Assembly: GCA_017889625.1 (NCBI GenBank)
Contig: JAGGAD010000007.1
Span: forward strand, 1-57,277
DNA: 57,277 nt
Reading direction: 5' to 3'
Source of the DNA: Bacillota bacterium
GTDB lineage: Bacteria; Bacillota; Negativicutes; Sporomusales; CTSoil-080
Both the position numbers and the translations under genes were made by a program. The notes below the pieces were generated by a model, which searched no databases, was not told the origin of the DNA, and saw only the letters and a program-made list of their open reading frames with translations. Within the stretch, counting starts at the first letter, position 1; each line of letters opens with the position of its first letter. Positions 1 to 57,277 of this stretch are shown here, in pieces.

Positions 1-37
1 AAATACGCTTAGTTTTAAATTATCGCTATCCTACTAC

Positions 38-86
38 GTGACATTTTCTCGCGATAATTAGCTATCTTTTCATGTGACATTTTCTC
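38..86. repeat. Pair of 13-bp direct repeats at the left edge
   Basis: GTGACATTTTCTC occurs at 38-50 and again at 74-86, a 36-bp period, in AT-rich non-coding DNA. Repeated short end motifs of this kind occur at the termini of IS21-family elements, so this could be the end of an insertion sequence lying left of the window. No transposase is visible here, so that reading is inference only. Confidence 0.4.
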
Positions 87-120
87 AAGTTATTGACAGT
101 ACTATTTAAAATTACTGTGA

Positions 121-849
121 TTATTCTGTTACCTTATGTTCATCGAAACATAAATAAACGCCTAAACAACCTTCGTCGATGGTTACTGATAAACTATCTT
201 TTTCGGGAAGGGGGCGGTTACTGATCGCATAAGGTAGCTCCATGGTCAAGTCTACGCCGGATAAAGGCCAACGGACGCCATCAATCGAAACACCGGTGCA
301 TGGCGATAAGGGTAGCAGGGAGACTATCGTAGGCCGCAACTTAGGGTGAATGTTTAGCGATTTTGGCCCGCGGAGCAGTACCAGTACCTCTTTGTCATCG
401 GCGGCACAGCAGGTGGTTAGACCAAATGCTTCCCCACCCAGTAATGAATAAATATTGCTAAATAGATGATCAAATCGTCCGCCCCATACACCGGTAACGA
501 TAACAGTCGCCTGGTTATATTGTTGACCTGCCCGCTTCAAGGATAATTGCAGGTCGGTTAAATCCTTCTCAGGGGGATGGATCTCTACTGGAATGCCTAA
601 TGTTTTAACCCAGCGCCAACCGTCAGTTGACGCGCTGTCCCCATCGCCGATTACTTGCACGGGTTTAACACTAGCAGACCGACAACTATCAACCCCACGG
701 TCGATGCCCCATACCGGAAAAAGCTTGGCGGCTTGAGCCAGCCATTCTTCAGCCGGCGGCCGTCCCCCGGCCACAAATAAAAGTTGATCAGTCGGAATTT
801 TTTCGCTAAAAAAGAATTCTACTTGGGGCAACGCTAAACGGTTACTCAT
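121..849 (-). CDS. thiN: Thiamine pyrophosphokinase
   Basis: Transfers pyrophosphate from ATP to thiamine to make the cofactor thiamine diphosphate, in the cytosol. The 242-residue length fits the ThiN family. Visible motifs are GIDRGVD (48-54), GDGDS (68-72), KDLTD (95-99) and GGRFDH (123-128), the acidic and glycine-rich signatures of the nucleotide and thiamine site. The C-terminal half is the beta-rich thiamine-binding region. The ATG at 849 has a GGAG about nine bases upstream. It is a single gene reading away from its neighbour, with no TPP riboswitch visible, as expected for a salvage kinase. Confidence 0.93.
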   Translation of the reverse strand: MSNRLALPQVEFFFSEKIPTDQLLFVAGGRPPAEEWLAQAAKLFPVWGIDRGVDSCRSASVKPVQVIGDGDSASTDGWRWVKTLGIPVEIHPPEKDLTDLQLSLKRAGQQYNQATVIVTGVWGGRFDHLFSNIYSLLGGEAFGLTTCCAADDKEVLVLLRGPKSLNIHPKLRPTIVSLLPLSPCTGVSIDGVRWPLSGVDLTMELPYAISNRPLPEKDSLSVTIDEGCLGVYLCFDEHKVTE

Positions 850-937
850 TCTATCAAACTCCTATTAGAAAATAGCAAATAAACAGGGCGTGAGTTTTCG
901 CCCTGTTACCTAACGCCTATTTATTTTATCATGAAGG

Positions 938-1513
938 TTAGATTCTGTCTTGATTTTGTGGCCTTTTGTTATGAAAAACATAGACCTTTACCGGCTTAAT
1001 GCCAAACCGGTGTGCTTCATCAACAGTCCATTTGGCCACATCTATCCGGTGGCCTTTAATAGCGCCGCCGGTATCTTCTGCCACGGCATATTCCTTGTGG
1101 CCATCAGCATACTTAATAATAACCCGTGACCCTAAGGGGATAATCCTTGGATCTACAGCAATAACTCCAGGACGAACATTGGTGCCGATATAAGTTTTAT
1201 TACCCCACTGTTCATTATCATGTGGTCCAGGGGCGTAGGCTGTAGCCGTAATATCCAGGACCTTGGCGGCTGTTTTTTCTTCCGGTGTGGTTTCGGTTTC
1301 GGTCGGATTTTGGTCAGCCTGAGCCACTGGGGGTTGATCAGGTGGTGACTCTGGGGCCGGAGGCGCAGCCGTTGTCTCGGAATGGAGCGGCGCGGGGGCC
1401 GGGGCAGGAAGACCGGGGAGTAAAGCCGCAGTAGTAAGCGCGAGCGCACCAGCTACAGCCGCCACGAATTTTTTATAATGTCTTTTGATATGATGCTGGT
1501 TGTTGTTATGCAC
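938..1513 (-). CDS. Exported 3D-domain protein (cell-wall lytic transglycosylase-like)
   Basis: 191 residues starting at GTG (1513), with AAGGAGGAA six bases upstream. Residues 15-35 form a signal anchor or signal peptide. Residues 36-80 are a Pro/Ala/Glu-rich linker that would hold the domain off the membrane. Residues 85-182 are the 3D domain, named for three conserved Asp residues, here D121 (AVDPRIIPLG), D147 (EDTGG) and D158 (RIDV). This double-psi beta-barrel domain is shared with MltA-type and YocH/Rpf-like wall hydrolases. Wall cleavage is therefore the likely role, but the substrate is unknown. A strong hairpin lies in its upstream region (1594-1638). Confidence 0.85.
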   Translation of the reverse strand: MHNNNQHHIKRHYKKFVAAVAGALALTTAALLPGLPAPAPAPLHSETTAAPPAPESPPDQPPVAQADQNPTETETTPEEKTAAKVLDITATAYAPGPHDNEQWGNKTYIGTNVRPGVIAVDPRIIPLGSRVIIKYADGHKEYAVAEDTGGAIKGHRIDVAKWTVDEAHRFGIKPVKVYVFHNKRPQNQDRI

Positions 1514-1591
1514 GAAAAATTCCTCCTTGAGATTAGTATTTCACGGTATAATCAAAAAATGCTTGTCTTCTGGTTGCCATAGGAATAAAGA

Positions 1592-1640
1592 TAAAAGCGC
1601 AGCTCACATGGCTAAGAGAGCCGGTTGAGCTGTGCTTTAT
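1592..1640 (-). terminator. Strong hairpin upstream of the 3D-domain gene
   Basis: Arms 1594-1606 and 1626-1638 pair over 13 positions with one G-U. An inner GGCT/AGCC stem sits at 1610-1613 and 1619-1622. Read on the minus strand the hairpin is followed by a T-rich run (TTTTATCTTTATT), so it looks like an intrinsic terminator. It lies in the leader of the 3D gene, not after a gene. It could be an attenuator or a terminator for antisense transcripts. No known riboswitch consensus was recognised in the 295-base gap; the rest of the gap is AT-rich. Confidence 0.5.
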
Positions 1641-1820
1641 CATCCATAGCGTAGTGCTATATAATTAAAGGAATAAAGTTACATAATTTTATAATGGCCA
1701 AGCAGTAGTAATAATGCTAAAATATTGCTATATTCATAAACCACAGAAGGGAGGGCTACGCATAAATTTAGTGTATACTTTGCATAAAAATAAACAAGTT
1801 ATTGGGTAATGAGGTGCTTA

Positions 1821-2585
1821 ATGGTAAAGAAAGTTGCAGTGCTTTTAATTAGCTTAATGCTGTATTCGGTCACTGCTTTTGCGGCATTGCCACTTAATAA
1901 AGAAATCATTAATGACTTAAAAGGATTTCAGGGGCGGGTTGGTGTCTTTGCTAAAAATTTAAACACTGGTAAAAAAATAGAATTTAACCAGGATGTTGTT
2001 TTTCCTACTGCTTCGACCAGCAAGGTGGTGGTTGCGCTAGCTACCTATAAGTATTTATATCCTCAGGCAGGGCCGGATAAAACAAAAGAATATGACCAGG
2101 ATATAAAACTAATGATAACGGTGAGTGATAATGCTTCTTTCTATGAATTATTGAATGAACTTGATACCAAGAATAAAAATGCATTAGCTAATGTAATTAA
2201 GGATTTTAGATTACGTGATACCCGCATACATAACGAAGAAGCCTTTCAAAAATATAGATATCACAGTGTAACTACGCCTTACGAAATGGCGAGAGTGTTT
2301 GAAAAAGTTTATTCCGAAAAATATCCGGATAAAGAAAAAAGTAAGCAACTGAAATATCAATTGGCTAATACTATTTTTCATGATGAAATACCACGGTATA
2401 TGGAAACTCCGGTTTTTCATAAGGTTGGGGAATTGGACGAGGTACTTTGTGATGTTGGCGTAATCCAGGATGGTCATGATCCGATTTTAATCAGTTTTTA
2501 TACAATAACCGCCGATCATGAATATGCCAGTGACTTTATCGCTGCCGAGTCTGCCAAGCTTTATAATGCGTTGAGGCGCAAATAA
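1821..2585 (+). CDS. Exported serine hydrolase, class A beta-lactamase fold
   Basis: 254 residues from the ATG at 1821, preferred over the in-frame ATG at 1809 because GAGGTG (1811-1816) lies just upstream of it. Residues 1-21 are a clear signal peptide ending AFA-A. The penicillin-binding/beta-lactamase triad is visible: STSK (65-68, catalytic Ser and Lys), SDN (102-104) and K201-V-G in place of KTG. The fold belongs to the PF13354 family. Altered KTG and short length suggest a peptidase or wall-associated hydrolase, not a proven antibiotic-resistance enzyme. It converges on the transporter gene downstream. Confidence 0.85.
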   Translation: MVKKVAVLLISLMLYSVTAFAALPLNKEIINDLKGFQGRVGVFAKNLNTGKKIEFNQDVVFPTASTSKVVVALATYKYLYPQAGPDKTKEYDQDIKLMITVSDNASFYELLNELDTKNKNALANVIKDFRLRDTRIHNEEAFQKYRYHSVTTPYEMARVFEKVYSEKYPDKEKSKQLKYQLANTIFHDEIPRYMETPVFHKVGELDEVLCDVGVIQDGHDPILISFYTITADHEYASDFIAAESAKLYNALRRK

Positions 2586-2605
2586 GCCAAACGATACTCA
2601 ATACA

Positions 2606-3127
2606 TCAAAAATTTTCGGCTTTTGGTTGTTTGAAGGCATAACTGGATAAACGTTTTTGCAGTAAATAAACGAGCAGGGATTGTCCGGGCAGCATTATAG
2701 CGCATTTCAGTAACCGGCTATAGACAATAACTGTAACCGCCTTATTATACAAAATGGACAACCAGATGGTATTCATAGCCAAACTTACGAATAAAAGTAT
2801 GACGATATTAGCTAAAAAACTGCGGACTAGGGATATAGAACGATTGTGAAAAAATAATCCATAGATAATGCCGATGGCAAAGGCGCTAAGTGAGAAACCT
2901 GGGAAATAAAGATTGGGAGTAAAAATCATACAGCCGATAATATCGGCGATGGCGGCTACGGTACCGCCAATAAGCGGGCCAAACATCATAGAGCATATCG
3001 CAATAGCCAAAAAGCCAAAATCGATACGGATAAAGGTAGTCTGAATAGCGAAAACGTGGGTAAAAATAATGCTGAGGGCGATAAATAACGCCGCAAAAAC
3101 AAGAGACTTTGTACTAATTATTTGCAT
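2606..3127 (-). CDS. folT: ECF transporter substrate-binding (S) component, folate type
   Basis: 173-residue integral membrane protein with about six hydrophobic segments. N-terminal membrane segments, FGPLIGGTVAAIADIIG and the pattern LYFPGFSLSAFAIGIIYG match the folate-family S components of energy-coupling factor transporters. It would bind vitamin outside and work with a shared EcfA-A'-T module encoded elsewhere; none is in this window. The ATG at 3127 follows GGAGG with nine bases spacing. No tetrahydrofolate riboswitch was seen upstream, so the folate assignment rests on protein family resemblance only. Confidence 0.75.
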   Translation of the reverse strand: MQIISTKSLVFAALFIALSIIFTHVFAIQTTFIRIDFGFLAIAICSMMFGPLIGGTVAAIADIIGCMIFTPNLYFPGFSLSAFAIGIIYGLFFHNRSISLVRSFLANIVILLFVSLAMNTIWLSILYNKAVTVIVYSRLLKCAIMLPGQSLLVYLLQKRLSSYAFKQPKAENF

Positions 3128-3281
3128 ATTAAGATACCTCCAGGTGAGATTCTATCTTGATATATTAAATGAATTACTATTTTTATACAAGTGGTTTATA
3201 AATATTATTGATGATTCCGACAAGAAACGGAAACAATTATAAGCTATTATTAAACCAAGAAGTAAGAAGGAGCTGTTAATA

Positions 3282-3704
3282 ATGAAAAATGTTACTAGAA
3301 AGATTGTGGTCTTTACCGTAGTGGGTATTATGCAACTTGGCTTAGGTACCGGTTTACTGCAAGCTGCGCCTCAAGGTGGTCCTGGCGGTGATTCAAGGTA
3401 TGAGCAGCAAGAACAGCAATGGCAAGACAGACAGCAACAGGAGAACGAACGTCATGACCGCGAACGTATGCGTCGCGATAATGAAAACGAACGTCAATGG
3501 CAGGACCGTCAAAAACAAGAAAATCGGCGCCATGAGCAGTCGTTGCGGCAGGTAGAAAATGACCGCCATAACTGGGCAATGCAAAGAAGAGATGGCGAAG
3601 ATGAGCGTGAATGGCACGAACGTCAAATGCGGGAAAAAGACCGTCATGACAAAATGCTGCACGACATTGCTCATGTGGTTATGGATTTAATCTTTGATAA
3701 GTAA
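3282..3704 (+). CDS. Secreted His/Arg/Glu/Gln-rich repeat protein, function unknown
   Basis: 140 residues with a signal peptide (about 1-29, ending LQAAPQGG). The mature protein is almost entirely charged and predicted helical. It carries an imperfect repeat of the form W-x-(D/E)-R-Q-x3-(E)-x-R-H, seen with WQDRQQQENERH, WQDRQKQENRRH and WHERQMREKDRH, and a divergent WAMQRRDGEDER in between. His and acidic residues are regularly spaced, which could allow metal binding or charge-zipper assembly, but this is inference. The ribosome site AAGGAG precedes the ATG. A terminator follows directly, so it is monocistronic. No family was recognised. Confidence 0.75.
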   Translation: MKNVTRKIVVFTVVGIMQLGLGTGLLQAAPQGGPGGDSRYEQQEQQWQDRQQQENERHDRERMRRDNENERQWQDRQKQENRRHEQSLRQVENDRHNWAMQRRDGEDEREWHERQMREKDRHDKMLHDIAHVVMDLIFDK

Positions 3705-3728
3705 AATCAAATAGTAGTTATTCAGAGG

Positions 3729-3765
3729 AAAAGCTGGCGAGTTTTTAATTCGTCAGCTTTTAAAT
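3729..3765 (+). terminator. Intrinsic terminator after the secreted repeat protein
   Basis: Arms 3729-3740 and 3750-3761 pair over 12 positions with one G-U, around a loop of about nine bases, followed by a short T/A-rich tail. Confidence 0.75.
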
Positions 3766-3910
3766 ATGCTGCAGCCAAAACCCATTAGTACATACATATA
3801 AAAAAGCAGGGATTAGCCGGCTAGAAAATTATAAAGATTAACATAAACGGAAATGTTTTTTTGTTGATGTTTGCGTTTCCTTGGGCAAACTATTATTGGG
3901 AGGTGTGTTG

Positions 3911-4105
3911 ATGCAAAAAAAAACAACAATGGATTCCTTTGGCTCTGAATACGCGATGAGTGCTGGCGATAACGCGGTGACGCGTCAGCGCATTAATGAA
4001 TCCATTGTATCCAAGGCAACCTCGAATGAACATTCCTTCCGGGAAGCGGCAGAACAAGAATTGGCACGAATATCCGATAAAAGGGATAAGGAGGGCCTAG
4101 AATGA
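3911..4105 (+). CDS. Small acidic/basic protein, unknown function (first of coupled pair)
   Basis: 64 residues from ATG 3911, chosen because GGGAGGTG (3897-3904) is ideally placed before it; the upstream in-frame ATG at 3881 has no such site. The protein is hydrophilic with no signal or membrane segment and is probably helical in its C-terminal half (FREAAEQELARISDKR). It ends in ATGA, overlapping the start of the next small ORF, so the two are translationally coupled. I do not recognise a family. It lies directly upstream of the purine leader but is not obviously related to it. Confidence 0.6.
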   Translation: MQKKTTMDSFGSEYAMSAGDNAVTRQRINESIVSKATSNEHSFREAAEQELARISDKRDKEGLE

Positions 4106-4248
4106 CCAAACGAATAGTTAATGGTTATTTTTCGAGTGTACCGCTAGCTCAACTGTTGACCTTGGGGGCTGAGGTCGAATCTGAAGATTCTATGTCGGAA
4201 GAAGAACAAAGCGCTGAAAGTCAGGTTGACGAGAAAATCGAACAATAG
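4102..4248 (+). CDS. Small acidic protein, unknown function (second of coupled pair)
   Basis: 48 residues from ATG 4102, overlapping the preceding stop as ATGA, with GAGGG (4091-4095) six bases upstream. The first 24 residues are mixed and weakly hydrophobic (VPLAQLLTLGA). The second half is strongly acidic (ESEDSMSEEEQ). Good start signals and translational coupling argue that it is real despite its length. No relatives were recognised. Transcription ends or is reset before the promoter at 4283. Confidence 0.55.
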   Translation: MTKRIVNGYFSSVPLAQLLTLGAEVESEDSMSEEEQSAESQVDEKIEQ

Positions 4249-4282
4249 AATGAACTAACGGAAAAAAGTTCACTTATTTCCG

Positions 4283-4311
4283 TTGACGGAGCTGCCATAG
4301 ACTGATAAAAT
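4283..4311 (+). promoter_or_regulatory. Sigma-A type promoter of the purine leader
   Basis: TTGACG (4283-4288), 17-base spacer, TAAAAT (4306-4311). A start near 4318 would place the guanine aptamer at the very 5' end of the transcript. Confidence 0.7.
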
Positions 4312-4332
4312 AATAGTGAAAAAAGTTTATAC

Positions 4333-4403
4333 TGCTCGTATAATTTTGAGGATATGGCTCAAAAGTATCTACCAGGTACCCGTAAAGTATCTAACTACGA
4401 GTG
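4333..4403 (+). promoter_or_regulatory. Guanine-class purine riboswitch aptamer
   Basis: P1 is CTCGTA (4335-4340) with TACGAG (4396-4401). Between them lie the conserved TATAAT, GGATATGG, TCTACC and CCGTAAA elements of the purine aptamer, with two hairpins. The specificity base in AACTAC (4395) is C, which pairs guanine or hypoxanthine; adenine aptamers have U. It is followed within a few bases by a ykkC-class aptamer, so it has no separate terminator of its own. Confidence 0.9.
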
Positions 4404-4405
4404 AA

Positions 4406-4522
4406 AGTGTGCCTAGGGTTCCACATAGCCAATGGGTTTATTTTTGGTTATGGTCGAGACCAAGTGGCACAGGTGTTACCCAGTAACATTACACCGATGG
4501 GATAAAAGCCCGGGCGGGGAGG
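4406..4522 (+). promoter_or_regulatory. PRPP riboswitch aptamer (ykkC subtype 2b)
   Basis: Contains the ykkC hallmark CCTAGGGTTCC near 4412, GGTCGAGACC near 4451, ACACCG near 4491 and the 3' signature GGGATAAAAGCCCGGGCGGG (about 4499-4518). The ykkC scaffold binds guanidine, ppGpp or PRPP depending on subtype. Tandem placement behind a guanine aptamer and in front of purine genes is the known arrangement of PRPP-binding members. Its 3' strand is also the 5' arm of the terminator, so ligand binding would prevent termination (an ON switch). The ligand assignment is from context, not measured. Confidence 0.85.
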
Positions 4523-4570
4523 TTTCGCTCATTTACGAGAAAGAAATTTCCCTGCCCGGGCTAATTTTTT
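4507..4570 (+). terminator. Riboswitch-controlled terminator
   Basis: Fourteen-position stem AGCCCGGGCGGGGA (4507-4520) with 4549-4562, one mismatch, internal hairpin region, then TAATTTTTT. The 5' arm overlaps the conserved 3' end of the PRPP aptamer, giving mutually exclusive structures. Confidence 0.9.
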
Positions 4571-4651
4571 GTTGTTAGGGGGGCAGAAAAAGAATGGTGT
4601 GTGGCAACTGGGGATAATATTATCAGACTAGATTCTGGAAGAGGGGACAAA

Positions 4652-6025
4652 ATGCTAGATAAATATTTTGCGCTTACTGCGCGGAAAACTGATGTCAAAA
4701 CGGAGGTTTTTGCCGGTATTACGACCTTCATGACAATGGCCTACATATTGTTTGTCAATCCAAGTGTTCTTGGTGCGGCAGGCATGGACAAGAATGCTGT
4801 GCTAATAGCGACAGCACTTGGCGCCGGATTTGTCACTATGGCGATGGGCGCTTTTGTTAATTATCCGATCTCGCTTGCTCCAGGCATGGGTCTGAACGCT
4901 TTTTACGCTTTCACTGTAGTCCTTGGTATGGGAGTATCCTGGCAGATTGCGTTGGGTGCGGTATTTATTTCCGGCCTGATTTTTATTTTATTGACCTTAA
5001 CAAAAGTACGGCAGCTTTTAGTTGAAGCCATTCCGGCATCGCTTAAAAGTGCAATTAGTGTCGGTATTGGGTTGTTCATTACTATTGTTGGGTTGAAACT
5101 ATCAGGAATCATGAGCATAAAACTGTCTTTGCTTGCTCCGACACTGGAAAAACTTGTCGCGACAAACGGACATGCTACGCCGCTGAGTGTTGAGACGATT
5201 ATTGCTATGGGCGATTTTGCCAACAAAGATGTGTTGTTATCAGTATTCGGACTTATCGTAATTTCCGTATTGATGGCGTGGAGAGTAAAAGGTGCGATGT
5301 TGTGGGGCATTCTAGCTACCACAGTGTTGGGAATAATAATGGGTGTGGTTCATGTTCCGGCTGGCTTTAGTCCGGTAGCAATGCCTGACTTCAGCAATAA
5401 TGCATTTTTGCAGCTGGACATTCCCGGGGCCATTAATATGGGTTTGATGACCATTATCTTCACATTTACTTTTGTTGAACTTTTCGATACGATGGGAACC
5501 CTGGTTGGTACGGCAACCAAAGCTGGACTGATGGATAAAGACGGTAAGTTTCCTGGAATCGGTAAAGCGATGCTGGTAGACGCTACCGGGGTAAGCTTTG
5601 GCGCACTTATTGGTACAAGCACTATTACTTGCTTCGTGGAAAGTACCGCCGGTATCGGCGAAGGCGGCCGCACTGGATTGACGGCGGTAGTCTGTGGGAT
5701 ATTATTTGTTTTGGCCTTGTTCTTCTCCCCGCTGGCAGGACTTATTCCTGATGCGGCTACCGCTCCGGCGCTGATCATAGTTGGGGCGTTGATGATGGAA
5801 TCGATAAAAGCTATTGACTTCAGTGATATCACCGAAGGCTTGCCAGCTTTCTTGACCTTGGCGCTTATGCCGTTCACCTATAGCATTGCTAACGGGGTAT
5901 CAGCTGGCCTGGTATTCTATCCGTTGCTGAAACTTGTGAGTGGTCGTGGCCGTGACGTACACTGGATTGTCTATGTTTTGGCAGTTTTAGTAATAGCGAG
6001 ATATATATTCTTGGCAGAAGGCTAG
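4652..6025 (+). CDS. NCS2-family nucleobase permease (guanine/hypoxanthine type)
   Basis: 457 residues from ATG 4652, which has AGAGGGG upstream and gives the family-typical start MLDKYFAL; a GTG at 4601 would add 17 atypical residues. Multi-spanning inner-membrane protein of the AzgA-like branch (PbuG/PbuO relatives). Signatures are TTFMTMAYILFVNPSVL, the NYPISLAPGMGLNAFYAF segment, FVELFDTMGTLVG and TSTITCFVESTAGIGEGGRT. It imports purine bases by proton symport. Control by the guanine plus PRPP leader makes sense: it is shut when guanine is plentiful and open when PRPP is available for salvage. Confidence 0.9.
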   Translation: MLDKYFALTARKTDVKTEVFAGITTFMTMAYILFVNPSVLGAAGMDKNAVLIATALGAGFVTMAMGAFVNYPISLAPGMGLNAFYAFTVVLGMGVSWQIALGAVFISGLIFILLTLTKVRQLLVEAIPASLKSAISVGIGLFITIVGLKLSGIMSIKLSLLAPTLEKLVATNGHATPLSVETIIAMGDFANKDVLLSVFGLIVISVLMAWRVKGAMLWGILATTVLGIIMGVVHVPAGFSPVAMPDFSNNAFLQLDIPGAINMGLMTIIFTFTFVELFDTMGTLVGTATKAGLMDKDGKFPGIGKAMLVDATGVSFGALIGTSTITCFVESTAGIGEGGRTGLTAVVCGILFVLALFFSPLAGLIPDAATAPALIIVGALMMESIKAIDFSDITEGLPAFLTLALMPFTYSIANGVSAGLVFYPLLKLVSGRGRDVHWIVYVLAVLVIARYIFLAEG

Positions 6026-6058
6026 AAGTTGGGTAATTGGGTTTAACTAAGCTGATGA

Positions 6059-6101
6059 AGACCCAGATGCCGTGGTCTATAATCCCGGCATCTGGGTTTC
6101 T
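6059..6101 (+). terminator. Hairpin between permease and purE
   Basis: ACCCAGATGCCG (6061-6072) pairs perfectly with 6086-6097, with a loop of 13 bases and a short TTTCTT tail. It may end or attenuate transcripts from the permease. No clear separate promoter for purE was seen between it and 6142, so partial read-through is likely. Confidence 0.6.
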
Positions 6102-6141
6102 TATCCGCTCAATGGCGAATTGATACAAAGGAGTTGGAGTA

Positions 6142-6633
6142 ATGAAAGTTGCGATTATTATGGGAAGTGACTCTGATTTACCGGTAATGGAACCGGCAAT
6201 TAAGACATTAGCTGAATTTGGCATTGGCTATGAGGTTGTGGTAGCTTCGGCACACCGCACCCCGGATAAAGTTCATAACTTTGTTGCTAACGCTGCTGAG
6301 CAGGGCTTTAGCGCGATAATCGCTGCTGCCGGAGCTGCAGCTCATTTGCCGGGAGTAGTTGCCAGTTTTACCTTGCTGCCGGTTATTGGAGTACCGGTAA
6401 ACAGCACTTCGCTGGGGGGGCTTGATGCACTGCTCAGCATTGTACAAATGCCATCAGGCATACCAGTAGCCACTATGGCTATCAATGGAGCAAAAAATGC
6501 CGCTATTTTTGCGGTGCAGATTATTGCGGCAAGTAACCCTGAACTGGCGAAAAAACTTAGTAGTTATCGTCAGAAAATGGCTGCTGAAGTTGAAGCCAAG
6601 GCTGCCAAAGTAGAAGCCAAACTAAAAGGATAA
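6142..6633 (+). CDS. purE: N5-carboxyaminoimidazole ribonucleotide mutase (class I PurE)
   Basis: Converts N5-CAIR to CAIR in de novo purine synthesis. 163 residues, normal family length. It shows GSDSDLP (near 9-15), SAHRTP (near 37-42), AAHLPG and LLSIVQMPSGIPVAT, the class I pattern. Class I enzymes normally work with PurK, but no purK is present here; it may lie elsewhere. The start has AAAGGAG upstream. It is the first gene of the purE-C-F-M-N-H-D operon, and its last 20 residues are Ala/Lys/Glu-rich (EAKAAKVEAKLKG), a slightly extended helix. Confidence 0.95.
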   Translation: MKVAIIMGSDSDLPVMEPAIKTLAEFGIGYEVVVASAHRTPDKVHNFVANAAEQGFSAIIAAAGAAAHLPGVVASFTLLPVIGVPVNSTSLGGLDALLSIVQMPSGIPVATMAINGAKNAAIFAVQIIAASNPELAKKLSSYRQKMAAEVEAKAAKVEAKLKG

Positions 6634-6668
6634 AGTTTAAAGGCAAAACTTAGGAGGAGTGATTAATA

Positions 6669-7376
6669 ATGAACGAAGCATTATATGAAGGTAAAGCGAA
6701 AAAGGTTTATGCGACATCAAATCCGGATGAGTATTTGGTATATTACAAAGATGACGCCACCGCGTTTAATGGTATCAAAAAAGGCACAATTGACAGCAAA
6801 GGTGTGCTGAATAACAAAATATCCACCTTCTTTTTTGAACTCTTGACCCAAAACGGTGTACCTAACCACTTTGTTCGCATGGTTAGTGACCGTGAAATGT
6901 TAGTTAAAAAACTGACAATTGTACAAATTGAGGTAGTCGTACGAAACATTGCCGCCGGAAGTTTGGCTAAACGTATTGGCTGGGAAGAAGGCCGGAAATT
7001 GCCTTCGCCAGTAGTAGAATTTTATTATAAAGATGATGACCTGGGCGATCCGTTAATAAATGAAGATCATGCCCGAGCCCTTAATTTGGCCACTGATGAA
7101 CAAATGAAAGCTTTGAAACAATGGGGCCTTAAAATTAATCAAATTCTTAGTACCTTCTTGAAAGAAAAGAAAGTCGAACTTATCGATTTTAAACTTGAAT
7201 TCGGTCTCCATAATGGCCAACTTCTGTTAGGTGATGAAATATCACCGGATACCTGTCGGTTCTGGGACAGCGAAACCGGCCAAAAATTGGATAAAGATAG
7301 ATTTCGTCGTGATCTGGGCGACGTTGAGGCTGCTTATAAAGAAATTCTAAAACGTCTCACAGGGGAAACTTGCTAA
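6669..7376 (+). CDS. purC: Phosphoribosylaminoimidazole-succinocarboxamide synthase
   Basis: Joins CAIR and aspartate using ATP to give SAICAR. 235 residues, the typical bacterial length. Recognisable are [10 protein letters not shown] at the N-terminus (ATP site), [22 protein letters not shown] and the [12 protein letters not shown] motif that binds nucleotide and metal. AGGAGG lies just ahead of the ATG at 6669. It sits 35 bases after purE in the same operon. Confidence 0.97.
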
Positions 7377-7408
7377 TATAAATAAAAATCCGGGGAGGGG
7401 TGGACTGG

Positions 7409-8863
7409 GTGTATCAAGAACTAGACATGGATAAACCGCATGAGGAATGTGGTATATTTGGAATATTTTCCCGACAAGATGATGTAGCCCTTAATACCTA
7501 TTGGGGGCTGTATGCACTTCAGCACCGTGGTCAGGAAAGTGCCGGGATTGCATTAAGTGATGGAGCTCGAATGGAAGTTGAACGAGGCATGGGCTTGGTC
7601 AATGAAGTGTTTCGCAAGGGTTTGCCCGTTCTTGATGGATCCTATATTAGCATCGGACATGTAAGGTACTCAACCACTGGGTCAAGTCTGTTAGCAAATA
7701 CCCAGCCGCTCATGGTAAATTACTCTGGCGGTCGGATTAGCCTGGCCCACAATGGCAATCTTACCAATGCCCGGGAAGTAAGAGCAGAGTTAGAAGCAAA
7801 AGGTAGTGTTTTTCAGACTTCAATTGACAGTGAAGTGATTGTGAATCTTATTGCTAGAGAACCTCATCCGGAAATTGAAGATAAGATAGGTGAAAGCTTA
7901 GCTAAGATCGAGGGCGCTTATTGCCTGGTAATTATGACGGAAACCAAGCTCATTGGAGTGCGTGATCCTAATGGTTTCCGGCCGCTGTGTATTGGAAAAC
8001 TCAATGATGGTTGGGTAATGGCTTCGGAATCCTGTGCCTTAGATACGGTCGGCGCAGAATTCGTAAGAGATGTTGAACCAGGCGAAATGGTAATCGTTGA
8101 TGAAAATGGTCTTACGTCGCGGAAGTTTACGAAGGCGGGTCAACGGGCGCTATGTGTATTTGAATACATTTATTTTGCCCGACCAGATAGTGCCATTGAC
8201 GGGCAAAGTGTATACTCAGCCAGATTTGCCATGGGCCGGCAATTAGCGCGGGAAAGCGGGGCGAAGGCGGATATTGTTATTTCCGTACCTGATTCAGGGA
8301 CAACTGCGGCCTTAGGTTATAGCTACGAAAGTGGAATACCCTTCGCGGAAGGTCTAATAAAGAACCGCTATATTGGGCGGACGTTTATTCAGCCGGAACA
8401 GAAAAAACGCGATTCCAGTGTGCGGATAAAGCTTAATGCCAATAAAGCGGTAGTAGCCGGAAAATCGGTAGTAATGGTAGATGACTCGATTGTTCGCGGC
8501 ACGACCAGCGGTAAGATCGTTCGTATGCTGAAAGAAGCTGGAGCTACCGCCGTTCACATGTGTGTAAGCTCGCCGCCAATTGCGTATCCGTGCTATTATG
8601 GCATAGACACCGCGGTTCGCAAGGAACTTGTTGCGGCAACGAAAACAGTAGAAGAAATACGCCAATATATTGGGGCGGAGTCTTTGACCTATCTTTCGTT
8701 AGACGGCCTGTATAAAGCCGTTCCTCATATTCCCTGTGACCAGATGTGCTATGCTTGTTTCAATGGCGGATATATGGCGGGAGTGCCGCGGCAAGACGTG
8801 GATGACAGCAATAAATATATGTTTGAGGCAGCTTGCGGAAAAACAGGAGGCGGTAAAAGATAA
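7409..8863 (+). CDS. purF: Amidophosphoribosyltransferase
   Basis: Catalyses the first committed purine step, PRPP plus glutamine to phosphoribosylamine. Start GTG 7409 is chosen because GGGGAGGGG (7392-7400) lies eight bases upstream; GTG 7400 would overlap it. 484 residues. A short propeptide precedes the nucleophile Cys in HEECGIFG, which must be exposed by cleavage. The glutaminase domain is followed by the phosphoribosyltransferase domain with the PRPP loop VVMVDDSIVRGTT. Cysteines in ALCVFEYIYF, near YPCYYG and in CYACFNGGY match the 4Fe-4S cluster set of the Bacillus-type enzyme, suggesting oxygen sensitivity. Confidence 0.96.
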   Translation: MYQELDMDKPHEECGIFGIFSRQDDVALNTYWGLYALQHRGQESAGIALSDGARMEVERGMGLVNEVFRKGLPVLDGSYISIGHVRYSTTGSSLLANTQPLMVNYSGGRISLAHNGNLTNAREVRAELEAKGSVFQTSIDSEVIVNLIAREPHPEIEDKIGESLAKIEGAYCLVIMTETKLIGVRDPNGFRPLCIGKLNDGWVMASESCALDTVGAEFVRDVEPGEMVIVDENGLTSRKFTKAGQRALCVFEYIYFARPDSAIDGQSVYSARFAMGRQLARESGAKADIVISVPDSGTTAALGYSYESGIPFAEGLIKNRYIGRTFIQPEQKKRDSSVRIKLNANKAVVAGKSVVMVDDSIVRGTTSGKIVRMLKEAGATAVHMCVSSPPIAYPCYYGIDTAVRKELVAATKTVEEIRQYIGAESLTYLSLDGLYKAVPHIPCDQMCYACFNGGYMAGVPRQDVDDSNKYMFEAACGKTGGGKR

Positions 8864-9915
8864 TGAGTGAGGGTTTAACCTATCGCCAGGCTGGTGTGGA
8901 TGTTGATGCTGGCAATAAAGCAGTAGAACTCATGAAAGGACATGTTAAGTCTACCTATCGGCCGGAAGTACTGGGCGATCTTGGTGGGTTTGGCGGTCTG
9001 TTCGCGCTTGGTGCGGCTAAATATAAAGAACCGGTATTAGTTAGCGGTACCGACGGTGTCGGTACTAAACTTAGAATTGCTTTTATGATGGATAAACATG
9101 ATACCATCGGCCAGGACGCGGTAGCGATGTGTGTTAATGATATTTTGGTGCAGGGTGCGGAACCGCTGTTCTTTCTGGACTATTTGGCTGTAGGCAAACT
9201 TGAACCGGAGAAAGTCGCCGCTATTGTTAGCGGCGTAGCTTCGGCCTGTAAAGAGTCAGGCTGTGCCCTAATCGGGGGAGAAACGGCAGAAATGGCTGGT
9301 TTCTATGCAGATGGTGAATACGATATTGCCGGATTTGCGGTAGGCATTGCCGATAAAGCGAAACTTATCACCGGACAAAAAATTACCGCTGGTGATGTTT
9401 TAATTGGCTTGCCGTCCTCGGGATTACATTCCAATGGTTTTTCTTTGGTGCGTAAAATCTGTTTTGAGGCAGCTAAGCTTACCCCGGATGCCTATATCGA
9501 TGAGTTAAAGTCTACCTTGGGTGAAGAACTTATGGTTCCAACCAGACTATATCCCAAAGTTTGCCTGCCGCTGATTGAACAGTTTGATATTCGCGGTATG
9601 GTTCATATTACCGGCGGCGGCTTCTACGAAAATATCCCCCGGGTATTGCCGGAGGGTTGCGGCGTAGAAGTAGACAGCACCGCGTGGCCTAAACCAGCTA
9701 TCTTTGAACTTTTGCAAAAATGGGGTAATGTAGCTTGGCCGGAAATGTACCGGACCTTTAATATGGGGATTGGGATGATTCTAGTCGTGTCCCCGGACGA
9801 AGCAGTTAACCTCAAAAAATATCTTGCTGACCAAGGTGAAGCTTGCTATACAATCGGAAAAGTAACCGCAGGCGCTGGTAAAGTGACGCTGCGGGGAGGC
9901 GTCTTTGGTGAATAG
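8863..9915 (+). CDS. purM: Phosphoribosylformylglycinamidine cyclo-ligase (AIR synthetase)
   Basis: Closes the imidazole ring of FGAM with ATP to form AIR. 350 residues. It shows VSGTDGVGTKLRIAF, DAVAMCVNDILVQGAEPLFFLDY and GGETAEMAGFY, the paired ATP-binding signatures of the PurM/PurL superfamily. Start ATG overlaps the purF stop by one base (TAATG) with AGGAGG upstream, indicating coupled translation. Confidence 0.97.
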   Translation: MSEGLTYRQAGVDVDAGNKAVELMKGHVKSTYRPEVLGDLGGFGGLFALGAAKYKEPVLVSGTDGVGTKLRIAFMMDKHDTIGQDAVAMCVNDILVQGAEPLFFLDYLAVGKLEPEKVAAIVSGVASACKESGCALIGGETAEMAGFYADGEYDIAGFAVGIADKAKLITGQKITAGDVLIGLPSSGLHSNGFSLVRKICFEAAKLTPDAYIDELKSTLGEELMVPTRLYPKVCLPLIEQFDIRGMVHITGGGFYENIPRVLPEGCGVEVDSTAWPKPAIFELLQKWGNVAWPEMYRTFNMGIGMILVVSPDEAVNLKKYLADQGEACYTIGKVTAGAGKVTLRGGVFGE

Positions 9916-10531
9916 TACTGTACTAGGGGTGCTTGTGTCCGGACGCGGCAGTAACCTTCAGGCTATTTTAGATGCTATCAACGCCGGAAAAATTAACGCT
10001 AAAATTAGTGTAGTTATCAGTGACAAGGCGGATACTTTTGCCCTCAAACGGGTAGCTGGGCTGGGTATTGCCACTGCTGTAATCGAGCGTAAAGCCTTTG
10101 CAAGTAAAGATCAATTTGAAGCCGCTTTGGTGGCAGAGCTTAAGGATCATAAGGTTGAATTGGTCGTATTAGCCGGGTTTATGCGGTTATTAGGAAACAA
10201 ATTTATCAGTGCGTATCCGGGGCGGGTTATGAATATTCATCCGGCTCTATTGCCGGCCTTTCCAGGGTTGAATGCTCAGCAACAGGCGCTTGATTATGGG
10301 GTTAAGCTGTCGGGCTGTACGGTACATTTCGTGGATGAAGGTATGGATTCTGGGCCAATAATACTACAGCAGGCAGTGCCTGTTGAGAGCTCAGACACTG
10401 AAGAGACCTTAGCGGCGCGTATATTAGAAGTTGAACATATCCTTTATCCCCGGGCTATTAGTCTCTTTTGTCAGAGGCGGCTTAGTCTAAAGAACCGGCA
10501 GGTAGTAATAACTGACGAAAAATCTGAATAG
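9908..10531 (+). CDS. purN: Phosphoribosylglycinamide formyltransferase (folate-dependent)
   Basis: Transfers formyl from 10-formyl-THF to GAR. 207 residues from GTG 9908; TTG 9905 is an alternative, and both lie downstream of GGGGAGG (9893-9899). It overlaps the end of purM by eight bases. N-terminal LVSGRGSNLQAIL is the phosphate loop. MNIHPALLPAFPG and the later DEGMDSGPII supply the catalytic Asn, His and Asp region. Dependence on folate formyl donors is notable alongside the FolT-like transporter at 2606, though no direct link is shown. Confidence 0.96.
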   Translation: MNSTVLGVLVSGRGSNLQAILDAINAGKINAKISVVISDKADTFALKRVAGLGIATAVIERKAFASKDQFEAALVAELKDHKVELVVLAGFMRLLGNKFISAYPGRVMNIHPALLPAFPGLNAQQQALDYGVKLSGCTVHFVDEGMDSGPIILQQAVPVESSDTEETLAARILEVEHILYPRAISLFCQRRLSLKNRQVVITDEKSE

Positions 10532-10542
10532 GGGGATGTTAA

Positions 10543-12081
10543 ATGAAAATTCAGCGGGCACTTATAAGTGTATCTGATAAAACGGGCGTGGTTGACTTCG
10601 CGAAGACGTTAAATAGTTACGGGGTAGAAATAATTTCTACCGGCGGCACGATGAAGGCGCTTCGTGAAGCGGGTATACCAGTTACTTATGTTAGTGAAAT
10701 AACTGGTTTCCCCGAAATAATGGACGGACGGGTTAAAACTCTTAACCCATATATTCACGGGGGAATTTTGGCGGTTCGCGATAATCAAGAACATATAAAG
10801 GCGATGCAAGAGCATAATATTCGGGGCATTGACCTAGTCGTAGTGAATCTGTATCCGTTTCGCCAGACCATCGCTAAACCAGGCGTTGCTCTGGAGGAAG
10901 CGGTAGAAAACATCGATATTGGCGGTCCGGCCATGATTCGGGCAGCGGCTAAGAATTTTGCCTATGTCACGGTAGTTGTCAATCCGGCGCGCTATGACGC
11001 TGTCTTAGCGGAAATGGCCCAAGATGGCCAAATTACTGACGCCACGAGAATGGCGCTAGCTCGGGAAGCATTTGATCATACTGCGGAGTATGATGCTTGT
11101 ATTACAAACTACTTAGCTGGTCAGACTGGTGAAGGGCATTTTAAAAATTCCCTGCACATGGTTTACGAAAAAGTACAAGACTTGCGCTATGGCGAAAATC
11201 CGCATCAGCAAGCAGCGTTCTACCGGGAAAAACACTATAATGGTCCCGGTGTGGCCAATGCACATCAGCTTCATGGCAAAGAATTATCCTTCAATAACTT
11301 GGTTGATGTAGAAGCGGCCTATTCATTAGTCAACGATTTTTCTGAACCGGCAGCTGCCATAATAAAACATACCAATCCTTGTGGCACCGGGATTGGTGAA
11401 ACTATTGCCGATGCTTATGAAAAAGCTTATACTGCTGACCCTGTTTCGGCCTATGGGGGCATTATTGCTCTAAACCGGGCGGTAGATGGGGCGGTAGCAG
11501 AAAAAATGAGCAGCTTATTTGTTGAAGCCGTAATTGCTCCGGCGTACAGTGAAGAAGCATTAGCTATTTTGACTAAGAAAAAAAATGTCCGGCTATTGGC
11601 AGCGGATTTTGTTGTTGATCAAAATGCTTTGGATTTTAAGAAAATCTCGGGCGGCTTGTTGGTGCAACAGGCTGACATCAATGATGCAACTCGCGCCGAT
11701 ATGAAAGTAGTAACCACCAAGACCCCTACTCCGGCTGAATGGCAGCAGCTGCTATTGGCCTGGAAAGTGGTCAAACATGTAAAATCCAATGCTATTGTAG
11801 TTGTAGCTGACAATATGACGGTTGGGGTAGGGGCCGGCCAGATGAATCGGGTTGGCTCAGCCCAAATAGCCTTTGAACAGGCCGGCTGTAAATCGGTGGG
11901 GGCAGTACTGGCATCGGATGCATTTTTCCCGTTCAGGGACACCGTTGATGCTGCCGCTAAGGCTGGCATAACGGCAATTATTCATCCCGGTGGATCGATT
12001 CGGGATGAAGAGTCAATTACGGCAGCTAACGAACATGGTATAGCCATGGTCTTTACAGGCATACGGCATTTCAAACACTAG
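10543..12081 (+). CDS. purH: Bifunctional AICAR transformylase / IMP cyclohydrolase
   Basis: Performs the last two steps of IMP synthesis. 512 residues, standard length. The N-terminal cyclohydrolase (about 1-195) begins [11 protein letters not shown] and includes STGGTMKAL and DGRVKTLNP. The C-terminal transformylase contains [37 protein letters not shown] and the ending [10 protein letters not shown]. The ATG follows AGGGGGAT in the purN-purH gap of 11 bases. Confidence 0.97.
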
Positions 12082-12106
12082 TTTTATGTGAGAACGGGGT
12101 GGTATA

Positions 12107-13384
12107 TTGCGTATTTTGGTGATCGGCGGAGGCGGACGTGAACACGCCTTGGTTTGGAAACTTGCGGCAAGCCCGCGAGTTTCTAAGATTTATTGTGCCC
12201 CCGGTAATCCGGGAATCAGTAAACTCGCGGAATGTGTTAACATTGCTGTAACTGACAACGAGGCGTTGTGTCAGCTGGCTAAAGATAAAAATATTGACTT
12301 AACCGTAGTTGGACCGGAAGGTCCGCTAACCGAAGGCATTGTAGATCTTTTTACGGCAAACGGCCTGAAAATTTTTGGGCCTAATAAAGCAGCGGCCCAG
12401 CTTGAAGGCTCAAAAACATTTTCCAAAGATTTAATGAGAAAATACGGTATACCTACAGCTAAATACGCAGTATTTACCGATGCTGTCAGCGCTAAAAAAT
12501 ATGTTAAAGAACAAGGCGCGCCGATTGTAATTAAAGCGGACGGTTTGGCTGCTGGCAAAGGTGTAGTTGTTGCAATGTCGTTAGATGAAGCCCTTGCGGC
12601 GGTAGACATGATTATGTGCGACCAGGCGTTTGGCAATGCCGGAGCCCAAGTGGTAATCGAAGAATTTATGCAAGGGGAAGAAGCTTCACTCTTAGCCTTT
12701 ACCGACGGCGTAACCGTTGTGCCAATGGTGGCGGCTCAAGATCACAAACGGGTTTTTGACGGCGACCAGGGGCCGAATACCGGGGGGATGGGAGCATATG
12801 CGCCAGCACCAGTGGTAACGCCAGACTTATTGGAACAAGTTGTCCGGAAAATATTGCAGCCAACGGTCAATGCTATGCGGCAGGAAGGGTGCTTATACCG
12901 GGGGTGCTTATATGCCGGACTGATGATTGGGGCCGAAGGACCTAAAGTTGTCGAGTTTAATGCCCGGTTTGGCGACCCTGAAACTCAGGTAGTATTGCCG
13001 TTGCTCGTCAGCGACCTTACCGAGATAATGGAAGCTTGCATTGACGGTAAACTTAATCAAGTATCAGTTGAGTGGAAACAAGAAGCAGCAGTATGTGTAG
13101 TAATGGCTGCTGGCGGTTATCCGGGCAGCTATCAAAAAGGTAAAATTATAACCGGTCTTGACGCGGCAGAAGAAAAAGGGGCCGTAGTATTCCATGCTGG
13201 AACCTCGCTGGATAGTGGGGCAGTAGTTACCAGCGGCGGCAGAGTCCTGGGGGTTACCGCGATTGGGTCAAATCTGCAGCCAGCCCTTCAAAATGCCTAT
13301 ACGGGAGTGGAACAGATTGATTTTGAGGGAGTTCACTACCGTAAAGATATTGCTCATCGGGCTGTAGCCAGAATTGATAAGTAG
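12107..13384 (+). CDS. purD: Phosphoribosylamine-glycine ligase
   Basis: Makes GAR from phosphoribosylamine, glycine and ATP. 425 residues with TTG start (12107) after GGGGTGG. N-terminal Rossmann-like loop VIGGGGREHAL, ATP-grasp core with VIKADGLAAGKGV, NTGGMGAYAPAP and EFNARFGDPETQ. It is the last gene of the purine operon, closed by the hairpin at 13404. purB, purK and the purL/Q/S set are not in the window, so the pathway is completed from other loci. Confidence 0.97.
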   Translation: MRILVIGGGGREHALVWKLAASPRVSKIYCAPGNPGISKLAECVNIAVTDNEALCQLAKDKNIDLTVVGPEGPLTEGIVDLFTANGLKIFGPNKAAAQLEGSKTFSKDLMRKYGIPTAKYAVFTDAVSAKKYVKEQGAPIVIKADGLAAGKGVVVAMSLDEALAAVDMIMCDQAFGNAGAQVVIEEFMQGEEASLLAFTDGVTVVPMVAAQDHKRVFDGDQGPNTGGMGAYAPAPVVTPDLLEQVVRKILQPTVNAMRQEGCLYRGCLYAGLMIGAEGPKVVEFNARFGDPETQVVLPLLVSDLTEIMEACIDGKLNQVSVEWKQEAAVCVVMAAGGYPGSYQKGKIITGLDAAEEKGAVVFHAGTSLDSGAVVTSGGRVLGVTAIGSNLQPALQNAYTGVEQIDFEGVHYRKDIAHRAVARIDK

Positions 13385-13403
13385 GTAAATTTTATTATAG
13401 ATA

Positions 13404-13446
13404 AAACCCGGCTTCTCTCGCTAAAAAGCGGATAGGCCGGGTTTAT
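13404..13446 (+). terminator. Terminator of the purine operon
   Basis: AAACCCGGC (13404-13412) pairs with GCCGGGTTT (13436-13444). An inner CGCT/AGCG stem lies between them, and a T-containing tail follows. Confidence 0.8.
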
Positions 13447-13490
13447 TGCTGGGGAAAGCCATAGGCAGGTCAAATCAAAAGGTAGCTTTA

Positions 13491-13520
13491 TTGACAGTAA
13501 GTGATGCTGTTAATTATAAT
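13491..13520 (+). promoter_or_regulatory. Promoter of the TetR gene
   Basis: TTGACA (13491-13496), 18-base spacer, TATAAT (13515-13520): both hexamers match the sigma-A consensus exactly. Confidence 0.8.
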
Positions 13521-13548
13521 GGTCTCATAAGCGGTTTTGGAGGGTGCT

Positions 13549-14169
13549 ATGAATCAAACGCAGGCAGGTCATGGGACAGATGAGGCGAAAAGTAAGCGGC
13601 AGCAAATTTTAAAAGCTGCCTATGACGTTTTTTCACGTAAAGGGTACTATCGGGCGACTGTTGATGAGATAATTGCGTTGGCTGATACTGGCAAAGGCAC
13701 CGTATATAACTATTTTACTAACAAGGAGCAATTGTTTTGTACTTTGGTCCAGGAACGCGGGGAACCGTTTGCAATAGCCTTGGCTGATACTATTTCCTCA
13801 GAATTGCTCCCAATGGAAAAATTTAAAAAAATTATTAAATTAATTTTGGTTTTATATATAGAAGATGCTGATTTATGGCGGGTTCTTATTCATGAAGTGC
13901 GCGGCTTAGGCGAAGATAACCATTCTAATCTTTCGCAGGAAACGGTTATGAAGTATCAAGATGGATTTCAACATATCATTGACAATGTTGAAGCTGTGCT
14001 GAAAGAGGGCGTAGATAAAGCCGTTTTTCGCCCAATGAATACAACCCATGTGGCCTATTGTTTATTTAGCATCATTCTGACGATGGTTTATCAAAAATTT
14101 ATTGAGGATGACATCGAAATTACGGTTCATAATATTGCTGAATTTGTTTTGCGGGGAATTACTACGTGA
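13549..14169 (+). CDS. TetR/AcrR-family transcriptional regulator
   Basis: 206 residues from ATG 13549 (GGAGGGTG upstream; an in-frame TTG at 13537 is inside that site). N-terminal helix-turn-helix of the TetR type: ILKAAYDVFSRKGYYRATV, then TGKGTVYNYFTNKEQLF. The C-terminal ligand and dimer domain resembles the fatty-acid/efflux regulators (FadR/YsiA group), but the ligand cannot be read from sequence. It has its own consensus promoter and is followed by a hairpin, so it is monocistronic. Its target is not adjacent in an obvious way. Confidence 0.88.
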   Translation: MNQTQAGHGTDEAKSKRQQILKAAYDVFSRKGYYRATVDEIIALADTGKGTVYNYFTNKEQLFCTLVQERGEPFAIALADTISSELLPMEKFKKIIKLILVLYIEDADLWRVLIHEVRGLGEDNHSNLSQETVMKYQDGFQHIIDNVEAVLKEGVDKAVFRPMNTTHVAYCLFSIILTMVYQKFIEDDIEITVHNIAEFVLRGITT

Positions 14170-14210
14170 TAAATATTGACTGATTAGTCGTTGATAAATA
14201 AGGACAATAA

Positions 14211-14250
14211 ATAAAACTGGCTGGCACCAACGGCGCCAACCAGTTTTATT
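14211..14250. terminator. Bidirectional terminator between TetR gene and the minus-strand small ORF
   Basis: AAAACTGG (14213-14220) pairs with CCAGTTTT (14240-14247), extended inside by TGGC/GCCA. T runs lie on both strands, so it can serve the TetR gene on plus and the 32-aa ORF on minus. Confidence 0.75.
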
Positions 14251-14271
14251 GTTTAAGAACAAGATGATTTT

Positions 14272-14370
14272 TTAAAACAATATATCAAATTGAGGATCCC
14301 AGGTAAGGTCCATTGTTTCTTCTAACGGATCAAAAGAAGCGGGAGACGGTGACGGTGACGTAGTGTCCAA
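14272..14370 (-). CDS. Unannotated 32-residue protein with full expression signals
   Basis: Starts at TTG (14370-14368) preceded by AAGAGGTGATT, a near-perfect Shine-Dalgarno. It has a promoter (14434-14462) upstream and a terminator (14211-14250) downstream. The protein has an N-terminal Ser-Pro repeat (TSPSPSPAS), an acidic middle and a Trp/Phe-containing C-terminus (TWDPQFDILF); net charge is negative and no membrane segment is evident. I do not recognise a family. The complete transcription unit is the argument for reality; a leader peptide or small regulator are possible roles. Confidence 0.55.
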   Translation of the reverse strand: MDTTSPSPSPASFDPLEETMDLTWDPQFDILF

Positions 14371-14433
14371 TGGAATCACCTCTTTTCCCCCTAAGAAGGG
14401 CTAGTTAAATTACTCCGCTATCTATCTAAACTA

Positions 14434-14462
14434 AGTATACGTTATATCAATGGTAATAGCAA
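14434..14462 (-). promoter_or_regulatory. Promoter of the 32-residue ORF
   Basis: On the minus strand TTGCTA (14462-14457), 17-base spacer, TATACT (14439-14434). It reads towards the small ORF start at 14370. Confidence 0.6.
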
Positions 14463-14486
14463 TAGAATGTAGGCGAGCGGGATATT

Positions 14487-15281
14487 CTACCAGGCGGGTA
14501 GCACTGTTCCGTGGTAGGTTGTAGTAATAAATGACTTAACCCCGGGTGATTGGTAGGCGGTAATAAATGTGTTTATCAGGGGATTGGCGGTATCACTTGC
14601 GCGTACAGCGAGAATATTAGTAGCCTGACTGGCAGCATCTTCGAGTAACAGTGCATTCTCAGTTGGAATAAAACCGGCCTTAAAGGCATAACTGGAATTT
14701 ATTGCCACTAAATCACAAGTAGCAAGAGCTGTAGCGGTAGCTTTCGCGTCGAGTTCTCTAAACTTGAGCCGTTTTGGGTTATTAGCAATATCTACAAGAA
14801 TAGCTTGAGAGTCGGCATTATGGTTGAGGGTAATTAAGCCAGCCTTGGCGAGTAGCCGTAAAGCTCGGTCTTGGTTTACTGGATCAGCCGGGATAGTGAT
14901 GGTTGTTCCGGGAGGAATTTGGGAAATACTTCTATAAACCTTACTATAAAAGCCCAGTGGTTTAACAATGGTTTTAGCGACAGACTTAAGTGTTAAACTT
15001 TGCGAGGCGTTCACCGTATCAAGATAGGACTGAGACTGAAAACTGTTAATATCAATTATCCCTTGGCCTAGAGCATCATTTAGTTTTAGGTAGTCAGTAA
15101 ATTCGATAATTTCTAAATTAAGGCCCTGTTTGGCCGCTACTTCCTTAACCACGGCGATAATTTCAGCATGTTGCCCGGCAATTACGCCAACTTTGAGGGT
15201 ATTAGCCGGAGCTGGGGGTTGAGCACAGCCAACCAAGCTAACATTGAGTAAAAGTATTAAAAATAAAGAACAAATTTTCAT
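14487..15281 (-). CDS. MetQ/NlpA-type substrate-binding lipoprotein (orphan)
   Basis: 264 residues with a lipoprotein signal peptide and lipobox SLVGC near residue 19. The mature protein follows the NlpA pattern (LKVGVIAGQHAEI, QGIIDINSFQSQSYLD, ITIPADPVNQDRALRLL). These bind methionine or related amino acids for MetNI-type ABC importers. No ATPase or permease gene is adjacent, so it is an orphan binding protein. No SAM riboswitch was found in its 126-base upstream gap. The start ATG has AGGAGG upstream. Confidence 0.87.
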   Translation of the reverse strand: MKICSLFLILLLNVSLVGCAQPPAPANTLKVGVIAGQHAEIIAVVKEVAAKQGLNLEIIEFTDYLKLNDALGQGIIDINSFQSQSYLDTVNASQSLTLKSVAKTIVKPLGFYSKVYRSISQIPPGTTITIPADPVNQDRALRLLAKAGLITLNHNADSQAILVDIANNPKRLKFRELDAKATATALATCDLVAINSSYAFKAGFIPTENALLLEDAASQATNILAVRASDTANPLINTFITAYQSPGVKSFITTTYHGTVLPAW

Positions 15282-15407
15282 GGATGACCTCCTGAGAAGA
15301 ATAAATAATTTAACAAGTTAAAGAATAAAAGGCAGGAAAGCCTTAGCGAAGAGCGAATATCTAAAAAGCGAAAGTTTATCGTAGCGGAAATTAAAGGAGC
15401 GAGTGCC

Positions 15408-15716
15408 ATGACTGTTAATCCCAAGATAAAGGATGCGCTTACCGACCAATTGTTTAAAGCCGTGCAACTTTTAAATTCGCAAGAAGAGTGTTATCAATTT
15501 TTTGAAGATATCACGACAGTCAGCGAATTGAAGGCTTTGGCCCAACGTTTGGAGGTTGCCCGGATGCTGAAACATGGTCATACTTATGAAGACATCGTTG
15601 AGCAGACTGGCGCAAGTACGGCAACTATTAGCAGAGTTAAGCGCTGCTTATATTATGGTGCTGACGGATATAAAATAATATTAGCGCGGTTGGATGGTGA
15701 AGAAGCTGATGAATAA
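15408..15716 (+). CDS. YerC/YecD-family TrpR-like regulator
   Basis: 102 residues, the normal length for this helix-turn-helix family related to the Trp repressor. The recognition region is LEVARMLKHGHTYEDI followed by TGASTATISRVKRCL. The ATG follows AAAGGAGCGAG. Its stop overlaps the hisZ start by eight bases, so it is co-translated with hisZ and probably senses histidine or phosphoribosyl supply. That role is inferred from location. Genes of this family are often next to his genes in Firmicutes. Confidence 0.85.
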   Translation: MTVNPKIKDALTDQLFKAVQLLNSQEECYQFFEDITTVSELKALAQRLEVARMLKHGHTYEDIVEQTGASTATISRVKRCLYYGADGYKIILARLDGEEADE

Positions 15717-16905
15717 ACAATTTTTGCCGAGAATACCTTATGGAACCCGTGACTTTCTGCCGAAAGAAGCAAAACAAAAACGGGTTATTGAAAATTCTTT
15801 GGCGGTGCTGTTTTCGCGGTGGGGTTATGATGAAGTAGTCACCCCTACTTTTGAGTATTTAGAAACAATAGACGTAAGTTCTGGAGCTGATTTTGGCGAA
15901 AATTTATTTAAATTCTTTGATAATACTAATAGTATATTAGCCCTGAGACCGGATATGACTACGCCGATGGCTCGGGTTGCAGCGACACGGCTGAAAGAAA
16001 CCAATCCTCCGCTTAGACTTTTCTATTTGACCAACGTATTTCGGCACGAACAGGCCCAGGCTGGACGGCAATGCGAATTTTACCAGGCTGGGGTGGAACT
16101 ATTGGGGGCTCCTGGTGCCTCGGCTGATGCCGAAATTATTGCCCTGGCGATTGAATCCATGCGACAAGCTGGGTTGAAAGATTTTCAAATTGGTCTTGGT
16201 CAAGTCGGATTTATCAATGGTTTTACGGAAGAAGTTGCTGTTAGTACGCTGGAGAGACAGCGGATTAAACAATGTATCGTAAACCGAAATTTAGTAGGAC
16301 TTGGGGAAATCTTAACTGCTAGCGGTCTTGATCGGGAAACGCAAAACATTATTAGTGAAATTCCCCTGTTACATGGCGGAGAAGAGGTCATCAGTAAAGT
16401 TTATAAGGTTGTGAAAAATGCGGTAAGTCGGGAGGCTCTCGATAATCTTGCCGATATTCATCGACTGCTTACCAGCTATGGTGTTGGTCAGTATGTAAAA
16501 TTCGATTTAGGGCTGATTAGAGACTTTGACTATTACACTGGCATGGTCTTTGAAGGTTACACGCCTGGATTAGGATTTCCACTGTTAGGCGGTGGGCGCT
16601 ATGACAATATGCTAGCGACCTTTGGGGTAGATTCTCCGGCAACAGGCTTTGCCTTAGGGATTGAACGGATTATGTTGGCGCTTGAACGTCAGGGAATAAC
16701 GCCGTCCAATGTTAGTAAAGACCTGTATATTGCTTGGGTTGAAGGTGCCCAAGCTGAAGCAATAAGTCTTGCCGCTAAATATCGTCAGGATGGCCGGACG
16801 GTAGAACTGGCCCTTGCCGCGCAACAACCGGCGGAAGTAGAAACAATCAAGTTAGCGGGACAATATCGTGACGTAGTATATGTAAAGGACAATCATGCTA
16901 AGTAG
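15709..16905 (+). CDS. hisZ: ATP phosphoribosyltransferase regulatory subunit
   Basis: Histidyl-tRNA synthetase-like protein without tRNA ligase activity that activates short-form HisG. 398 residues from ATG 15709; the earlier ATG at 15694 lies inside yerC. Class II motifs are visible: IPYGTRDFLP, LRPDMTTPMAR (motif 2 start), FYLTNVFRHEQAQAGR and LLGGGRYDNM/GFALGIERI (motif 3 region). The presence of this gene matches the 221-residue HisG at 17596, which lacks the C-terminal regulatory domain. It is separated from hisG by an HD gene and a terminator. Confidence 0.93.
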   Translation: MNKQFLPRIPYGTRDFLPKEAKQKRVIENSLAVLFSRWGYDEVVTPTFEYLETIDVSSGADFGENLFKFFDNTNSILALRPDMTTPMARVAATRLKETNPPLRLFYLTNVFRHEQAQAGRQCEFYQAGVELLGAPGASADAEIIALAIESMRQAGLKDFQIGLGQVGFINGFTEEVAVSTLERQRIKQCIVNRNLVGLGEILTASGLDRETQNIISEIPLLHGGEEVISKVYKVVKNAVSREALDNLADIHRLLTSYGVGQYVKFDLGLIRDFDYYTGMVFEGYTPGLGFPLLGGGRYDNMLATFGVDSPATGFALGIERIMLALERQGITPSNVSKDLYIAWVEGAQAEAISLAAKYRQDGRTVELALAAQQPAEVETIKLAGQYRDVVYVKDNHAK

Positions 16906-17422
16906 GGTTAAACAAGTTATTGCGGCACTTACTGCCAAGGTGAATTTCTCTGACCAAGTATTTGTCAGCAAAAGACTTAATGATAAAGAAAGAAAACTTT
17001 TCTACGGTATGAATTTGCCGGATCAGCGTCATGCTCTAAATGTGGCATATACTTCATTAAACCTGTCCCGTAACAATCCCGAGTCAGATTTGAACTTACT
17101 GGTTCGTGCGGCCTTGCTACATGATGTAGGAAAACAACTTGGTGATGTCAGCACCTTGGATAAAATCATAACCGTCATTGCTCACCAACTGGTGCCGGAG
17201 CTTGCGTCAAAGTGGGGGCGAGAAGGGCGGGGCGGCAAAATAGCTAATTTCCGTCATGCGGTATATGTACATTTCCATCATCCTGAACGGAGTGCCCAAT
17301 TACTCCGGGCCATTGGGGCCGAGCCTAAACTGGTAGACATCATTAGCCGGCATCATGCTGAGTCACAGCTAAGCGATGCTATTGAATTAAAACTGTTGCG
17401 TCAAGCTGATGACCTCAATTAA
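16895..17422 (+). CDS. HD-domain phosphohydrolase family protein
   Basis: 175 residues starting within the last codons of hisZ (11-base overlap), so expression is linked to hisZ. Metal-binding HD motif in LLHDVGKQLGD, an upstream His in DQRHALNVAY and further His/Asp positions (YVHFHHPERS, SRHHAES) give the HD metal centre. Likely hydrolyses a nucleotide or phosphorylated metabolite; substrate unknown. It ends just before a terminator, closing the yerC-hisZ-HD unit. Confidence 0.8.
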   Translation: MLSRVKQVIAALTAKVNFSDQVFVSKRLNDKERKLFYGMNLPDQRHALNVAYTSLNLSRNNPESDLNLLVRAALLHDVGKQLGDVSTLDKIITVIAHQLVPELASKWGREGRGGKIANFRHAVYVHFHHPERSAQLLRAIGAEPKLVDIISRHHAESQLSDAIELKLLRQADDLN

Positions 17423-17458
17423 CAAACGAATTTAGCATATTTTTTCAAGTGATTTTTC

Positions 17459-17497
17459 AGCAGGGTTGGCCAGATTTTGAGGCTAGCCCTGTTTTGT
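17459..17497 (+). terminator. Terminator after yerC-hisZ-HD
   Basis: CAGGGTTGGCC (17461-17471) pairs with GGCTAGCCCTG (17481-17491) with two G-U type positions, followed by TTTTGTT. Confidence 0.8.
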
Positions 17498-17521
17498 TAG
17501 CCCTGATTTGAAAATAACCGA

Positions 17522-17551
17522 TTGACACAGCTAAAACCATAATGCTATTAT
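17522..17551 (+). promoter_or_regulatory. Promoter of the hisG-IE operon
   Basis: TTGACA (17522-17527), 18-base spacer, TATTAT (17546-17551). The leader to hisG is short and contains no T-box. Confidence 0.75.
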
Positions 17552-17595
17552 ATTAACATACTAACGCTTTAAATAACTAAAGTGAGGGAGAGCTT

Positions 17596-18261
17596 ATGAC
17601 TTCCAATGATATGGAGTATCTTACAATTGCTTTGCCTAAAGGAAAATTATTTGCCCCGGCAGCTAAAATGCTGGCGGAGGTGGGATATACTGCGGAGGGG
17701 CTTAGTGAAGATTCACGAAAACTCGTTATTGCCAATGATGAGCTAAAAGTACGGTTCATTATTGTTAAAACTGCAGACTTACCGACCTACGTTGAATACG
17801 GTGCGGCTGATATCGGAATTATTGGTAAAGATGTGTTATTAGAAGAAGATAAAGATGTATATGAATTATTAGATTTGAAATTTGGGTTGTGCCGGATGAT
17901 GCTGGCCGTACCTGAGGCTTTAGCCCAAGACCGGCTGGCTGACTATGCTCATATGCGGGTAGCGACAAAATACCCTAAAATAGCGGAGCGGTTTTTCCGG
18001 GATGCGGGAATTCAGGTAGAAATAATCAAACTTAACGGATCAATTGAACTTGCCCCAATTGTAGGGTTAGCGGAAATGATTGTTGACTTGGTAGAAACCG
18101 GCCGGACATTGAAAGAAAATAAGCTTATTGAAGTAGCCCGGATTCATCCGGCTACCGCCAGAATGGTTGCCAATCGGGTCAGCTTCAAAATGAAATTTGA
18201 CCGGATTAATAAACTAAAAGAAGATCTTAAGCGGTTAGTCGAAGGAGTGGCGGAAAAATGA
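17596..18261 (+). CDS. hisG: ATP phosphoribosyltransferase catalytic subunit, short form
   Basis: First step of histidine synthesis: ATP plus PRPP to phosphoribosyl-ATP. 221 residues, short form lacking the ACT-like regulatory domain, so HisZ (15709) is required. Shows LTIALPKGKLF at the N-terminus, EYGAADIGIIGKD, and the PRPP loop VDLVETGRTLKEN. The start ATG follows GTGAGGGAGA. It overlaps hisD by four bases. Confidence 0.96.
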   Translation: MTSNDMEYLTIALPKGKLFAPAAKMLAEVGYTAEGLSEDSRKLVIANDELKVRFIIVKTADLPTYVEYGAADIGIIGKDVLLEEDKDVYELLDLKFGLCRMMLAVPEALAQDRLADYAHMRVATKYPKIAERFFRDAGIQVEIIKLNGSIELAPIVGLAEMIVDLVETGRTLKENKLIEVARIHPATARMVANRVSFKMKFDRINKLKEDLKRLVEGVAEK

Positions 18262-19610
18262 AAGTAATTGATACCCGCAAATTGACACAATTAGAAATTG
18301 AAGCGTTGCTGAAAAAACCGCCCTTTGATGCGGTTACGCTAGGGCCGGGGGCCAGAGCCCGGACCAAGCAGGTTTTTGGTCAAGACCTAACCGCCGCGGA
18401 AGTAGTTGATAAAGTTGTAGCTGAAGTAAGACAGTTTGGTGATGAGGCTGTAGCTAAATATACCAAGCTTTTTGATGGGGTTAGTTTACAACCGGATAAT
18501 CAGCTTGTCAGCTCCGCTGAATTTGAAGCCGCGTTGGCGGCAGTAGATAAAGCCACATATGCCGCGCTTGAGCGGGCGGTAGAAAATGTACGGCGGTTTC
18601 ATGCCGAACAACTGCCGAAATCCTGGCTGACTTATCGTGAACATGGGGCTATGCTGGGGCAGAACTGTATCCCGCTTGAACGGGTTGGGTTGTATGTACC
18701 TGGCGGTACTGCCAGCTATCCGTCATCAGTAATTATGAATGCTGTTCCCGCGTCTGTCGCGGGGGTAAAAGACATTGTCATGACTGTTCCGCCAACCGCT
18801 GAAGGCGGGGTAAATCCCTATGTTCTCGTCGCGGCTCGTTTAGCTGGCGTTACTAAAGTGTATAAGGCTGGCGGGGCGCAAGCGATTGCGGCGCTGGCCT
18901 TTGGGACGGCTACCGTGCCCAAAGTAGATAAAATAACTGGACCGGGCAATATCTTTGTAACTCTGGCCAAAAAAGCAGTTTATGGTCATTGTGATATTGA
19001 CATGCTGGCTGGGCCAAGCGAAATACTTATTGTTGCCGATAAAACTGCCGATCCGGCCTATGTTGCCGCCGATATGCTCAGTCAGGCTGAACATGATGTG
19101 CTGGCATCAAGTATTTTTATTACCGATGACCAGAGTCTGGCCGAAAAAGTGGCCCAAGAAGTTGGAATTCAGTTGGGACGCTTGCCCCGCAAGGAAATTG
19201 CGGCTGCAGCCATTGAGCGCAATGCCTTGATTTTACTTACCGGCGATTTAGTGGCCGCGATGGAACTAGCAAACTTATCGGCTCCGGAACATCTGGAAAT
19301 ACTTACAGCTGCGCCCTTTAACTTGTTGCCGTACGTCCGGAATGCGGGGGCAGTATTTTTAGGGGCTTATTCTCCTGAGCCTTTGGGCGACTACTTTGCC
19401 GGGCCTAACCATGTATTGCCAACTGGGGGTACTGCTAGATTTTACTCGGTACTTAATGTTGAAACCTTTATGAAACGTACCAGTATTATTGCTTATACTC
19501 AAGCGGCGTTAACTGAAGTAAGTGAAGACATAATTAGGTTGGCCGAGGCCGAAGGCTTACAAGCTCATGCCAACGCAGTTAGAATAAGAAAAATTGACAT
19601 GAAAGATTAG
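18258..19610 (+). CDS. hisD: Histidinol dehydrogenase
   Basis: NAD-dependent two-step oxidation of histidinol to histidine. 450 residues, slightly longer than the usual 425-435 because of an N-terminal extension around KKPPFDAVTLGPGA. Motifs: ERVGLYVPGGTASYPSSV, KITGPGNIFVTLAK, DMLAGPSEILIVAD and HLEILTAAP; the zinc-binding His/Asp/Glu set lies in SQAEHD and NHVLPTGGTARF. ATGA overlap with hisG. Confidence 0.97.
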   Translation: MKVIDTRKLTQLEIEALLKKPPFDAVTLGPGARARTKQVFGQDLTAAEVVDKVVAEVRQFGDEAVAKYTKLFDGVSLQPDNQLVSSAEFEAALAAVDKATYAALERAVENVRRFHAEQLPKSWLTYREHGAMLGQNCIPLERVGLYVPGGTASYPSSVIMNAVPASVAGVKDIVMTVPPTAEGGVNPYVLVAARLAGVTKVYKAGGAQAIAALAFGTATVPKVDKITGPGNIFVTLAKKAVYGHCDIDMLAGPSEILIVADKTADPAYVAADMLSQAEHDVLASSIFITDDQSLAEKVAQEVGIQLGRLPRKEIAAAAIERNALILLTGDLVAAMELANLSAPEHLEILTAAPFNLLPYVRNAGAVFLGAYSPEPLGDYFAGPNHVLPTGGTARFYSVLNVETFMKRTSIIAYTQAALTEVSEDIIRLAEAEGLQAHANAVRIRKIDMKD

Positions 19611-19637
19611 AAGCGATAAAAGGGGAGGTGGTCAATC

Positions 19638-20225
19638 ATGAACCGCAGCGCAAGGGTAGAGCGCAAAACCAGTGAAACCGACATAAATTTGGAGCTTAAC
19701 TTAGATGGTCACGGCCAGAGTTTAGTGTCCACAGGAATAGGCTTTTTTGACCATATGATGACACTATGGGCCAAACATGGCCTATTTGACTTAACCCTCA
19801 AGGCGGTTGGCGATATTAATATTGATGCCCATCATACGGTAGAAGATACCGGAATTGTATTAGGCCAAGCGTTTAACCGGGCCTTGGGCGATAAGAGTGG
19901 TATCAAGCGCTACGGTACGGCTTTTGTCCCCATGGATGAGGCGTTAGCCATGGTGGTCGTAGACATCAGCGGCCGTCCCTTTCTGGCCTTTGAGGCTGAA
20001 ATACCCGCCGGGCAAATTGGCGAATACGCCGGAGAACTAACTGAAGAATTCTTACGGGCGTTAGTTTTTAATGCTGGGATTACGGTTCATGTAAAACTGC
20101 TGGCCGGTAAAAACGCTCATCATATTGCCGAAGCTATTTATAAGGCGACCGCAAGAGCAATGGCTGATGCCCTGCAGCAAGATGAACGCATTGTTGGTGT
20201 CATGTCCACTAAGGGCAGCCTATAG
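19638..20225 (+). CDS. hisB: Imidazoleglycerol-phosphate dehydratase
   Basis: Removes water from IGP to give imidazole acetol phosphate. 195 residues, monofunctional (no histidinol phosphatase domain). Manganese ligands lie in GFFDHMM, DAHHTVEDTGI and the C-terminal AGKNAHHIAEAIYKA. AGGGGAGG precedes the ATG in a 27-base gap after hisD. Confidence 0.97.
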   Translation: MNRSARVERKTSETDINLELNLDGHGQSLVSTGIGFFDHMMTLWAKHGLFDLTLKAVGDINIDAHHTVEDTGIVLGQAFNRALGDKSGIKRYGTAFVPMDEALAMVVVDISGRPFLAFEAEIPAGQIGEYAGELTEEFLRALVFNAGITVHVKLLAGKNAHHIAEAIYKATARAMADALQQDERIVGVMSTKGSL

Positions 20226-20236
20226 GAGGATTAAGG

Positions 20237-20842
20237 ATGATTGCAATTATTGATTATGGCATGGGTAACCTCCACAGCGTCCAAAAGGCGTTTATCCGGC
20301 TGGGCGGGGATGCGGTAGTTACCAGCAATGCCACGGCTATTGAGCGGGCGGATAAAGTGGTATTGCCGGGTGTCGGAGCCTTTGGGGACTGTATGCAAAA
20401 CCTTATCAACTATAAATTGGTAGAAGTTATCCGGCGCGTAATAAACCGGGGCACACCCTTTATGGGAATCTGCTTAGGCGAGCAGCTGCTGTTTGAAGGA
20501 AGTGAAGAAGATCCTGGCGTAACCGGTCTGGGAATTTTTCCTGGATATGTACGGAAAATTAATGCGCCTGGATTCAAAATTCCGCATATGGGCTGGAACA
20601 GCTTAAGCTTTCCGCAAGAAAATCCGTTGTTTGCCGACTTGCCGGAAAAACCGTATGTATACTTTGTGCATAGCTACCATGCAGTACCTGTTGAAAGTTC
20701 GATAATTGCGGCAGTTACAGAATACGGTGAGACCCTAACCGCGGCGGTGGCGAGTGCTAATATATATGCAGTGCAGTTTCATCCGGAAAAATCAGGTGAA
20801 GTTGGACTTAAAATACTACAGAACTTTAAGGAGCTGGCATAA
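20237..20842 (+). CDS. hisH: Imidazole glycerol phosphate synthase, glutaminase subunit
   Basis: Supplies ammonia from glutamine to HisF. 201 residues, class I glutamine amidotransferase. The nucleophile Cys is in MGICLGEQLLFEGSEE, and the His/Glu pair is in VQFHPEKSG. AGGAGG upstream. Its stop overlaps the hisA start by one base (TAATG). Confidence 0.97.
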   Translation: MIAIIDYGMGNLHSVQKAFIRLGGDAVVTSNATAIERADKVVLPGVGAFGDCMQNLINYKLVEVIRRVINRGTPFMGICLGEQLLFEGSEEDPGVTGLGIFPGYVRKINAPGFKIPHMGWNSLSFPQENPLFADLPEKPYVYFVHSYHAVPVESSIIAAVTEYGETLTAAVASANIYAVQFHPEKSGEVGLKILQNFKELA

Positions 20843-21585
20843 TGATATTATTTCCCGCAATTGATATCCGGGGTGGTAAATGTGTCCGGCTGACCGAAGG
20901 CCGGTTTGATGCCGAGACAGTTTTTGCCGATAATCCGGCAGATATGGCTAAGCGTTGGGTAAAAGAAGGGGCCGCCTACCTTCATGTTGTAGATTTAGAT
21001 GGGGCGTTGGCCGGTAAAACTGTTAATTTTGATATTATAAAAACTATTGCCCGGACGGTGGATATTCCGATCCAGCTGGGGGGCGGCATTAGAACGCTGG
21101 AAAACATCAAGATGCTGCTGGAGGCCGGTGTCAGCCGGGTAATCTTAGGCTCGGTTGCGGTAAAACAGCCCGAATTGGTAAAAGCGGCCTGTGCTAAATA
21201 TCAGGATCAAGTGGTAGTCGGCATTGATGCTCGTGATGGCCAGGCGGCTGTTGAAGGCTGGGGCGTAGCCGGGGGAATTGGGGCGGAAGACCTAGCGGTT
21301 CGCATGGCTCAAGCTGGAGTTGCCCGCATTATATACACTGACATTTCCCGAGACGGTACCCTGTCTGGCGTAAACGTAGCGGCAACTAAGGCGATGGCTA
21401 AAGCCGCCGGTATTCCGGTTATCGCTTCAGGGGGAGTAAGCAGTCTGAATGATATTCTTGCAGTGCAGGCCGTTGAAGCGGATGGTGTAGAAGGGGTTAT
21501 TGTTGGTAAAGCGCTTTATACGGGCGCAGTTAGTCTGCCGGAGGCCTTAAAAGCCGTACAGGGGGAGGGATCTAGTGTACACTAA
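20842..21585 (+). CDS. hisA: ProFAR isomerase (phosphoribosylformimino-AICAR-P isomerase)
   Basis: Amadori rearrangement giving PRFAR. 247-residue TIM barrel. The catalytic Asp is in [14 protein letters not shown] and its partner in [13 protein letters not shown]. Phosphate sites are [10 protein letters not shown] and [11 protein letters not shown]. One-base overlap with hisH and 11-base overlap with hisF. Confidence 0.97.
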
Positions 21586-22333
21586 GCGGATTATCCCTTG
21601 CTTGGATGTAAAAGATGGGCGAGTGGTCAAAGGCACTAACTTTGTTGGGTTGCGTGATGCCGGCGATCCAATTGAATTGGCTTCAGTTTATGACCGGGAG
21701 CTTGCGGACGAACTTGTCTTTTTAGATATTACGGCTTCGGCCGAAGAACGCGATACTATGGTAGAAGTGGTCAAAGGAACTGCTGGCAGCGTATTTATAC
21801 CGCTTACGGTAGGTGGCGGTATTCGGACGGTAGAAGACATTCGTAAAATGCTCAAAGCCGGCGCGGATAAAGTATCGCTTAACACGGCCGCAATAAAAAA
21901 ACCCCAGCTTTTAGCTGAAGGCGCAAAACGCTTCGGGCGGCAGTGTATAGTGTTGGCGGTCGACGCCAGGCGAACTGGTGAAAATAAATGGGAAGTATAT
22001 ATTAATGGTGGCCGTACGCCGACCGGCATCGATGTACTTGAATGGGTGCGGCGGGCTACCGGCCTTGGCGCTGGGGAAATCCTCCTGACCAGTATGGATA
22101 AAGACGGGACCAAAGATGGCTATGATATCCCGCTTACCGCCGCGGTATCTGAAGCCGTTTCTGTACCGGTGATTGCTTCTGGCGGGGCGGGGGAAATGGA
22201 ACATTTTTATGAAGTACTTACTCAGGGGAAGGCCGATGCCGTACTGGCAGCTTCGGTTTTTCATTATGGGCAGTTTACTGTTCGCCAAGTTAAAGAATAT
22301 TTGCGAGCCCGAGGAGTGGAGGTAAGACTATGA
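21575..22333 (+). CDS. hisF: Imidazole glycerol phosphate synthase, cyclase subunit
   Basis: Uses ammonia from HisH and PRFAR to make IGP and AICAR. The AICAR feeds purH in the purine block upstream. 252-residue TIM barrel. GTG start (21575) after GGGAGGGA. Catalytic Asp residues are in [16 protein letters not shown] and [15 protein letters not shown]; phosphate loops are [11 protein letters not shown] and [10 protein letters not shown]. Confidence 0.97.
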
Positions 22334-22953
22334 ATATTGATAATATTAAATTCGACAATAACGGTTTGGTACCGGCGGTTGTTCAAGATGCATTAAGCGG
22401 TGAAGTGCTTATGCTGGCTTACATGAACCAAGAATCACTGCAAAAAACTCTGGCCAGCGGCGAGACCTGGTTCTTTAGTCGCAGCCGTCAGTCATTATGG
22501 CATAAAGGCGAAACGTCAGGCCATATCCAAAAAGTGCGGGAGATGTACTATGATTGTGATGGTGATACCCTGCTGGTTAAAGTCGACCAAACCGGAGCAG
22601 CCTGTCATGAAGGAACATACTCCTGCTTTAGCCGCCGCTTATACGATACTGGCGCTACGCTGGCAAGTCTGCCGACAACTATTCTTTACGACCTATACCG
22701 GGTAATTGAAGATCGTAAAATAAATCCAGTGGAAGGTTCATATACCAAATACCTTTTTGAAAAAGGCCAGGACAAAATTCTTAAAAAAGTTGGCGAAGAA
22801 GCAGCGGAGACAATCATCGCCTCAAAAAATAACAGTGAAACAGAAATTCTCTATGAAATGGCCGACCTGTGGTATCATTGTCTGGTGCTGCTGGCCTATC
22901 ATAACATAACGCCAGCTCAGCTATTAAGTGAACTGGCCGGGAGACGTAAATAA
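22330..22953 (+). CDS. hisI: Bifunctional phosphoribosyl-AMP cyclohydrolase / phosphoribosyl-ATP pyrophosphatase
   Basis: HisIE fusion performing steps 2 and 3 of histidine synthesis. 207 residues. HisI domain (about 1-105) has [31 protein letters not shown] and [12 protein letters not shown]. HisE domain (about 115-207) has [20 protein letters not shown] with EEAAE and DLWYH. Four-base overlap with hisF. A strong terminator follows. hisC and a histidinol phosphatase are not in the window. Confidence 0.96.
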
Positions 22954-23015
22954 ATAATTATTGGTTTCAATACAAAAAATTGCCGTTAAAATCGTATAAA
23001 ATTAAATTACACGCG

Positions 23016-23061
23016 AAAAAGCGCAAGCTGGCATTTAAGTGCCAGAGCTTGCGCTTTTTTG
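23016..23061 (+). terminator. Terminator of the his operon
   Basis: Very strong hairpin: 23016-23034 pairs with 23039-23057 (AAGCGCAAGCTGGCA arm, single bulge), ending in six Ts. Confidence 0.9.
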
Positions 23062-23173
23062 TTGGATTGGAAGTTAATATCAGAACATGTAACATAGAAA
23101 AATTAGTCGTGTCATAATCTAGTCTAGTTGAATAAGATACAGAGAAAGACAAAAATAGAAAGGAGTGACGCTG

Positions 23174-23389
23174 ATGGATTATGCGATAATTGGTTTTTTA
23201 GCAGGACTTGTGATTGGAATTATTCCGATGATTTTTGGGGCGATGCGAGGAAAAATCGGTTTAGCCTTCGGCGGCTTTATCGCTTGTGTAATATCAGGAG
23301 CGTTATTAGGACTATTGCTGGCGGTTCCGGTAGCCGGAATATTTGTTTATCTTATTGCCAAGCAGACAAATAATAAAACTGTAGTTTAA
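23174..23389 (+). CDS. Small membrane protein with two transmembrane segments
   Basis: 71 residues from ATG 23174, with AAAGGAG upstream; GTG 23165 is inside that region. Two hydrophobic segments (about 5-24 and 28-58, with glycine-rich small-residue packing) and a short polar C-terminus (KQTNNKTVV). Function unknown. Its last codons form the 5' arm of its own terminator (23361-23407), which also faces the convergent acetyltransferase gene. Confidence 0.7.
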   Translation: MDYAIIGFLAGLVIGIIPMIFGAMRGKIGLAFGGFIACVISGALLGLLLAVPVAGIFVYLIAKQTNNKTVV

Positions 23390-23407
23390 ATAATTTGTCT
23401 GCTTTTT
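23361..23407. terminator. Terminator overlapping the end of the small membrane protein gene
   Basis: AGCAGACAAAT (23361-23371) pairs with ATTTGTCTGCT (23393-23403), then TTTTTT. The 5' arm codes for the last residues of the plus-strand gene and the 3' arm for the end of the minus-strand gene, so one hairpin serves both. Confidence 0.8.
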
Positions 23408-23880
23408 TGTAACACATAAAACTGATGCTGAAGATATTGCTTTATTTCACCGGTTTTTCTAAACCCCAGCTTCTCCCAAAACCGTAAGCCGTCGTTGTTC
23501 CACAGGAGTACGCCCAGACGGATTGTAGTCATATTTCGAACTAAGGTCCAGGCGTCAAGCAGATGATAGGCCATTTGTCCAAAGCCTTGACCACGAAAAG
23601 CCGGATCAATAACCATTAACCCTAAATTCAGTGTATCCGTTGAGGGGTAATGGACAAATAGTTCAAAGACACCGATTAATAATTCTTTATAATAAATGCC
23701 AAGGACAATTTTGTTTTCCGGGGGACAATCGCCGGGACGATACTTGAAAAATTCGGCGGCAAAAGCAGCGTCAACCGGTTTGCCTTCTTGCTGGGACAAA
23801 TATTCATGACAACTCGCTGATAATGTTTGTAATGACGTAAGGTCTGGCTCGGTTGGCAATAGCTGGATAAGCTTAATCAT
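23386..23880 (-). CDS. GNAT-family N-acetyltransferase
   Basis: 164 residues. The acetyl-CoA loop is in VIDPAFRGQGFGQMAYHLL, and the later LLWNNDGLRFWEKLGFRKTGE is the typical motif B region. Acceptor unknown. The ATG overlaps the end of the upstream acetyltransferase by eight bases, so the two GNAT genes form an operon. Confidence 0.82.
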   Translation of the reverse strand: MIKLIQLLPTEPDLTSLQTLSASCHEYLSQQEGKPVDAAFAAEFFKYRPGDCPPENKIVLGIYYKELLIGVFELFVHYPSTDTLNLGLMVIDPAFRGQGFGQMAYHLLDAWTLVRNMTTIRLGVLLWNNDGLRFWEKLGFRKTGEIKQYLQHQFYVLQKSRQII

Positions 23881-24457
23881 GGCGGGCAGTTACCTTTGGG
23901 GTATAGTTGTCAGTACGTGCATAATACTCATCGCGGAGAATGGCCATATAGATGTGATCAGTATATTGACCGTTAATATAAAAATTTTGTCTAAAGCGTC
24001 CTTCTTCAACAAACCCGCACTTTAAATAACAGTGATACGCTCGTTGATTATATTCATGGAGCGATAATTGCAGCCGATTCAAATTTAATCGGTCAAAGAC
24101 AAAGTATTGTAGCAGCTTAATAGCCTCGGTGCCAATCCCTTTACCCAGAAACGCTTTTTTACCAATAACAATCCCCATTTCCGTACTGCGGTTTTTCCAG
24201 TCAACAGAAATAAGATCAATTTGGCCAATATATGTTTGCGTATCTTTATTGGCAATAACAAAATGATATTTCGTCTCTAATTTACCTTCAATGGCAAGCT
24301 GAAGAAATCTTTCCGTGTCATGCCAGGTTTGGGGAGGAAGAAATATATCGGATAAATTATCAATGATTTCCGGGTCATTGACCCACTCGCGCATATGCAT
24401 TAAATCTTCATCGGAATATTCTCGGAGCATAATTTTCTCGCCGAATATTCTTGGCAC
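23873..24457 (-). CDS. GNAT-family N-acetyltransferase, RimJ/RimL type
   Basis: 194 residues from GTG 24457, which has GGCGGTGAT in front; a longer reading to 24529 adds a hydrophobic stretch with no start signals and is rejected. Acetyl-CoA motif in GIVIGKKAFLGKGIGTEAI, then LNRLQLSLHEYNQRAYHCYL and KCGFVEEGRFRQ, typical of the RimJ/RimL/SpeG-like branch. Targets are protein N-termini, polyamines or small amines in the family; none can be picked here. Confidence 0.83.
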   Translation of the reverse strand: MPRIFGEKIMLREYSDEDLMHMREWVNDPEIIDNLSDIFLPPQTWHDTERFLQLAIEGKLETKYHFVIANKDTQTYIGQIDLISVDWKNRSTEMGIVIGKKAFLGKGIGTEAIKLLQYFVFDRLNLNRLQLSLHEYNQRAYHCYLKCGFVEEGRFRQNFYINGQYTDHIYMAILRDEYYARTDNYTPKVTARHD

Positions 24458-24571
24458 AATAATCACCGCCTTTACGTAGTAAAAATAAATAATTGGAAAT
24501 AGTATACAACTTGAGGTATATTGTGTCAATTTGTTTATTATTGCGTGGTTTCTTCTGAACCGGCGTTTTTT

Positions 24572-25081
24572 TTATTGCACTAGGATCATTTTATGCAGTT
24601 GCTGGTAGAAAAAAAGTTGATCATCAAACAAGGTACGGTTGAGTCCGCTTGGTGATGGCAACACAAAGTCAGTGATGCCGGGAACCGCTGCGGCTTGTTG
24701 GAGGCCACAGGCAACCTTATTCAGACCACAGAACTCTTTATATACACCGATTCCGGCATAGCAAGCGATGTTTGGCTGATAGCGGCTTAGTTTTGCTGAC
24801 AGAATAAGGCGGCCTTGGCGGTATTCGTCCTTGGTAATTTCGGCTGCTGCTTTACTGGGACGGGCTACGATATTGGTTATTCCGTAGCCAAAATCTAAAA
24901 GTAGTCGATCCTCTTCTGGCTTTAACTGGCGGGGCGTAAGTCCGGACGTAAATAATAGTTTCCAGAAGCGATTAGAGTGACCGGCAAAATGATGCCCGGT
25001 TTGGGCCGAACGTTCGCCGGGGTTAAAGCCGATAAACAAAATTTTAAGATCTGGAGCGATGATATCGCCGACTTCTTGCAT
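24572..25081 (-). CDS. mug: G/U(T) mismatch-specific DNA glycosylase (MUG/TDG family)
   Basis: Removes uracil or thymine opposite guanine to start base excision repair. 169 residues, the size of E. coli Mug. The active-site loop is GFNPGERSAQTGHHFAG (INPG equivalent), and the DNA-intercalating motif is SPSGLNR near residue 145. A GGAG site precedes the ATG. It is divergent from the deacetylase gene. It is one of several DNA repair genes in the window (radical-SAM pair, pcrA, ligA). Confidence 0.88.
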   Translation of the reverse strand: MQEVGDIIAPDLKILFIGFNPGERSAQTGHHFAGHSNRFWKLLFTSGLTPRQLKPEEDRLLLDFGYGITNIVARPSKAAAEITKDEYRQGRLILSAKLSRYQPNIACYAGIGVYKEFCGLNKVACGLQQAAAVPGITDFVLPSPSGLNRTLFDDQLFFYQQLHKMILVQ

Positions 25082-25208
25082 GACATCTTCTCCTTGTTAT
25101 AATTAAGGCTATTATTACATAAATTGGAATCATATGAGAGCGGTTGCCTGTCCTGCTGGGGGAAAGTATAATAGTTAAGTAAACCAACACCACTAGAAGG
25201 AGAAAACA

Positions 25209-26444
25209 ATGGCAAAAACAAGCTCAAAACGCGGTTGGGTGCTAATAATACTAATTATAGTGGCCGCGGTTATGTACTATCAAGTTACGCATAAATCGAA
25301 TCGGGAAAACACTGTTCCAGATCAACTCTATCAGGTGGAGAAAACCGGAGCTGGAGTGGTTATTGATTATGTTGATACAGCTAAGCGTATTCATAGCAAA
25401 GTGGATGCGGCGTTAGACAAGGCTAAACTTAAAGCCGAGAATAGTGAAGAAACTGACCGGAAAGTACCCAGGAGTAATGTCGAAGGGGAAATTCATTGGC
25501 AGACCAGATCGATGCTGGTCAAGCTGCCAGCTAATATAAAAATTGAAACCTGGACCCAGGCTTTGGCCGATGAGCTAAAAGCCGTAAAAGGGGAGATTCT
25601 GGCTAGCGAGCCGGATACCTACCAAGAGATGGCAGTTACCCGCATTGATGCGGGGGTAAAAGACAAGCTGGCTGGTGAAGAATTAACGCTTATTACCGAC
25701 CGTATCTACATTGCCCAGGAAAAAGGTGAAGGTGCGGCGGAGGAGAATGCCCCAGCTGTCCCTAGTCAGCCCAGCGGAACTACTAAGGGCGTAATGGCAA
25801 TAATCGTAGATGACTTTGGCTATAGCAGTGAACCAATCGAAGCCTTTGCCGCAATAAACCGTCCGCTAACCTTCGCCGTACTTCCATATAAGCAGTTTAC
25901 TAATGCGGCTGCAGCACGAGGCGTTAGCTCAGGTCACCAGGTAATGTTGCATTTGCCGATGGAACCAATGTCGAGCGGTGAACAGTCGGAAGCTTCAACA
26001 ATAACCGTTAATATGTCTGATGCGGAAATTCGTGAGACAACGGTTAATGCCATTCAGACCATACCGGGTCTTATTGGGGTAAACAATCACCAGGGGTCGA
26101 GGGCGACTGCCGATGCCCGGGTAATGAAGAATGTAATGCAAGTTATAAAAGCCAACAATCTATTTTTTGTTGACAGCCGTACCAATGGGGCGTCGATAGC
26201 ATATCAAAGCGCGCACCAAATGGGAGTGCGCGCTGGATCAAACGAGCTATTTATTGATAATCAATCGGATGTAGGGGCTATAAAAGACCAAATCAGAAAG
26301 GCGATGCATGTGGCGTTGAACAATGGCAGCGTAACGATAATTGGTCATGCCAGGATGAATACCGCCCGCGCCCTTCGGGCGATGCTGCCGGAATTAGACG
26401 CGGCTGGGGTGAAACTAGTATTTGAATCACAACTAGTTCGCTAA
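25209..26444 (+). CDS. Divergent polysaccharide deacetylase (YibQ-like), membrane anchored
   Basis: 411 residues. A hydrophobic segment at about 9-24 is a signal anchor. Residues 25-190 are a charged spacer with a conserved-looking region. Residues 195-411 are the divergent polysaccharide deacetylase domain: VMAIIVDDFGYSS (metal Asp pair), GHQVMLHLPMEP, GVNNHQGSRAT (His), FFVDSRTNG and IIGHARMNTARAL. It acts outside the inner membrane, probably on envelope glycans; homologues sit near envelope genes in diderms. AAGGAG upstream of the ATG. Converges on the aminotransferase with one base between stops. Confidence 0.88.
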   Translation: MAKTSSKRGWVLIILIIVAAVMYYQVTHKSNRENTVPDQLYQVEKTGAGVVIDYVDTAKRIHSKVDAALDKAKLKAENSEETDRKVPRSNVEGEIHWQTRSMLVKLPANIKIETWTQALADELKAVKGEILASEPDTYQEMAVTRIDAGVKDKLAGEELTLITDRIYIAQEKGEGAAEENAPAVPSQPSGTTKGVMAIIVDDFGYSSEPIEAFAAINRPLTFAVLPYKQFTNAAAARGVSSGHQVMLHLPMEPMSSGEQSEASTITVNMSDAEIRETTVNAIQTIPGLIGVNNHQGSRATADARVMKNVMQVIKANNLFFVDSRTNGASIAYQSAHQMGVRAGSNELFIDNQSDVGAIKDQIRKAMHVALNNGSVTIIGHARMNTARALRAMLPELDAAGVKLVFESQLVR

Positions 26445-26445
26445 G

Positions 26446-27612
26446 TTAGCGGAACTGTTGGATAAACCGGCCGATTCTAGTTAGAGCTTCGGTCAAATTA
26501 GCGGTGGAGGAAGCATAGGAACAACGGACAAAGCCTTCACCGCTTTCCCCAAAGGCATCCCCGGGAACAATGGCTACTTTTTCCTGCTTAAGCAGTTCTT
26601 CGGCAAAAGCCAGCGAAGTCATACCGGTTTCCTTTATTGATGGGAAAATATAAAATGCTCCTTTGGGCTCAAAGCAGTTGAGCCCTATTTTTCTAAAACC
26701 TTCCACCATTAACCGGCGGCGGCCGTTATATTCACGCACCATTTTTTCCATTGAATGCTGACCGTTTATAAGGGCTTCAATTGCGGCAATTTGTCCGGTT
26801 ACCGGTGCACACAGCATAGTATATTGATGGATTTTGTTCATTGCGGCGATGAAGTCTGGGTTGGACAAGGCGTAGCCAATGCGCCAGCCAGTCATGGCGT
26901 AGGCCTTGGAAAATCCGTTAAGCAGTATCGTGCGTTCCCGCATACCCGGCAGGCTGGAAAAACAAGTATGGGTGCCGCTGTAGGTAAGATCGCCGTAAAT
27001 TTCATCGGAAATAACAATAAGGTCATGCTTTTCGGCAAAAGCGGCAATCGCTTCTAACTCTTCCCGGGGCATTATTGCTCCGGTGGGATTGTTAGGATAG
27101 CCGATAAGAAGGGCTTTAGTGCGTGGGGTTACCAGCGCTTCGAGCTGGGAAACCGTAACACGAAACTCATTTTCCATTAAAGTGGGCACAGTTACCGGGA
27201 TGCCGCCGGCAAGTGATACGCAGGCAGTATATGATACATAGCTGGGAATCGGAATCAGCACCTCATCACCAGGACTTAAAATAGCTCGCATTGCCAAGTC
27301 GAGGGCTTCACTGACCCCTACGGTTATCAGCGCTTCCCGGCGTGGGTCATAAGATACCCCGAATTTGTGGGTAAAGAGATTGGTAATTTCTTGCCGCAAT
27401 TCCAGCAGGCCGAAGTTAGAAGTATATGCCGTATAGCCGCGCTGCAGTCCATAGACGCAGCTTTCCCGGATGTGCCAAGGAGTGACAAAGTCAGGTTCAC
27501 CGACCCCGAGCGACACAACCCCTTTCATCTCAGCGACAATATCAAAAAACCGCCGAATGCCGGAAGGGGGGAGGGTTTGTACTTGGGGAGAAATTCGTTC
27601 AGCCCAACTCAT
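26446..27612 (-). CDS. PLP-dependent class I/II aminotransferase, probably alanine transaminase (AlaT/YugH-like)
   Basis: 388 residues. Fold-type I aminotransferase with LIGYPNNPTGAI, VISDEIYGDLTY (PLP-binding Asp/Tyr), the Schiff-base Lys in NGFSKAYAMTGWRIGY, and the carboxylate-binding Arg in GFVRCSYA. It is co-transcribed and overlaps by four bases with an Lrp-type regulator, as in the alaR-alaT pair of Bacillus. The T-box in front has a probable Ala (GCC) specifier, so I infer synthesis of alanine from pyruvate. Aspartate or aromatic substrates remain possible. It could also supply the missing HisC step, but that is weaker. Confidence 0.85.
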   Translation of the reverse strand: MSWAERISPQVQTLPPSGIRRFFDIVAEMKGVVSLGVGEPDFVTPWHIRESCVYGLQRGYTAYTSNFGLLELRQEITNLFTHKFGVSYDPRREALITVGVSEALDLAMRAILSPGDEVLIPIPSYVSYTACVSLAGGIPVTVPTLMENEFRVTVSQLEALVTPRTKALLIGYPNNPTGAIMPREELEAIAAFAEKHDLIVISDEIYGDLTYSGTHTCFSSLPGMRERTILLNGFSKAYAMTGWRIGYALSNPDFIAAMNKIHQYTMLCAPVTGQIAAIEALINGQHSMEKMVREYNGRRRLMVEGFRKIGLNCFEPKGAFYIFPSIKETGMTSLAFAEELLKQEKVAIVPGDAFGESGEGFVRCSYASSTANLTEALTRIGRFIQQFR

Positions 27613-28088
27613 GGTGACACCGCCAATCGGTGGTCTTCCTCTTTATCATCCAAAATAACTCCGGCTTCTTTATACATTTTGAGCATGAAATGGGTAGTAG
27701 TGCTGAGTACACCGTCAATGGTCGATAACTTGGTTGAAACAAACCGGGAAACTTCCTTGAGATTTTTCCCTTCAACCATAACCATCAAATCAAAGGCACC
27801 TGACATTAGATACAGGTTGCGTACCTCGGGAAAGCGGTAGATACGTTCAGCGATAGCGTCAAAGCCAACTTCACGCTGTGGGGTGATTTTTACCTCAATG
27901 ATTGCGCTTACGCGGTCAATGCCGACTTTTTCCCAGTCGACAACGGTTTGAAACTTAACAATGATTTTTTCGGACTCCAATCGTTTTAGTTCAGCGGCGA
28001 TTTCAGCCTTAGGTTTATCCAACATGGTAGCCATTTGTTCAACAGTCAGGCTGGGGTCGCTCTCGAGTAATTCCAGTAATTCATGCAT
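27609..28088 (-). CDS. Lrp/AsnC-family transcriptional regulator (AlaR-like)
   Basis: 159 residues from ATG 28088, with GAGAGGTG seven bases upstream; a longer in-frame reading to 28196 runs through the T-box terminator and is not coding. N-terminal winged helix (about 5-55: LLESDPSLTVEQMATMLDKP) and C-terminal RAM/ligand domain (about 65-150) with VRNLYLMSGAFDLMVMVEG. Regulators of this branch sense amino acids. Cotranscription with the aminotransferase suggests it reports alanine or its oxo acid. Confidence 0.88.
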   Translation of the reverse strand: MHELLELLESDPSLTVEQMATMLDKPKAEIAAELKRLESEKIIVKFQTVVDWEKVGIDRVSAIIEVKITPQREVGFDAIAERIYRFPEVRNLYLMSGAFDLMVMVEGKNLKEVSRFVSTKLSTIDGVLSTTTHFMLKMYKEAGVILDDKEEDHRLAVSP

Positions 28089-28123
28089 TATTATACACCT
28101 CTCTATATTATTAAAATAATAAA

Positions 28124-28365
28124 TAAAAAAATCCCGTCCTAAGAAGGACGAGATTATTGTTCCCGCGGTACCACCTAAATTAGCCTGAAGGCTCATCTTT
28201 TTTCCTGTTAACGCCGGGATTACGGAAAGGCTTACTAATTTCGGCCCACTGCTCCAGGGTGGCTTTCCATGGCATTTATCCTGCCGGCTTTCACCTTATC
28301 CGGCTCTCTAAGAGGATAATCGGCATGTACTGTCCCTGTCATTGCTGTGTAAATATTAAGATTTT
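28124..28365 (-). promoter_or_regulatory. T-box riboswitch, probable alanine specifier
   Basis: Minus-strand leader. Stem I has AGTA, AGAGAG, GGTGAAAG and CACCCTGGAGCAG in canonical order. The T-box TTTAGGTGGTACCGCGG is at 28179-28163. The terminator hairpin is 28154-28131 (ATCTCGTCCT with AGGACGGGAT) followed by seven Ts. The specifier loop reads GAAAGCCA before the closing CCCTG helix. GCC at 28263-28261 followed by A fits an Ala codon; AGC (Ser) in the adjacent register is the main alternative. Uncharged tRNA would prevent termination and switch on the regulator and aminotransferase. Confidence 0.88.
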
Positions 28366-28425
28366 AATCCATATTAGCACGAAAATATTGCTCACGCAAG
28401 GGGGCAGTGAAATTTTTAGCGCAAT

Positions 28426-29190
28426 TTATTTTTTTGCGGCGCTGGCTAACAGCCGCCCTTCCTCCAGCCAGTCCCAATATTTTTTAGGGATGACCCGCTG
28501 TGCTAGCGAGATATTTTTGCGTGAGGCAATATATTGTGATTGGTAGTACTTTTCCCAAGTCGGGGTAAATTGGTCATTTTCGATATAGGGGAGAAATTTT
28601 TCCGGTGGAGCGGAAGTAAAATTGCCATTGGATAAGACCAGGGCATGGTCAGCGAGAACCAGAGCCAGCGATGTATCAGGATAACGGGGGGCAAATTGCC
28701 GGAGAATAAGGTCGGCGGTGCGGTGGAAAAGCTGGGGCTTGGCCGCCAGTCCGCCCTCAGGGGTAGGATGAAAACGGATAAAACCGGTCATGCGGTGAAC
28801 TTCGTGATATACCGCCCGGTAGCGGCGGAGAAAAATCTGACTAATATCGTCCAGGCCATTAAAAGAATAGCTATAGCCCAAGTGGAGGGCTTGTTCGATA
28901 GCCGCAAAAATTATGGCGGCTTGGTCAGGGGAACAATACCGCAAATTTGCCCTGATATAACTGGTCAGCGTTTTTCCGGGGGCACCGAGTAGCCAGCTAG
29001 CCTGAATATTTTTGTGTGACGCTGTTTTCACCAGTTCGGGCAGAGTAAAGGTGTCTGCTTCATAAGCGGCAGTATAACTGAATAACCCCAGAAATTCTTC
29101 TTCGCCCTTAAGACAGGGTAAGTCGTTATAAATTTTAGCCAATAGTACGCCTTTGATCATTGACCACGGCGTTGGCGAGCATAATATCAT
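28426..29190 (-). CDS. DNA-metabolism-associated protein, partner of radical SAM (TIGR03915-like)
   Basis: 254 residues from ATG 29190 with GGGGTGAT upstream. It resembles the SAM-linked conserved protein family with a DUF4130-type domain: DISQIFLRRYRAVYHEVHRMTGFIRFHPTPEG, then HRTADLILRQFAPRYPDTSLALVLADH, and C-terminal PEKFLPYIENDQFTPTWEKYY. In many bacteria this gene is paired with the radical SAM gene upstream, sometimes fused to a uracil-DNA glycosylase domain. The biochemical role is not established. It overlaps the radical SAM stop region, so the two are coupled. Confidence 0.82.
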   Translation of the reverse strand: MILCSPTPWSMIKGVLLAKIYNDLPCLKGEEEFLGLFSYTAAYEADTFTLPELVKTASHKNIQASWLLGAPGKTLTSYIRANLRYCSPDQAAIIFAAIEQALHLGYSYSFNGLDDISQIFLRRYRAVYHEVHRMTGFIRFHPTPEGGLAAKPQLFHRTADLILRQFAPRYPDTSLALVLADHALVLSNGNFTSAPPEKFLPYIENDQFTPTWEKYYQSQYIASRKNISLAQRVIPKKYWDWLEEGRLLASAAKK

Positions 29191-29195
29191 AATTA

Positions 29196-30410
29196 TCACC
29201 CCGTAATAAGCTTGGCGCTAAAGTCGCGCTCATCGCCCCATAGCGTTAGCTGCTGATAAGCTTGGCGGCGAGGTTTTTCTAGAAGCTTGCGGTCACCGAA
29301 AAATTGCCCGTTAATGGTCAGAAACGACAACGCTCGTTTTAACACTGCGCCGGTATTCTTAAGCTCGCGGGGATCGTTAAAGCGGTGGCTGCGGCGCGCC
29401 GCAACAATACGGCTGGCGGAACGGGGGCCGATACCAGGCACCTTTAAAAGCTGGTGATAGGATGCGGTATTAACATTCAGCGGAAACAGATCGGGATGAT
29501 TCAAGGCATAAGCCAGTTTTGGATCAAGCTCAGAATCAAGATTTCCGCGCGAATCAAATACAAAATCTCCGAGATGAAATCCATATAGGCGCAAGAGAAA
29601 ATCAGACTGATACAGCCGGTTTTCCCGAATTAGCGGCGTGGCGGTTTCTTGGGCTAGCGGGGTCTTATCCACGGGCTGAAATGCGCTGAAATATGCCCGT
29701 TTCAAACTATAACGATTATATAGCGAATTGGCCGAGGTCAAAATATCTTGATCACTTTCCTCAGCGGCACCGACAATATATTGGGTGGTGTGGCTGACAT
29801 TATTGAATTGGCCGACATGCGCTCCAATTTTCGCCATCGTGCCCAGAATTTCCGAATTAAATTCTTTGGTGCGGCTAAGCCTGGCCAAATGCAGGGCGGA
29901 CGGCGCTTCCATATTCAGTGATATCCGGTCAGCTACAGCGGCGGCGGCTTGAATTTCGGCGGCACCGGCCCCGGGTAGGACTTTGAGGTGAATATAGCCG
30001 CCAAACTTGTGCTGGTAGCGTAGTATTTCGGCAACTTTAATGATTTCATCCATGGTAGCAGCGGTGGAGTGGAAAATTCCTGAACTTAAAAACAATCCCT
30101 CAACATAATTACGTCGATAAAATTCCATAAACACCTTTACCAGTTCATCAGCCGTAAACCGGCTGCGTGGTACATCCCGATCAGTGCGGTTGGGACAATA
30201 AGCACAGTCCTTTTCGCAATAATTAGTCAGTAGCACTTTAAATAACGAAACGCACCGTCCGTCGGGGGTGAAAGAATGGCAAATACCGCTGGGACTGGTG
30301 CTGCCAATCGCGGGGTTAATTATTTTGTTGCTTTTTGCAGCAGTAGAAGCGCAGACATCATATTTCGCGCCCTCACCTAAAATTTGCAGCTTATCCAGTA
30401 CATCCACCAC
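29196..30410 (-). CDS. Putative DNA modification/repair radical SAM protein (TIGR03916-like)
   Basis: 404 residues from GTG 30410, with AAAGGATG upstream. A longer reading to TTG 30449 would run through the promoter -10 box and is rejected. The radical SAM cluster is C65-x3-C69-x2-C72 (NYCEKDCAYCPNR). A C-terminal helix-hairpin-helix (KVPGIGPRSASRIVAARR) implies DNA binding. Further conserved sections are YIHLKVLPGAG and RISLNMEAPS. The chemistry is unknown; spore-photoproduct-lyase-like repair is one analogy. LexA-like boxes overlap its promoter. Confidence 0.87.
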   Translation of the reverse strand: MVDVLDKLQILGEGAKYDVCASTAAKSNKIINPAIGSTSPSGICHSFTPDGRCVSLFKVLLTNYCEKDCAYCPNRTDRDVPRSRFTADELVKVFMEFYRRNYVEGLFLSSGIFHSTAATMDEIIKVAEILRYQHKFGGYIHLKVLPGAGAAEIQAAAAVADRISLNMEAPSALHLARLSRTKEFNSEILGTMAKIGAHVGQFNNVSHTTQYIVGAAEESDQDILTSANSLYNRYSLKRAYFSAFQPVDKTPLAQETATPLIRENRLYQSDFLLRLYGFHLGDFVFDSRGNLDSELDPKLAYALNHPDLFPLNVNTASYHQLLKVPGIGPRSASRIVAARRSHRFNDPRELKNTGAVLKRALSFLTINGQFFGDRKLLEKPRRQAYQQLTLWGDERDFSAKLITG

Positions 30411-30437
30411 TTGCACATCCTTTAGTTTTTTAATATT

Positions 30438-30466
30438 ATTATAAAACAAGAACGCTTGTTTGTAAA
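30438..30466 (-). promoter_or_regulatory. Promoter of the radical SAM pair
   Basis: On the minus strand TTTACA (30466-30461), 17-base spacer, TATAAT (30443-30438). The spacer contains the first LexA-like box, so repressor binding there would block RNA polymerase. Confidence 0.7.
30450..30461. promoter_or_regulatory. LexA/DinR-like SOS box 1
   Basis: GAACGCTTGTTT: one mismatch to the Firmicute core GAAC-N4-GTTC. It lies between the -35 and -10 of the radical SAM promoter. Confidence 0.55.
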
Positions 30467-30476
30467 ACGTATGTTC
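30465..30476. promoter_or_regulatory. LexA/DinR-like SOS box 2
   Basis: AAACGTATGTTC: one mismatch to GAAC-N4-GTTC. Its centre is 15 bp from box 1, between the radical SAM pair and pcrA, so it could act on both. Confidence 0.55.
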
Positions 30477-30565
30477 TAAAAATATTTTTTATTTAGCTGT
30501 CAGACAGGAAATACTCGTTTGGTGGAGAAAATGTTTATGTTTTATACATCTTTTTGGAGGGAATA

Positions 30566-32809
30566 ATGCTGAATATACTTAATCGACTCAACCCAGCGCA
30601 ACGTGAAGCCGCAACTCATGTCGACGGTCCACTCCTAGTTATCGCTGGGGCCGGTTCCGGGAAGACCAGTGTGCTTACTAGCCGGATTGCATATTTACTA
30701 CAACAAGGCGTACGGCCTTACAATATATTGGCGATTACCTTTACGAACAAGGCGGCCGCAGAAATGAAGGAACGGGTAGCGGCTATTGTTGGTGATACTG
30801 CCAAAGATATTTGGCTTAGTACCTTCCATGCTTTTTGCGCCAAATTCCTGAGAATGGAAATTGAGGATAATTACCCCGGCTACAACCGCAACTTTGTTAT
30901 TTATGACACCGGTGACAGCCAGGCGCTTATCAAACAATGCATAAAAGAATGCAATCTTGACGATAAGCACTTTCCTCCTAATGGCGTCTTGGCGGCCATC
31001 TCCAATGCCAAAAACGCCCTAATTGATTTTCATACTTTTGAACGCGAAGCCGATAATTTTCATCAGCAAAAAGTGGCTGAATTGTACAAGATGTATCAGC
31101 TGCGGCTCAGAAATCATAATGCCCTGGATTTTGACGATCTGTTAATGATTACGGTCCGACTGTTAGAAGATAATCCGGAAGTGCTGACAAAATATCAGGA
31201 GAAATTCAAGTATATTCTTATTGACGAATACCAGGATACCAACCGGGCGCAGTATCTCTTGGCCAGCATGTTAGCCGCAAAATATCGTAATCTTTTTGTG
31301 GTGGGCGATATTGACCAAAGTATTTATGCCTGGCGCGGGGCCGATATCAAGAACATCCTTGACTTTGAAGCTGATTATCCTAATGCCAGAGTTATTAAGC
31401 TTGAACAAAACTACCGTTCAACTCAGAATATCCTTGATGCCGCCAATACAGTTATTGAAAACAATAGCGACCGTAAACCGAAATCATTATGGACGGAAAA
31501 TGTGTCCGGCGAACCGATAACCCATTACATGGCTAACGATGAACGGGACGAGGCTAATTTTGTCGCCGAAATGCTGGTTAAACATAATACTGTTTATCGG
31601 ACTGCCTACAATGATATGGCGGTGCTGTACCGGACCAACGCTCAGTCGCGGGCCATTGAAGAAGCCTTTATGCGGGCCGGAATCCCGTATACCATGGTCG
31701 GGGGCTTGAAATTCTATGACCGCAAAGAAGTGAAAGACATTTTGGCCTACATCCGGGTAATTTTTAATCCGGCTGATGCAATTGGTTTGCTGAGAATTGT
31801 AAATGTACCCCGCCGCGGCATTGGCGATACCAGCATTGCCCGGCTGACCGAATATGCAAGCGCTAACAATATAACGCTATTTGATGCCATCTCCAACCCG
31901 AGTGTGGTTACCGGACTTACCACTAGGGCGAAACATCAGCTTGAAGGACTGGGCGAACTGATGATCAAGCTGATTACCAAAGCGGAAACATTGCCAGTGG
32001 AAAAATTAATCGAGGCAGTTCTTAATGATACCGGATACTTGGCCGAGCTGGAAAATGAGCAAACCCCACAGGCTGAAGCACGGATCGAGAACTTGCGCGA
32101 GTTATTGACGGTAGCCAAGAATTTTGCTAAAGAAGATGGAATCGAACCAACCTTAGAAAATTTCCTTAGCCAGGTGGCACTGGTGTCGGATATCGATACC
32201 GCCGACCTCTCTGACGACAAAGTAACCTTAATGACGCTGCACTCGGCCAAAGGTCTCGAGTTTCCGATAGTATTCTTAGCCGGTTTGGAAGAGGGGATTT
32301 TCCCCCATGCCCGCACCTTGATGAGCGAAACTGAAATCGAAGAAGAACGGCGATTGTGCTATGTAGGCATTACCCGCGCCAGAACTAAGCTCTACCTTAC
32401 TAATGCCCGGATGCGAACAATTTACGGCAATACTGTTATGTATCCGCCGTCACGGTTTATCGGCGAACTGCCGGAAAAACTGGTGGAGCGACATTTACGG
32501 CAAGCGGTTGCGAATAAGGCACAAAACCCTAGCTACCAGACTGCCCGGAGACCAGTTAGTGCCGCACCAGCACCACGTTCAACTGCGCCGGCTTCCGCTG
32601 CACCGGCTTCGGCCACGGCGCGGCCAGCTGCGACTCCTAGAACTGGCGGGGACTGGAAAGCCGGAGACAAAGCCCAGCATGCTAAATGGGGGCTTGGCAC
32701 GGTAGTCGAAGTGAGGGGTACCGGTGATAACCAGGAGGTCAAGGTAGCCTTTCCGGGCATGGGTATCCGCCAATTAATGATTAAATTTGCCCCATTGACG
32801 CGGGTGTAG
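30566..32809 (+). CDS. pcrA: ATP-dependent DNA helicase PcrA/UvrD
   Basis: Superfamily 1A 3'-5' helicase for repair and rolling-circle replication. 747 residues from ATG 30566 (TGGAGGGA upstream). Walker A AGAGSGKT at 27-34; motif Ia ITFTNKAAAEMKERV; motif II LIDEYQDTN; motif III VVGDIDQSIYAWRGA; motif IV QNYRST; motif V LMTLHSAKGLEFP; motif VI RRLCYVGITRARTKLY. After an Ala/Pro-rich linker, the C-terminus carries the RNA-polymerase-interacting Tudor-like domain (GDKAQHAKWGLGTVVEV). It is upstream of ligA and divergent from the radical SAM pair. Confidence 0.97.
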   Translation: MLNILNRLNPAQREAATHVDGPLLVIAGAGSGKTSVLTSRIAYLLQQGVRPYNILAITFTNKAAAEMKERVAAIVGDTAKDIWLSTFHAFCAKFLRMEIEDNYPGYNRNFVIYDTGDSQALIKQCIKECNLDDKHFPPNGVLAAISNAKNALIDFHTFEREADNFHQQKVAELYKMYQLRLRNHNALDFDDLLMITVRLLEDNPEVLTKYQEKFKYILIDEYQDTNRAQYLLASMLAAKYRNLFVVGDIDQSIYAWRGADIKNILDFEADYPNARVIKLEQNYRSTQNILDAANTVIENNSDRKPKSLWTENVSGEPITHYMANDERDEANFVAEMLVKHNTVYRTAYNDMAVLYRTNAQSRAIEEAFMRAGIPYTMVGGLKFYDRKEVKDILAYIRVIFNPADAIGLLRIVNVPRRGIGDTSIARLTEYASANNITLFDAISNPSVVTGLTTRAKHQLEGLGELMIKLITKAETLPVEKLIEAVLNDTGYLAELENEQTPQAEARIENLRELLTVAKNFAKEDGIEPTLENFLSQVALVSDIDTADLSDDKVTLMTLHSAKGLEFPIVFLAGLEEGIFPHARTLMSETEIEEERRLCYVGITRARTKLYLTNARMRTIYGNTVMYPPSRFIGELPEKLVERHLRQAVANKAQNPSYQTARRPVSAAPAPRSTAPASAAPASATARPAATPRTGGDWKAGDKAQHAKWGLGTVVEVRGTGDNQEVKVAFPGMGIRQLMIKFAPLTRV

Positions 32810-32929
32810 TTACTTTAGCAATGCCGGATTATACTTTCGATATTGCTAAAAATGGAGATTGTCCAAATAAAAGATACTGCTAGATGCTGGTACTACGTTT
32901 TTTGCCATAGCTTAGCCATAATAAAATAG

Positions 32930-35032
<2,103 letters not shown>

Positions 35033-35058
35033 AACGAAAATAGTTTTTACTTGATATA

Positions 35059-35088
35059 TTGACAAAATAGCATCAATAGTGTTACTGT
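35059..35088 (+). promoter_or_regulatory. Possible promoter of the corrinoid operon
   Basis: TTGACA (35059-35064), 18-base spacer, weak TACTGT (35083-35088), placed ahead of the first cobalamin aptamer. The -10 match is poor. Confidence 0.4.
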
Positions 35089-35110
35089 AAAAATGTAATT
35101 ACTGGAAATT

Positions 35111-35322
35111 GAATATATACGAGGTAGGTGCCCTTAGGGGCTTAATAGGGAATACCGGTTAAAAACCGGAGCGGTCCCGCCACTGTAATGATGAGCAAAC
35201 CCAAGGACATGCCACTGAGACGAAAGTCTTGGGAAGGTTTGGGCAAGCAATGATTCAGAGCCAGGAGAACTGCCTATCTGTCAATCACCGCTTATTTTAC
35301 CCACGAGCGATGGGGAGGAGAT
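35111..35322 (+). promoter_or_regulatory. Cobalamin riboswitch, copy 1
   Basis: Canonical B12 box elements in order: GAGGTAGGTGCCC, GGGAATACCGGT, CCGGAGCGGTCCCGCCACTG, GCCAGGAGAACTGCC. The tail GGGGAGGAGAT (35312-35322) is complementary to the 5' arm of the downstream hairpin at 35408, so it can act as anti-terminator. It is nearly identical to copy 2. Confidence 0.93.
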
Positions 35323-35407
35323 TTAAGTACCTGAGTTGTATGATATTTCTTCCCGGCGAATTTTGCGCCGGGATGTTTATTTCGTTGCAACTATTTTACT
35401 TATGCCG

Positions 35408-35437
35408 ATCTCTCCCGCCAATGGCTGGAGATTTTTT
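35408..35437 (+). terminator. Terminator linked to cobalamin riboswitch copy 1
   Basis: ATCTCTCC (35408-35415) pairs with GGAGAT (35427-35432) with a bulge, plus an inner GCC/GGC, followed by six Ts. The ATCTCTCCC arm can alternatively pair with the riboswitch tail at 35312-35322. Confidence 0.65.
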
Positions 35438-35492
35438 ATTTACCAAAATATGAAACCAGTAAAACTGCCTTGATTAGTAAGAATATCTACAA

Positions 35493-35705
35493 TTCAATAT
35501 ACGCGAGGTAGGTGCCCTTAGGGGCTTAATAGGGAATACCGGTTAAAAACCGGAGCGGTCCCGCCACTGTAATGATGAGCAAACCCAAGGATATGCCACT
35601 GAGACGAAAGTCTTGGGAAGGTTTGGGCAAGCAATGATTCAAAGCCAGGAGAACTGCCTATCTGTCAATCACCGTTTATTTACCCACGAGCGATGGGGAG
35701 GAGAT
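35493..35705 (+). promoter_or_regulatory. Cobalamin riboswitch, copy 2
   Basis: Same element order as copy 1, with only a handful of substitutions over about 200 bases, so the duplication is recent or under gene conversion. The tail GGGGAGGAGAT (35695-35705) is complementary to TCCTCCC at 35772-35778, the anti-Shine-Dalgarno arm of the hairpin before btuF. Confidence 0.93.
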
Positions 35706-35766
35706 TATTAGAGTCGTTGGTTAGACTGACGTGTTTTGTCATGTTTTAAATCACCGATACTGCTAA

Positions 35767-35803
35767 AAAAGTCCTCCCTTGAAATTGAAAGGGAGGACTT
35801 TTC
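35767..35803 (+). promoter_or_regulatory. btuF Shine-Dalgarno sequestering hairpin / terminator
   Basis: AAGTCCTCCCTT (35769-35780) pairs perfectly with AAGGGAGGACTT (35789-35800), loop of eight, then TT. The 3' arm contains GGGAGGA (35791-35797), the only good ribosome site for btuF, seven bases before an ATT codon at 35804. Formation would hide the site or terminate transcription. The copy 2 riboswitch tail can compete for the CCTCC arm. Confidence 0.75.
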
Positions 35804-36712
35804 ATTAACCTAAAACATAGTAGCTTCATTTTTATTGGTTTAGTATTGGCAGTACTATTGCTTACAATAACAACCCCGTTAGATACTGCAAACAATGCCT
35901 TAGAGCCACCGGTGAGCTCGGTACTAGATAAAAGACCACAGCGGATTGTATCCTTATCGCCGGCCAATACGGAAATTTTATTTGCCCTTGGGGCTGGTGA
36001 ACGGGTGGTCGGTGTGTCCAGCTATTCGGATTATCCCGAACAAGCTAAAACAAAACCAAGCATCGGCCCCTACAATGCGCCGGACCTTGAGAAGATCATC
36101 GCCCTGGAACCAGACTTGGTTGTTGCTATCGGCGGCTTACAAGCCCAATATATTAAAAGCCTGGAAAAGGCCGGGATAATGGTGGTGTCTGTCGATCCCC
36201 AAAACATGGAGGAAATATTAACGGCAATAGACATTATTAGTGAAGCAATCGGTGAACAACAGCGTGGGGCTATTCTTCATGCTGAACTTGTGAAAAAACT
36301 AAACCAAGTACGGCAGCTCAACGTAAATGACACTCCGAAAAAAGTGTTTTTAGAAGTATGGGATGCGCCCCTGCTGACGGTGGGGAATAAGTCGTTTATA
36401 AACGACATCATTACCCGGGCCGGGGGGGCTAATGTCGCAAGCGATAAAAACGTCGATTATACTCCTTGTGACCTGGAAGCTTTATATGCTTATGATCCTG
36501 AGGTCTATATAGTCATCAGCCATAGCCACAGTGCCGATAAGGCCTTTATCAAAAAAACATACTTTAGTGATATGGCGGTTATAAAGAATCAGCAAATTTT
36601 TGCGATAAATGATGACTTATTAACCAGACCCGGACCACGCAGTTTTGATGGCCTCGTACGTCTTGCGCAAATTCTGCATCCTAAAGCTGTAAAAAATGGA
36701 GCGATGAAATGA
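35804..36712 (+). CDS. btuF: Vitamin B12-binding protein of ABC importer
   Basis: 302 residues if started at ATT 35804, which has GGAGG seven bases upstream and yields a complete signal peptide (MNLKHSSFIFIGLVLAVLLL). The first conventional in-frame start, TTG 35846, has no ribosome site and would remove the basic n-region. The mature protein is a cluster A-II periplasmic binding protein: RIVSLSPANTEILFALGAGE, IIALEPDLVV, and the C-terminal lobe WDAPLLTVGNKSFINDII. It delivers corrinoid to BtuCD. No lipobox Cys is present, so a soluble periplasmic protein is likely, in line with an outer membrane. Confidence 0.85.
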   Translation: MNLKHSSFIFIGLVLAVLLLTITTPLDTANNALEPPVSSVLDKRPQRIVSLSPANTEILFALGAGERVVGVSSYSDYPEQAKTKPSIGPYNAPDLEKIIALEPDLVVAIGGLQAQYIKSLEKAGIMVVSVDPQNMEEILTAIDIISEAIGEQQRGAILHAELVKKLNQVRQLNVNDTPKKVFLEVWDAPLLTVGNKSFINDIITRAGGANVASDKNVDYTPCDLEALYAYDPEVYIVISHSHSADKAFIKKTYFSDMAVIKNQQIFAINDDLLTRPGPRSFDGLVRLAQILHPKAVKNGAMK

Positions 36713-37722
36713 AACTACTGACAACTAAACCGGTACTATTGATGGGCTCGTCGGCAATCTTGCTTGTCATTACGGCAATCTACCTGCTCACCATCGGCAC
36801 CGCTGATATTTCAGCACCTACAGTCTTTTCAATCATAACACATAAAATTTTCGGTATGCCTAATCCCGATATACCAATGCCTGAACAAATAATTGTTTGG
36901 AACTTCCGGTGGCAGCGAGTGGCCTTGGCCATGCTGGTAGGCAGTTGTCTGGCAGTATCCGGAACGTGCTTTCAAACTATGTTTAAAAACCCTTTGGCGG
37001 ACCCTTTTATCTTAGGTGTTTCCTCTGGTGCGGCATTAGGCGCGGCCATAGCAATCGTTTCCGGTCACACTGAATTGATGATTATTTTGGCGTTTATCGG
37101 AGCAATACTTAGTCTGTCGATCGTATATTTCTTGGGACAAAGTTTCTTGTACCCCTCAGACCAACAACTGCTTCTAGCCGGAGTTGCCTGTGGCGCGATG
37201 CTCAATGCGATGCTCAGCGCGCTTATGGCCATACACTCTCAACAAATGCAAATGATTGTCTTTTGGCTGATGGGCAGCCTTACCAACTATGTCGATAGCC
37301 TTAAACCACTGGTTGCGATTGTTGGCATTTGTATAATAATTGTCATGGTGTATGCTAGTGACCTTGATATCATCGCCTTGGGGGATGAAGATGCCAAGTT
37401 TTTAGGGGTGGATGTCAATAAAGTTAAACCGCTGCTGCTTATTGTTACTTCGTTAATGACCGGAGCGTGTGTATCTGTTAGTGGCATAATTGGCTTTATT
37501 GGTTTGATTATCCCGCATATCGTTCGCAAAATAGCTGGATCAAGCCATATTGTGCTACTGCCCCTCAGTGCGATATTCGGAGCGATTTTTCTCCTGGCGG
37601 CTGACGGCTTAACCCGTACCGTTCCCCAGCTAGCCAGCCTTCCGGTCGGAGTGGTAACTGCTTTGTTTGGTGGACCCTTTTTCTTCTATATTCTGCGGGT
37701 CGCGGGAAGGAGAGTGTCATGA
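36709..37722 (+). CDS. btuC: Corrinoid ABC transporter permease
   Basis: 337 residues, FecCD/BtuC family with about ten membrane segments. Family motifs include VWNFRWQRVALAMLVG, SGTCFQTMFKNPLADPFILG near residue 85, LGVDVNKVKPLLL and GFIGLIIPHIVRK, the last contacting the ATPase. Four-base overlap with btuF and with btuD indicates coupled translation of the ABC importer. Confidence 0.94.
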   Translation: MKLLTTKPVLLMGSSAILLVITAIYLLTIGTADISAPTVFSIITHKIFGMPNPDIPMPEQIIVWNFRWQRVALAMLVGSCLAVSGTCFQTMFKNPLADPFILGVSSGAALGAAIAIVSGHTELMIILAFIGAILSLSIVYFLGQSFLYPSDQQLLLAGVACGAMLNAMLSALMAIHSQQMQMIVFWLMGSLTNYVDSLKPLVAIVGICIIIVMVYASDLDIIALGDEDAKFLGVDVNKVKPLLLIVTSLMTGACVSVSGIIGFIGLIIPHIVRKIAGSSHIVLLPLSAIFGAIFLLAADGLTRTVPQLASLPVGVVTALFGGPFFFYILRVAGRRVS

Positions 37723-38495
37723 TCAGTCTATTAGAAGCGCAAGCTCTTTCCGTTGGCTATGAGAAAAAGACCATTTTGGAAAATATCAATTTTACAATCA
37801 ACACTGGAGATTTTATTAGCGTGATTGCTCCTAATGGGGCCGGAAAGTCGACCTTGCTAAAAACTATCGCCGGAGTATTAGCGCCCATAGACGGAAATGT
37901 CAATATTAACAAAAAACCGTTAACCAGTTATAGCCGGCGTGAACTAGCCCAACAAATTGCCATGGTCGGGGCGGACACTATGGCTCTAGGCTATACCGTT
38001 CAACAGATGGTCTTAATGGGGCGGTTTCCTCATATTCGCCGGTTTCATGGACCAAGTAACAAAGATCACGTCCTAGTTAAAGCCGCGATCGAAGCTGTTG
38101 ACATTTCGAACAAAAGTATGTGCTTTTATAGTGAATTAAGCCAAGGTGAACGTCAAAAAGTTATCATTGCCCGAGCGCTGGTTCAGCAGCCCCAGCTTTT
38201 ACTCTTGGACGAACCAACAGCTCACCTGGATATCGCCAATCAATTTAATATCTTGCGACTTATAAAAAAAGCCGTCGTGCCAAAAAAAGTGGCGGTAATT
38301 GCGGTTCTGCATGACATCAATCTGGCCCTGGAGTTTAGTACCAAGCTGTTACTGATAAAAAATAGCCGGGTGTTAGCCTTTGGCGAACCGCAAGCTGTTG
38401 TGACGATAGATAATTTAAAACAGCTATATGGTCTGGACTTTACGCTATATCATGATGCTGCAGCGACCTATGTCCGACCCAAATTTGGCGAATAA
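37719..38495 (+). CDS. btuD: Corrinoid ABC transporter ATP-binding protein
   Basis: 258 residues. Walker A APNGAGKSTLLK (near 39-50), signature ELSQGERQKVIIARAL, Walker B LLLLDEPTAHLD and switch His in AVLHDINLAL: a complete ABC ATPase of the FepC/BtuD type. It powers BtuC. ATGA overlap with btuC. Confidence 0.94.
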   Translation: MISLLEAQALSVGYEKKTILENINFTINTGDFISVIAPNGAGKSTLLKTIAGVLAPIDGNVNINKKPLTSYSRRELAQQIAMVGADTMALGYTVQQMVLMGRFPHIRRFHGPSNKDHVLVKAAIEAVDISNKSMCFYSELSQGERQKVIIARALVQQPQLLLLDEPTAHLDIANQFNILRLIKKAVVPKKVAVIAVLHDINLALEFSTKLLLIKNSRVLAFGEPQAVVTIDNLKQLYGLDFTLYHDAAATYVRPKFGE

Positions 38496-38529
38496 ACTTG
38501 AGTAATTATTGATAAAAGAGGGATTTATA

Positions 38530-40356
38530 TTGAAAAATAACTTATTACGAAAAAAAATCGCGGTGGCAATAACTGTCAGCACTGTGCTTTACGCCAGTAA
38601 TGCCTGGGCCGCGGATGACCCGGTCTTTGAATTTGATCAAGTTGTTGTAACCGCTGACCGAATTACTGAAACCGTCGGCGCTACTCCCGCAAATGTTACA
38701 GTAATTAATGAAGCGGAATTAAAAAACAAAGGGGCACGAACTTTAGCCGATGCCTTGACCGGGGTAAGCGGCGTTATGGTAAAATCCTACGGTGACACCG
38801 GGCAAGCTGCTTATCCCCAGATATTTGGCTCAGACCGAGTAGTCGTATTAGTGGATGGTATCCGCATGAATTTACCGCAAGGCGTTTCTTCGGGAGCTGG
38901 TGGTATTGATATCAACACTATTCTGCTCGGAGATAACATTGACCGGATTGAGGTTGTGCGCGGCGGGGCCTCCACCTTATATGGCGCTGATGCAGTTGGC
39001 GGTGTTATCAACATTATTACTAAAAAAGGCAGTAACACTGATAAAACCACGGCAACTGTCGCAGGTGGCAATTATGGGGCGCGTTACTACGAACTCAGTA
39101 CTGGCGGGGCGGAAAAAAACACCCATTGGCAATTGACTGGGGTTAAAGATTCTAGTGACGGTCAACGGCAAAACAGTGCGTACGAAGGGAAAAATGTCGC
39201 GTTTCGTTTGGATCAGGACTTGTCTATCGGTGAAAGCTTGAACTTTACCTACGATTATTATGGAAGCCACGCTGGTTTACCAGGAAGTCTAAGTAGTTCT
39301 TCGGCTACTGATTTTCAGGATATGCTTCGCCATTATTGGAGTTTTGGATATACCAAGCAGCATATAGATGGCAGTCGCGTCCTTCGATACTATAATAACG
39401 ATCAGGTGTATTCCGGATATTCATGGGGAGATTTCCGCTACAAAAGTACGGTTAGAGCCTTTGAGTATCAGGACAGCGCAAAAATAAATAATGCAAATTT
39501 ACTGACCTGGGGTACAGAATGGCGGCAAGACAAAGTGGAGAGCAGCACTGAAGGTAATGGTTCCCACGATCGCATTACTAATGCTGTCTACCTCCAAAAT
39601 CGGTATACATTTAATAAAGCCGCAAGCCTTACACTTGGAGTACGGCGTGACGATAACAATGTGTATGGCACGCACTGGCTACCACAGGCTGCTTACCTGT
39701 ATCAAATTGATGCTAAAACCAGTTACTTTGCTAATTGGGCAAAAACGTTCCAAGCTCCTAATTTTGATCAATTATATTATTACTCTTCCTCTAGCTGGGG
39801 TACTTATACAGGTAATCTAAATCTAAAACCTGAATCCGGTTGGACGGCGGAAACTGGCATAAAATCGCGGCTAAGTTCAGTAAGTGAACTAACGGTTTCA
39901 GTGTTCAAACGTAATCTTACCGATGCGATAAAGTGGGATTCGACTGCTAATACTTATGAAAATATTAATCAATACAAGGCAACCGGGGTAAATACAAGTA
40001 TCATCAATAAATTGTCAAAGAAAGTAACTACGGATTTTGGCTATACCTACCTGGACAGTTGTGATCAGACCGGCGCGGATGTCGGCGATCCGAGACACAG
40101 CATTCATCTGGGGATAAATGTTCACGATTCAAATTGGACGCAAGCAATATATGGTGTATATCAGGATAAGACGGGAACAGGAACTAGTCGGGTCGGCGGT
40201 AACTTCATCATTAACGCCAATACCAACTATTCCTTGAACAAAGACACTACTCTGTTTTTGACTATTAAAAACTTGTTGGATAAACAGTACCAACAAGTAT
40301 GTGATTATCCGGCTAGTCGCCGCACGGTGCTTTTGGGGATTAAGGAAAGCCTGTAA
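38530..40356 (+). CDS. TonB-dependent outer-membrane receptor, cobalamin type (BtuB-like)
   Basis: 608 residues from TTG 38530 (GAGGGA six bases upstream; an earlier TTG at 38509 lacks a site). Signal peptide about 1-28 ending AWA-A, TonB box DQVVVTA, plug domain (about 30-150: GVMVKSYGDTG, RVVVLVDGIRMN, IDRIEVVRGGASTLYGADAVGGVINIITKKG) and a beta-barrel of alternating strands. It ends in GIKESL, lacking the common C-terminal Phe. Position between btuFCD and cbiZ and the B12 riboswitches argue for corrinoids as ligand. Its presence demonstrates an outer membrane. Confidence 0.93.
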   Translation: MKNNLLRKKIAVAITVSTVLYASNAWAADDPVFEFDQVVVTADRITETVGATPANVTVINEAELKNKGARTLADALTGVSGVMVKSYGDTGQAAYPQIFGSDRVVVLVDGIRMNLPQGVSSGAGGIDINTILLGDNIDRIEVVRGGASTLYGADAVGGVINIITKKGSNTDKTTATVAGGNYGARYYELSTGGAEKNTHWQLTGVKDSSDGQRQNSAYEGKNVAFRLDQDLSIGESLNFTYDYYGSHAGLPGSLSSSSATDFQDMLRHYWSFGYTKQHIDGSRVLRYYNNDQVYSGYSWGDFRYKSTVRAFEYQDSAKINNANLLTWGTEWRQDKVESSTEGNGSHDRITNAVYLQNRYTFNKAASLTLGVRRDDNNVYGTHWLPQAAYLYQIDAKTSYFANWAKTFQAPNFDQLYYYSSSSWGTYTGNLNLKPESGWTAETGIKSRLSSVSELTVSVFKRNLTDAIKWDSTANTYENINQYKATGVNTSIINKLSKKVTTDFGYTYLDSCDQTGADVGDPRHSIHLGINVHDSNWTQAIYGVYQDKTGTGTSRVGGNFIINANTNYSLNKDTTLFLTIKNLLDKQYQQVCDYPASRRTVLLGIKESL

Positions 40357-40421
40357 TTTATTAGAGAAGTAGCTTTTTGACAAATTTCTCGCGCTACTGC
40401 TGGAGGAAAGAAGGGGGAACT

Positions 40422-41435
40422 ATGGACAAGCAAACTCTAAAAAGCGGAGGCTCGCTGACCGCCAATCAATGGGCCATTATCTGCCGGTTTCCTGCACCGC
40501 GGCTAGTCTTAAGTACATCGGCGTTTAATGGCGGGTATATGTTAGCCGATGCCGTGTTCAACCAGCGGTTAGATATCTTTGTTGATTGTGAGAAAGAACT
40601 TCCGGGTGGTAGCATGGAAGCGTACTTAGCGCTAAAGGCCGGAGAAAATAGACTTGATTTTCAAAAATCTACCGGGTTACTAACCTGTGCCCATATGAAT
40701 TGCCGGGGCTTTAGTGCTATGGAATATAACAATATCTTAGTAGAAGTCGTGGCTACTGCGGGGGTCGATAGCAATGCGGCCCGGGCGGGTGATCCGGCTG
40801 GTTACTATGAAGATGGCGAGGGTTACCAGCCGGTCGGTGGAACCATCAACATAATTGCCTTGACCAATAGCTGCTTGCCCCAGGGAACCCTGGCTAAAGC
40901 CTTAATAACGATTACCGAAGCAAAAACCGCGGCCTTGCAAGAATTGGCGGTAATAAGCCCGGCTACTTTAAATTGGGCTACCGGAACCGGCACTGATGGG
41001 ATAATTATTGGCTGCGATCCGGCGGCAGCACTTGTGTTGACTGATGCCGGAACTCAATCAAAACTTGGCGAGCTGTTATGTACGGCGGTAAAAACTGCGG
41101 TAAAGCAAGCTTTGGCTAATGAAGCGGCCATTGAACCGGCGCGTGAAGGACGGCCGGGGAAACGATTGCGGAAGCTTGGCATAGCAAAAAGCAGCGAACT
41201 TAACCTACAACTGACTTCACCTAAAGCGGCAATTCTACTAGCGATGTGTCAGTCAATTTTACAAGAATACTCGTGGGGGTTGCTCAGTAAAGATGACTTG
41301 GCGAATTTTATTGTATTGCTGGAAGAACCTTCGATGCAGCCAATGGGAGCAAGCCTCTCCCGGGTTTTACGCAAAAGAGTCGCGGAGACATGTTTAACTG
41401 AAATCCTAAACCAATACTCTGGGGGCGTACAATGA
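40422..41435 (+). CDS. cbiZ: Adenosylcobinamide amidohydrolase with C-terminal extension
   Basis: Cleaves the aminopropanol side chain of imported (pseudo)cobinamides or pseudocobalamin, yielding adenosylcobyric acid for remodelling. 337 residues from ATG 40422 (AAGGGGG upstream; the upstream TTG 40377 is rejected). The CbiZ domain occupies about 15-230 with LVLSTSAFNGGY, TAGVDSNAARAGDPAGYYE and GTINIIALTNSCL. About 100 extra residues follow (from GKRLRKLGIAKS), helical and not recognised. In the uptake operon it would process corrinoids entering through BtuFCD. Confidence 0.9.
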   Translation: MDKQTLKSGGSLTANQWAIICRFPAPRLVLSTSAFNGGYMLADAVFNQRLDIFVDCEKELPGGSMEAYLALKAGENRLDFQKSTGLLTCAHMNCRGFSAMEYNNILVEVVATAGVDSNAARAGDPAGYYEDGEGYQPVGGTINIIALTNSCLPQGTLAKALITITEAKTAALQELAVISPATLNWATGTGTDGIIIGCDPAAALVLTDAGTQSKLGELLCTAVKTAVKQALANEAAIEPAREGRPGKRLRKLGIAKSSELNLQLTSPKAAILLAMCQSILQEYSWGLLSKDDLANFIVLLEEPSMQPMGASLSRVLRKRVAETCLTEILNQYSGGVQ

Positions 41436-42064
41436 TTGAATTTTTTAGTCACACAATTGCACTATTTAATAAAGGCGGTTTAGTAATGTATCCGCTATTG
41501 ATTTGTTCAGTAATAGTAATAGCTATCGCTGTAGAACGCTGGATATATTTTTCGCAAACAAAAACCAGTTCCCGTGATTTATTGGAACTGCAACAACAGC
41601 TCCAAGCCGGTGAATTGGGCAAGACTGCCGAACTTTGCCAACTCACCCCGGGGAGTGTCGCGGAACTGGTTCAAAAAGCCTTGGCGCTAAATACGATGGA
41701 GCAGTCTAGATTGGAACAAGCTATGGCTAGAACCGCTATGGCGGTGGTGGCAAAGTTGCGCGGCCCTTTAAACTACTTGGACACCATAATAACCCTTGCC
41801 CCATTATTAGGTCTATTAGGCACTGTTACCGGTATGATTCAATCGTTTAGCGTCCTCAACATTAAGACCGGTCAGCCGCAGGCTATAACCGGAGGCGTTG
41901 GTGAGGCTTTGATAGCCACAGCCTATGGCTTATGTGTAGCTATCCTGGCCCTAGTTATTCATAGCTATTTTACCCAGCGGCTTGAGAAACAGATAAATGA
42001 TATGGAACAAACCGCCAATTGTCTGTTGGATTCAGTAATGAGGTTAAACCATGAACTTAAATAA
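41432..42064 (+). CDS. exbB: ExbB/TolQ-family proton channel
   Basis: 210 residues with three membrane segments (about 18-37, 110-135, 155-180). The MotA/TolQ/ExbB signature is in LDTIITLAPLLGLLGTVTGMIQSF and EALIATAYGLCVAILALVIH. Energises TonB with ExbD. ATGA overlap with cbiZ. Confidence 0.93.
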   Translation: MIEFFSHTIALFNKGGLVMYPLLICSVIVIAIAVERWIYFSQTKTSSRDLLELQQQLQAGELGKTAELCQLTPGSVAELVQKALALNTMEQSRLEQAMARTAMAVVAKLRGPLNYLDTIITLAPLLGLLGTVTGMIQSFSVLNIKTGQPQAITGGVGEALIATAYGLCVAILALVIHSYFTQRLEKQINDMEQTANCLLDSVMRLNHELK

Positions 42065-42470
42065 ACTTCGGGCCAAACGGTCACCGCGGTTGATGATAAT
42101 TCCGATGATTGATATTATCTTTTTTTTATTGGTGTTTTTTATGATGAGTACCTTGTCCATGGTCGAACAGCAGACTATCCCGGTTAATTTGCCGCAGGCC
42201 GCTTCGGCTCAAAGCGATAAACCGTCCAGCATAGCTGTTACCATCACCCAAGCAGGCCGGATATTATTTGACCAAGAAGATATCCCCTTAGAAATGGTAC
42301 GAAAACGGGCGCAAATCGCGCTGGCTAATCAAAACGATATTTTATTTGTCATTAAGTCCGACCGCCAGACGGAGTATGGCAAAGTTGTTGCTGTACTTGA
42401 TGAAATGAAATTGGCGGGAGCTGCCAGGATAGCAATTGCCACTGAACGAAAGGATAGATCATGGAATTGA
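42051..42470 (+). CDS. exbD: ExbD/TolR-family protein
   Basis: 139 residues. A single N-terminal membrane segment with the essential Asp (MIPMIDIIFFLLVFFMMST, near 17-35) is followed by a periplasmic domain ending in EYGKVVAVLDEMKLAGAARI. Overlaps exbB by 14 bases and tonB by 10. Confidence 0.93.
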   Translation: MNLNKLRAKRSPRLMIIPMIDIIFFLLVFFMMSTLSMVEQQTIPVNLPQAASAQSDKPSSIAVTITQAGRILFDQEDIPLEMVRKRAQIALANQNDILFVIKSDRQTEYGKVVAVLDEMKLAGAARIAIATERKDRSWN

Positions 42471-43192
42471 CCACGTTGAACCGTTGGCGAACGTCCTTGA
42501 TTATTTCGTTGCTGTTCAATAGCATGGTCATAATCGGAGCTGCTGGTATTATCTCTCAGAGCGCGGATACTATTGATGCTCAGGAGACCATGATTGAACT
42601 GGCCATGGAAAATGAAGCAGACAATCCGTTGGGAGTAGCGATACCGGGTACGAATCCAGCTAGGGTACAACTAGCCAATCAGGTTGTGGAACAACCTCAA
42701 CCGCTAGCAGCGGACGAACTTGCAATGGCGCCAACAACTGCTAGCGTCGGAGAAATGGCGGTTATTTCTAGTGGTGGTGAAGACCTTGGTGAGGACAACT
42801 TGCCAACCATGAACGGCGGTAGTGCGGCGACAGCCGGTGCGGGAAACCCTGGTAGTGGTAGTAGTTCAGGCGGGGGTATAACCAGTGGTTCTAGTGGTGT
42901 TAAGTCTCAGAAAATCATCCCGCCCCAAATCCTGCGGTGTCATGAACCTGCATACCCGGAAACTGTCCGGCAAGCTGGAATAGAAGGCACGGTAGTTCTT
43001 AAAATTCAAATTTTGGAGAATGGCCGTGCCGGCGGTGTCAGTATTTATAAATCCAGCGGCTCAGAACTTTTAGACGAAGCCGCCGCCGCCGATATGCCTC
43101 ACTGGCGGTTTGTTCCGGCAAAAGTACGAGAAACCGGACAGCCGATAGGTTGTTATATTACGTTGCCAGTGGTTTTTAGTTTGAGATCGTGA
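42461..43192 (+). CDS. tonB: Energy transducer TonB
   Basis: 243 residues. N-terminal anchor (about 10-30). Periplasmic spacer rich in Gly/Ser (GSGSSSGGGITSGSSG near 125-145), lacking the usual Pro-Lys/Glu-Pro repeats. C-terminal domain about 155-243 with YPETVRQAGIEGTVVLKI, SSGSELLDEAAA and WRFVPAKV. Pairs with the receptor at 38530. The flexible, proline-poor spacer is unusual and may reflect a different periplasm depth. Confidence 0.92.
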   Translation: MELTTLNRWRTSLIISLLFNSMVIIGAAGIISQSADTIDAQETMIELAMENEADNPLGVAIPGTNPARVQLANQVVEQPQPLAADELAMAPTTASVGEMAVISSGGEDLGEDNLPTMNGGSAATAGAGNPGSGSSSGGGITSGSSGVKSQKIIPPQILRCHEPAYPETVRQAGIEGTVVLKIQILENGRAGGVSIYKSSGSELLDEAAAADMPHWRFVPAKVRETGQPIGCYITLPVVFSLRS

Positions 43193-43225
43193 GTATAGTT
43201 ATGATACTATAAATGGGGGATGAAA

Positions 43226-44182
43226 ATGAAAAGAAGGGTTTTTTTGATTATTGTATGTTTGGTTGTCGTATGTATCGGTGTAACTTGGATTAACACGAAA
43301 ATCTATGCGGCTGAGCCTGAAACAGGGAAAAAAGCAATTGTTGTCGTCAGTTTCGGGACAACTTATGCGGATACCCGTAAGGTAACGACTGAGGTGGTAG
43401 AAGCAAAAATCAGGGCGGAGTTTCCCGAGTATGAAGTCCGGCGGGCTTTTACCTCACGAATCATTATAAAAAAATTGGCTGAGCGTGATGGAATCAAGGT
43501 GGATACGGAACAACAAGCGTTAGAAAAACTGAAAGCGGAAGGATATACTGAAGTCGTCATTCAACCGCTTCATATGGAACCCGGCGATGAATATGAGAAA
43601 TTAATGCGGGTAGTTGATAGTTATGATAAAAGCAAGGCTTTTACGAAAATATCGGTTGGCCGGCCGATGTTTTATTATACCGGACAAGAAGGCAAGCCTG
43701 ATGATTATCTGACAGCCATTAAAGCCTTGCAAACCCAAATCCCTAAACTTGACAAGCATGAGGCGGTTGCCTTCATGGGGCATGGCGGTGTTAATCCGGC
43801 CAATACGGCTTATGCTGCCTTGCAGCTGAAAATGGTGGATGCCGGGTTAAAAAATGTATTTGTTTTTACGGTTGAAGGTTATCCGACGATTGAAAGCTTA
43901 AAAGAAACCCTGAAACAAAACAAGATCAAAAAGGTAATACTGATGCCATTAATGTTAGTTGCCGGTGACCATGCCAATGAAGATATGGCCGGGGATAATA
44001 AGGAATCATTTAAATCTCAGCTAATCCAAGCCGGTTTTAGCGTAGAAACTTATATTCATGGGTTGGGCGAAAATTCAGCGATACAAGATATTTATGTTCA
44101 GCACGTTAAAGATGCTATTGAAGGAAAATACTTAAAAACTGAGCGGGGAAAAAATCGCCCGGCGATTCCGACGATTGAATAA
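43226..44182 (+). CDS. cbiK: Exported sirohydrochlorin cobaltochelatase-like protein (CbiK)
   Basis: 318 residues from ATG 43226 (GGGGGA five bases upstream; ATG 43220 is too close). A signal peptide (about 1-28, ending IYAAEP) directs it out of the cytoplasm. The chelatase domain has VVSFGTTYADTR, VIQPLHMEPGDEYEKL (metal His), FMGHGGVNPAN and LMLVAGDHANEDMAGD. A periplasmic CbiK is known from Desulfovibrio and has been linked to metal or tetrapyrrole handling, not biosynthesis. Here it ends the B12 uptake operon. Its stop codon lies inside repeat copy 1. Confidence 0.9.
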   Translation: MKRRVFLIIVCLVVVCIGVTWINTKIYAAEPETGKKAIVVVSFGTTYADTRKVTTEVVEAKIRAEFPEYEVRRAFTSRIIIKKLAERDGIKVDTEQQALEKLKAEGYTEVVIQPLHMEPGDEYEKLMRVVDSYDKSKAFTKISVGRPMFYYTGQEGKPDDYLTAIKALQTQIPKLDKHEAVAFMGHGGVNPANTAYAALQLKMVDAGLKNVFVFTVEGYPTIESLKETLKQNKIKKVILMPLMLVAGDHANEDMAGDNKESFKSQLIQAGFSVETYIHGLGENSAIQDIYVQHVKDAIEGKYLKTERGKNRPAIPTIE

Positions 44183-44258
44183 TGCCGCGGCCTTGAGAAG
44201 GTAATTAGTACTATAAGATAGGCTCAACTTTAGTTGTGATAACTAGAGTTGAGCCTAT
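44173..44258 (+). repeat. 86-bp dispersed repeat, copy 1
   Basis: Aligns without gaps to 45929-46014 with eight mismatches; the last 42 bases (44217-44258) are identical. They form a hairpin with a 16-position stem (AGGCTCAACTTTAGTT and partner) and loop GTGAT. The first ten bases overlap the end of cbiK. No T-run follows, so it is not a standard terminator. Confidence 0.9.
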
Positions 44259-44359
44259 ACTATTATTGATATTATCAACGAAACTAGTGAATTTGTTTAT
44301 GATAAAATCAAATTTGGATATAAAAACGCAAATAATAATTAAAAAAATTAATTTTTATA

Positions 44360-44388
44360 TTGAATATATTAATTCCCTGCGCTATAAT
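44360..44388 (+). promoter_or_regulatory. Promoter of the DUF2089 cassette
   Basis: TTGAAT (44360-44365), 17-base spacer, TATAAT (44383-44388). Transcription would begin near 44395, leaving little room for a start at TTG 44408. Confidence 0.75.
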
Positions 44389-44425
44389 CATAGGTAGTTA
44401 CTAGAGATTGGAAGAGGTGCGTTTT

Positions 44426-44809
44426 ATTAGTAATCCACTTTTAGATTATTGCCCCGTTTGTAAACATGAGATGACCATAACGCAATTAGTATGCAACCAT
44501 TGTCATACGAAAGTGGAAGGCGATTTTGTATCCTGTAAGTTTTGTCGCTTGCCGAAAGACCAACTTGAATTTGTTGAGGTTTTTCTCAAATGCCGAGGCA
44601 ATATTAAAGATGTAGAAAAAGAACTCGGTGTTTCCTATCCTACCGTGCGTAATCGTCTAGAAGGTGTTTTGCAATCATTGGGATACCGTGAGGAAAAAAC
44701 AGTAAATGTACAAGAAGGGACGCAGCGGTATGAAATCCTAAGCGCGTTAGAAAATGGCGAAATAACTTCAGAAGAAGCTGCTCAACAATTACGCAAAATA
44801 AAAAAATGA
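44426..44809 (+). CDS. DUF2089 family zinc-ribbon / helix-turn-helix regulator
   Basis: 127 residues if started at ATT 44426, which has GAAGAGGTG (44411-44419) six bases upstream; TTG 44408 is the conventional alternative but has no ribosome site and lies about 13 bases after the likely transcription start. N-terminal zinc ribbon (CPVC, then CNHC), middle CKFC and a sigma-like HTH (LKCRGNIKDVEKELGVSYPTVRNRL). The C-terminal ILSALENGEITSEEAAQQL is a SHOCT-like motif also found at the start of the next protein. It probably regulates the cassette it heads. Confidence 0.82.
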   Translation: MSNPLLDYCPVCKHEMTITQLVCNHCHTKVEGDFVSCKFCRLPKDQLEFVEVFLKCRGNIKDVEKELGVSYPTVRNRLEGVLQSLGYREEKTVNVQEGTQRYEILSALENGEITSEEAAQQLRKIKK

Positions 44810-44826
44810 GTTAGGACTGTGAAATT

Positions 44827-45243
44827 ATGAATGATGAAAAAATAAAAATCCTAGAAATGATCCAAAACGGCAATATTACGGCAGCAGAAGGGCTAGAACT
44901 GTTGAAAGCATTAGATGATTCATTTGATAAACAGGATAAGACCATTCATACTGGTAGCCGGTTTCTGCGTATTCGCGTTACAAGCGACCAAAACAAAAAG
45001 GTAGATGTCAATATCCCCTTAAGTTTGTTAAAAGTCGCTAGCAAATTTGCCAATATTGGCATGAAGTTAATTCCGGAAGAAGCGCGCCTGGAAATGGAGA
45101 AAAAAGGAGTTGATCTTTCTCAAATTGACTTTGGTGAACTTGTACAATTGATTGATCAAGGACTGGCAAGCGGCAAACTGGTCGATATCGATACTGCCGA
45201 TCAACGCCATGGAAATACCAAGGTTGAAATTTATGTGGAATAA
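44827..45243 (+). CDS. SHOCT-like domain protein (YvlB-like N-terminus)
   Basis: 138 residues. Begins ILEMIQNGNITAAEGLELL, the SHOCT-like oligomerisation motif typical of YvlB-type envelope-stress proteins. A beta-strand-rich section then follows (FLRIRVTSDQNKKVDVNIPLSLLKVASKF) with acidic helices after it. No membrane segment. In Bacillus, YvlB and YvlD belong to a cell-envelope stress operon, so a similar role is inferred. Confidence 0.75.
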   Translation: MNDEKIKILEMIQNGNITAAEGLELLKALDDSFDKQDKTIHTGSRFLRIRVTSDQNKKVDVNIPLSLLKVASKFANIGMKLIPEEARLEMEKKGVDLSQIDFGELVQLIDQGLASGKLVDIDTADQRHGNTKVEIYVE

Positions 45244-45508
45244 CCGTCCGAGTTACTTCTTGTTAATACAAATTCGGCATCAGAAAGGTAAAATAATTTT
45301 GCCAATTCCGCTTTTTGTTGTGGAAGATGTCTTAACAGGCTTGAAGGATTTGGCTGTAGTGTGGGGGAGGTTGTTCCCGTATATAAAGCTGCCGGGACTA
45401 TTTAGTACTATTTGCTTGGAGTTATTTCGTGAATTGCGCCGGTTTAAAAATTGGCAGTTAGTAGATATATCAGACGGAAAAAATCAGGTATCGATAAAAT
45501 TATATTGA
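45233..45508 (+). CDS. Small basic protein in YvlB/YvlD-like operon, unknown
   Basis: 91 residues from ATG 45233, overlapping the previous stop by 11 bases; an upstream in-frame start at 45152 lies deep inside the other gene and is rejected. Contains one moderately hydrophobic stretch (GKIILPIPLFVVEDVLTGL) and a basic helix (LFRELRRFKNW). The N-terminal strand-rich part (RPSYFLLIQIRHQKGK) and C-terminal QLVDISDGKNQVSIKLY are unassigned. The ribosome site is weak, consistent with coupling. No family recognised. Confidence 0.55.
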   Translation: MWNNRPSYFLLIQIRHQKGKIILPIPLFVVEDVLTGLKDLAVVWGRLFPYIKLPGLFSTICLELFRELRRFKNWQLVDISDGKNQVSIKLY

Positions 45509-45527
45509 AAGTACGCAGAGGACAGCA

Positions 45528-45869
45528 ATGAAAAAAGTAATTATCAGATGTTTTGCTAATATCCTGGGGTTCTATATAGCTGGGGTACTGTTCCCGACAA
45601 TTATAACTTCTTCTCTTGAAACTATTTTTTTGGCTGGGATTGTTCTTGGGGTGTTAAACATCGTTATTCGGCCATTATTACTGCTAATTTGTTTACCGCT
45701 TAATTTTATAACTTTAGGGTTATTTACATTTATAATCAACACGCTGCTGGTGATAATGACAGAACATCTAATTAGCGGTCTTTATATTCCTTCATTTCTG
45801 CTTTCATTTGCAACGGCGTTCATTATATCTGTGGCAAATATTATTACTAGTCGGGCGTTGCGGTTTTAA
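45528..45869 (+). CDS. YvlD-like phage-holin family 4 superfamily membrane protein
   Basis: 113 residues with four membrane segments. Family pattern GIVLGVLNIVIRPLLLLICLPLNFITLGLFTFIINTLLV, with the conserved N-x3-RP-x5-PLN-x2-T-x-G core. Despite the holin name these are chromosomal membrane proteins associated with envelope stress operons. Last gene of the cassette; the second 86-bp repeat follows 60 bases later. Confidence 0.87.
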   Translation: MKKVIIRCFANILGFYIAGVLFPTIITSSLETIFLAGIVLGVLNIVIRPLLLLICLPLNFITLGLFTFIINTLLVIMTEHLISGLYIPSFLLSFATAFIISVANIITSRALRF

Positions 45870-45928
45870 CGATGACCATGGTGTTGTATATAGAGACATT
45901 TTGCCACGAGATATAAGGTGAGTTGATA

Positions 45929-46014
45929 GATTGAATAATTCCGCGGCATTGAAAGTGTAATCAGTACTATGGGATAGGCTCAACTTTAGTTGTGATAACT
46001 AGAGTTGAGCCTAT
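45929..46014 (+). repeat. 86-bp dispersed repeat, copy 2
   Basis: Partner of 44173-44258. Here the stem is extended outward (ATGGGATAGG with CCTATCCCAT) to over 20 positions. Flanking sequence differs from copy 1. The rest of the 370-base gap to gatC is AT-rich, with two TATAAT boxes (46124-46129 and 46188-46193) and no further gene. Confidence 0.9.
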
Positions 46015-46165
46015 CCCATATACAAAAGTTAACTGATGAGGGGGATTTTGTGAAAATCATACCGGTAATTTATAGCCAGCACATAAAAATTATGGGCAAT
46101 TAGGAAAGAATGTCTAATTGTGATATAATATATTCCAGCCATAAAGGCCTGTAAATACAAGGGTA

Positions 46166-46193
46166 TTTTTGTTAGGGACAAGCGTGGTATAAT
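46166..46193 (+). promoter_or_regulatory. Candidate promoter of gatCAB
   Basis: TATAAT (46188-46193) with a weak TTTTTG (46166-46171) 16 bases upstream. Only the -10 is convincing. Confidence 0.4.
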
Positions 46194-46239
46194 ATAGCCT
46201 ATATGGCATTAATTATCATTTTATTATGGTGGTGAAAGT

Positions 46240-46530
46240 ATGAAAGTTACCAGAAAAGATGTCGAGACAGTGGCAGTGTTATCACGGCTGGAAATGGATG
46301 AAGCCGCAATGGACAAATTCACCGGTCAGTTTAACGCCATTTTGGACTATGTCGATATGCTAAGCAAAGTCGATACTGAAGGGGTGGAACCAACCGCCCA
46401 TGTACTCAACCTTAAAAACGTCATGCGCACAGATGAAGTTAAACCGTCGCTGTCGCGCGACCAAGCGCTTAGTAATGCGCCTGAACAGGAAGACGGCTAC
46501 TTTAAAGTGCCAAAGATAATTGATAATTAA
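46240..46530 (+). CDS. gatC: Aspartyl/glutamyl-tRNA amidotransferase subunit C
   Basis: Small stabilising subunit of the GatCAB complex that converts Glu-tRNA(Gln) or Asp-tRNA(Asn) to the amidated forms. 96 residues, with VAVLSRLEMDE, ILDYVDMLSKVDTEGVEPTAHV and a C-terminal GYFKVPKIID, all family hallmarks. GGTGG upstream of the ATG. It opens the gatC-A-B operon; the next gene begins 20 bases later. Confidence 0.96.
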   Translation: MKVTRKDVETVAVLSRLEMDEAAMDKFTGQFNAILDYVDMLSKVDTEGVEPTAHVLNLKNVMRTDEVKPSLSRDQALSNAPEQEDGYFKVPKIIDN

Positions 46531-46549
46531 AGGATAGGGAGGAACCGGC

Positions 46550-48013
46550 GTGGAGCTATATAAACTGACAGCGCATGAGCTGCAGCAAAAGCTACAAACC
46601 AAGGAAGTTACGGCAGTCGAAGTAGCAGAAGCGGTATATAATCGCATTGACGCCGTAGAAAATAAGGTCCAGGCGTTTATCAGCCTGACCAAAGACCGCG
46701 CGCTTGAACAAGCCCGTCGTGTCGATGAAAAGATTAAAACCAATACGGCGCTTTCGCCGTTAGCGGGTATTCCCGGTGCCTTAAAAGATAATATTTGTGT
46801 TCAGGGAACTAAAACTACCTGTGCTTCCCAAATACTGGAAAACTTTGTTCCGCCCTATGATGCCACCGTTACTGAGAAACTGGTTGACGCGGATACTGTT
46901 GTTGTCGGTAAGGCTAATATGGATGAATTTGCGATGGGTTCATCAACGGAAAACTCAGCGTTTAAAGTATCCCGCAACCCATGGGATACTGACACTGTTC
47001 CCGGCGGTTCGAGCGGTGGCTCGGCAGCTGCGGTAGCTTCAGGCGAAGCCATCTGGGCCTTGGGGTCAGATACTGGCGGTTCGATCCGTCTTCCGGCCGC
47101 TTACTGTGGGGTAGTCGGGTTAAAGCCTACATATGGTCGGGTATCCCGGTATGGATTAGTGGCTTATGCGTCGTCGCTTGACCAAATCGGGCCGATAACC
47201 CGTGACGTTACCGACTGTGCGTTGGTTATGAATGCTATTGCCGGTTACGATCATCGTGATTCTACCTCGATAAATACTCCGGTGCCAGACTACACCAAGT
47301 CACTGGTTAAGGATATCGGGGGTCTAAAAATAGGTTTGCCTAAAGAATATTTTGTCGCTGGTATGGATCCTGAAGTAGAAAAAGCTGTCTATGCCGCTAT
47401 TGAGCAATTAAAGGCCCTGGGTGCTGATTATAAAGAAGTGTCCATGCCCCATACCGAATATGCCCTGGCTACCTACTACATGGTAGCCACCGCCGAAGCC
47501 AGTTCCAACTTATCACGGTATGTCGGGGTTGGGTTTGGTCACCGCGGTCAGGGGGATGACCTGATCAGCATGGCAACAAAAACCAGGACCGAAGGGTTTG
47601 GCGACGAAGTACGCCGCCGGATCATGCTGGGCAACTATGCTTTAAGCTCAGGCTATTATGATGCCTATTACCTCAAAGCTCTTAAAGTACGGACGCTGAT
47701 CAAGCGTGATTTTGATAAAGCGTTTGAAGATGTTGATGTATTGGTTGCGCCGATTGCGCCTACTACCGCCTTTAAAATCGGCGAGAAAGTAAATGATCCG
47801 CTGGCCATGTACCTGCAGGACGTTTGCACCGTGCCGGTTAACCTGGCCGGAGTACCTGCTATTTCCCTGCCATGCGGCTTTAAAGGCCACCTGCCAATCG
47901 GTTTGCAAATTATTGGCAAGCCGCTGGGTGAGACCACTGTACTTCAGGCTGCCTATGCCTTCGAACAAAGTAACGATTATCATAAGCGCCTTGCGCCGCT
48001 GGGGGGGGAATAA
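46550..48013 (+). CDS. gatA: Aspartyl/glutamyl-tRNA amidotransferase subunit A
   Basis: Glutaminase subunit supplying ammonia. 487 residues, GTG start after GGGAGGAA. The amidase-signature triad is Lys79 (GALKDN), Ser154 (PGGSSGGS) and Ser178 (DTGGSIR), the same spacing as characterised GatA enzymes. [12 protein letters not shown] and [20 protein letters not shown] are further signatures. Confidence 0.97.
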
Positions 48014-48016
48014 GCT

Positions 48017-49450
48017 ATGGCCTACGAAGTTGTCATCGGGTTGGAAGTCCATACCGAACTAAAAACTAAGTCCAAAATATTTTGCGGCTGTTCGACAACC
48101 TTTGGTGCCAGTCAAAATACCAATGTTTGCCCAGTCTGCCTGGGACTGCCCGGCGTACTGCCGGTCTTCAATGCCAAAGTGTTGGAATTTGCTGTCCGTA
48201 CCGGGCTGGCGCTGAATTGCGAGATATTGCCATTTAGCAAATTTGACCGTAAAAACTATTACTACCCTGACTTGCCGAAGAACTTCCAGACCTCGCAGTA
48301 TGACCTGCCAATTGCCGTAAACGGTCATCTGGACATTGAAGTAAACGGTGAGACCAGACGTATCGGGATTACCCGCGTACATATGGAAGAAGATGCTGGT
48401 AAACTGGTTCATGCTGGCAGTGTCACTAAATCCGACTATGCATTGGTTGATTATAACCGTACCGGAGTACCGCTGTTGGAAATCGTATCCGAACCGGATA
48501 TCCGCTCGGAGGAAGAAGCGAAAGCCTATCTGGAAAAAATAAAAGCCATTCTGCAATATGTCGATGTGTCGGACTGCAAAATGGAAGAAGGCAGTTTGCG
48601 CTGTGATGCCAATATCTCGCTCCGACCGGAAGGAGCAACGAAGTTTGGTACTAAATCCGAACTTAAAAACCTTAATTCCTTTAAAGCGGTCCAGAAGGGT
48701 TTGGAATATGAAACCCTGCGCCAGACCGATATATTGGAAGACGGGGGCAAGGTAATTCAGGAAACCCGTTCTTGGGATGATGCCAAAGGTGTTACCCTGA
48801 CGATGCGTAATAAAGAACAAGCCGAAGATTATCGCTATTTTCCTGAACCTGATCTTGTGCCGATCGTCGTTGATCCGGTCTGGGTCGAAGAAGTACGGAA
48901 AAATTTACCAGAATTGCCTGAAGCCCGCAAAGCCAGACTAATGAACGACTATGGTTTGTCAAGTTATGACGCGGAGATGATTACCACTAGTCGGGCGATG
49001 GCTGATTATTATGATGCGGCGGTAGCCGCCGGTGCGGATGCCAAACTCGCGGCCAACTGGTTGATGGGCGAAGTTTCCCGCAGCCTTAACAATGCGGCGC
49101 AGTCAATCGAAAGCTGTCCGGTAACTCCCGAAAAACTGGCCGGACTGATCGCGCTGATTGCTAAAGGCACTATTTCAGGAAAAATTGCTAAAACCGTATT
49201 AGAAGGAATGTGGTCAAGCGGTAAAGACGCCGCCGCCATTGTCCAAGAAGAAGGTCTGGTCCAAATTTCCAACGAAGGCGAAATTATTGCGATTGTTGAA
49301 CGTATCTTGGCAGCTAATCCGCAATCAGTAGCTGACTTTAAAGCTGGCAAAGAAAAGGCTATCGGTTTCTTAGTCGGACAAGTTATGAAAGAAACTAAAG
49401 GCCGTGCGAACCCTGAAGTAGTAAATAAACTGCTCAGAGAACGGATGTAG
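48017..49450 (+). CDS. gatB: Aspartyl/glutamyl-tRNA amidotransferase subunit B
   Basis: Kinase/transamidase subunit that activates the misacylated tRNA. 477 residues. Signature [26 protein letters not shown] with CPVCLGLPG (zinc Cys set), [17 protein letters not shown] and [10 protein letters not shown]. The C-terminal YqeY-like tail domain is present. Three bases after gatA; followed by a strong terminator. Confidence 0.97.
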
Positions 49451-49485
49451 TTTGGTCATTAAAAATATAAAATCCTGTAATTACC

Positions 49486-49518
49486 TGCAGGGGGCGCTTT
49501 TTGCACCCCTGCTTTTTT
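49486..49518 (+). terminator. Terminator of gatCAB
   Basis: GCAGGGG (49487-49493) pairs with CCCCTGC (49506-49512), with inner GC pairing, followed by TTTTTTG. Confidence 0.85.
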
Positions 49519-49581
49519 GTATGAAAGAAGTTGGTCACGCACATAATGTCAAAGTAAGTAATAAAAAAGAAGGGGATGGCA

Positions 49582-50259
49582 ATGCGGTTAGGCCCAGTTT
49601 CCTGGGGAATGAAGGAGTTACTGGCGGTGCATAGTTTGCGACTGGTGCTGGGTCTCATCCTGGTAAGGTTTGTATATCCTTCGCTGTTTACCGCCAATAA
49701 TACAGTAATAGAACTGACTGATAGGCTGGTAGTAGTGCTGTTAGTTTATCTGGCAGTACATCAACATCACGGTTTCTCCTGGCAAAATTGGAAGTGGCGA
49801 GACTTAGGGCGAAACATTGGCTATGGACTCAGTGCCGGGGTGGTGCTGTTAGGTGTCAGCGTATTTAGCGAGCGGTTGTATTCTACCACCTTAGCTCTCA
49901 CCCCGGTGCAGCACCCGCTGATCATGCAAGTAGAGGCTGCGGCCAGCCTTGAACAATTGGCAGTACCGTTATTCCTGGCGGGAGTGGCGGCACCGGTCGC
50001 CGAAGAAATGTTGTATCGCATGTTTACCTTTCCGGTGCTAAAACAACGGTTTGGCGTATTTTTGGGGGCAATCGGCAGCGCGGCAATCTTCGCGTTGTTT
50101 CACTTCAATGCATACTGGCTGGCGGAGTTATTAATTGTAGGTACCGGACTGGCGCTTTTATACTACTGGTCCGGTTCGATTATCAGCTCGATAGTTGCAC
50201 ACTCGGTAATCAATACCACCAAAATATTGCTCGTCTTTTTCGGCTTGACAACTATTTGA
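49582..50259 (+). CDS. CPBP-family intramembrane glutamic protease (CAAX-like)
   Basis: 225 residues from ATG 49582 (AAGGGGA upstream; ATG 49576 is too close to it). About six membrane segments. Motif 1 APVAEEMLYRMF, motif 2 FALFHFNAYW and motif 3 SSIVAHSVINTTK, the conserved Glu-Glu/Arg, His and His/Asn of the Rce1/CPBP family. Substrate unknown; relatives act in bacteriocin immunity or membrane protein processing. Confidence 0.87.
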   Translation: MRLGPVSWGMKELLAVHSLRLVLGLILVRFVYPSLFTANNTVIELTDRLVVVLLVYLAVHQHHGFSWQNWKWRDLGRNIGYGLSAGVVLLGVSVFSERLYSTTLALTPVQHPLIMQVEAAASLEQLAVPLFLAGVAAPVAEEMLYRMFTFPVLKQRFGVFLGAIGSAAIFALFHFNAYWLAELLIVGTGLALLYYWSGSIISSIVAHSVINTTKILLVFFGLTTI

Positions 50260-50274
50260 CTAAGGAGGCAAATT

Positions 50275-50529
50275 ATGCCCTACTGCAAACAATGTGCGAA
50301 TAGTCGTTTATTTGGTTCAAGCAAAGTTCCGCCGGTGGCGCCAACGGCCAATGGCAGTATATCAGGAATGATGGGTAACTTTGATGTCAATGGTCAAATT
50401 GAAAGTATCATTAGCATGGGGGCTGATAAAAAAACCCTTATCGCCGCCCGCGTCACCCCCAAGGAATACTTTGATCTATGCCTGGCCTGCTACAGTCAGA
50501 ACGTGGGTTGGCAAGAAGACGATGAATGA
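50275..50529 (+). CDS. Small four-cysteine protein, unknown
   Basis: 84 residues with AAGGAGG upstream. CKQC at 4-7 and CLAC at 69-72 could form a zinc ribbon. The middle is Gly/Ser-rich then helical (DVNGQIESIISMGADKKTLIAARV). C-terminus acidic (WQEDDE). No family recognised; it follows the CPBP gene by 15 bases and may be co-transcribed with it. Confidence 0.7.
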   Translation: MPYCKQCANSRLFGSSKVPPVAPTANGSISGMMGNFDVNGQIESIISMGADKKTLIAARVTPKEYFDLCLACYSQNVGWQEDDE

Positions 50530-50616
50530 AAAAGGGCTTTTATTTAAAACCATAGAATAATTATCCATATAAGGCATAGCGAACCGTTTGGACAAATGAC
50601 AAAAGGGGATGGAAGA

Positions 50617-53040
50617 GTGAATAAATGCCAGGAATTACCGGCAGAGAAGCTCAGGTTTACCTGTGATGATGAACTTTTTCCTTATGAATCCACTGAATTT
50701 GTTGCTCCGTTAGATGTAATGGTTGGTCAGGAGCGGGCGGTCAAGGCCATGAAGTTTGGTCTGGGCACAAAAAGCTTTGGTTATAATATCTACCTGTCCG
50801 GGCTTGTAGGCACTGGTAAAATGACTTATGCCAAAGCCTCCGTCACCGATATTGCTGCTAACGAAGACACGCCGGATGATTGGTGCTATGTTAATAACTT
50901 TGAAAATCCAAGCCAGCCCATTGCGCTGTCCCTGCCGGCCGGGCTAGGCTGTCAATTTAGGCAAGACATGAAAGAACTGGTCGAAGATCTAAAAAGTGAG
51001 ATTCCTAAAGTATTTACTGGCGATGACTACGATCAGGCCAAGAATGCTGTTATGAAAAAATTTCAGGAAAACCGCGGCCAGGTAATGGATGTTTTTAACC
51101 ACCAAGCTGAATCCTTGGGCATACTGCCGCAATGGACTAATACCGGCTTTGTCGGCTTACCGATCCAGGAAGGTAAACCGATGAGTGCCGATGAGTTCCA
51201 GCAACTGGACAAGAATGATAAAGACAAATATGAAAAACAGTTGCTCGCTGTTCAGGAACGAGCGATGGAAGCTATTCGCCAAGTCCAACACCTCGAACGC
51301 GAAACCCGCGAAGAACTTAAAAAATTGGACGAAAAAGTCGGTTTGTTTGCGGTTGGTCACCTTATCGATGAAATCCAGGACAAATACCAGTCGTATAAGA
51401 AAGTAGTTACCTACCTCGATGCGGTAAAGCGTGATCTCGTCAAAAACATCGGGGACTTCAAACCGTCTTCCGGCGAAGAAGATGCTAACCCCTTCCTGAT
51501 GTTCCGGCGCAGCATGCAGGACTCCGGCAAAAATAAATATGAAATCAACCTCTTGATTAACAACCGGGATATGGATGGCAGTCCGGTTGTTGTCGAAACA
51601 AACCCCACCTATTATAATTTGATCGGCCGTCTGGAATACGAAAACCGGATGGGAGTTGTCAGCACCGATTTTACCATGGTTAAGGCCGGGGCACTCCACC
51701 GGGCTAACGGCGGCTATATCATTCTTCAGGTCAGGGATCTATTGGTTAATATCGGCGTTTGGGAAGCTCTCAAGCGGGTACTAAAAACCGGCAAGCTATA
51801 TATTGAAAACCTGGGCGAACAATACGGTATGTTAGCGATGGCATCGGTAAAACCCCAGTATATTCCGATAAATATAAAGGTAATATTAATCGGCAACCCG
51901 CAGCTATATCAGCTCTTGTTTAACTACGACGAAGACTTTCGTAAACTCTTTCGAGTATTTGCCGACTTTGATACCCAAATGGATAACAATGCCGAAAATA
52001 TTGGCAAATTGACCGGCTTTGTTGGCTCAATCGTTCGCCGGGAAAAATTAAGACACTTTGACAAGAGTGCCATTAAAAAAGTAATCGAATACGCCACCCG
52101 TGTTTCTGGGGATCAGAATAAGCTGACAACCAAATTTAATGAAGTAGTTGAACTTCTCTGCGAAGCGGATGCCTGGGCTGGATACGAAGGCAGTACCTTG
52201 GTCAAGGCCGAGCATATCAAAGTGGCTAATTTGGAAAAACAACGCCGCTATAATAAATACGAAGAACGCCTCCAAGAAATGTTTGCTGAAGGCAAACTGC
52301 TTATCGATACCGGCGGCGAACAAGTCGGGCAAGTCAATGGCTTGGCAGTGTTATCTGTTGGTGAGTATATGTTTGGCAAACCGTCCAGGATAACCGCCAA
52401 CACTTACCTGGGTAAAGGCGGCGTTATCAATATTGAACGCGAAACAAAAATGAGCGGCACCAGTCATAGTAAAGGGGTACTCATTCTCAGCGGCTATCTG
52501 GGACAAAAATATGCGCAGAGCCAGCCTTTGACCCTGAGTGCCAGCTTAACCTTTGAACAAATGTATGATGGGGTTGACGGCGATAGTGCTTCCAGCACCG
52601 AACTTTATGCCATACTATCCAGCCTAGCTGAAGTACCTATTCGTCAGTATTTGGCTGTCACCGGCTCGGTCAACCAAAAAGGCGAAATTCAGCCGATTGG
52701 CGGGGCTACGGAAAAAATAGAAGGCTTCTTTGAAGTCTGCAAACTAAAAGGATTGACCGGCAAGCAGGGAGTTGTTATACCTTACCAGAATATAAATAAC
52801 TTAACCCTGTCCGACGAAGTCGTCGACGCGGTCCGCGAAGGGAAATTCCACATCTATCCAGTACAATCAATCGATCAGGGGCTGGAAATCCTGACCGGAA
52901 TCCCGGCTGGTGAACCGAGAGCGGACGGTGAATATCCTGACGGTACCATTCATGCCCTGGTCAAAACCAAACTCAAAGAATACACCGAAAAACTAATTGA
53001 ATTAGCCAAATCGGCTGATGGGGAGAAAAAGGACGACTAA
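50617..53040 (+). CDS. LonB-like ATP-dependent protease (AAA plus Ser-Lys peptidase)
   Basis: 807 residues from GTG 50617 (GGGGA site seven bases upstream; ATG 50596 has none). Walker A GLVGTGK at about 62-68, with the AAA core interrupted by a long coiled-coil insert (about 160-280, ERAMEAIRQVQHLERETREEL). Catalytic Ser657 in GDSASS and Lys700 in GGATEKIEG are 43 residues apart, as in Lon. No N-terminal Lon substrate domain. No membrane segment is seen, unlike archaeal LonB. Likely cytosolic protein quality control. Confidence 0.9.
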   Translation: MNKCQELPAEKLRFTCDDELFPYESTEFVAPLDVMVGQERAVKAMKFGLGTKSFGYNIYLSGLVGTGKMTYAKASVTDIAANEDTPDDWCYVNNFENPSQPIALSLPAGLGCQFRQDMKELVEDLKSEIPKVFTGDDYDQAKNAVMKKFQENRGQVMDVFNHQAESLGILPQWTNTGFVGLPIQEGKPMSADEFQQLDKNDKDKYEKQLLAVQERAMEAIRQVQHLERETREELKKLDEKVGLFAVGHLIDEIQDKYQSYKKVVTYLDAVKRDLVKNIGDFKPSSGEEDANPFLMFRRSMQDSGKNKYEINLLINNRDMDGSPVVVETNPTYYNLIGRLEYENRMGVVSTDFTMVKAGALHRANGGYIILQVRDLLVNIGVWEALKRVLKTGKLYIENLGEQYGMLAMASVKPQYIPINIKVILIGNPQLYQLLFNYDEDFRKLFRVFADFDTQMDNNAENIGKLTGFVGSIVRREKLRHFDKSAIKKVIEYATRVSGDQNKLTTKFNEVVELLCEADAWAGYEGSTLVKAEHIKVANLEKQRRYNKYEERLQEMFAEGKLLIDTGGEQVGQVNGLAVLSVGEYMFGKPSRITANTYLGKGGVINIERETKMSGTSHSKGVLILSGYLGQKYAQSQPLTLSASLTFEQMYDGVDGDSASSTELYAILSSLAEVPIRQYLAVTGSVNQKGEIQPIGGATEKIEGFFEVCKLKGLTGKQGVVIPYQNINNLTLSDEVVDAVREGKFHIYPVQSIDQGLEILTGIPAGEPRADGEYPDGTIHALVKTKLKEYTEKLIELAKSADGEKKDD

Positions 53041-53098
53041 ACTATAAAAAATAGCAACCCAAGAACCATTTGCGTTTTTAGGAGAAGGACGGATATTA

Positions 53099-54481
53099 GT
53101 GACAAACACCTTACCGGTAACAAAAGGACAAAACTACAAAATAGATATTGCGGGCTTAGGCCATAGCGGTGAAGGAGTAGGGCGATACCAAAACTTCACC
53201 GTATTCGTGCCCGGCGCATTGCCTGGCGAACAAGTAACAGTCCAAATCAGTGAAGTCAAAAAAAATTACGCTAAAGCTAGACTGGTTAAAGTAGACACGG
53301 CCTCACCCGACCGGGTCGTTCCGGATTGTGAACTTTTTGCTAGCTGTGGCGGTTGTCAACTGCAGCATCTTGACTACCAGGCTCAATTAGCGGCTAAACG
53401 CCAGACGGTTGTCGACGCCGTCAACCGTATCGGTGGTTTGGCTGATGTAATCGTCCATCCTACACTTGGTGCGGCTCAGCCGTGGTATTATCGTAACAAA
53501 ATGCAATTCCCGGTCGGGGGAAAATCAGGCCGGATTACCATTGGCTGCTACACTCAAGGCACTCATAACATCATTAATGTCGAAGACTGCCTGATCCAGC
53601 ATCAAGCTAATAACCTTATTGCGGCGAAAGTGCGGGCAATTGCCAATGAACTGGAAATTACTCCGTATAACGAACGTACTGGACAAGGGGTTCTTCGCCA
53701 TGTCCTGGGGCGGGTTGGCTGTGCCAGCGGCGAAGCAATGGTCGTCCTGGTTACGGCCACCCCCGAACTGCCCCAACGCGCCGAATTAATTGCCGCGCTC
53801 CGGGATAATATTCCGGGCCTAGTTAGCATCGCTCATAACATTAATACCCGCAACACTAATGTCATCCTGGGCAACCGTACTAAAACGCTGTGGGGTCAGA
53901 ACACTATTACCGATAAACTTGGTGAGTTCACCTTTCATATCTCGGCCCAGTCTTTCTTCCAGGTCAACACGGCTCAAGCCGCGATACTTTATACTAAAGC
54001 CGTAGAATACGCCGGATTAACCGGCAGCCAAACCGTCATCGATGCCTATTGCGGTACTGGCACAATAACCCTGTTCCTAGCCCGGCAAGCGGTTAAAGTC
54101 TATGGCATTGAAATAGTCGAATCAGCTATTCATGACGCCAAACTAAACGCTAAAATCAATAACATCAGCAACACCGAATTCATCATTGGTGACGCCGTAG
54201 AAATAATGCCGCAACTGTACCAAGACGGCATCCGTCCCCATGCCATAGTAGTCGATCCCCCCCGCGCCGGCTGTGCCCCCGCCGTACTAGAAGCCTTTGC
54301 CAATATGCAGCCCGAGCGCATTGTCTACGTATCCTGCAATCCCGCCTCATTAGCCCGAGACCTGGCCGTCCTCGACAGCCATGGTTATAAGGCCAAACAA
54401 ATACAACCTGTGGACATGTTTCCCCAGACGTATCACGTCGAGACAGTCACACTCCTGCAAAGGAAAGAAACCACAAAATAA
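53099..54481 (+). CDS. rlmD: 23S rRNA (uracil-5-)-methyltransferase RumA/RlmD
   Basis: SAM-dependent methylation of a 23S rRNA uridine; close relatives modify U1939 or U747. 460 residues, GTG start after AGGAGAAGGA. N-terminal TRAM domain (about 8-65, DIAGLGHSGEGVGR). 4Fe-4S Cys77, Cys83 and Cys86 (CELFASCGGCQLQH) with a later Cys in VEDCLIQ. SAM motif DAYCGTGTITLFLA, VDPPRAGC, and the nucleophile in YVSCNPASLARDL. The 3' codons for QTYHVE contain the 17-bp sequence repeated at 57256. Confidence 0.93.
   Translation: MTNTLPVTKGQNYKIDIAGLGHSGEGVGRYQNFTVFVPGALPGEQVTVQISEVKKNYAKARLVKVDTASPDRVVPDCELFASCGGCQLQHLDYQAQLAAKRQTVVDAVNRIGGLADVIVHPTLGAAQPWYYRNKMQFPVGGKSGRITIGCYTQGTHNIINVEDCLIQHQANNLIAAKVRAIANELEITPYNERTGQGVLRHVLGRVGCASGEAMVVLVTATPELPQRAELIAALRDNIPGLVSIAHNINTRNTNVILGNRTKTLWGQNTITDKLGEFTFHISAQSFFQVNTAQAAILYTKAVEYAGLTGSQTVIDAYCGTGTITLFLARQAVKVYGIEIVESAIHDAKLNAKINNISNTEFIIGDAVEIMPQLYQDGIRPHAIVVDPPRAGCAPAVLEAFANMQPERIVYVSCNPASLARDLAVLDSHGYKAKQIQPVDMFPQTYHVETVTLLQRKETTK
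54426..54442 (+). repeat. 17-bp direct repeat, copy inside the rlmD 3' end
   Basis: AGACGTATCACGTCGAG, identical to 57256-57272. It contains the inverted repeat GACGT-ATC-ACGTC. Here it codes for the conserved C-terminal TYHVE of the methyltransferase. Candidate attachment-site core. Confidence 0.6.
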
Positions 54482-54497
54482 TGTATGAATTTAGTAA

Positions 54498-54533
54498 TTT
54501 AGCCACAACATACTGTGTTGTGGCTAAAAATTT
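54498..54533. terminator. Terminator after rlmD
   Basis: TTTAGCCACAACA (54498-54510) pairs perfectly with 54516-54528 around a five-base loop; short A/T tail on both sides. The remainder of the gap to 54740 is AT-rich with no gene. Confidence 0.75.
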
Positions 54534-54740
54534 GATATGTTTTGTAATATAACCTTACAAAATTTGACGAGATAAAAATTACAGATTATAATATACAGCA
54601 TAAGGGTCTGTTGAAAAATCCAATAATCAGCAAGAGACACGAAAATAAGCTAGAACCGTCGAAAATAAGACTATTGGAAAGTACTGTTTTTTAAGGCTAC
54701 TTATAATTATTATTCAATTATAAATGAGGAAACATATCAT

Positions 54741-55454
54741 ATGGGATTTTTCAAGAAACAGAATACTAGTCAGGCAATTGTTGATTATGTTTTGGATAAG
54801 ATTAACTGTGGCGAGTTGAAGATTGGCGACAAATTGCCTACGGAACGTGAATTGTCTGAAAAACTCGAAGTTAGCCGTGTTCCTATTCGGGAAGCACTTT
54901 GTGCTCTCTCCGTCATGGGGATACTAGAATCACGTCAGGGAAACGGTACTTATGTCAATCACTTTGATTCTGGGATTATGGGGCGAGTATTTTACGCGTT
55001 TGCGGTTCTAGAAAATACACAAATGAGCGAGATACTTTCAGTACGCAAAACAATGGAGGCGGAAGGAGCTAGGTTGGCGGCAGATAATGCAACCAATGAA
55101 CAAATAATTAGAATGGAGCAGATTTTGGCTGAGTACGATGAGACACTTAATCTTTCGCCGGATTCCAGGTTGTTCCGGGAACAGATTAAAAGCTTAGACT
55201 ATTCTTTCCATTATGCAGTGGCAGAAGCTTCACACAACCGCTACTTGGTGCAGTTACTTTCCACGGTCACGGCCTCATTCCGCGTTCTACATGAAAAGAG
55301 TTTTAGTGAAGACAAAGATCTTGGGCTTGATGCTGCAAAGAGGTTCCAAGAAGTTCATAAAAAAGTTCTAATGGCAATCAAAGCCCGAGATCAACATAGA
55401 GCATGGGAAGCCATGTATGAACACATGACTACAATTGAAAATATAATTAGGTAG
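54741..55454 (+). CDS. GntR-family regulator, FadR subfamily
   Basis: 237 residues. N-terminal winged helix (about 8-72) with LKIGDKLPTERELSEKLEVSRVPIREAL and LESRQGNGTYV. The C-terminal all-helical FCD domain has the metal/ligand pattern RKTMEAEGARLAA, DYSFHYAVAEASHN and FQEVHKKVLMAI, with the metal His residues of the FadR group (sugar acid or carboxylate sensors). It is followed 81 bases later by the lactonase-like gene, which it probably controls. AT-richer and less like the neighbouring housekeeping genes in codon use. Confidence 0.88.
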   Translation: MGFFKKQNTSQAIVDYVLDKINCGELKIGDKLPTERELSEKLEVSRVPIREALCALSVMGILESRQGNGTYVNHFDSGIMGRVFYAFAVLENTQMSEILSVRKTMEAEGARLAADNATNEQIIRMEQILAEYDETLNLSPDSRLFREQIKSLDYSFHYAVAEASHNRYLVQLLSTVTASFRVLHEKSFSEDKDLGLDAAKRFQEVHKKVLMAIKARDQHRAWEAMYEHMTTIENIIR

Positions 55455-55535
55455 TGATTTGAGGGCTGCTTAGGCGGCCTTTGAAAATATAAAAATTGGT
55501 ATGATAACATTACCAATAATAAAGGAGTAATTACG

Positions 55536-56627
55536 ATGGTTACAAAAACAGATGGAAGAGGCTTGCTATCTGGCACCTATTCCAACACGAATCATTCGAT
55601 GGATCAGGATGTTTGGCTGCATGATACTTTTCCGCAGTGGGGAAGGTATCTGAATCTTCAGATTGAACATGCCGTAATACCTAAGGGCCAGATTGGACTC
55701 TGGTGGTGCGGTGGCTCTTCATGGGTACTTAAAACGGATGAAGGAGGAACATTTTGGATTGATATGTTTACCGGTGGCTCCGGTTATACAGAACAGTCAT
55801 CCTGTGGAGTTTGTCGTCAGTCTGGAGCAGAAAGTATGAATTGGCTGACTCTGACGCCTGGTGTCATTAATCCTTGGGAGTTTGGGAAGCTGGATGGATG
55901 CATGATTACGCATGTTCATCAGGATCATTGTGATGTTAACTCGATCAAGGCAATTAATCAGACCAAAGATACTAATTTCTATGGACCTAAAGTTGTTGCC
56001 AAGCGACTCAATGAATTTGAAACACCAGTTGACCGTATTCATCAGGTAACGGTTGGAGATGTTGTTGAAATTCCAGGCGGTAGAGTGCGCGTACTTCCTT
56101 GTTATGATGATACGGCAATCCGCACTGGAGGCGCGGCGGGTCTGCTGGATTATGAAGATGCATGTGTTTGCTTCCTTTTTGAAACTTCAGGGGGAAATGT
56201 CTTGTTTATGGGCGATACATGGTATAACGATGCCTATGCGTATTTCCCCAGATTTTTCGATATTGACTTGGCTATTTTTGACATGGGATTTAATTGGCCT
56301 GGTGCAACTGACAAAATGACACCTTATGACTGTGTTCGTATGGGGATGGCACTGCAATGCAAGACTATGATACCAGATCACTATGACAACCTTGCGCATA
56401 CCGCATACGATCCGATGTTCATCGTTAACCAGTTTGAACGATTGGCACAGGAAATGACTCCAGATATTAAAACTATAATTATGCAGATAGGAGGTATGAT
56501 TCTGTATCCTAAAGACAAAAACGTAGGTCATTACCGTTATCCGAATGGTAGCATTGGTGTTGATGTGACACGGATTTCTGGCTATCAAAAACTAGCGGCC
56601 AAGTTCCATCCAAAGGAGACCAAATAA
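55536..56627 (+). CDS. UlaG-like metallo-beta-lactamase-fold lactonase
   Basis: 363 residues, AAAGGAG upstream of ATG 55536. Resembles L-ascorbate-6-phosphate lactonase: the metal motif THVHQDHCD (H-x-H-x-D-H), GPKVVAKRL, VLFMGDTWYND, IFDMGFNWPG and a late His in IPDHYDN. UlaG opens the lactone ring of ascorbate-6-phosphate in the cytosol. No ascorbate PTS or UlaD/E/F enzymes are present to the window edge, so the true substrate may be another phosphorylated lactone. Confidence 0.88.
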   Translation: MVTKTDGRGLLSGTYSNTNHSMDQDVWLHDTFPQWGRYLNLQIEHAVIPKGQIGLWWCGGSSWVLKTDEGGTFWIDMFTGGSGYTEQSSCGVCRQSGAESMNWLTLTPGVINPWEFGKLDGCMITHVHQDHCDVNSIKAINQTKDTNFYGPKVVAKRLNEFETPVDRIHQVTVGDVVEIPGGRVRVLPCYDDTAIRTGGAAGLLDYEDACVCFLFETSGGNVLFMGDTWYNDAYAYFPRFFDIDLAIFDMGFNWPGATDKMTPYDCVRMGMALQCKTMIPDHYDNLAHTAYDPMFIVNQFERLAQEMTPDIKTIIMQIGGMILYPKDKNVGHYRYPNGSIGVDVTRISGYQKLAAKFHPKETK

Positions 56628-57065
56628 ATGGACTACTTTATTTCTAATAGACTTGGCCGTACCATAATATTAAAATTACACGAGGGTGACCTTGTGTTAG
56701 AATCTATAAAAACACTGTGCGAAAAAGAAAAAATAAAAACTGCAGTTGTTACCTCGGGCATCGGGACCTTAGATCAAGGCAGAGTACATCGTATAAGTAC
56801 CATAGGAAATCCTCCGGTACAGGTAACAGATACCATGGATCAAACACCGTTGGAGGTTGCATCAATTAGCGGTATTATTGCAAATGGCGATTTACATATT
56901 CATACAGTCTTTGGTGCACCTGGACAGACTTGGGCCGGACATCTTATGGAGCAGTGCCGAACCTTGTTTTTTGGTGAAATTGTCATTCAAGAGTTGCTAG
57001 GTGTTGATTTAGAGCGTCGAAAAAATGAGAAGGGTGCGCCTGAATTGTTCACAAAGGGATTGTAA
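56628..57065 (+). CDS. PPC (DUF296) domain protein
   Basis: 145 residues, starting directly after the lactonase stop. The whole protein is one PPC domain: N-terminal RTIILKLHEGDLVLESI, then AVVTSGIGTLDQ and the family hallmark NGDLHIHTVFGAPGQTWAGHL, with the trimer-forming beta fold. Bacterial stand-alone PPC proteins are uncharacterised; a metabolite-binding or enzyme role in the GntR cassette is inferred from context. The 212 bases after it hold no recognisable gene. Confidence 0.85.
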   Translation: MDYFISNRLGRTIILKLHEGDLVLESIKTLCEKEKIKTAVVTSGIGTLDQGRVHRISTIGNPPVQVTDTMDQTPLEVASISGIIANGDLHIHTVFGAPGQTWAGHLMEQCRTLFFGEIVIQELLGVDLERRKNEKGAPELFTKGL

Positions 57066-57255
57066 TAAGACTAAAAGATGAATAATTGAGTTGATGCGCA
57101 GGTAATTATTGATGAAATTATATCAAAAAAGATTGAGCTTATAGATTCAAAGCCGTTGATATGGTGAAAGGTTATCGTGATAGCTGAGATAACTTTTAAA
57201 TGATTGTACGACACAATCCAATTTGCGATGGCTTGGTGGGACTCTCTGTTCTCAT

Positions 57256-57272
57256 AGACGTATCACGTCGAG
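57256..57272 (+). repeat. 17-bp direct repeat, second copy near right edge
   Basis: Identical to 54426-54442. In the matching frame it reads TYHVE followed by Cys, as in rlmD-like C-termini, but an in-frame TAG immediately precedes it, so no methyltransferase gene leads into it. Confidence 0.6.
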
Positions 57273-57277
57273 TGCGT

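Follow-up and report, generated by a model that had tools for sequence, protein, structure and literature searches.

A guanine-PRPP tandem riboswitch before a purine permease and the pur genes: comparative support for a proposed shared-strand mechanism

The window, that is the whole stretch of 57,277 nucleotides that we analysed, belongs to a 3.3-Mb draft genome (label G000) whose nearest named relatives among the matches listed are Sporomusa and Pelosinus (Negativicutes). A tandem element at 4333-4571, in good agreement with the bounds of 4333-4570 given in the original prediction, lies in the RNA leader of a gene cluster for a purine permease and purine synthesis. The parts of the locus are as follows.

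4283..4311, + strand: sigma-70-like promoter TTGACG-17-TAAAAT (consensus match only)
4333..4403, + strand: guanine aptamer (RF00167 score; fold)
4399..4530, + strand: PRPP aptamer (ykkC subtype 2b) including P0 (scaffold, markers, relatives)
4399..4406, + strand: P0 5' strand GAGUGAAA (fold, covariation, growing-transcript folds)
4523..4530, + strand: P0 3' strand UUUCGCUC, which pairs with 4399-4406 or joins the terminator
4507..4571, + strand: intrinsic terminator common to both aptamers (fold; arms 4507-4526/4543-4562; U-run 4565-4570)
4652..6025, + strand: purine permease, NCS2/AzgA-type (PbuG-like) (PF00860)
6061..6097, + strand: intercistronic hairpin ACCCAGATGCCG...CGGCATCTGGGT, then UUUCUUAU; perhaps a weak terminator or a signal for processing
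6142..13384, + strand: purE, purC, purF, purM, purN, purH and purD, every gene above its NCBIfam cut-off

The best solved relatives of the permease are the AZG1/AZG2 adenine/guanine permeases. Judging from the promoter-like site, transcription is expected to start near 4318; as such sites gave 3 matches in the scan against 4.7 in shuffles, only the position of this one is informative. Elsewhere in the window, we noticed two near-identical cobalamin riboswitches (35109-35291 and 35493-35675, 384 bases apart), each seemingly with its own terminator hairpin, that precede a BtuF-like/TonB-receptor/CbiK-like cluster, as well as a T-box leader (28141-28351, minus strand) with the putative specifier GCC (Ala) before an Lrp/AsnC-like regulator and an aminotransferase.

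By scanning the whole window with cmscan, we located the RF00167 purine aptamer at 4316-4417; its 82 bits (E 3.2e-13) exceed the curated cut-off of 37. In the fold, 4333-4340 pairs with 4396-4403 to form P1, and the specificity position is a C at 4395, within AACUACGAG, which we equate with C74 in the numbering of the xpt riboswitch. This bears out the guanine class, with a C at the specificity position, that had been proposed.

The second aptamer was not found by Rfam at the default gathering threshold. In E-value mode on a 431-base stretch, the ykkC scaffold (RF00442) matched 4402-4518 with 49.6 bits (E 5.2e-8), a match hidden at default settings because it lies under the gathering score of 63. 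Covariance searches of the kind proposed with the original prediction recovered both halves of the element, and the ykkC-class aptamer indeed follows the guanine aptamer directly, their ends overlapping. In the register that we obtained, A5/G6 fall at 4406/4407, G48/Y49 at 4464/4465, A74-C78 at 4491-4495, G95-G97 at 4512-4514 and G104/G105 at 4521/4522. The window carries the PRPP markers U4465 (pyrimidine 49), C75-A76-C77-C78 (4492-4495), G4513 (G96) and GG (4521/4522), and the spacing 75-78-96-104-105 equals that of the crystal structure. Moreover, the MFE fold of 4399-4530 contains the ykkC stems and P3, and its tails form the 8-bp P0 helix 4399-4406/4523-4530. Position 49 is a pyrimidine in PRPP and ppGpp aptamers and an A in guanidine-I ones, position 96 is a G in more than 97% of PRPP aptamers and is absent or another base in ppGpp ones, and C75, C77, C78, G104 and G105 contact the ligand or G96 (PMC6031431).

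These features bear on two other identities of the second aptamer. First, it is detected by the guanidine-I covariance model, as a guanidine-I riboswitch would be. However, its 49.6 bits compare with at least 63 for guanidine-I membership, residue 49 is a U where guanidine-I has an A (PMC6031431), P0 tails are present and guanidine genes are absent nearby, which makes this identity practically untenable. Second, a ppGpp switch (subtype 2a) would turn the leader into a guanine/ppGpp gate. The scaffold is identical in kind, the PRPP and ppGpp consensus being almost nested, and the genome has three further ykkC RNAs that look from their sequence like ppGpp switches, located before a glutamate-synthase-like (gltB-like) gene, before leuA with its T-box and before a paaK-like gene. 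Yet all three are without G96: they read CCC-GG-CGG, CUC-UG-CGG and CUC-UAG-CGG, with a 2-nt or UAG linker before CGG and the 96-equivalent G missing or replaced by A, whereas the window reads CCC-GGG-CGG and holds the equivalent at 4513 at the exact spacing. Given also the purine permease and pur genes as context, we regard a ppGpp switch as very improbable. Among these three RNAs, the one before leuA (L002, G000:C59:112527-112626, minus strand) is directly followed by a T-box, the known ppGpp/T-box tandem, and the one with an A at the 96 equivalent (L004, G000:C9:4657-4758, minus strand) precedes a phenylacetate-CoA-ligase-like gene, an unusual partner.

A pattern scan with one genome per species returned at least 118 stretches, mostly true tandems, and the tandem matches listed include Sporomusa, Pelosinus, Brevibacillus, Tumebacillus, Alicyclobacillus, Desulfotomaculum-like bacteria, Alkaliphilus and others. 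Position 96 was not part of the DNA pattern, and it is a G in 109 of the 109 parsable tandem relatives among the matches listed. The PRPP subtype that had been predicted, rather than guanidine or ppGpp, is thus supported by G4513, U4465 and more than 100 relatives, and the subtype comparison gave nothing against it. When 100 genomes of the class were sampled, a purine match was directly followed by a ykkC match in no fewer than 33 of them (counted from coordinates), so that the arrangement is usual in this group. After about 40 tandems (window included; among the matches listed), the first gene is homologous to the window permease, usually with purE next, and purE itself directly follows the tandem in about 17 (again among the matches listed). 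Tandem guanine-PRPP-like leaders were also seen on metagenome-bin contigs labelled Chloroflexi and Proteobacteria (L020, L037, L064 and L086), which would place them outside Firmicutes if the bin labels are right.

No terminator was found between the guanine and PRPP aptamers, the single one being at 4507-4562. In the fold of 4503-4572, it consists of 20 continuous pairs and an apical 3-bp hairpin (-42.5 kcal/mol), followed by U6. Within its 5' arm (4507-4526) lie the 3' strand of P3, the G95-G97 pocket and the first bases of the P0 3' strand, which confirms that the ykkC-class aptamer shares its 3' strand with a strong terminator. In addition to what the original prediction described, the end helices of the two aptamers overlap: the guanine P1 3' strand (4396-4403) and the P0 5' strand (4399-4406) have five bases in common (4399-4403). 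Mutual exclusion of P0 and guanine P1 had been predicted for Thermoanaerobacter mathranii from one folded sequence (PMC6031431), and the structural changes of the IMPLY gate were described as not yet established in a 2022 review (PMC9481103).

Across the relatives, we found the shared strand to covary with each of its two partners. For this comparison, the shared bases were unconstrained in the search pattern (N{3,14}), and a conserved GUUUC, not pairing, served to place the P0 3' strand. The matches listed gave 76 distinct rows, in which 26 types of shared strand occur. With one row per strand type, the P0 duplex score was 324.7 with the own partner and 231.7 +/- 14.5 (sd) with swapped ones, and 0 of 1000 swaps reached the former; kinship was ignored, and since related sequences are not independent these numbers describe rather than prove. 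As the P1 5' strand was chosen by its pairing, the corresponding P1 test is biased, and the P0 test alone was used. Most tandems (among the matches listed) have the triple state GAG/CUC/CUC, replaced by GUG/CAC/CAC in L025, L117 and L140 (Desulforadius and Desulfotomaculum-type loci) and by AGC/GCU/GCU in L125; in the P0 of L122, a G-to-A is paired with a C-to-U change.

Folding of growing transcripts, also when begun at other 5' ends, gave mostly P1 until about 4520, then P0 at 4540-4550 (probability about 0.8-0.95), and P1 plus terminator once the terminator 3' arm emerges. P1 and P0 were separated by less than about 4 kcal/mol. Their balance moved by a few kcal/mol with the transcription start assumed, which also decided the one that was favoured. 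The ligand-free full-length MFE fold is P1 plus terminator, so that folding at equilibrium would not make ON the default state. These models place the gate near balance, as needed for a ligand-controlled choice, and leave its default state unfixed.

According to the mechanism that we propose, the strand 4396-4406 would have two alternative partners: pairing with 4333-4340 (P1) would close the guanine aptamer, and pairing with 4523-4530 (P0) the PRPP aptamer. Guanine would lock P1, thereby freeing the P0 and P3 strands and allowing the terminator 4507-4562 to form (off). PRPP would lock P0 and P3 and hold the terminator 5' arm, so that the polymerase could read into the permease gene (on), and this on-state would override guanine. 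Ligand-dependent switching is here expected by analogy with the family (PMC5912903). We conclude, with a probability of about 93%, that the leader 4333-4571 is a guanine-PRPP tandem riboswitch acting at transcription termination.

The same genome holds a second guanine aptamer (L006, G000:C113:61873-62130), before xpt-pbuX. Its leader has the GAGUGAAA/UUUCGCUC pairing as in the window, with 100 nt between the strands, and retains only 26/44 conserved PRPP positions yet the full antiterminator pairing; with its PRPP core so eroded, it is presumably guanine-only. That PRPP aptamers have eroded in such sister leaders could suggest that the PRPP half is non-functional in the window too. Against this, the window retains all 44 of the columns whose conservation reaches 97% or more across 105 tandems (among the matches listed), some of these columns being fixed by the search pattern itself, and we find a loss of function there hardly credible.

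Xpt leaders of other Negativicutes showed erosion to different degrees. One is intact (L202 in G449, 44/44 PRPP positions), those of several Pelosinus-type genomes mostly keep 33-40 of 44, with pocket changes unlike in each, L227 has an internal deletion, and in L232 the guanine and PRPP aptamers are both eroded; in most Sporomusa, no leader was found before xpt. In L203-L215 and L219, the P1 3' strand generally still pairs over 8 bp or more with a UUUCGCUC-like strand further downstream; in L204, L209 and L215, a stronger nearby duplex outranks this pairing. The 3' part of the xpt leaders is also held by the terminator. From these sequences, the simplest reading is that PRPP control was lost and guanine control retained via P0 as antiterminator. 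A changed ligand is possible in some xpt leaders. We considered a variant ykkC aptamer for a new ligand, and erosion is favoured, though not proven, because the pocket changes vary from leader to leader and the terminator constrains the 3' part. A history of gain alone, in which a PRPP aptamer was inserted in a guanine antiterminator, was set aside, since the xpt leaders indicate loss from an intact tandem (L202, 44/44). Two guanine-only leaders before a xanthine-dehydrogenase-like gene (L217 and L218) have the same antiterminator pairing, its strands being only about 30 nt apart. We favour, as a reasonably probable model, that the IMPLY gate works by three-strand exchange, with P0 doubling as the guanine antiterminator, and that the Negativicutes xpt leaders are natural ex-gates with a stepwise erosion of the PRPP aptamer, the P0 pairing being kept in most since guanine control needs it.

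How far the control by the leader extends depends on the hairpin at 6061-6097. A stem AACCCAGATAT/ATATCTGGGTT lies between pbuG and purE in many Sporomusa and Pelosinus relatives, and the window has this stem too, its base changes being compensated (GATGCC/GGCATC). Other relatives have an unrelated hairpin at this position, and in L033, L054 and L110 the pbuG-purE gap is 30-40 nt without a hairpin. A genome-wide repeat was ruled out, as the hairpin is single-copy in the genome. With 12 or more pairs followed by UUUCUUAU and a position kept in many Sporomusa/Pelosinus relatives, the hairpin could end the transcript, in which case the tandem would govern the permease only and the pur genes would be transcribed from another promoter. 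However, its 3' U-run is weak, no promoter-like site was found between 6026 and 6141, the three relatives with short gaps do without a hairpin and about 17 tandems (among the matches listed) stand directly before purE, all of which makes control of the permease alone unlikely. The likeliest role of the hairpin would be that of a partial terminator or a processing/stability signal, by which the pur genes would be expressed less than the permease. The whole pur operon is likely under the control of the leader, dependent on read-through of this conserved hairpin past 6097 into purE-purD. The proposal that import and de novo synthesis are both gated here is favoured by the conserved synteny and tempered by the conserved hairpin that parts pbuG from purE.

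The tandem guanine-PRPP class was already known (Sherlock et al. 2018, PMC5912903), with 192 tandems counted in the 2022 review (PMC9481103). In line with the established class to which the leader had been assigned (PMC5912903), its aptamers overlap and share one terminator, and the window element is a standard, well-conserved member. Like the Bacillus megaterium codA tandem (PMC5912903), it has the same aptamer order, a spacing of a few bases, one shared terminator and purine genes 3' of it; the tested B. megaterium locus is codA, whereas in the window a purine permease comes first and then the pur operon. Compared with the T. mathranii PRPP aptamer (PDB 6CK5, PMC6031431), the P0 helix and the C75/G96/G104/G105 spacing are identical, and P0 and guanine P1 are predicted to be mutually exclusive in both; in the window P0 has 8 bp, of which five bases are common to guanine P1, and covariation evidence is added. 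Within its own genome, the xpt-pbuX singlet shares the guanine aptamer, the P0-type pairing and a terminator but not the PRPP core, and the ppGpp riboswitches (ykkC subtype 2a) share the scaffold but not G96. The window element is thus ordinary for its class, and its value is comparative. What is new is the comparative support for the shared-strand mechanism together with the eroded xpt leaders: across 26 types of shared strand (among the matches listed), covariation gives evolutionary support to the proposed P0/P1 exclusion, and one genome with an intact gate before the pur operon and an eroded one before xpt-pbuX offers a pair for testing which parts carry guanine control alone.
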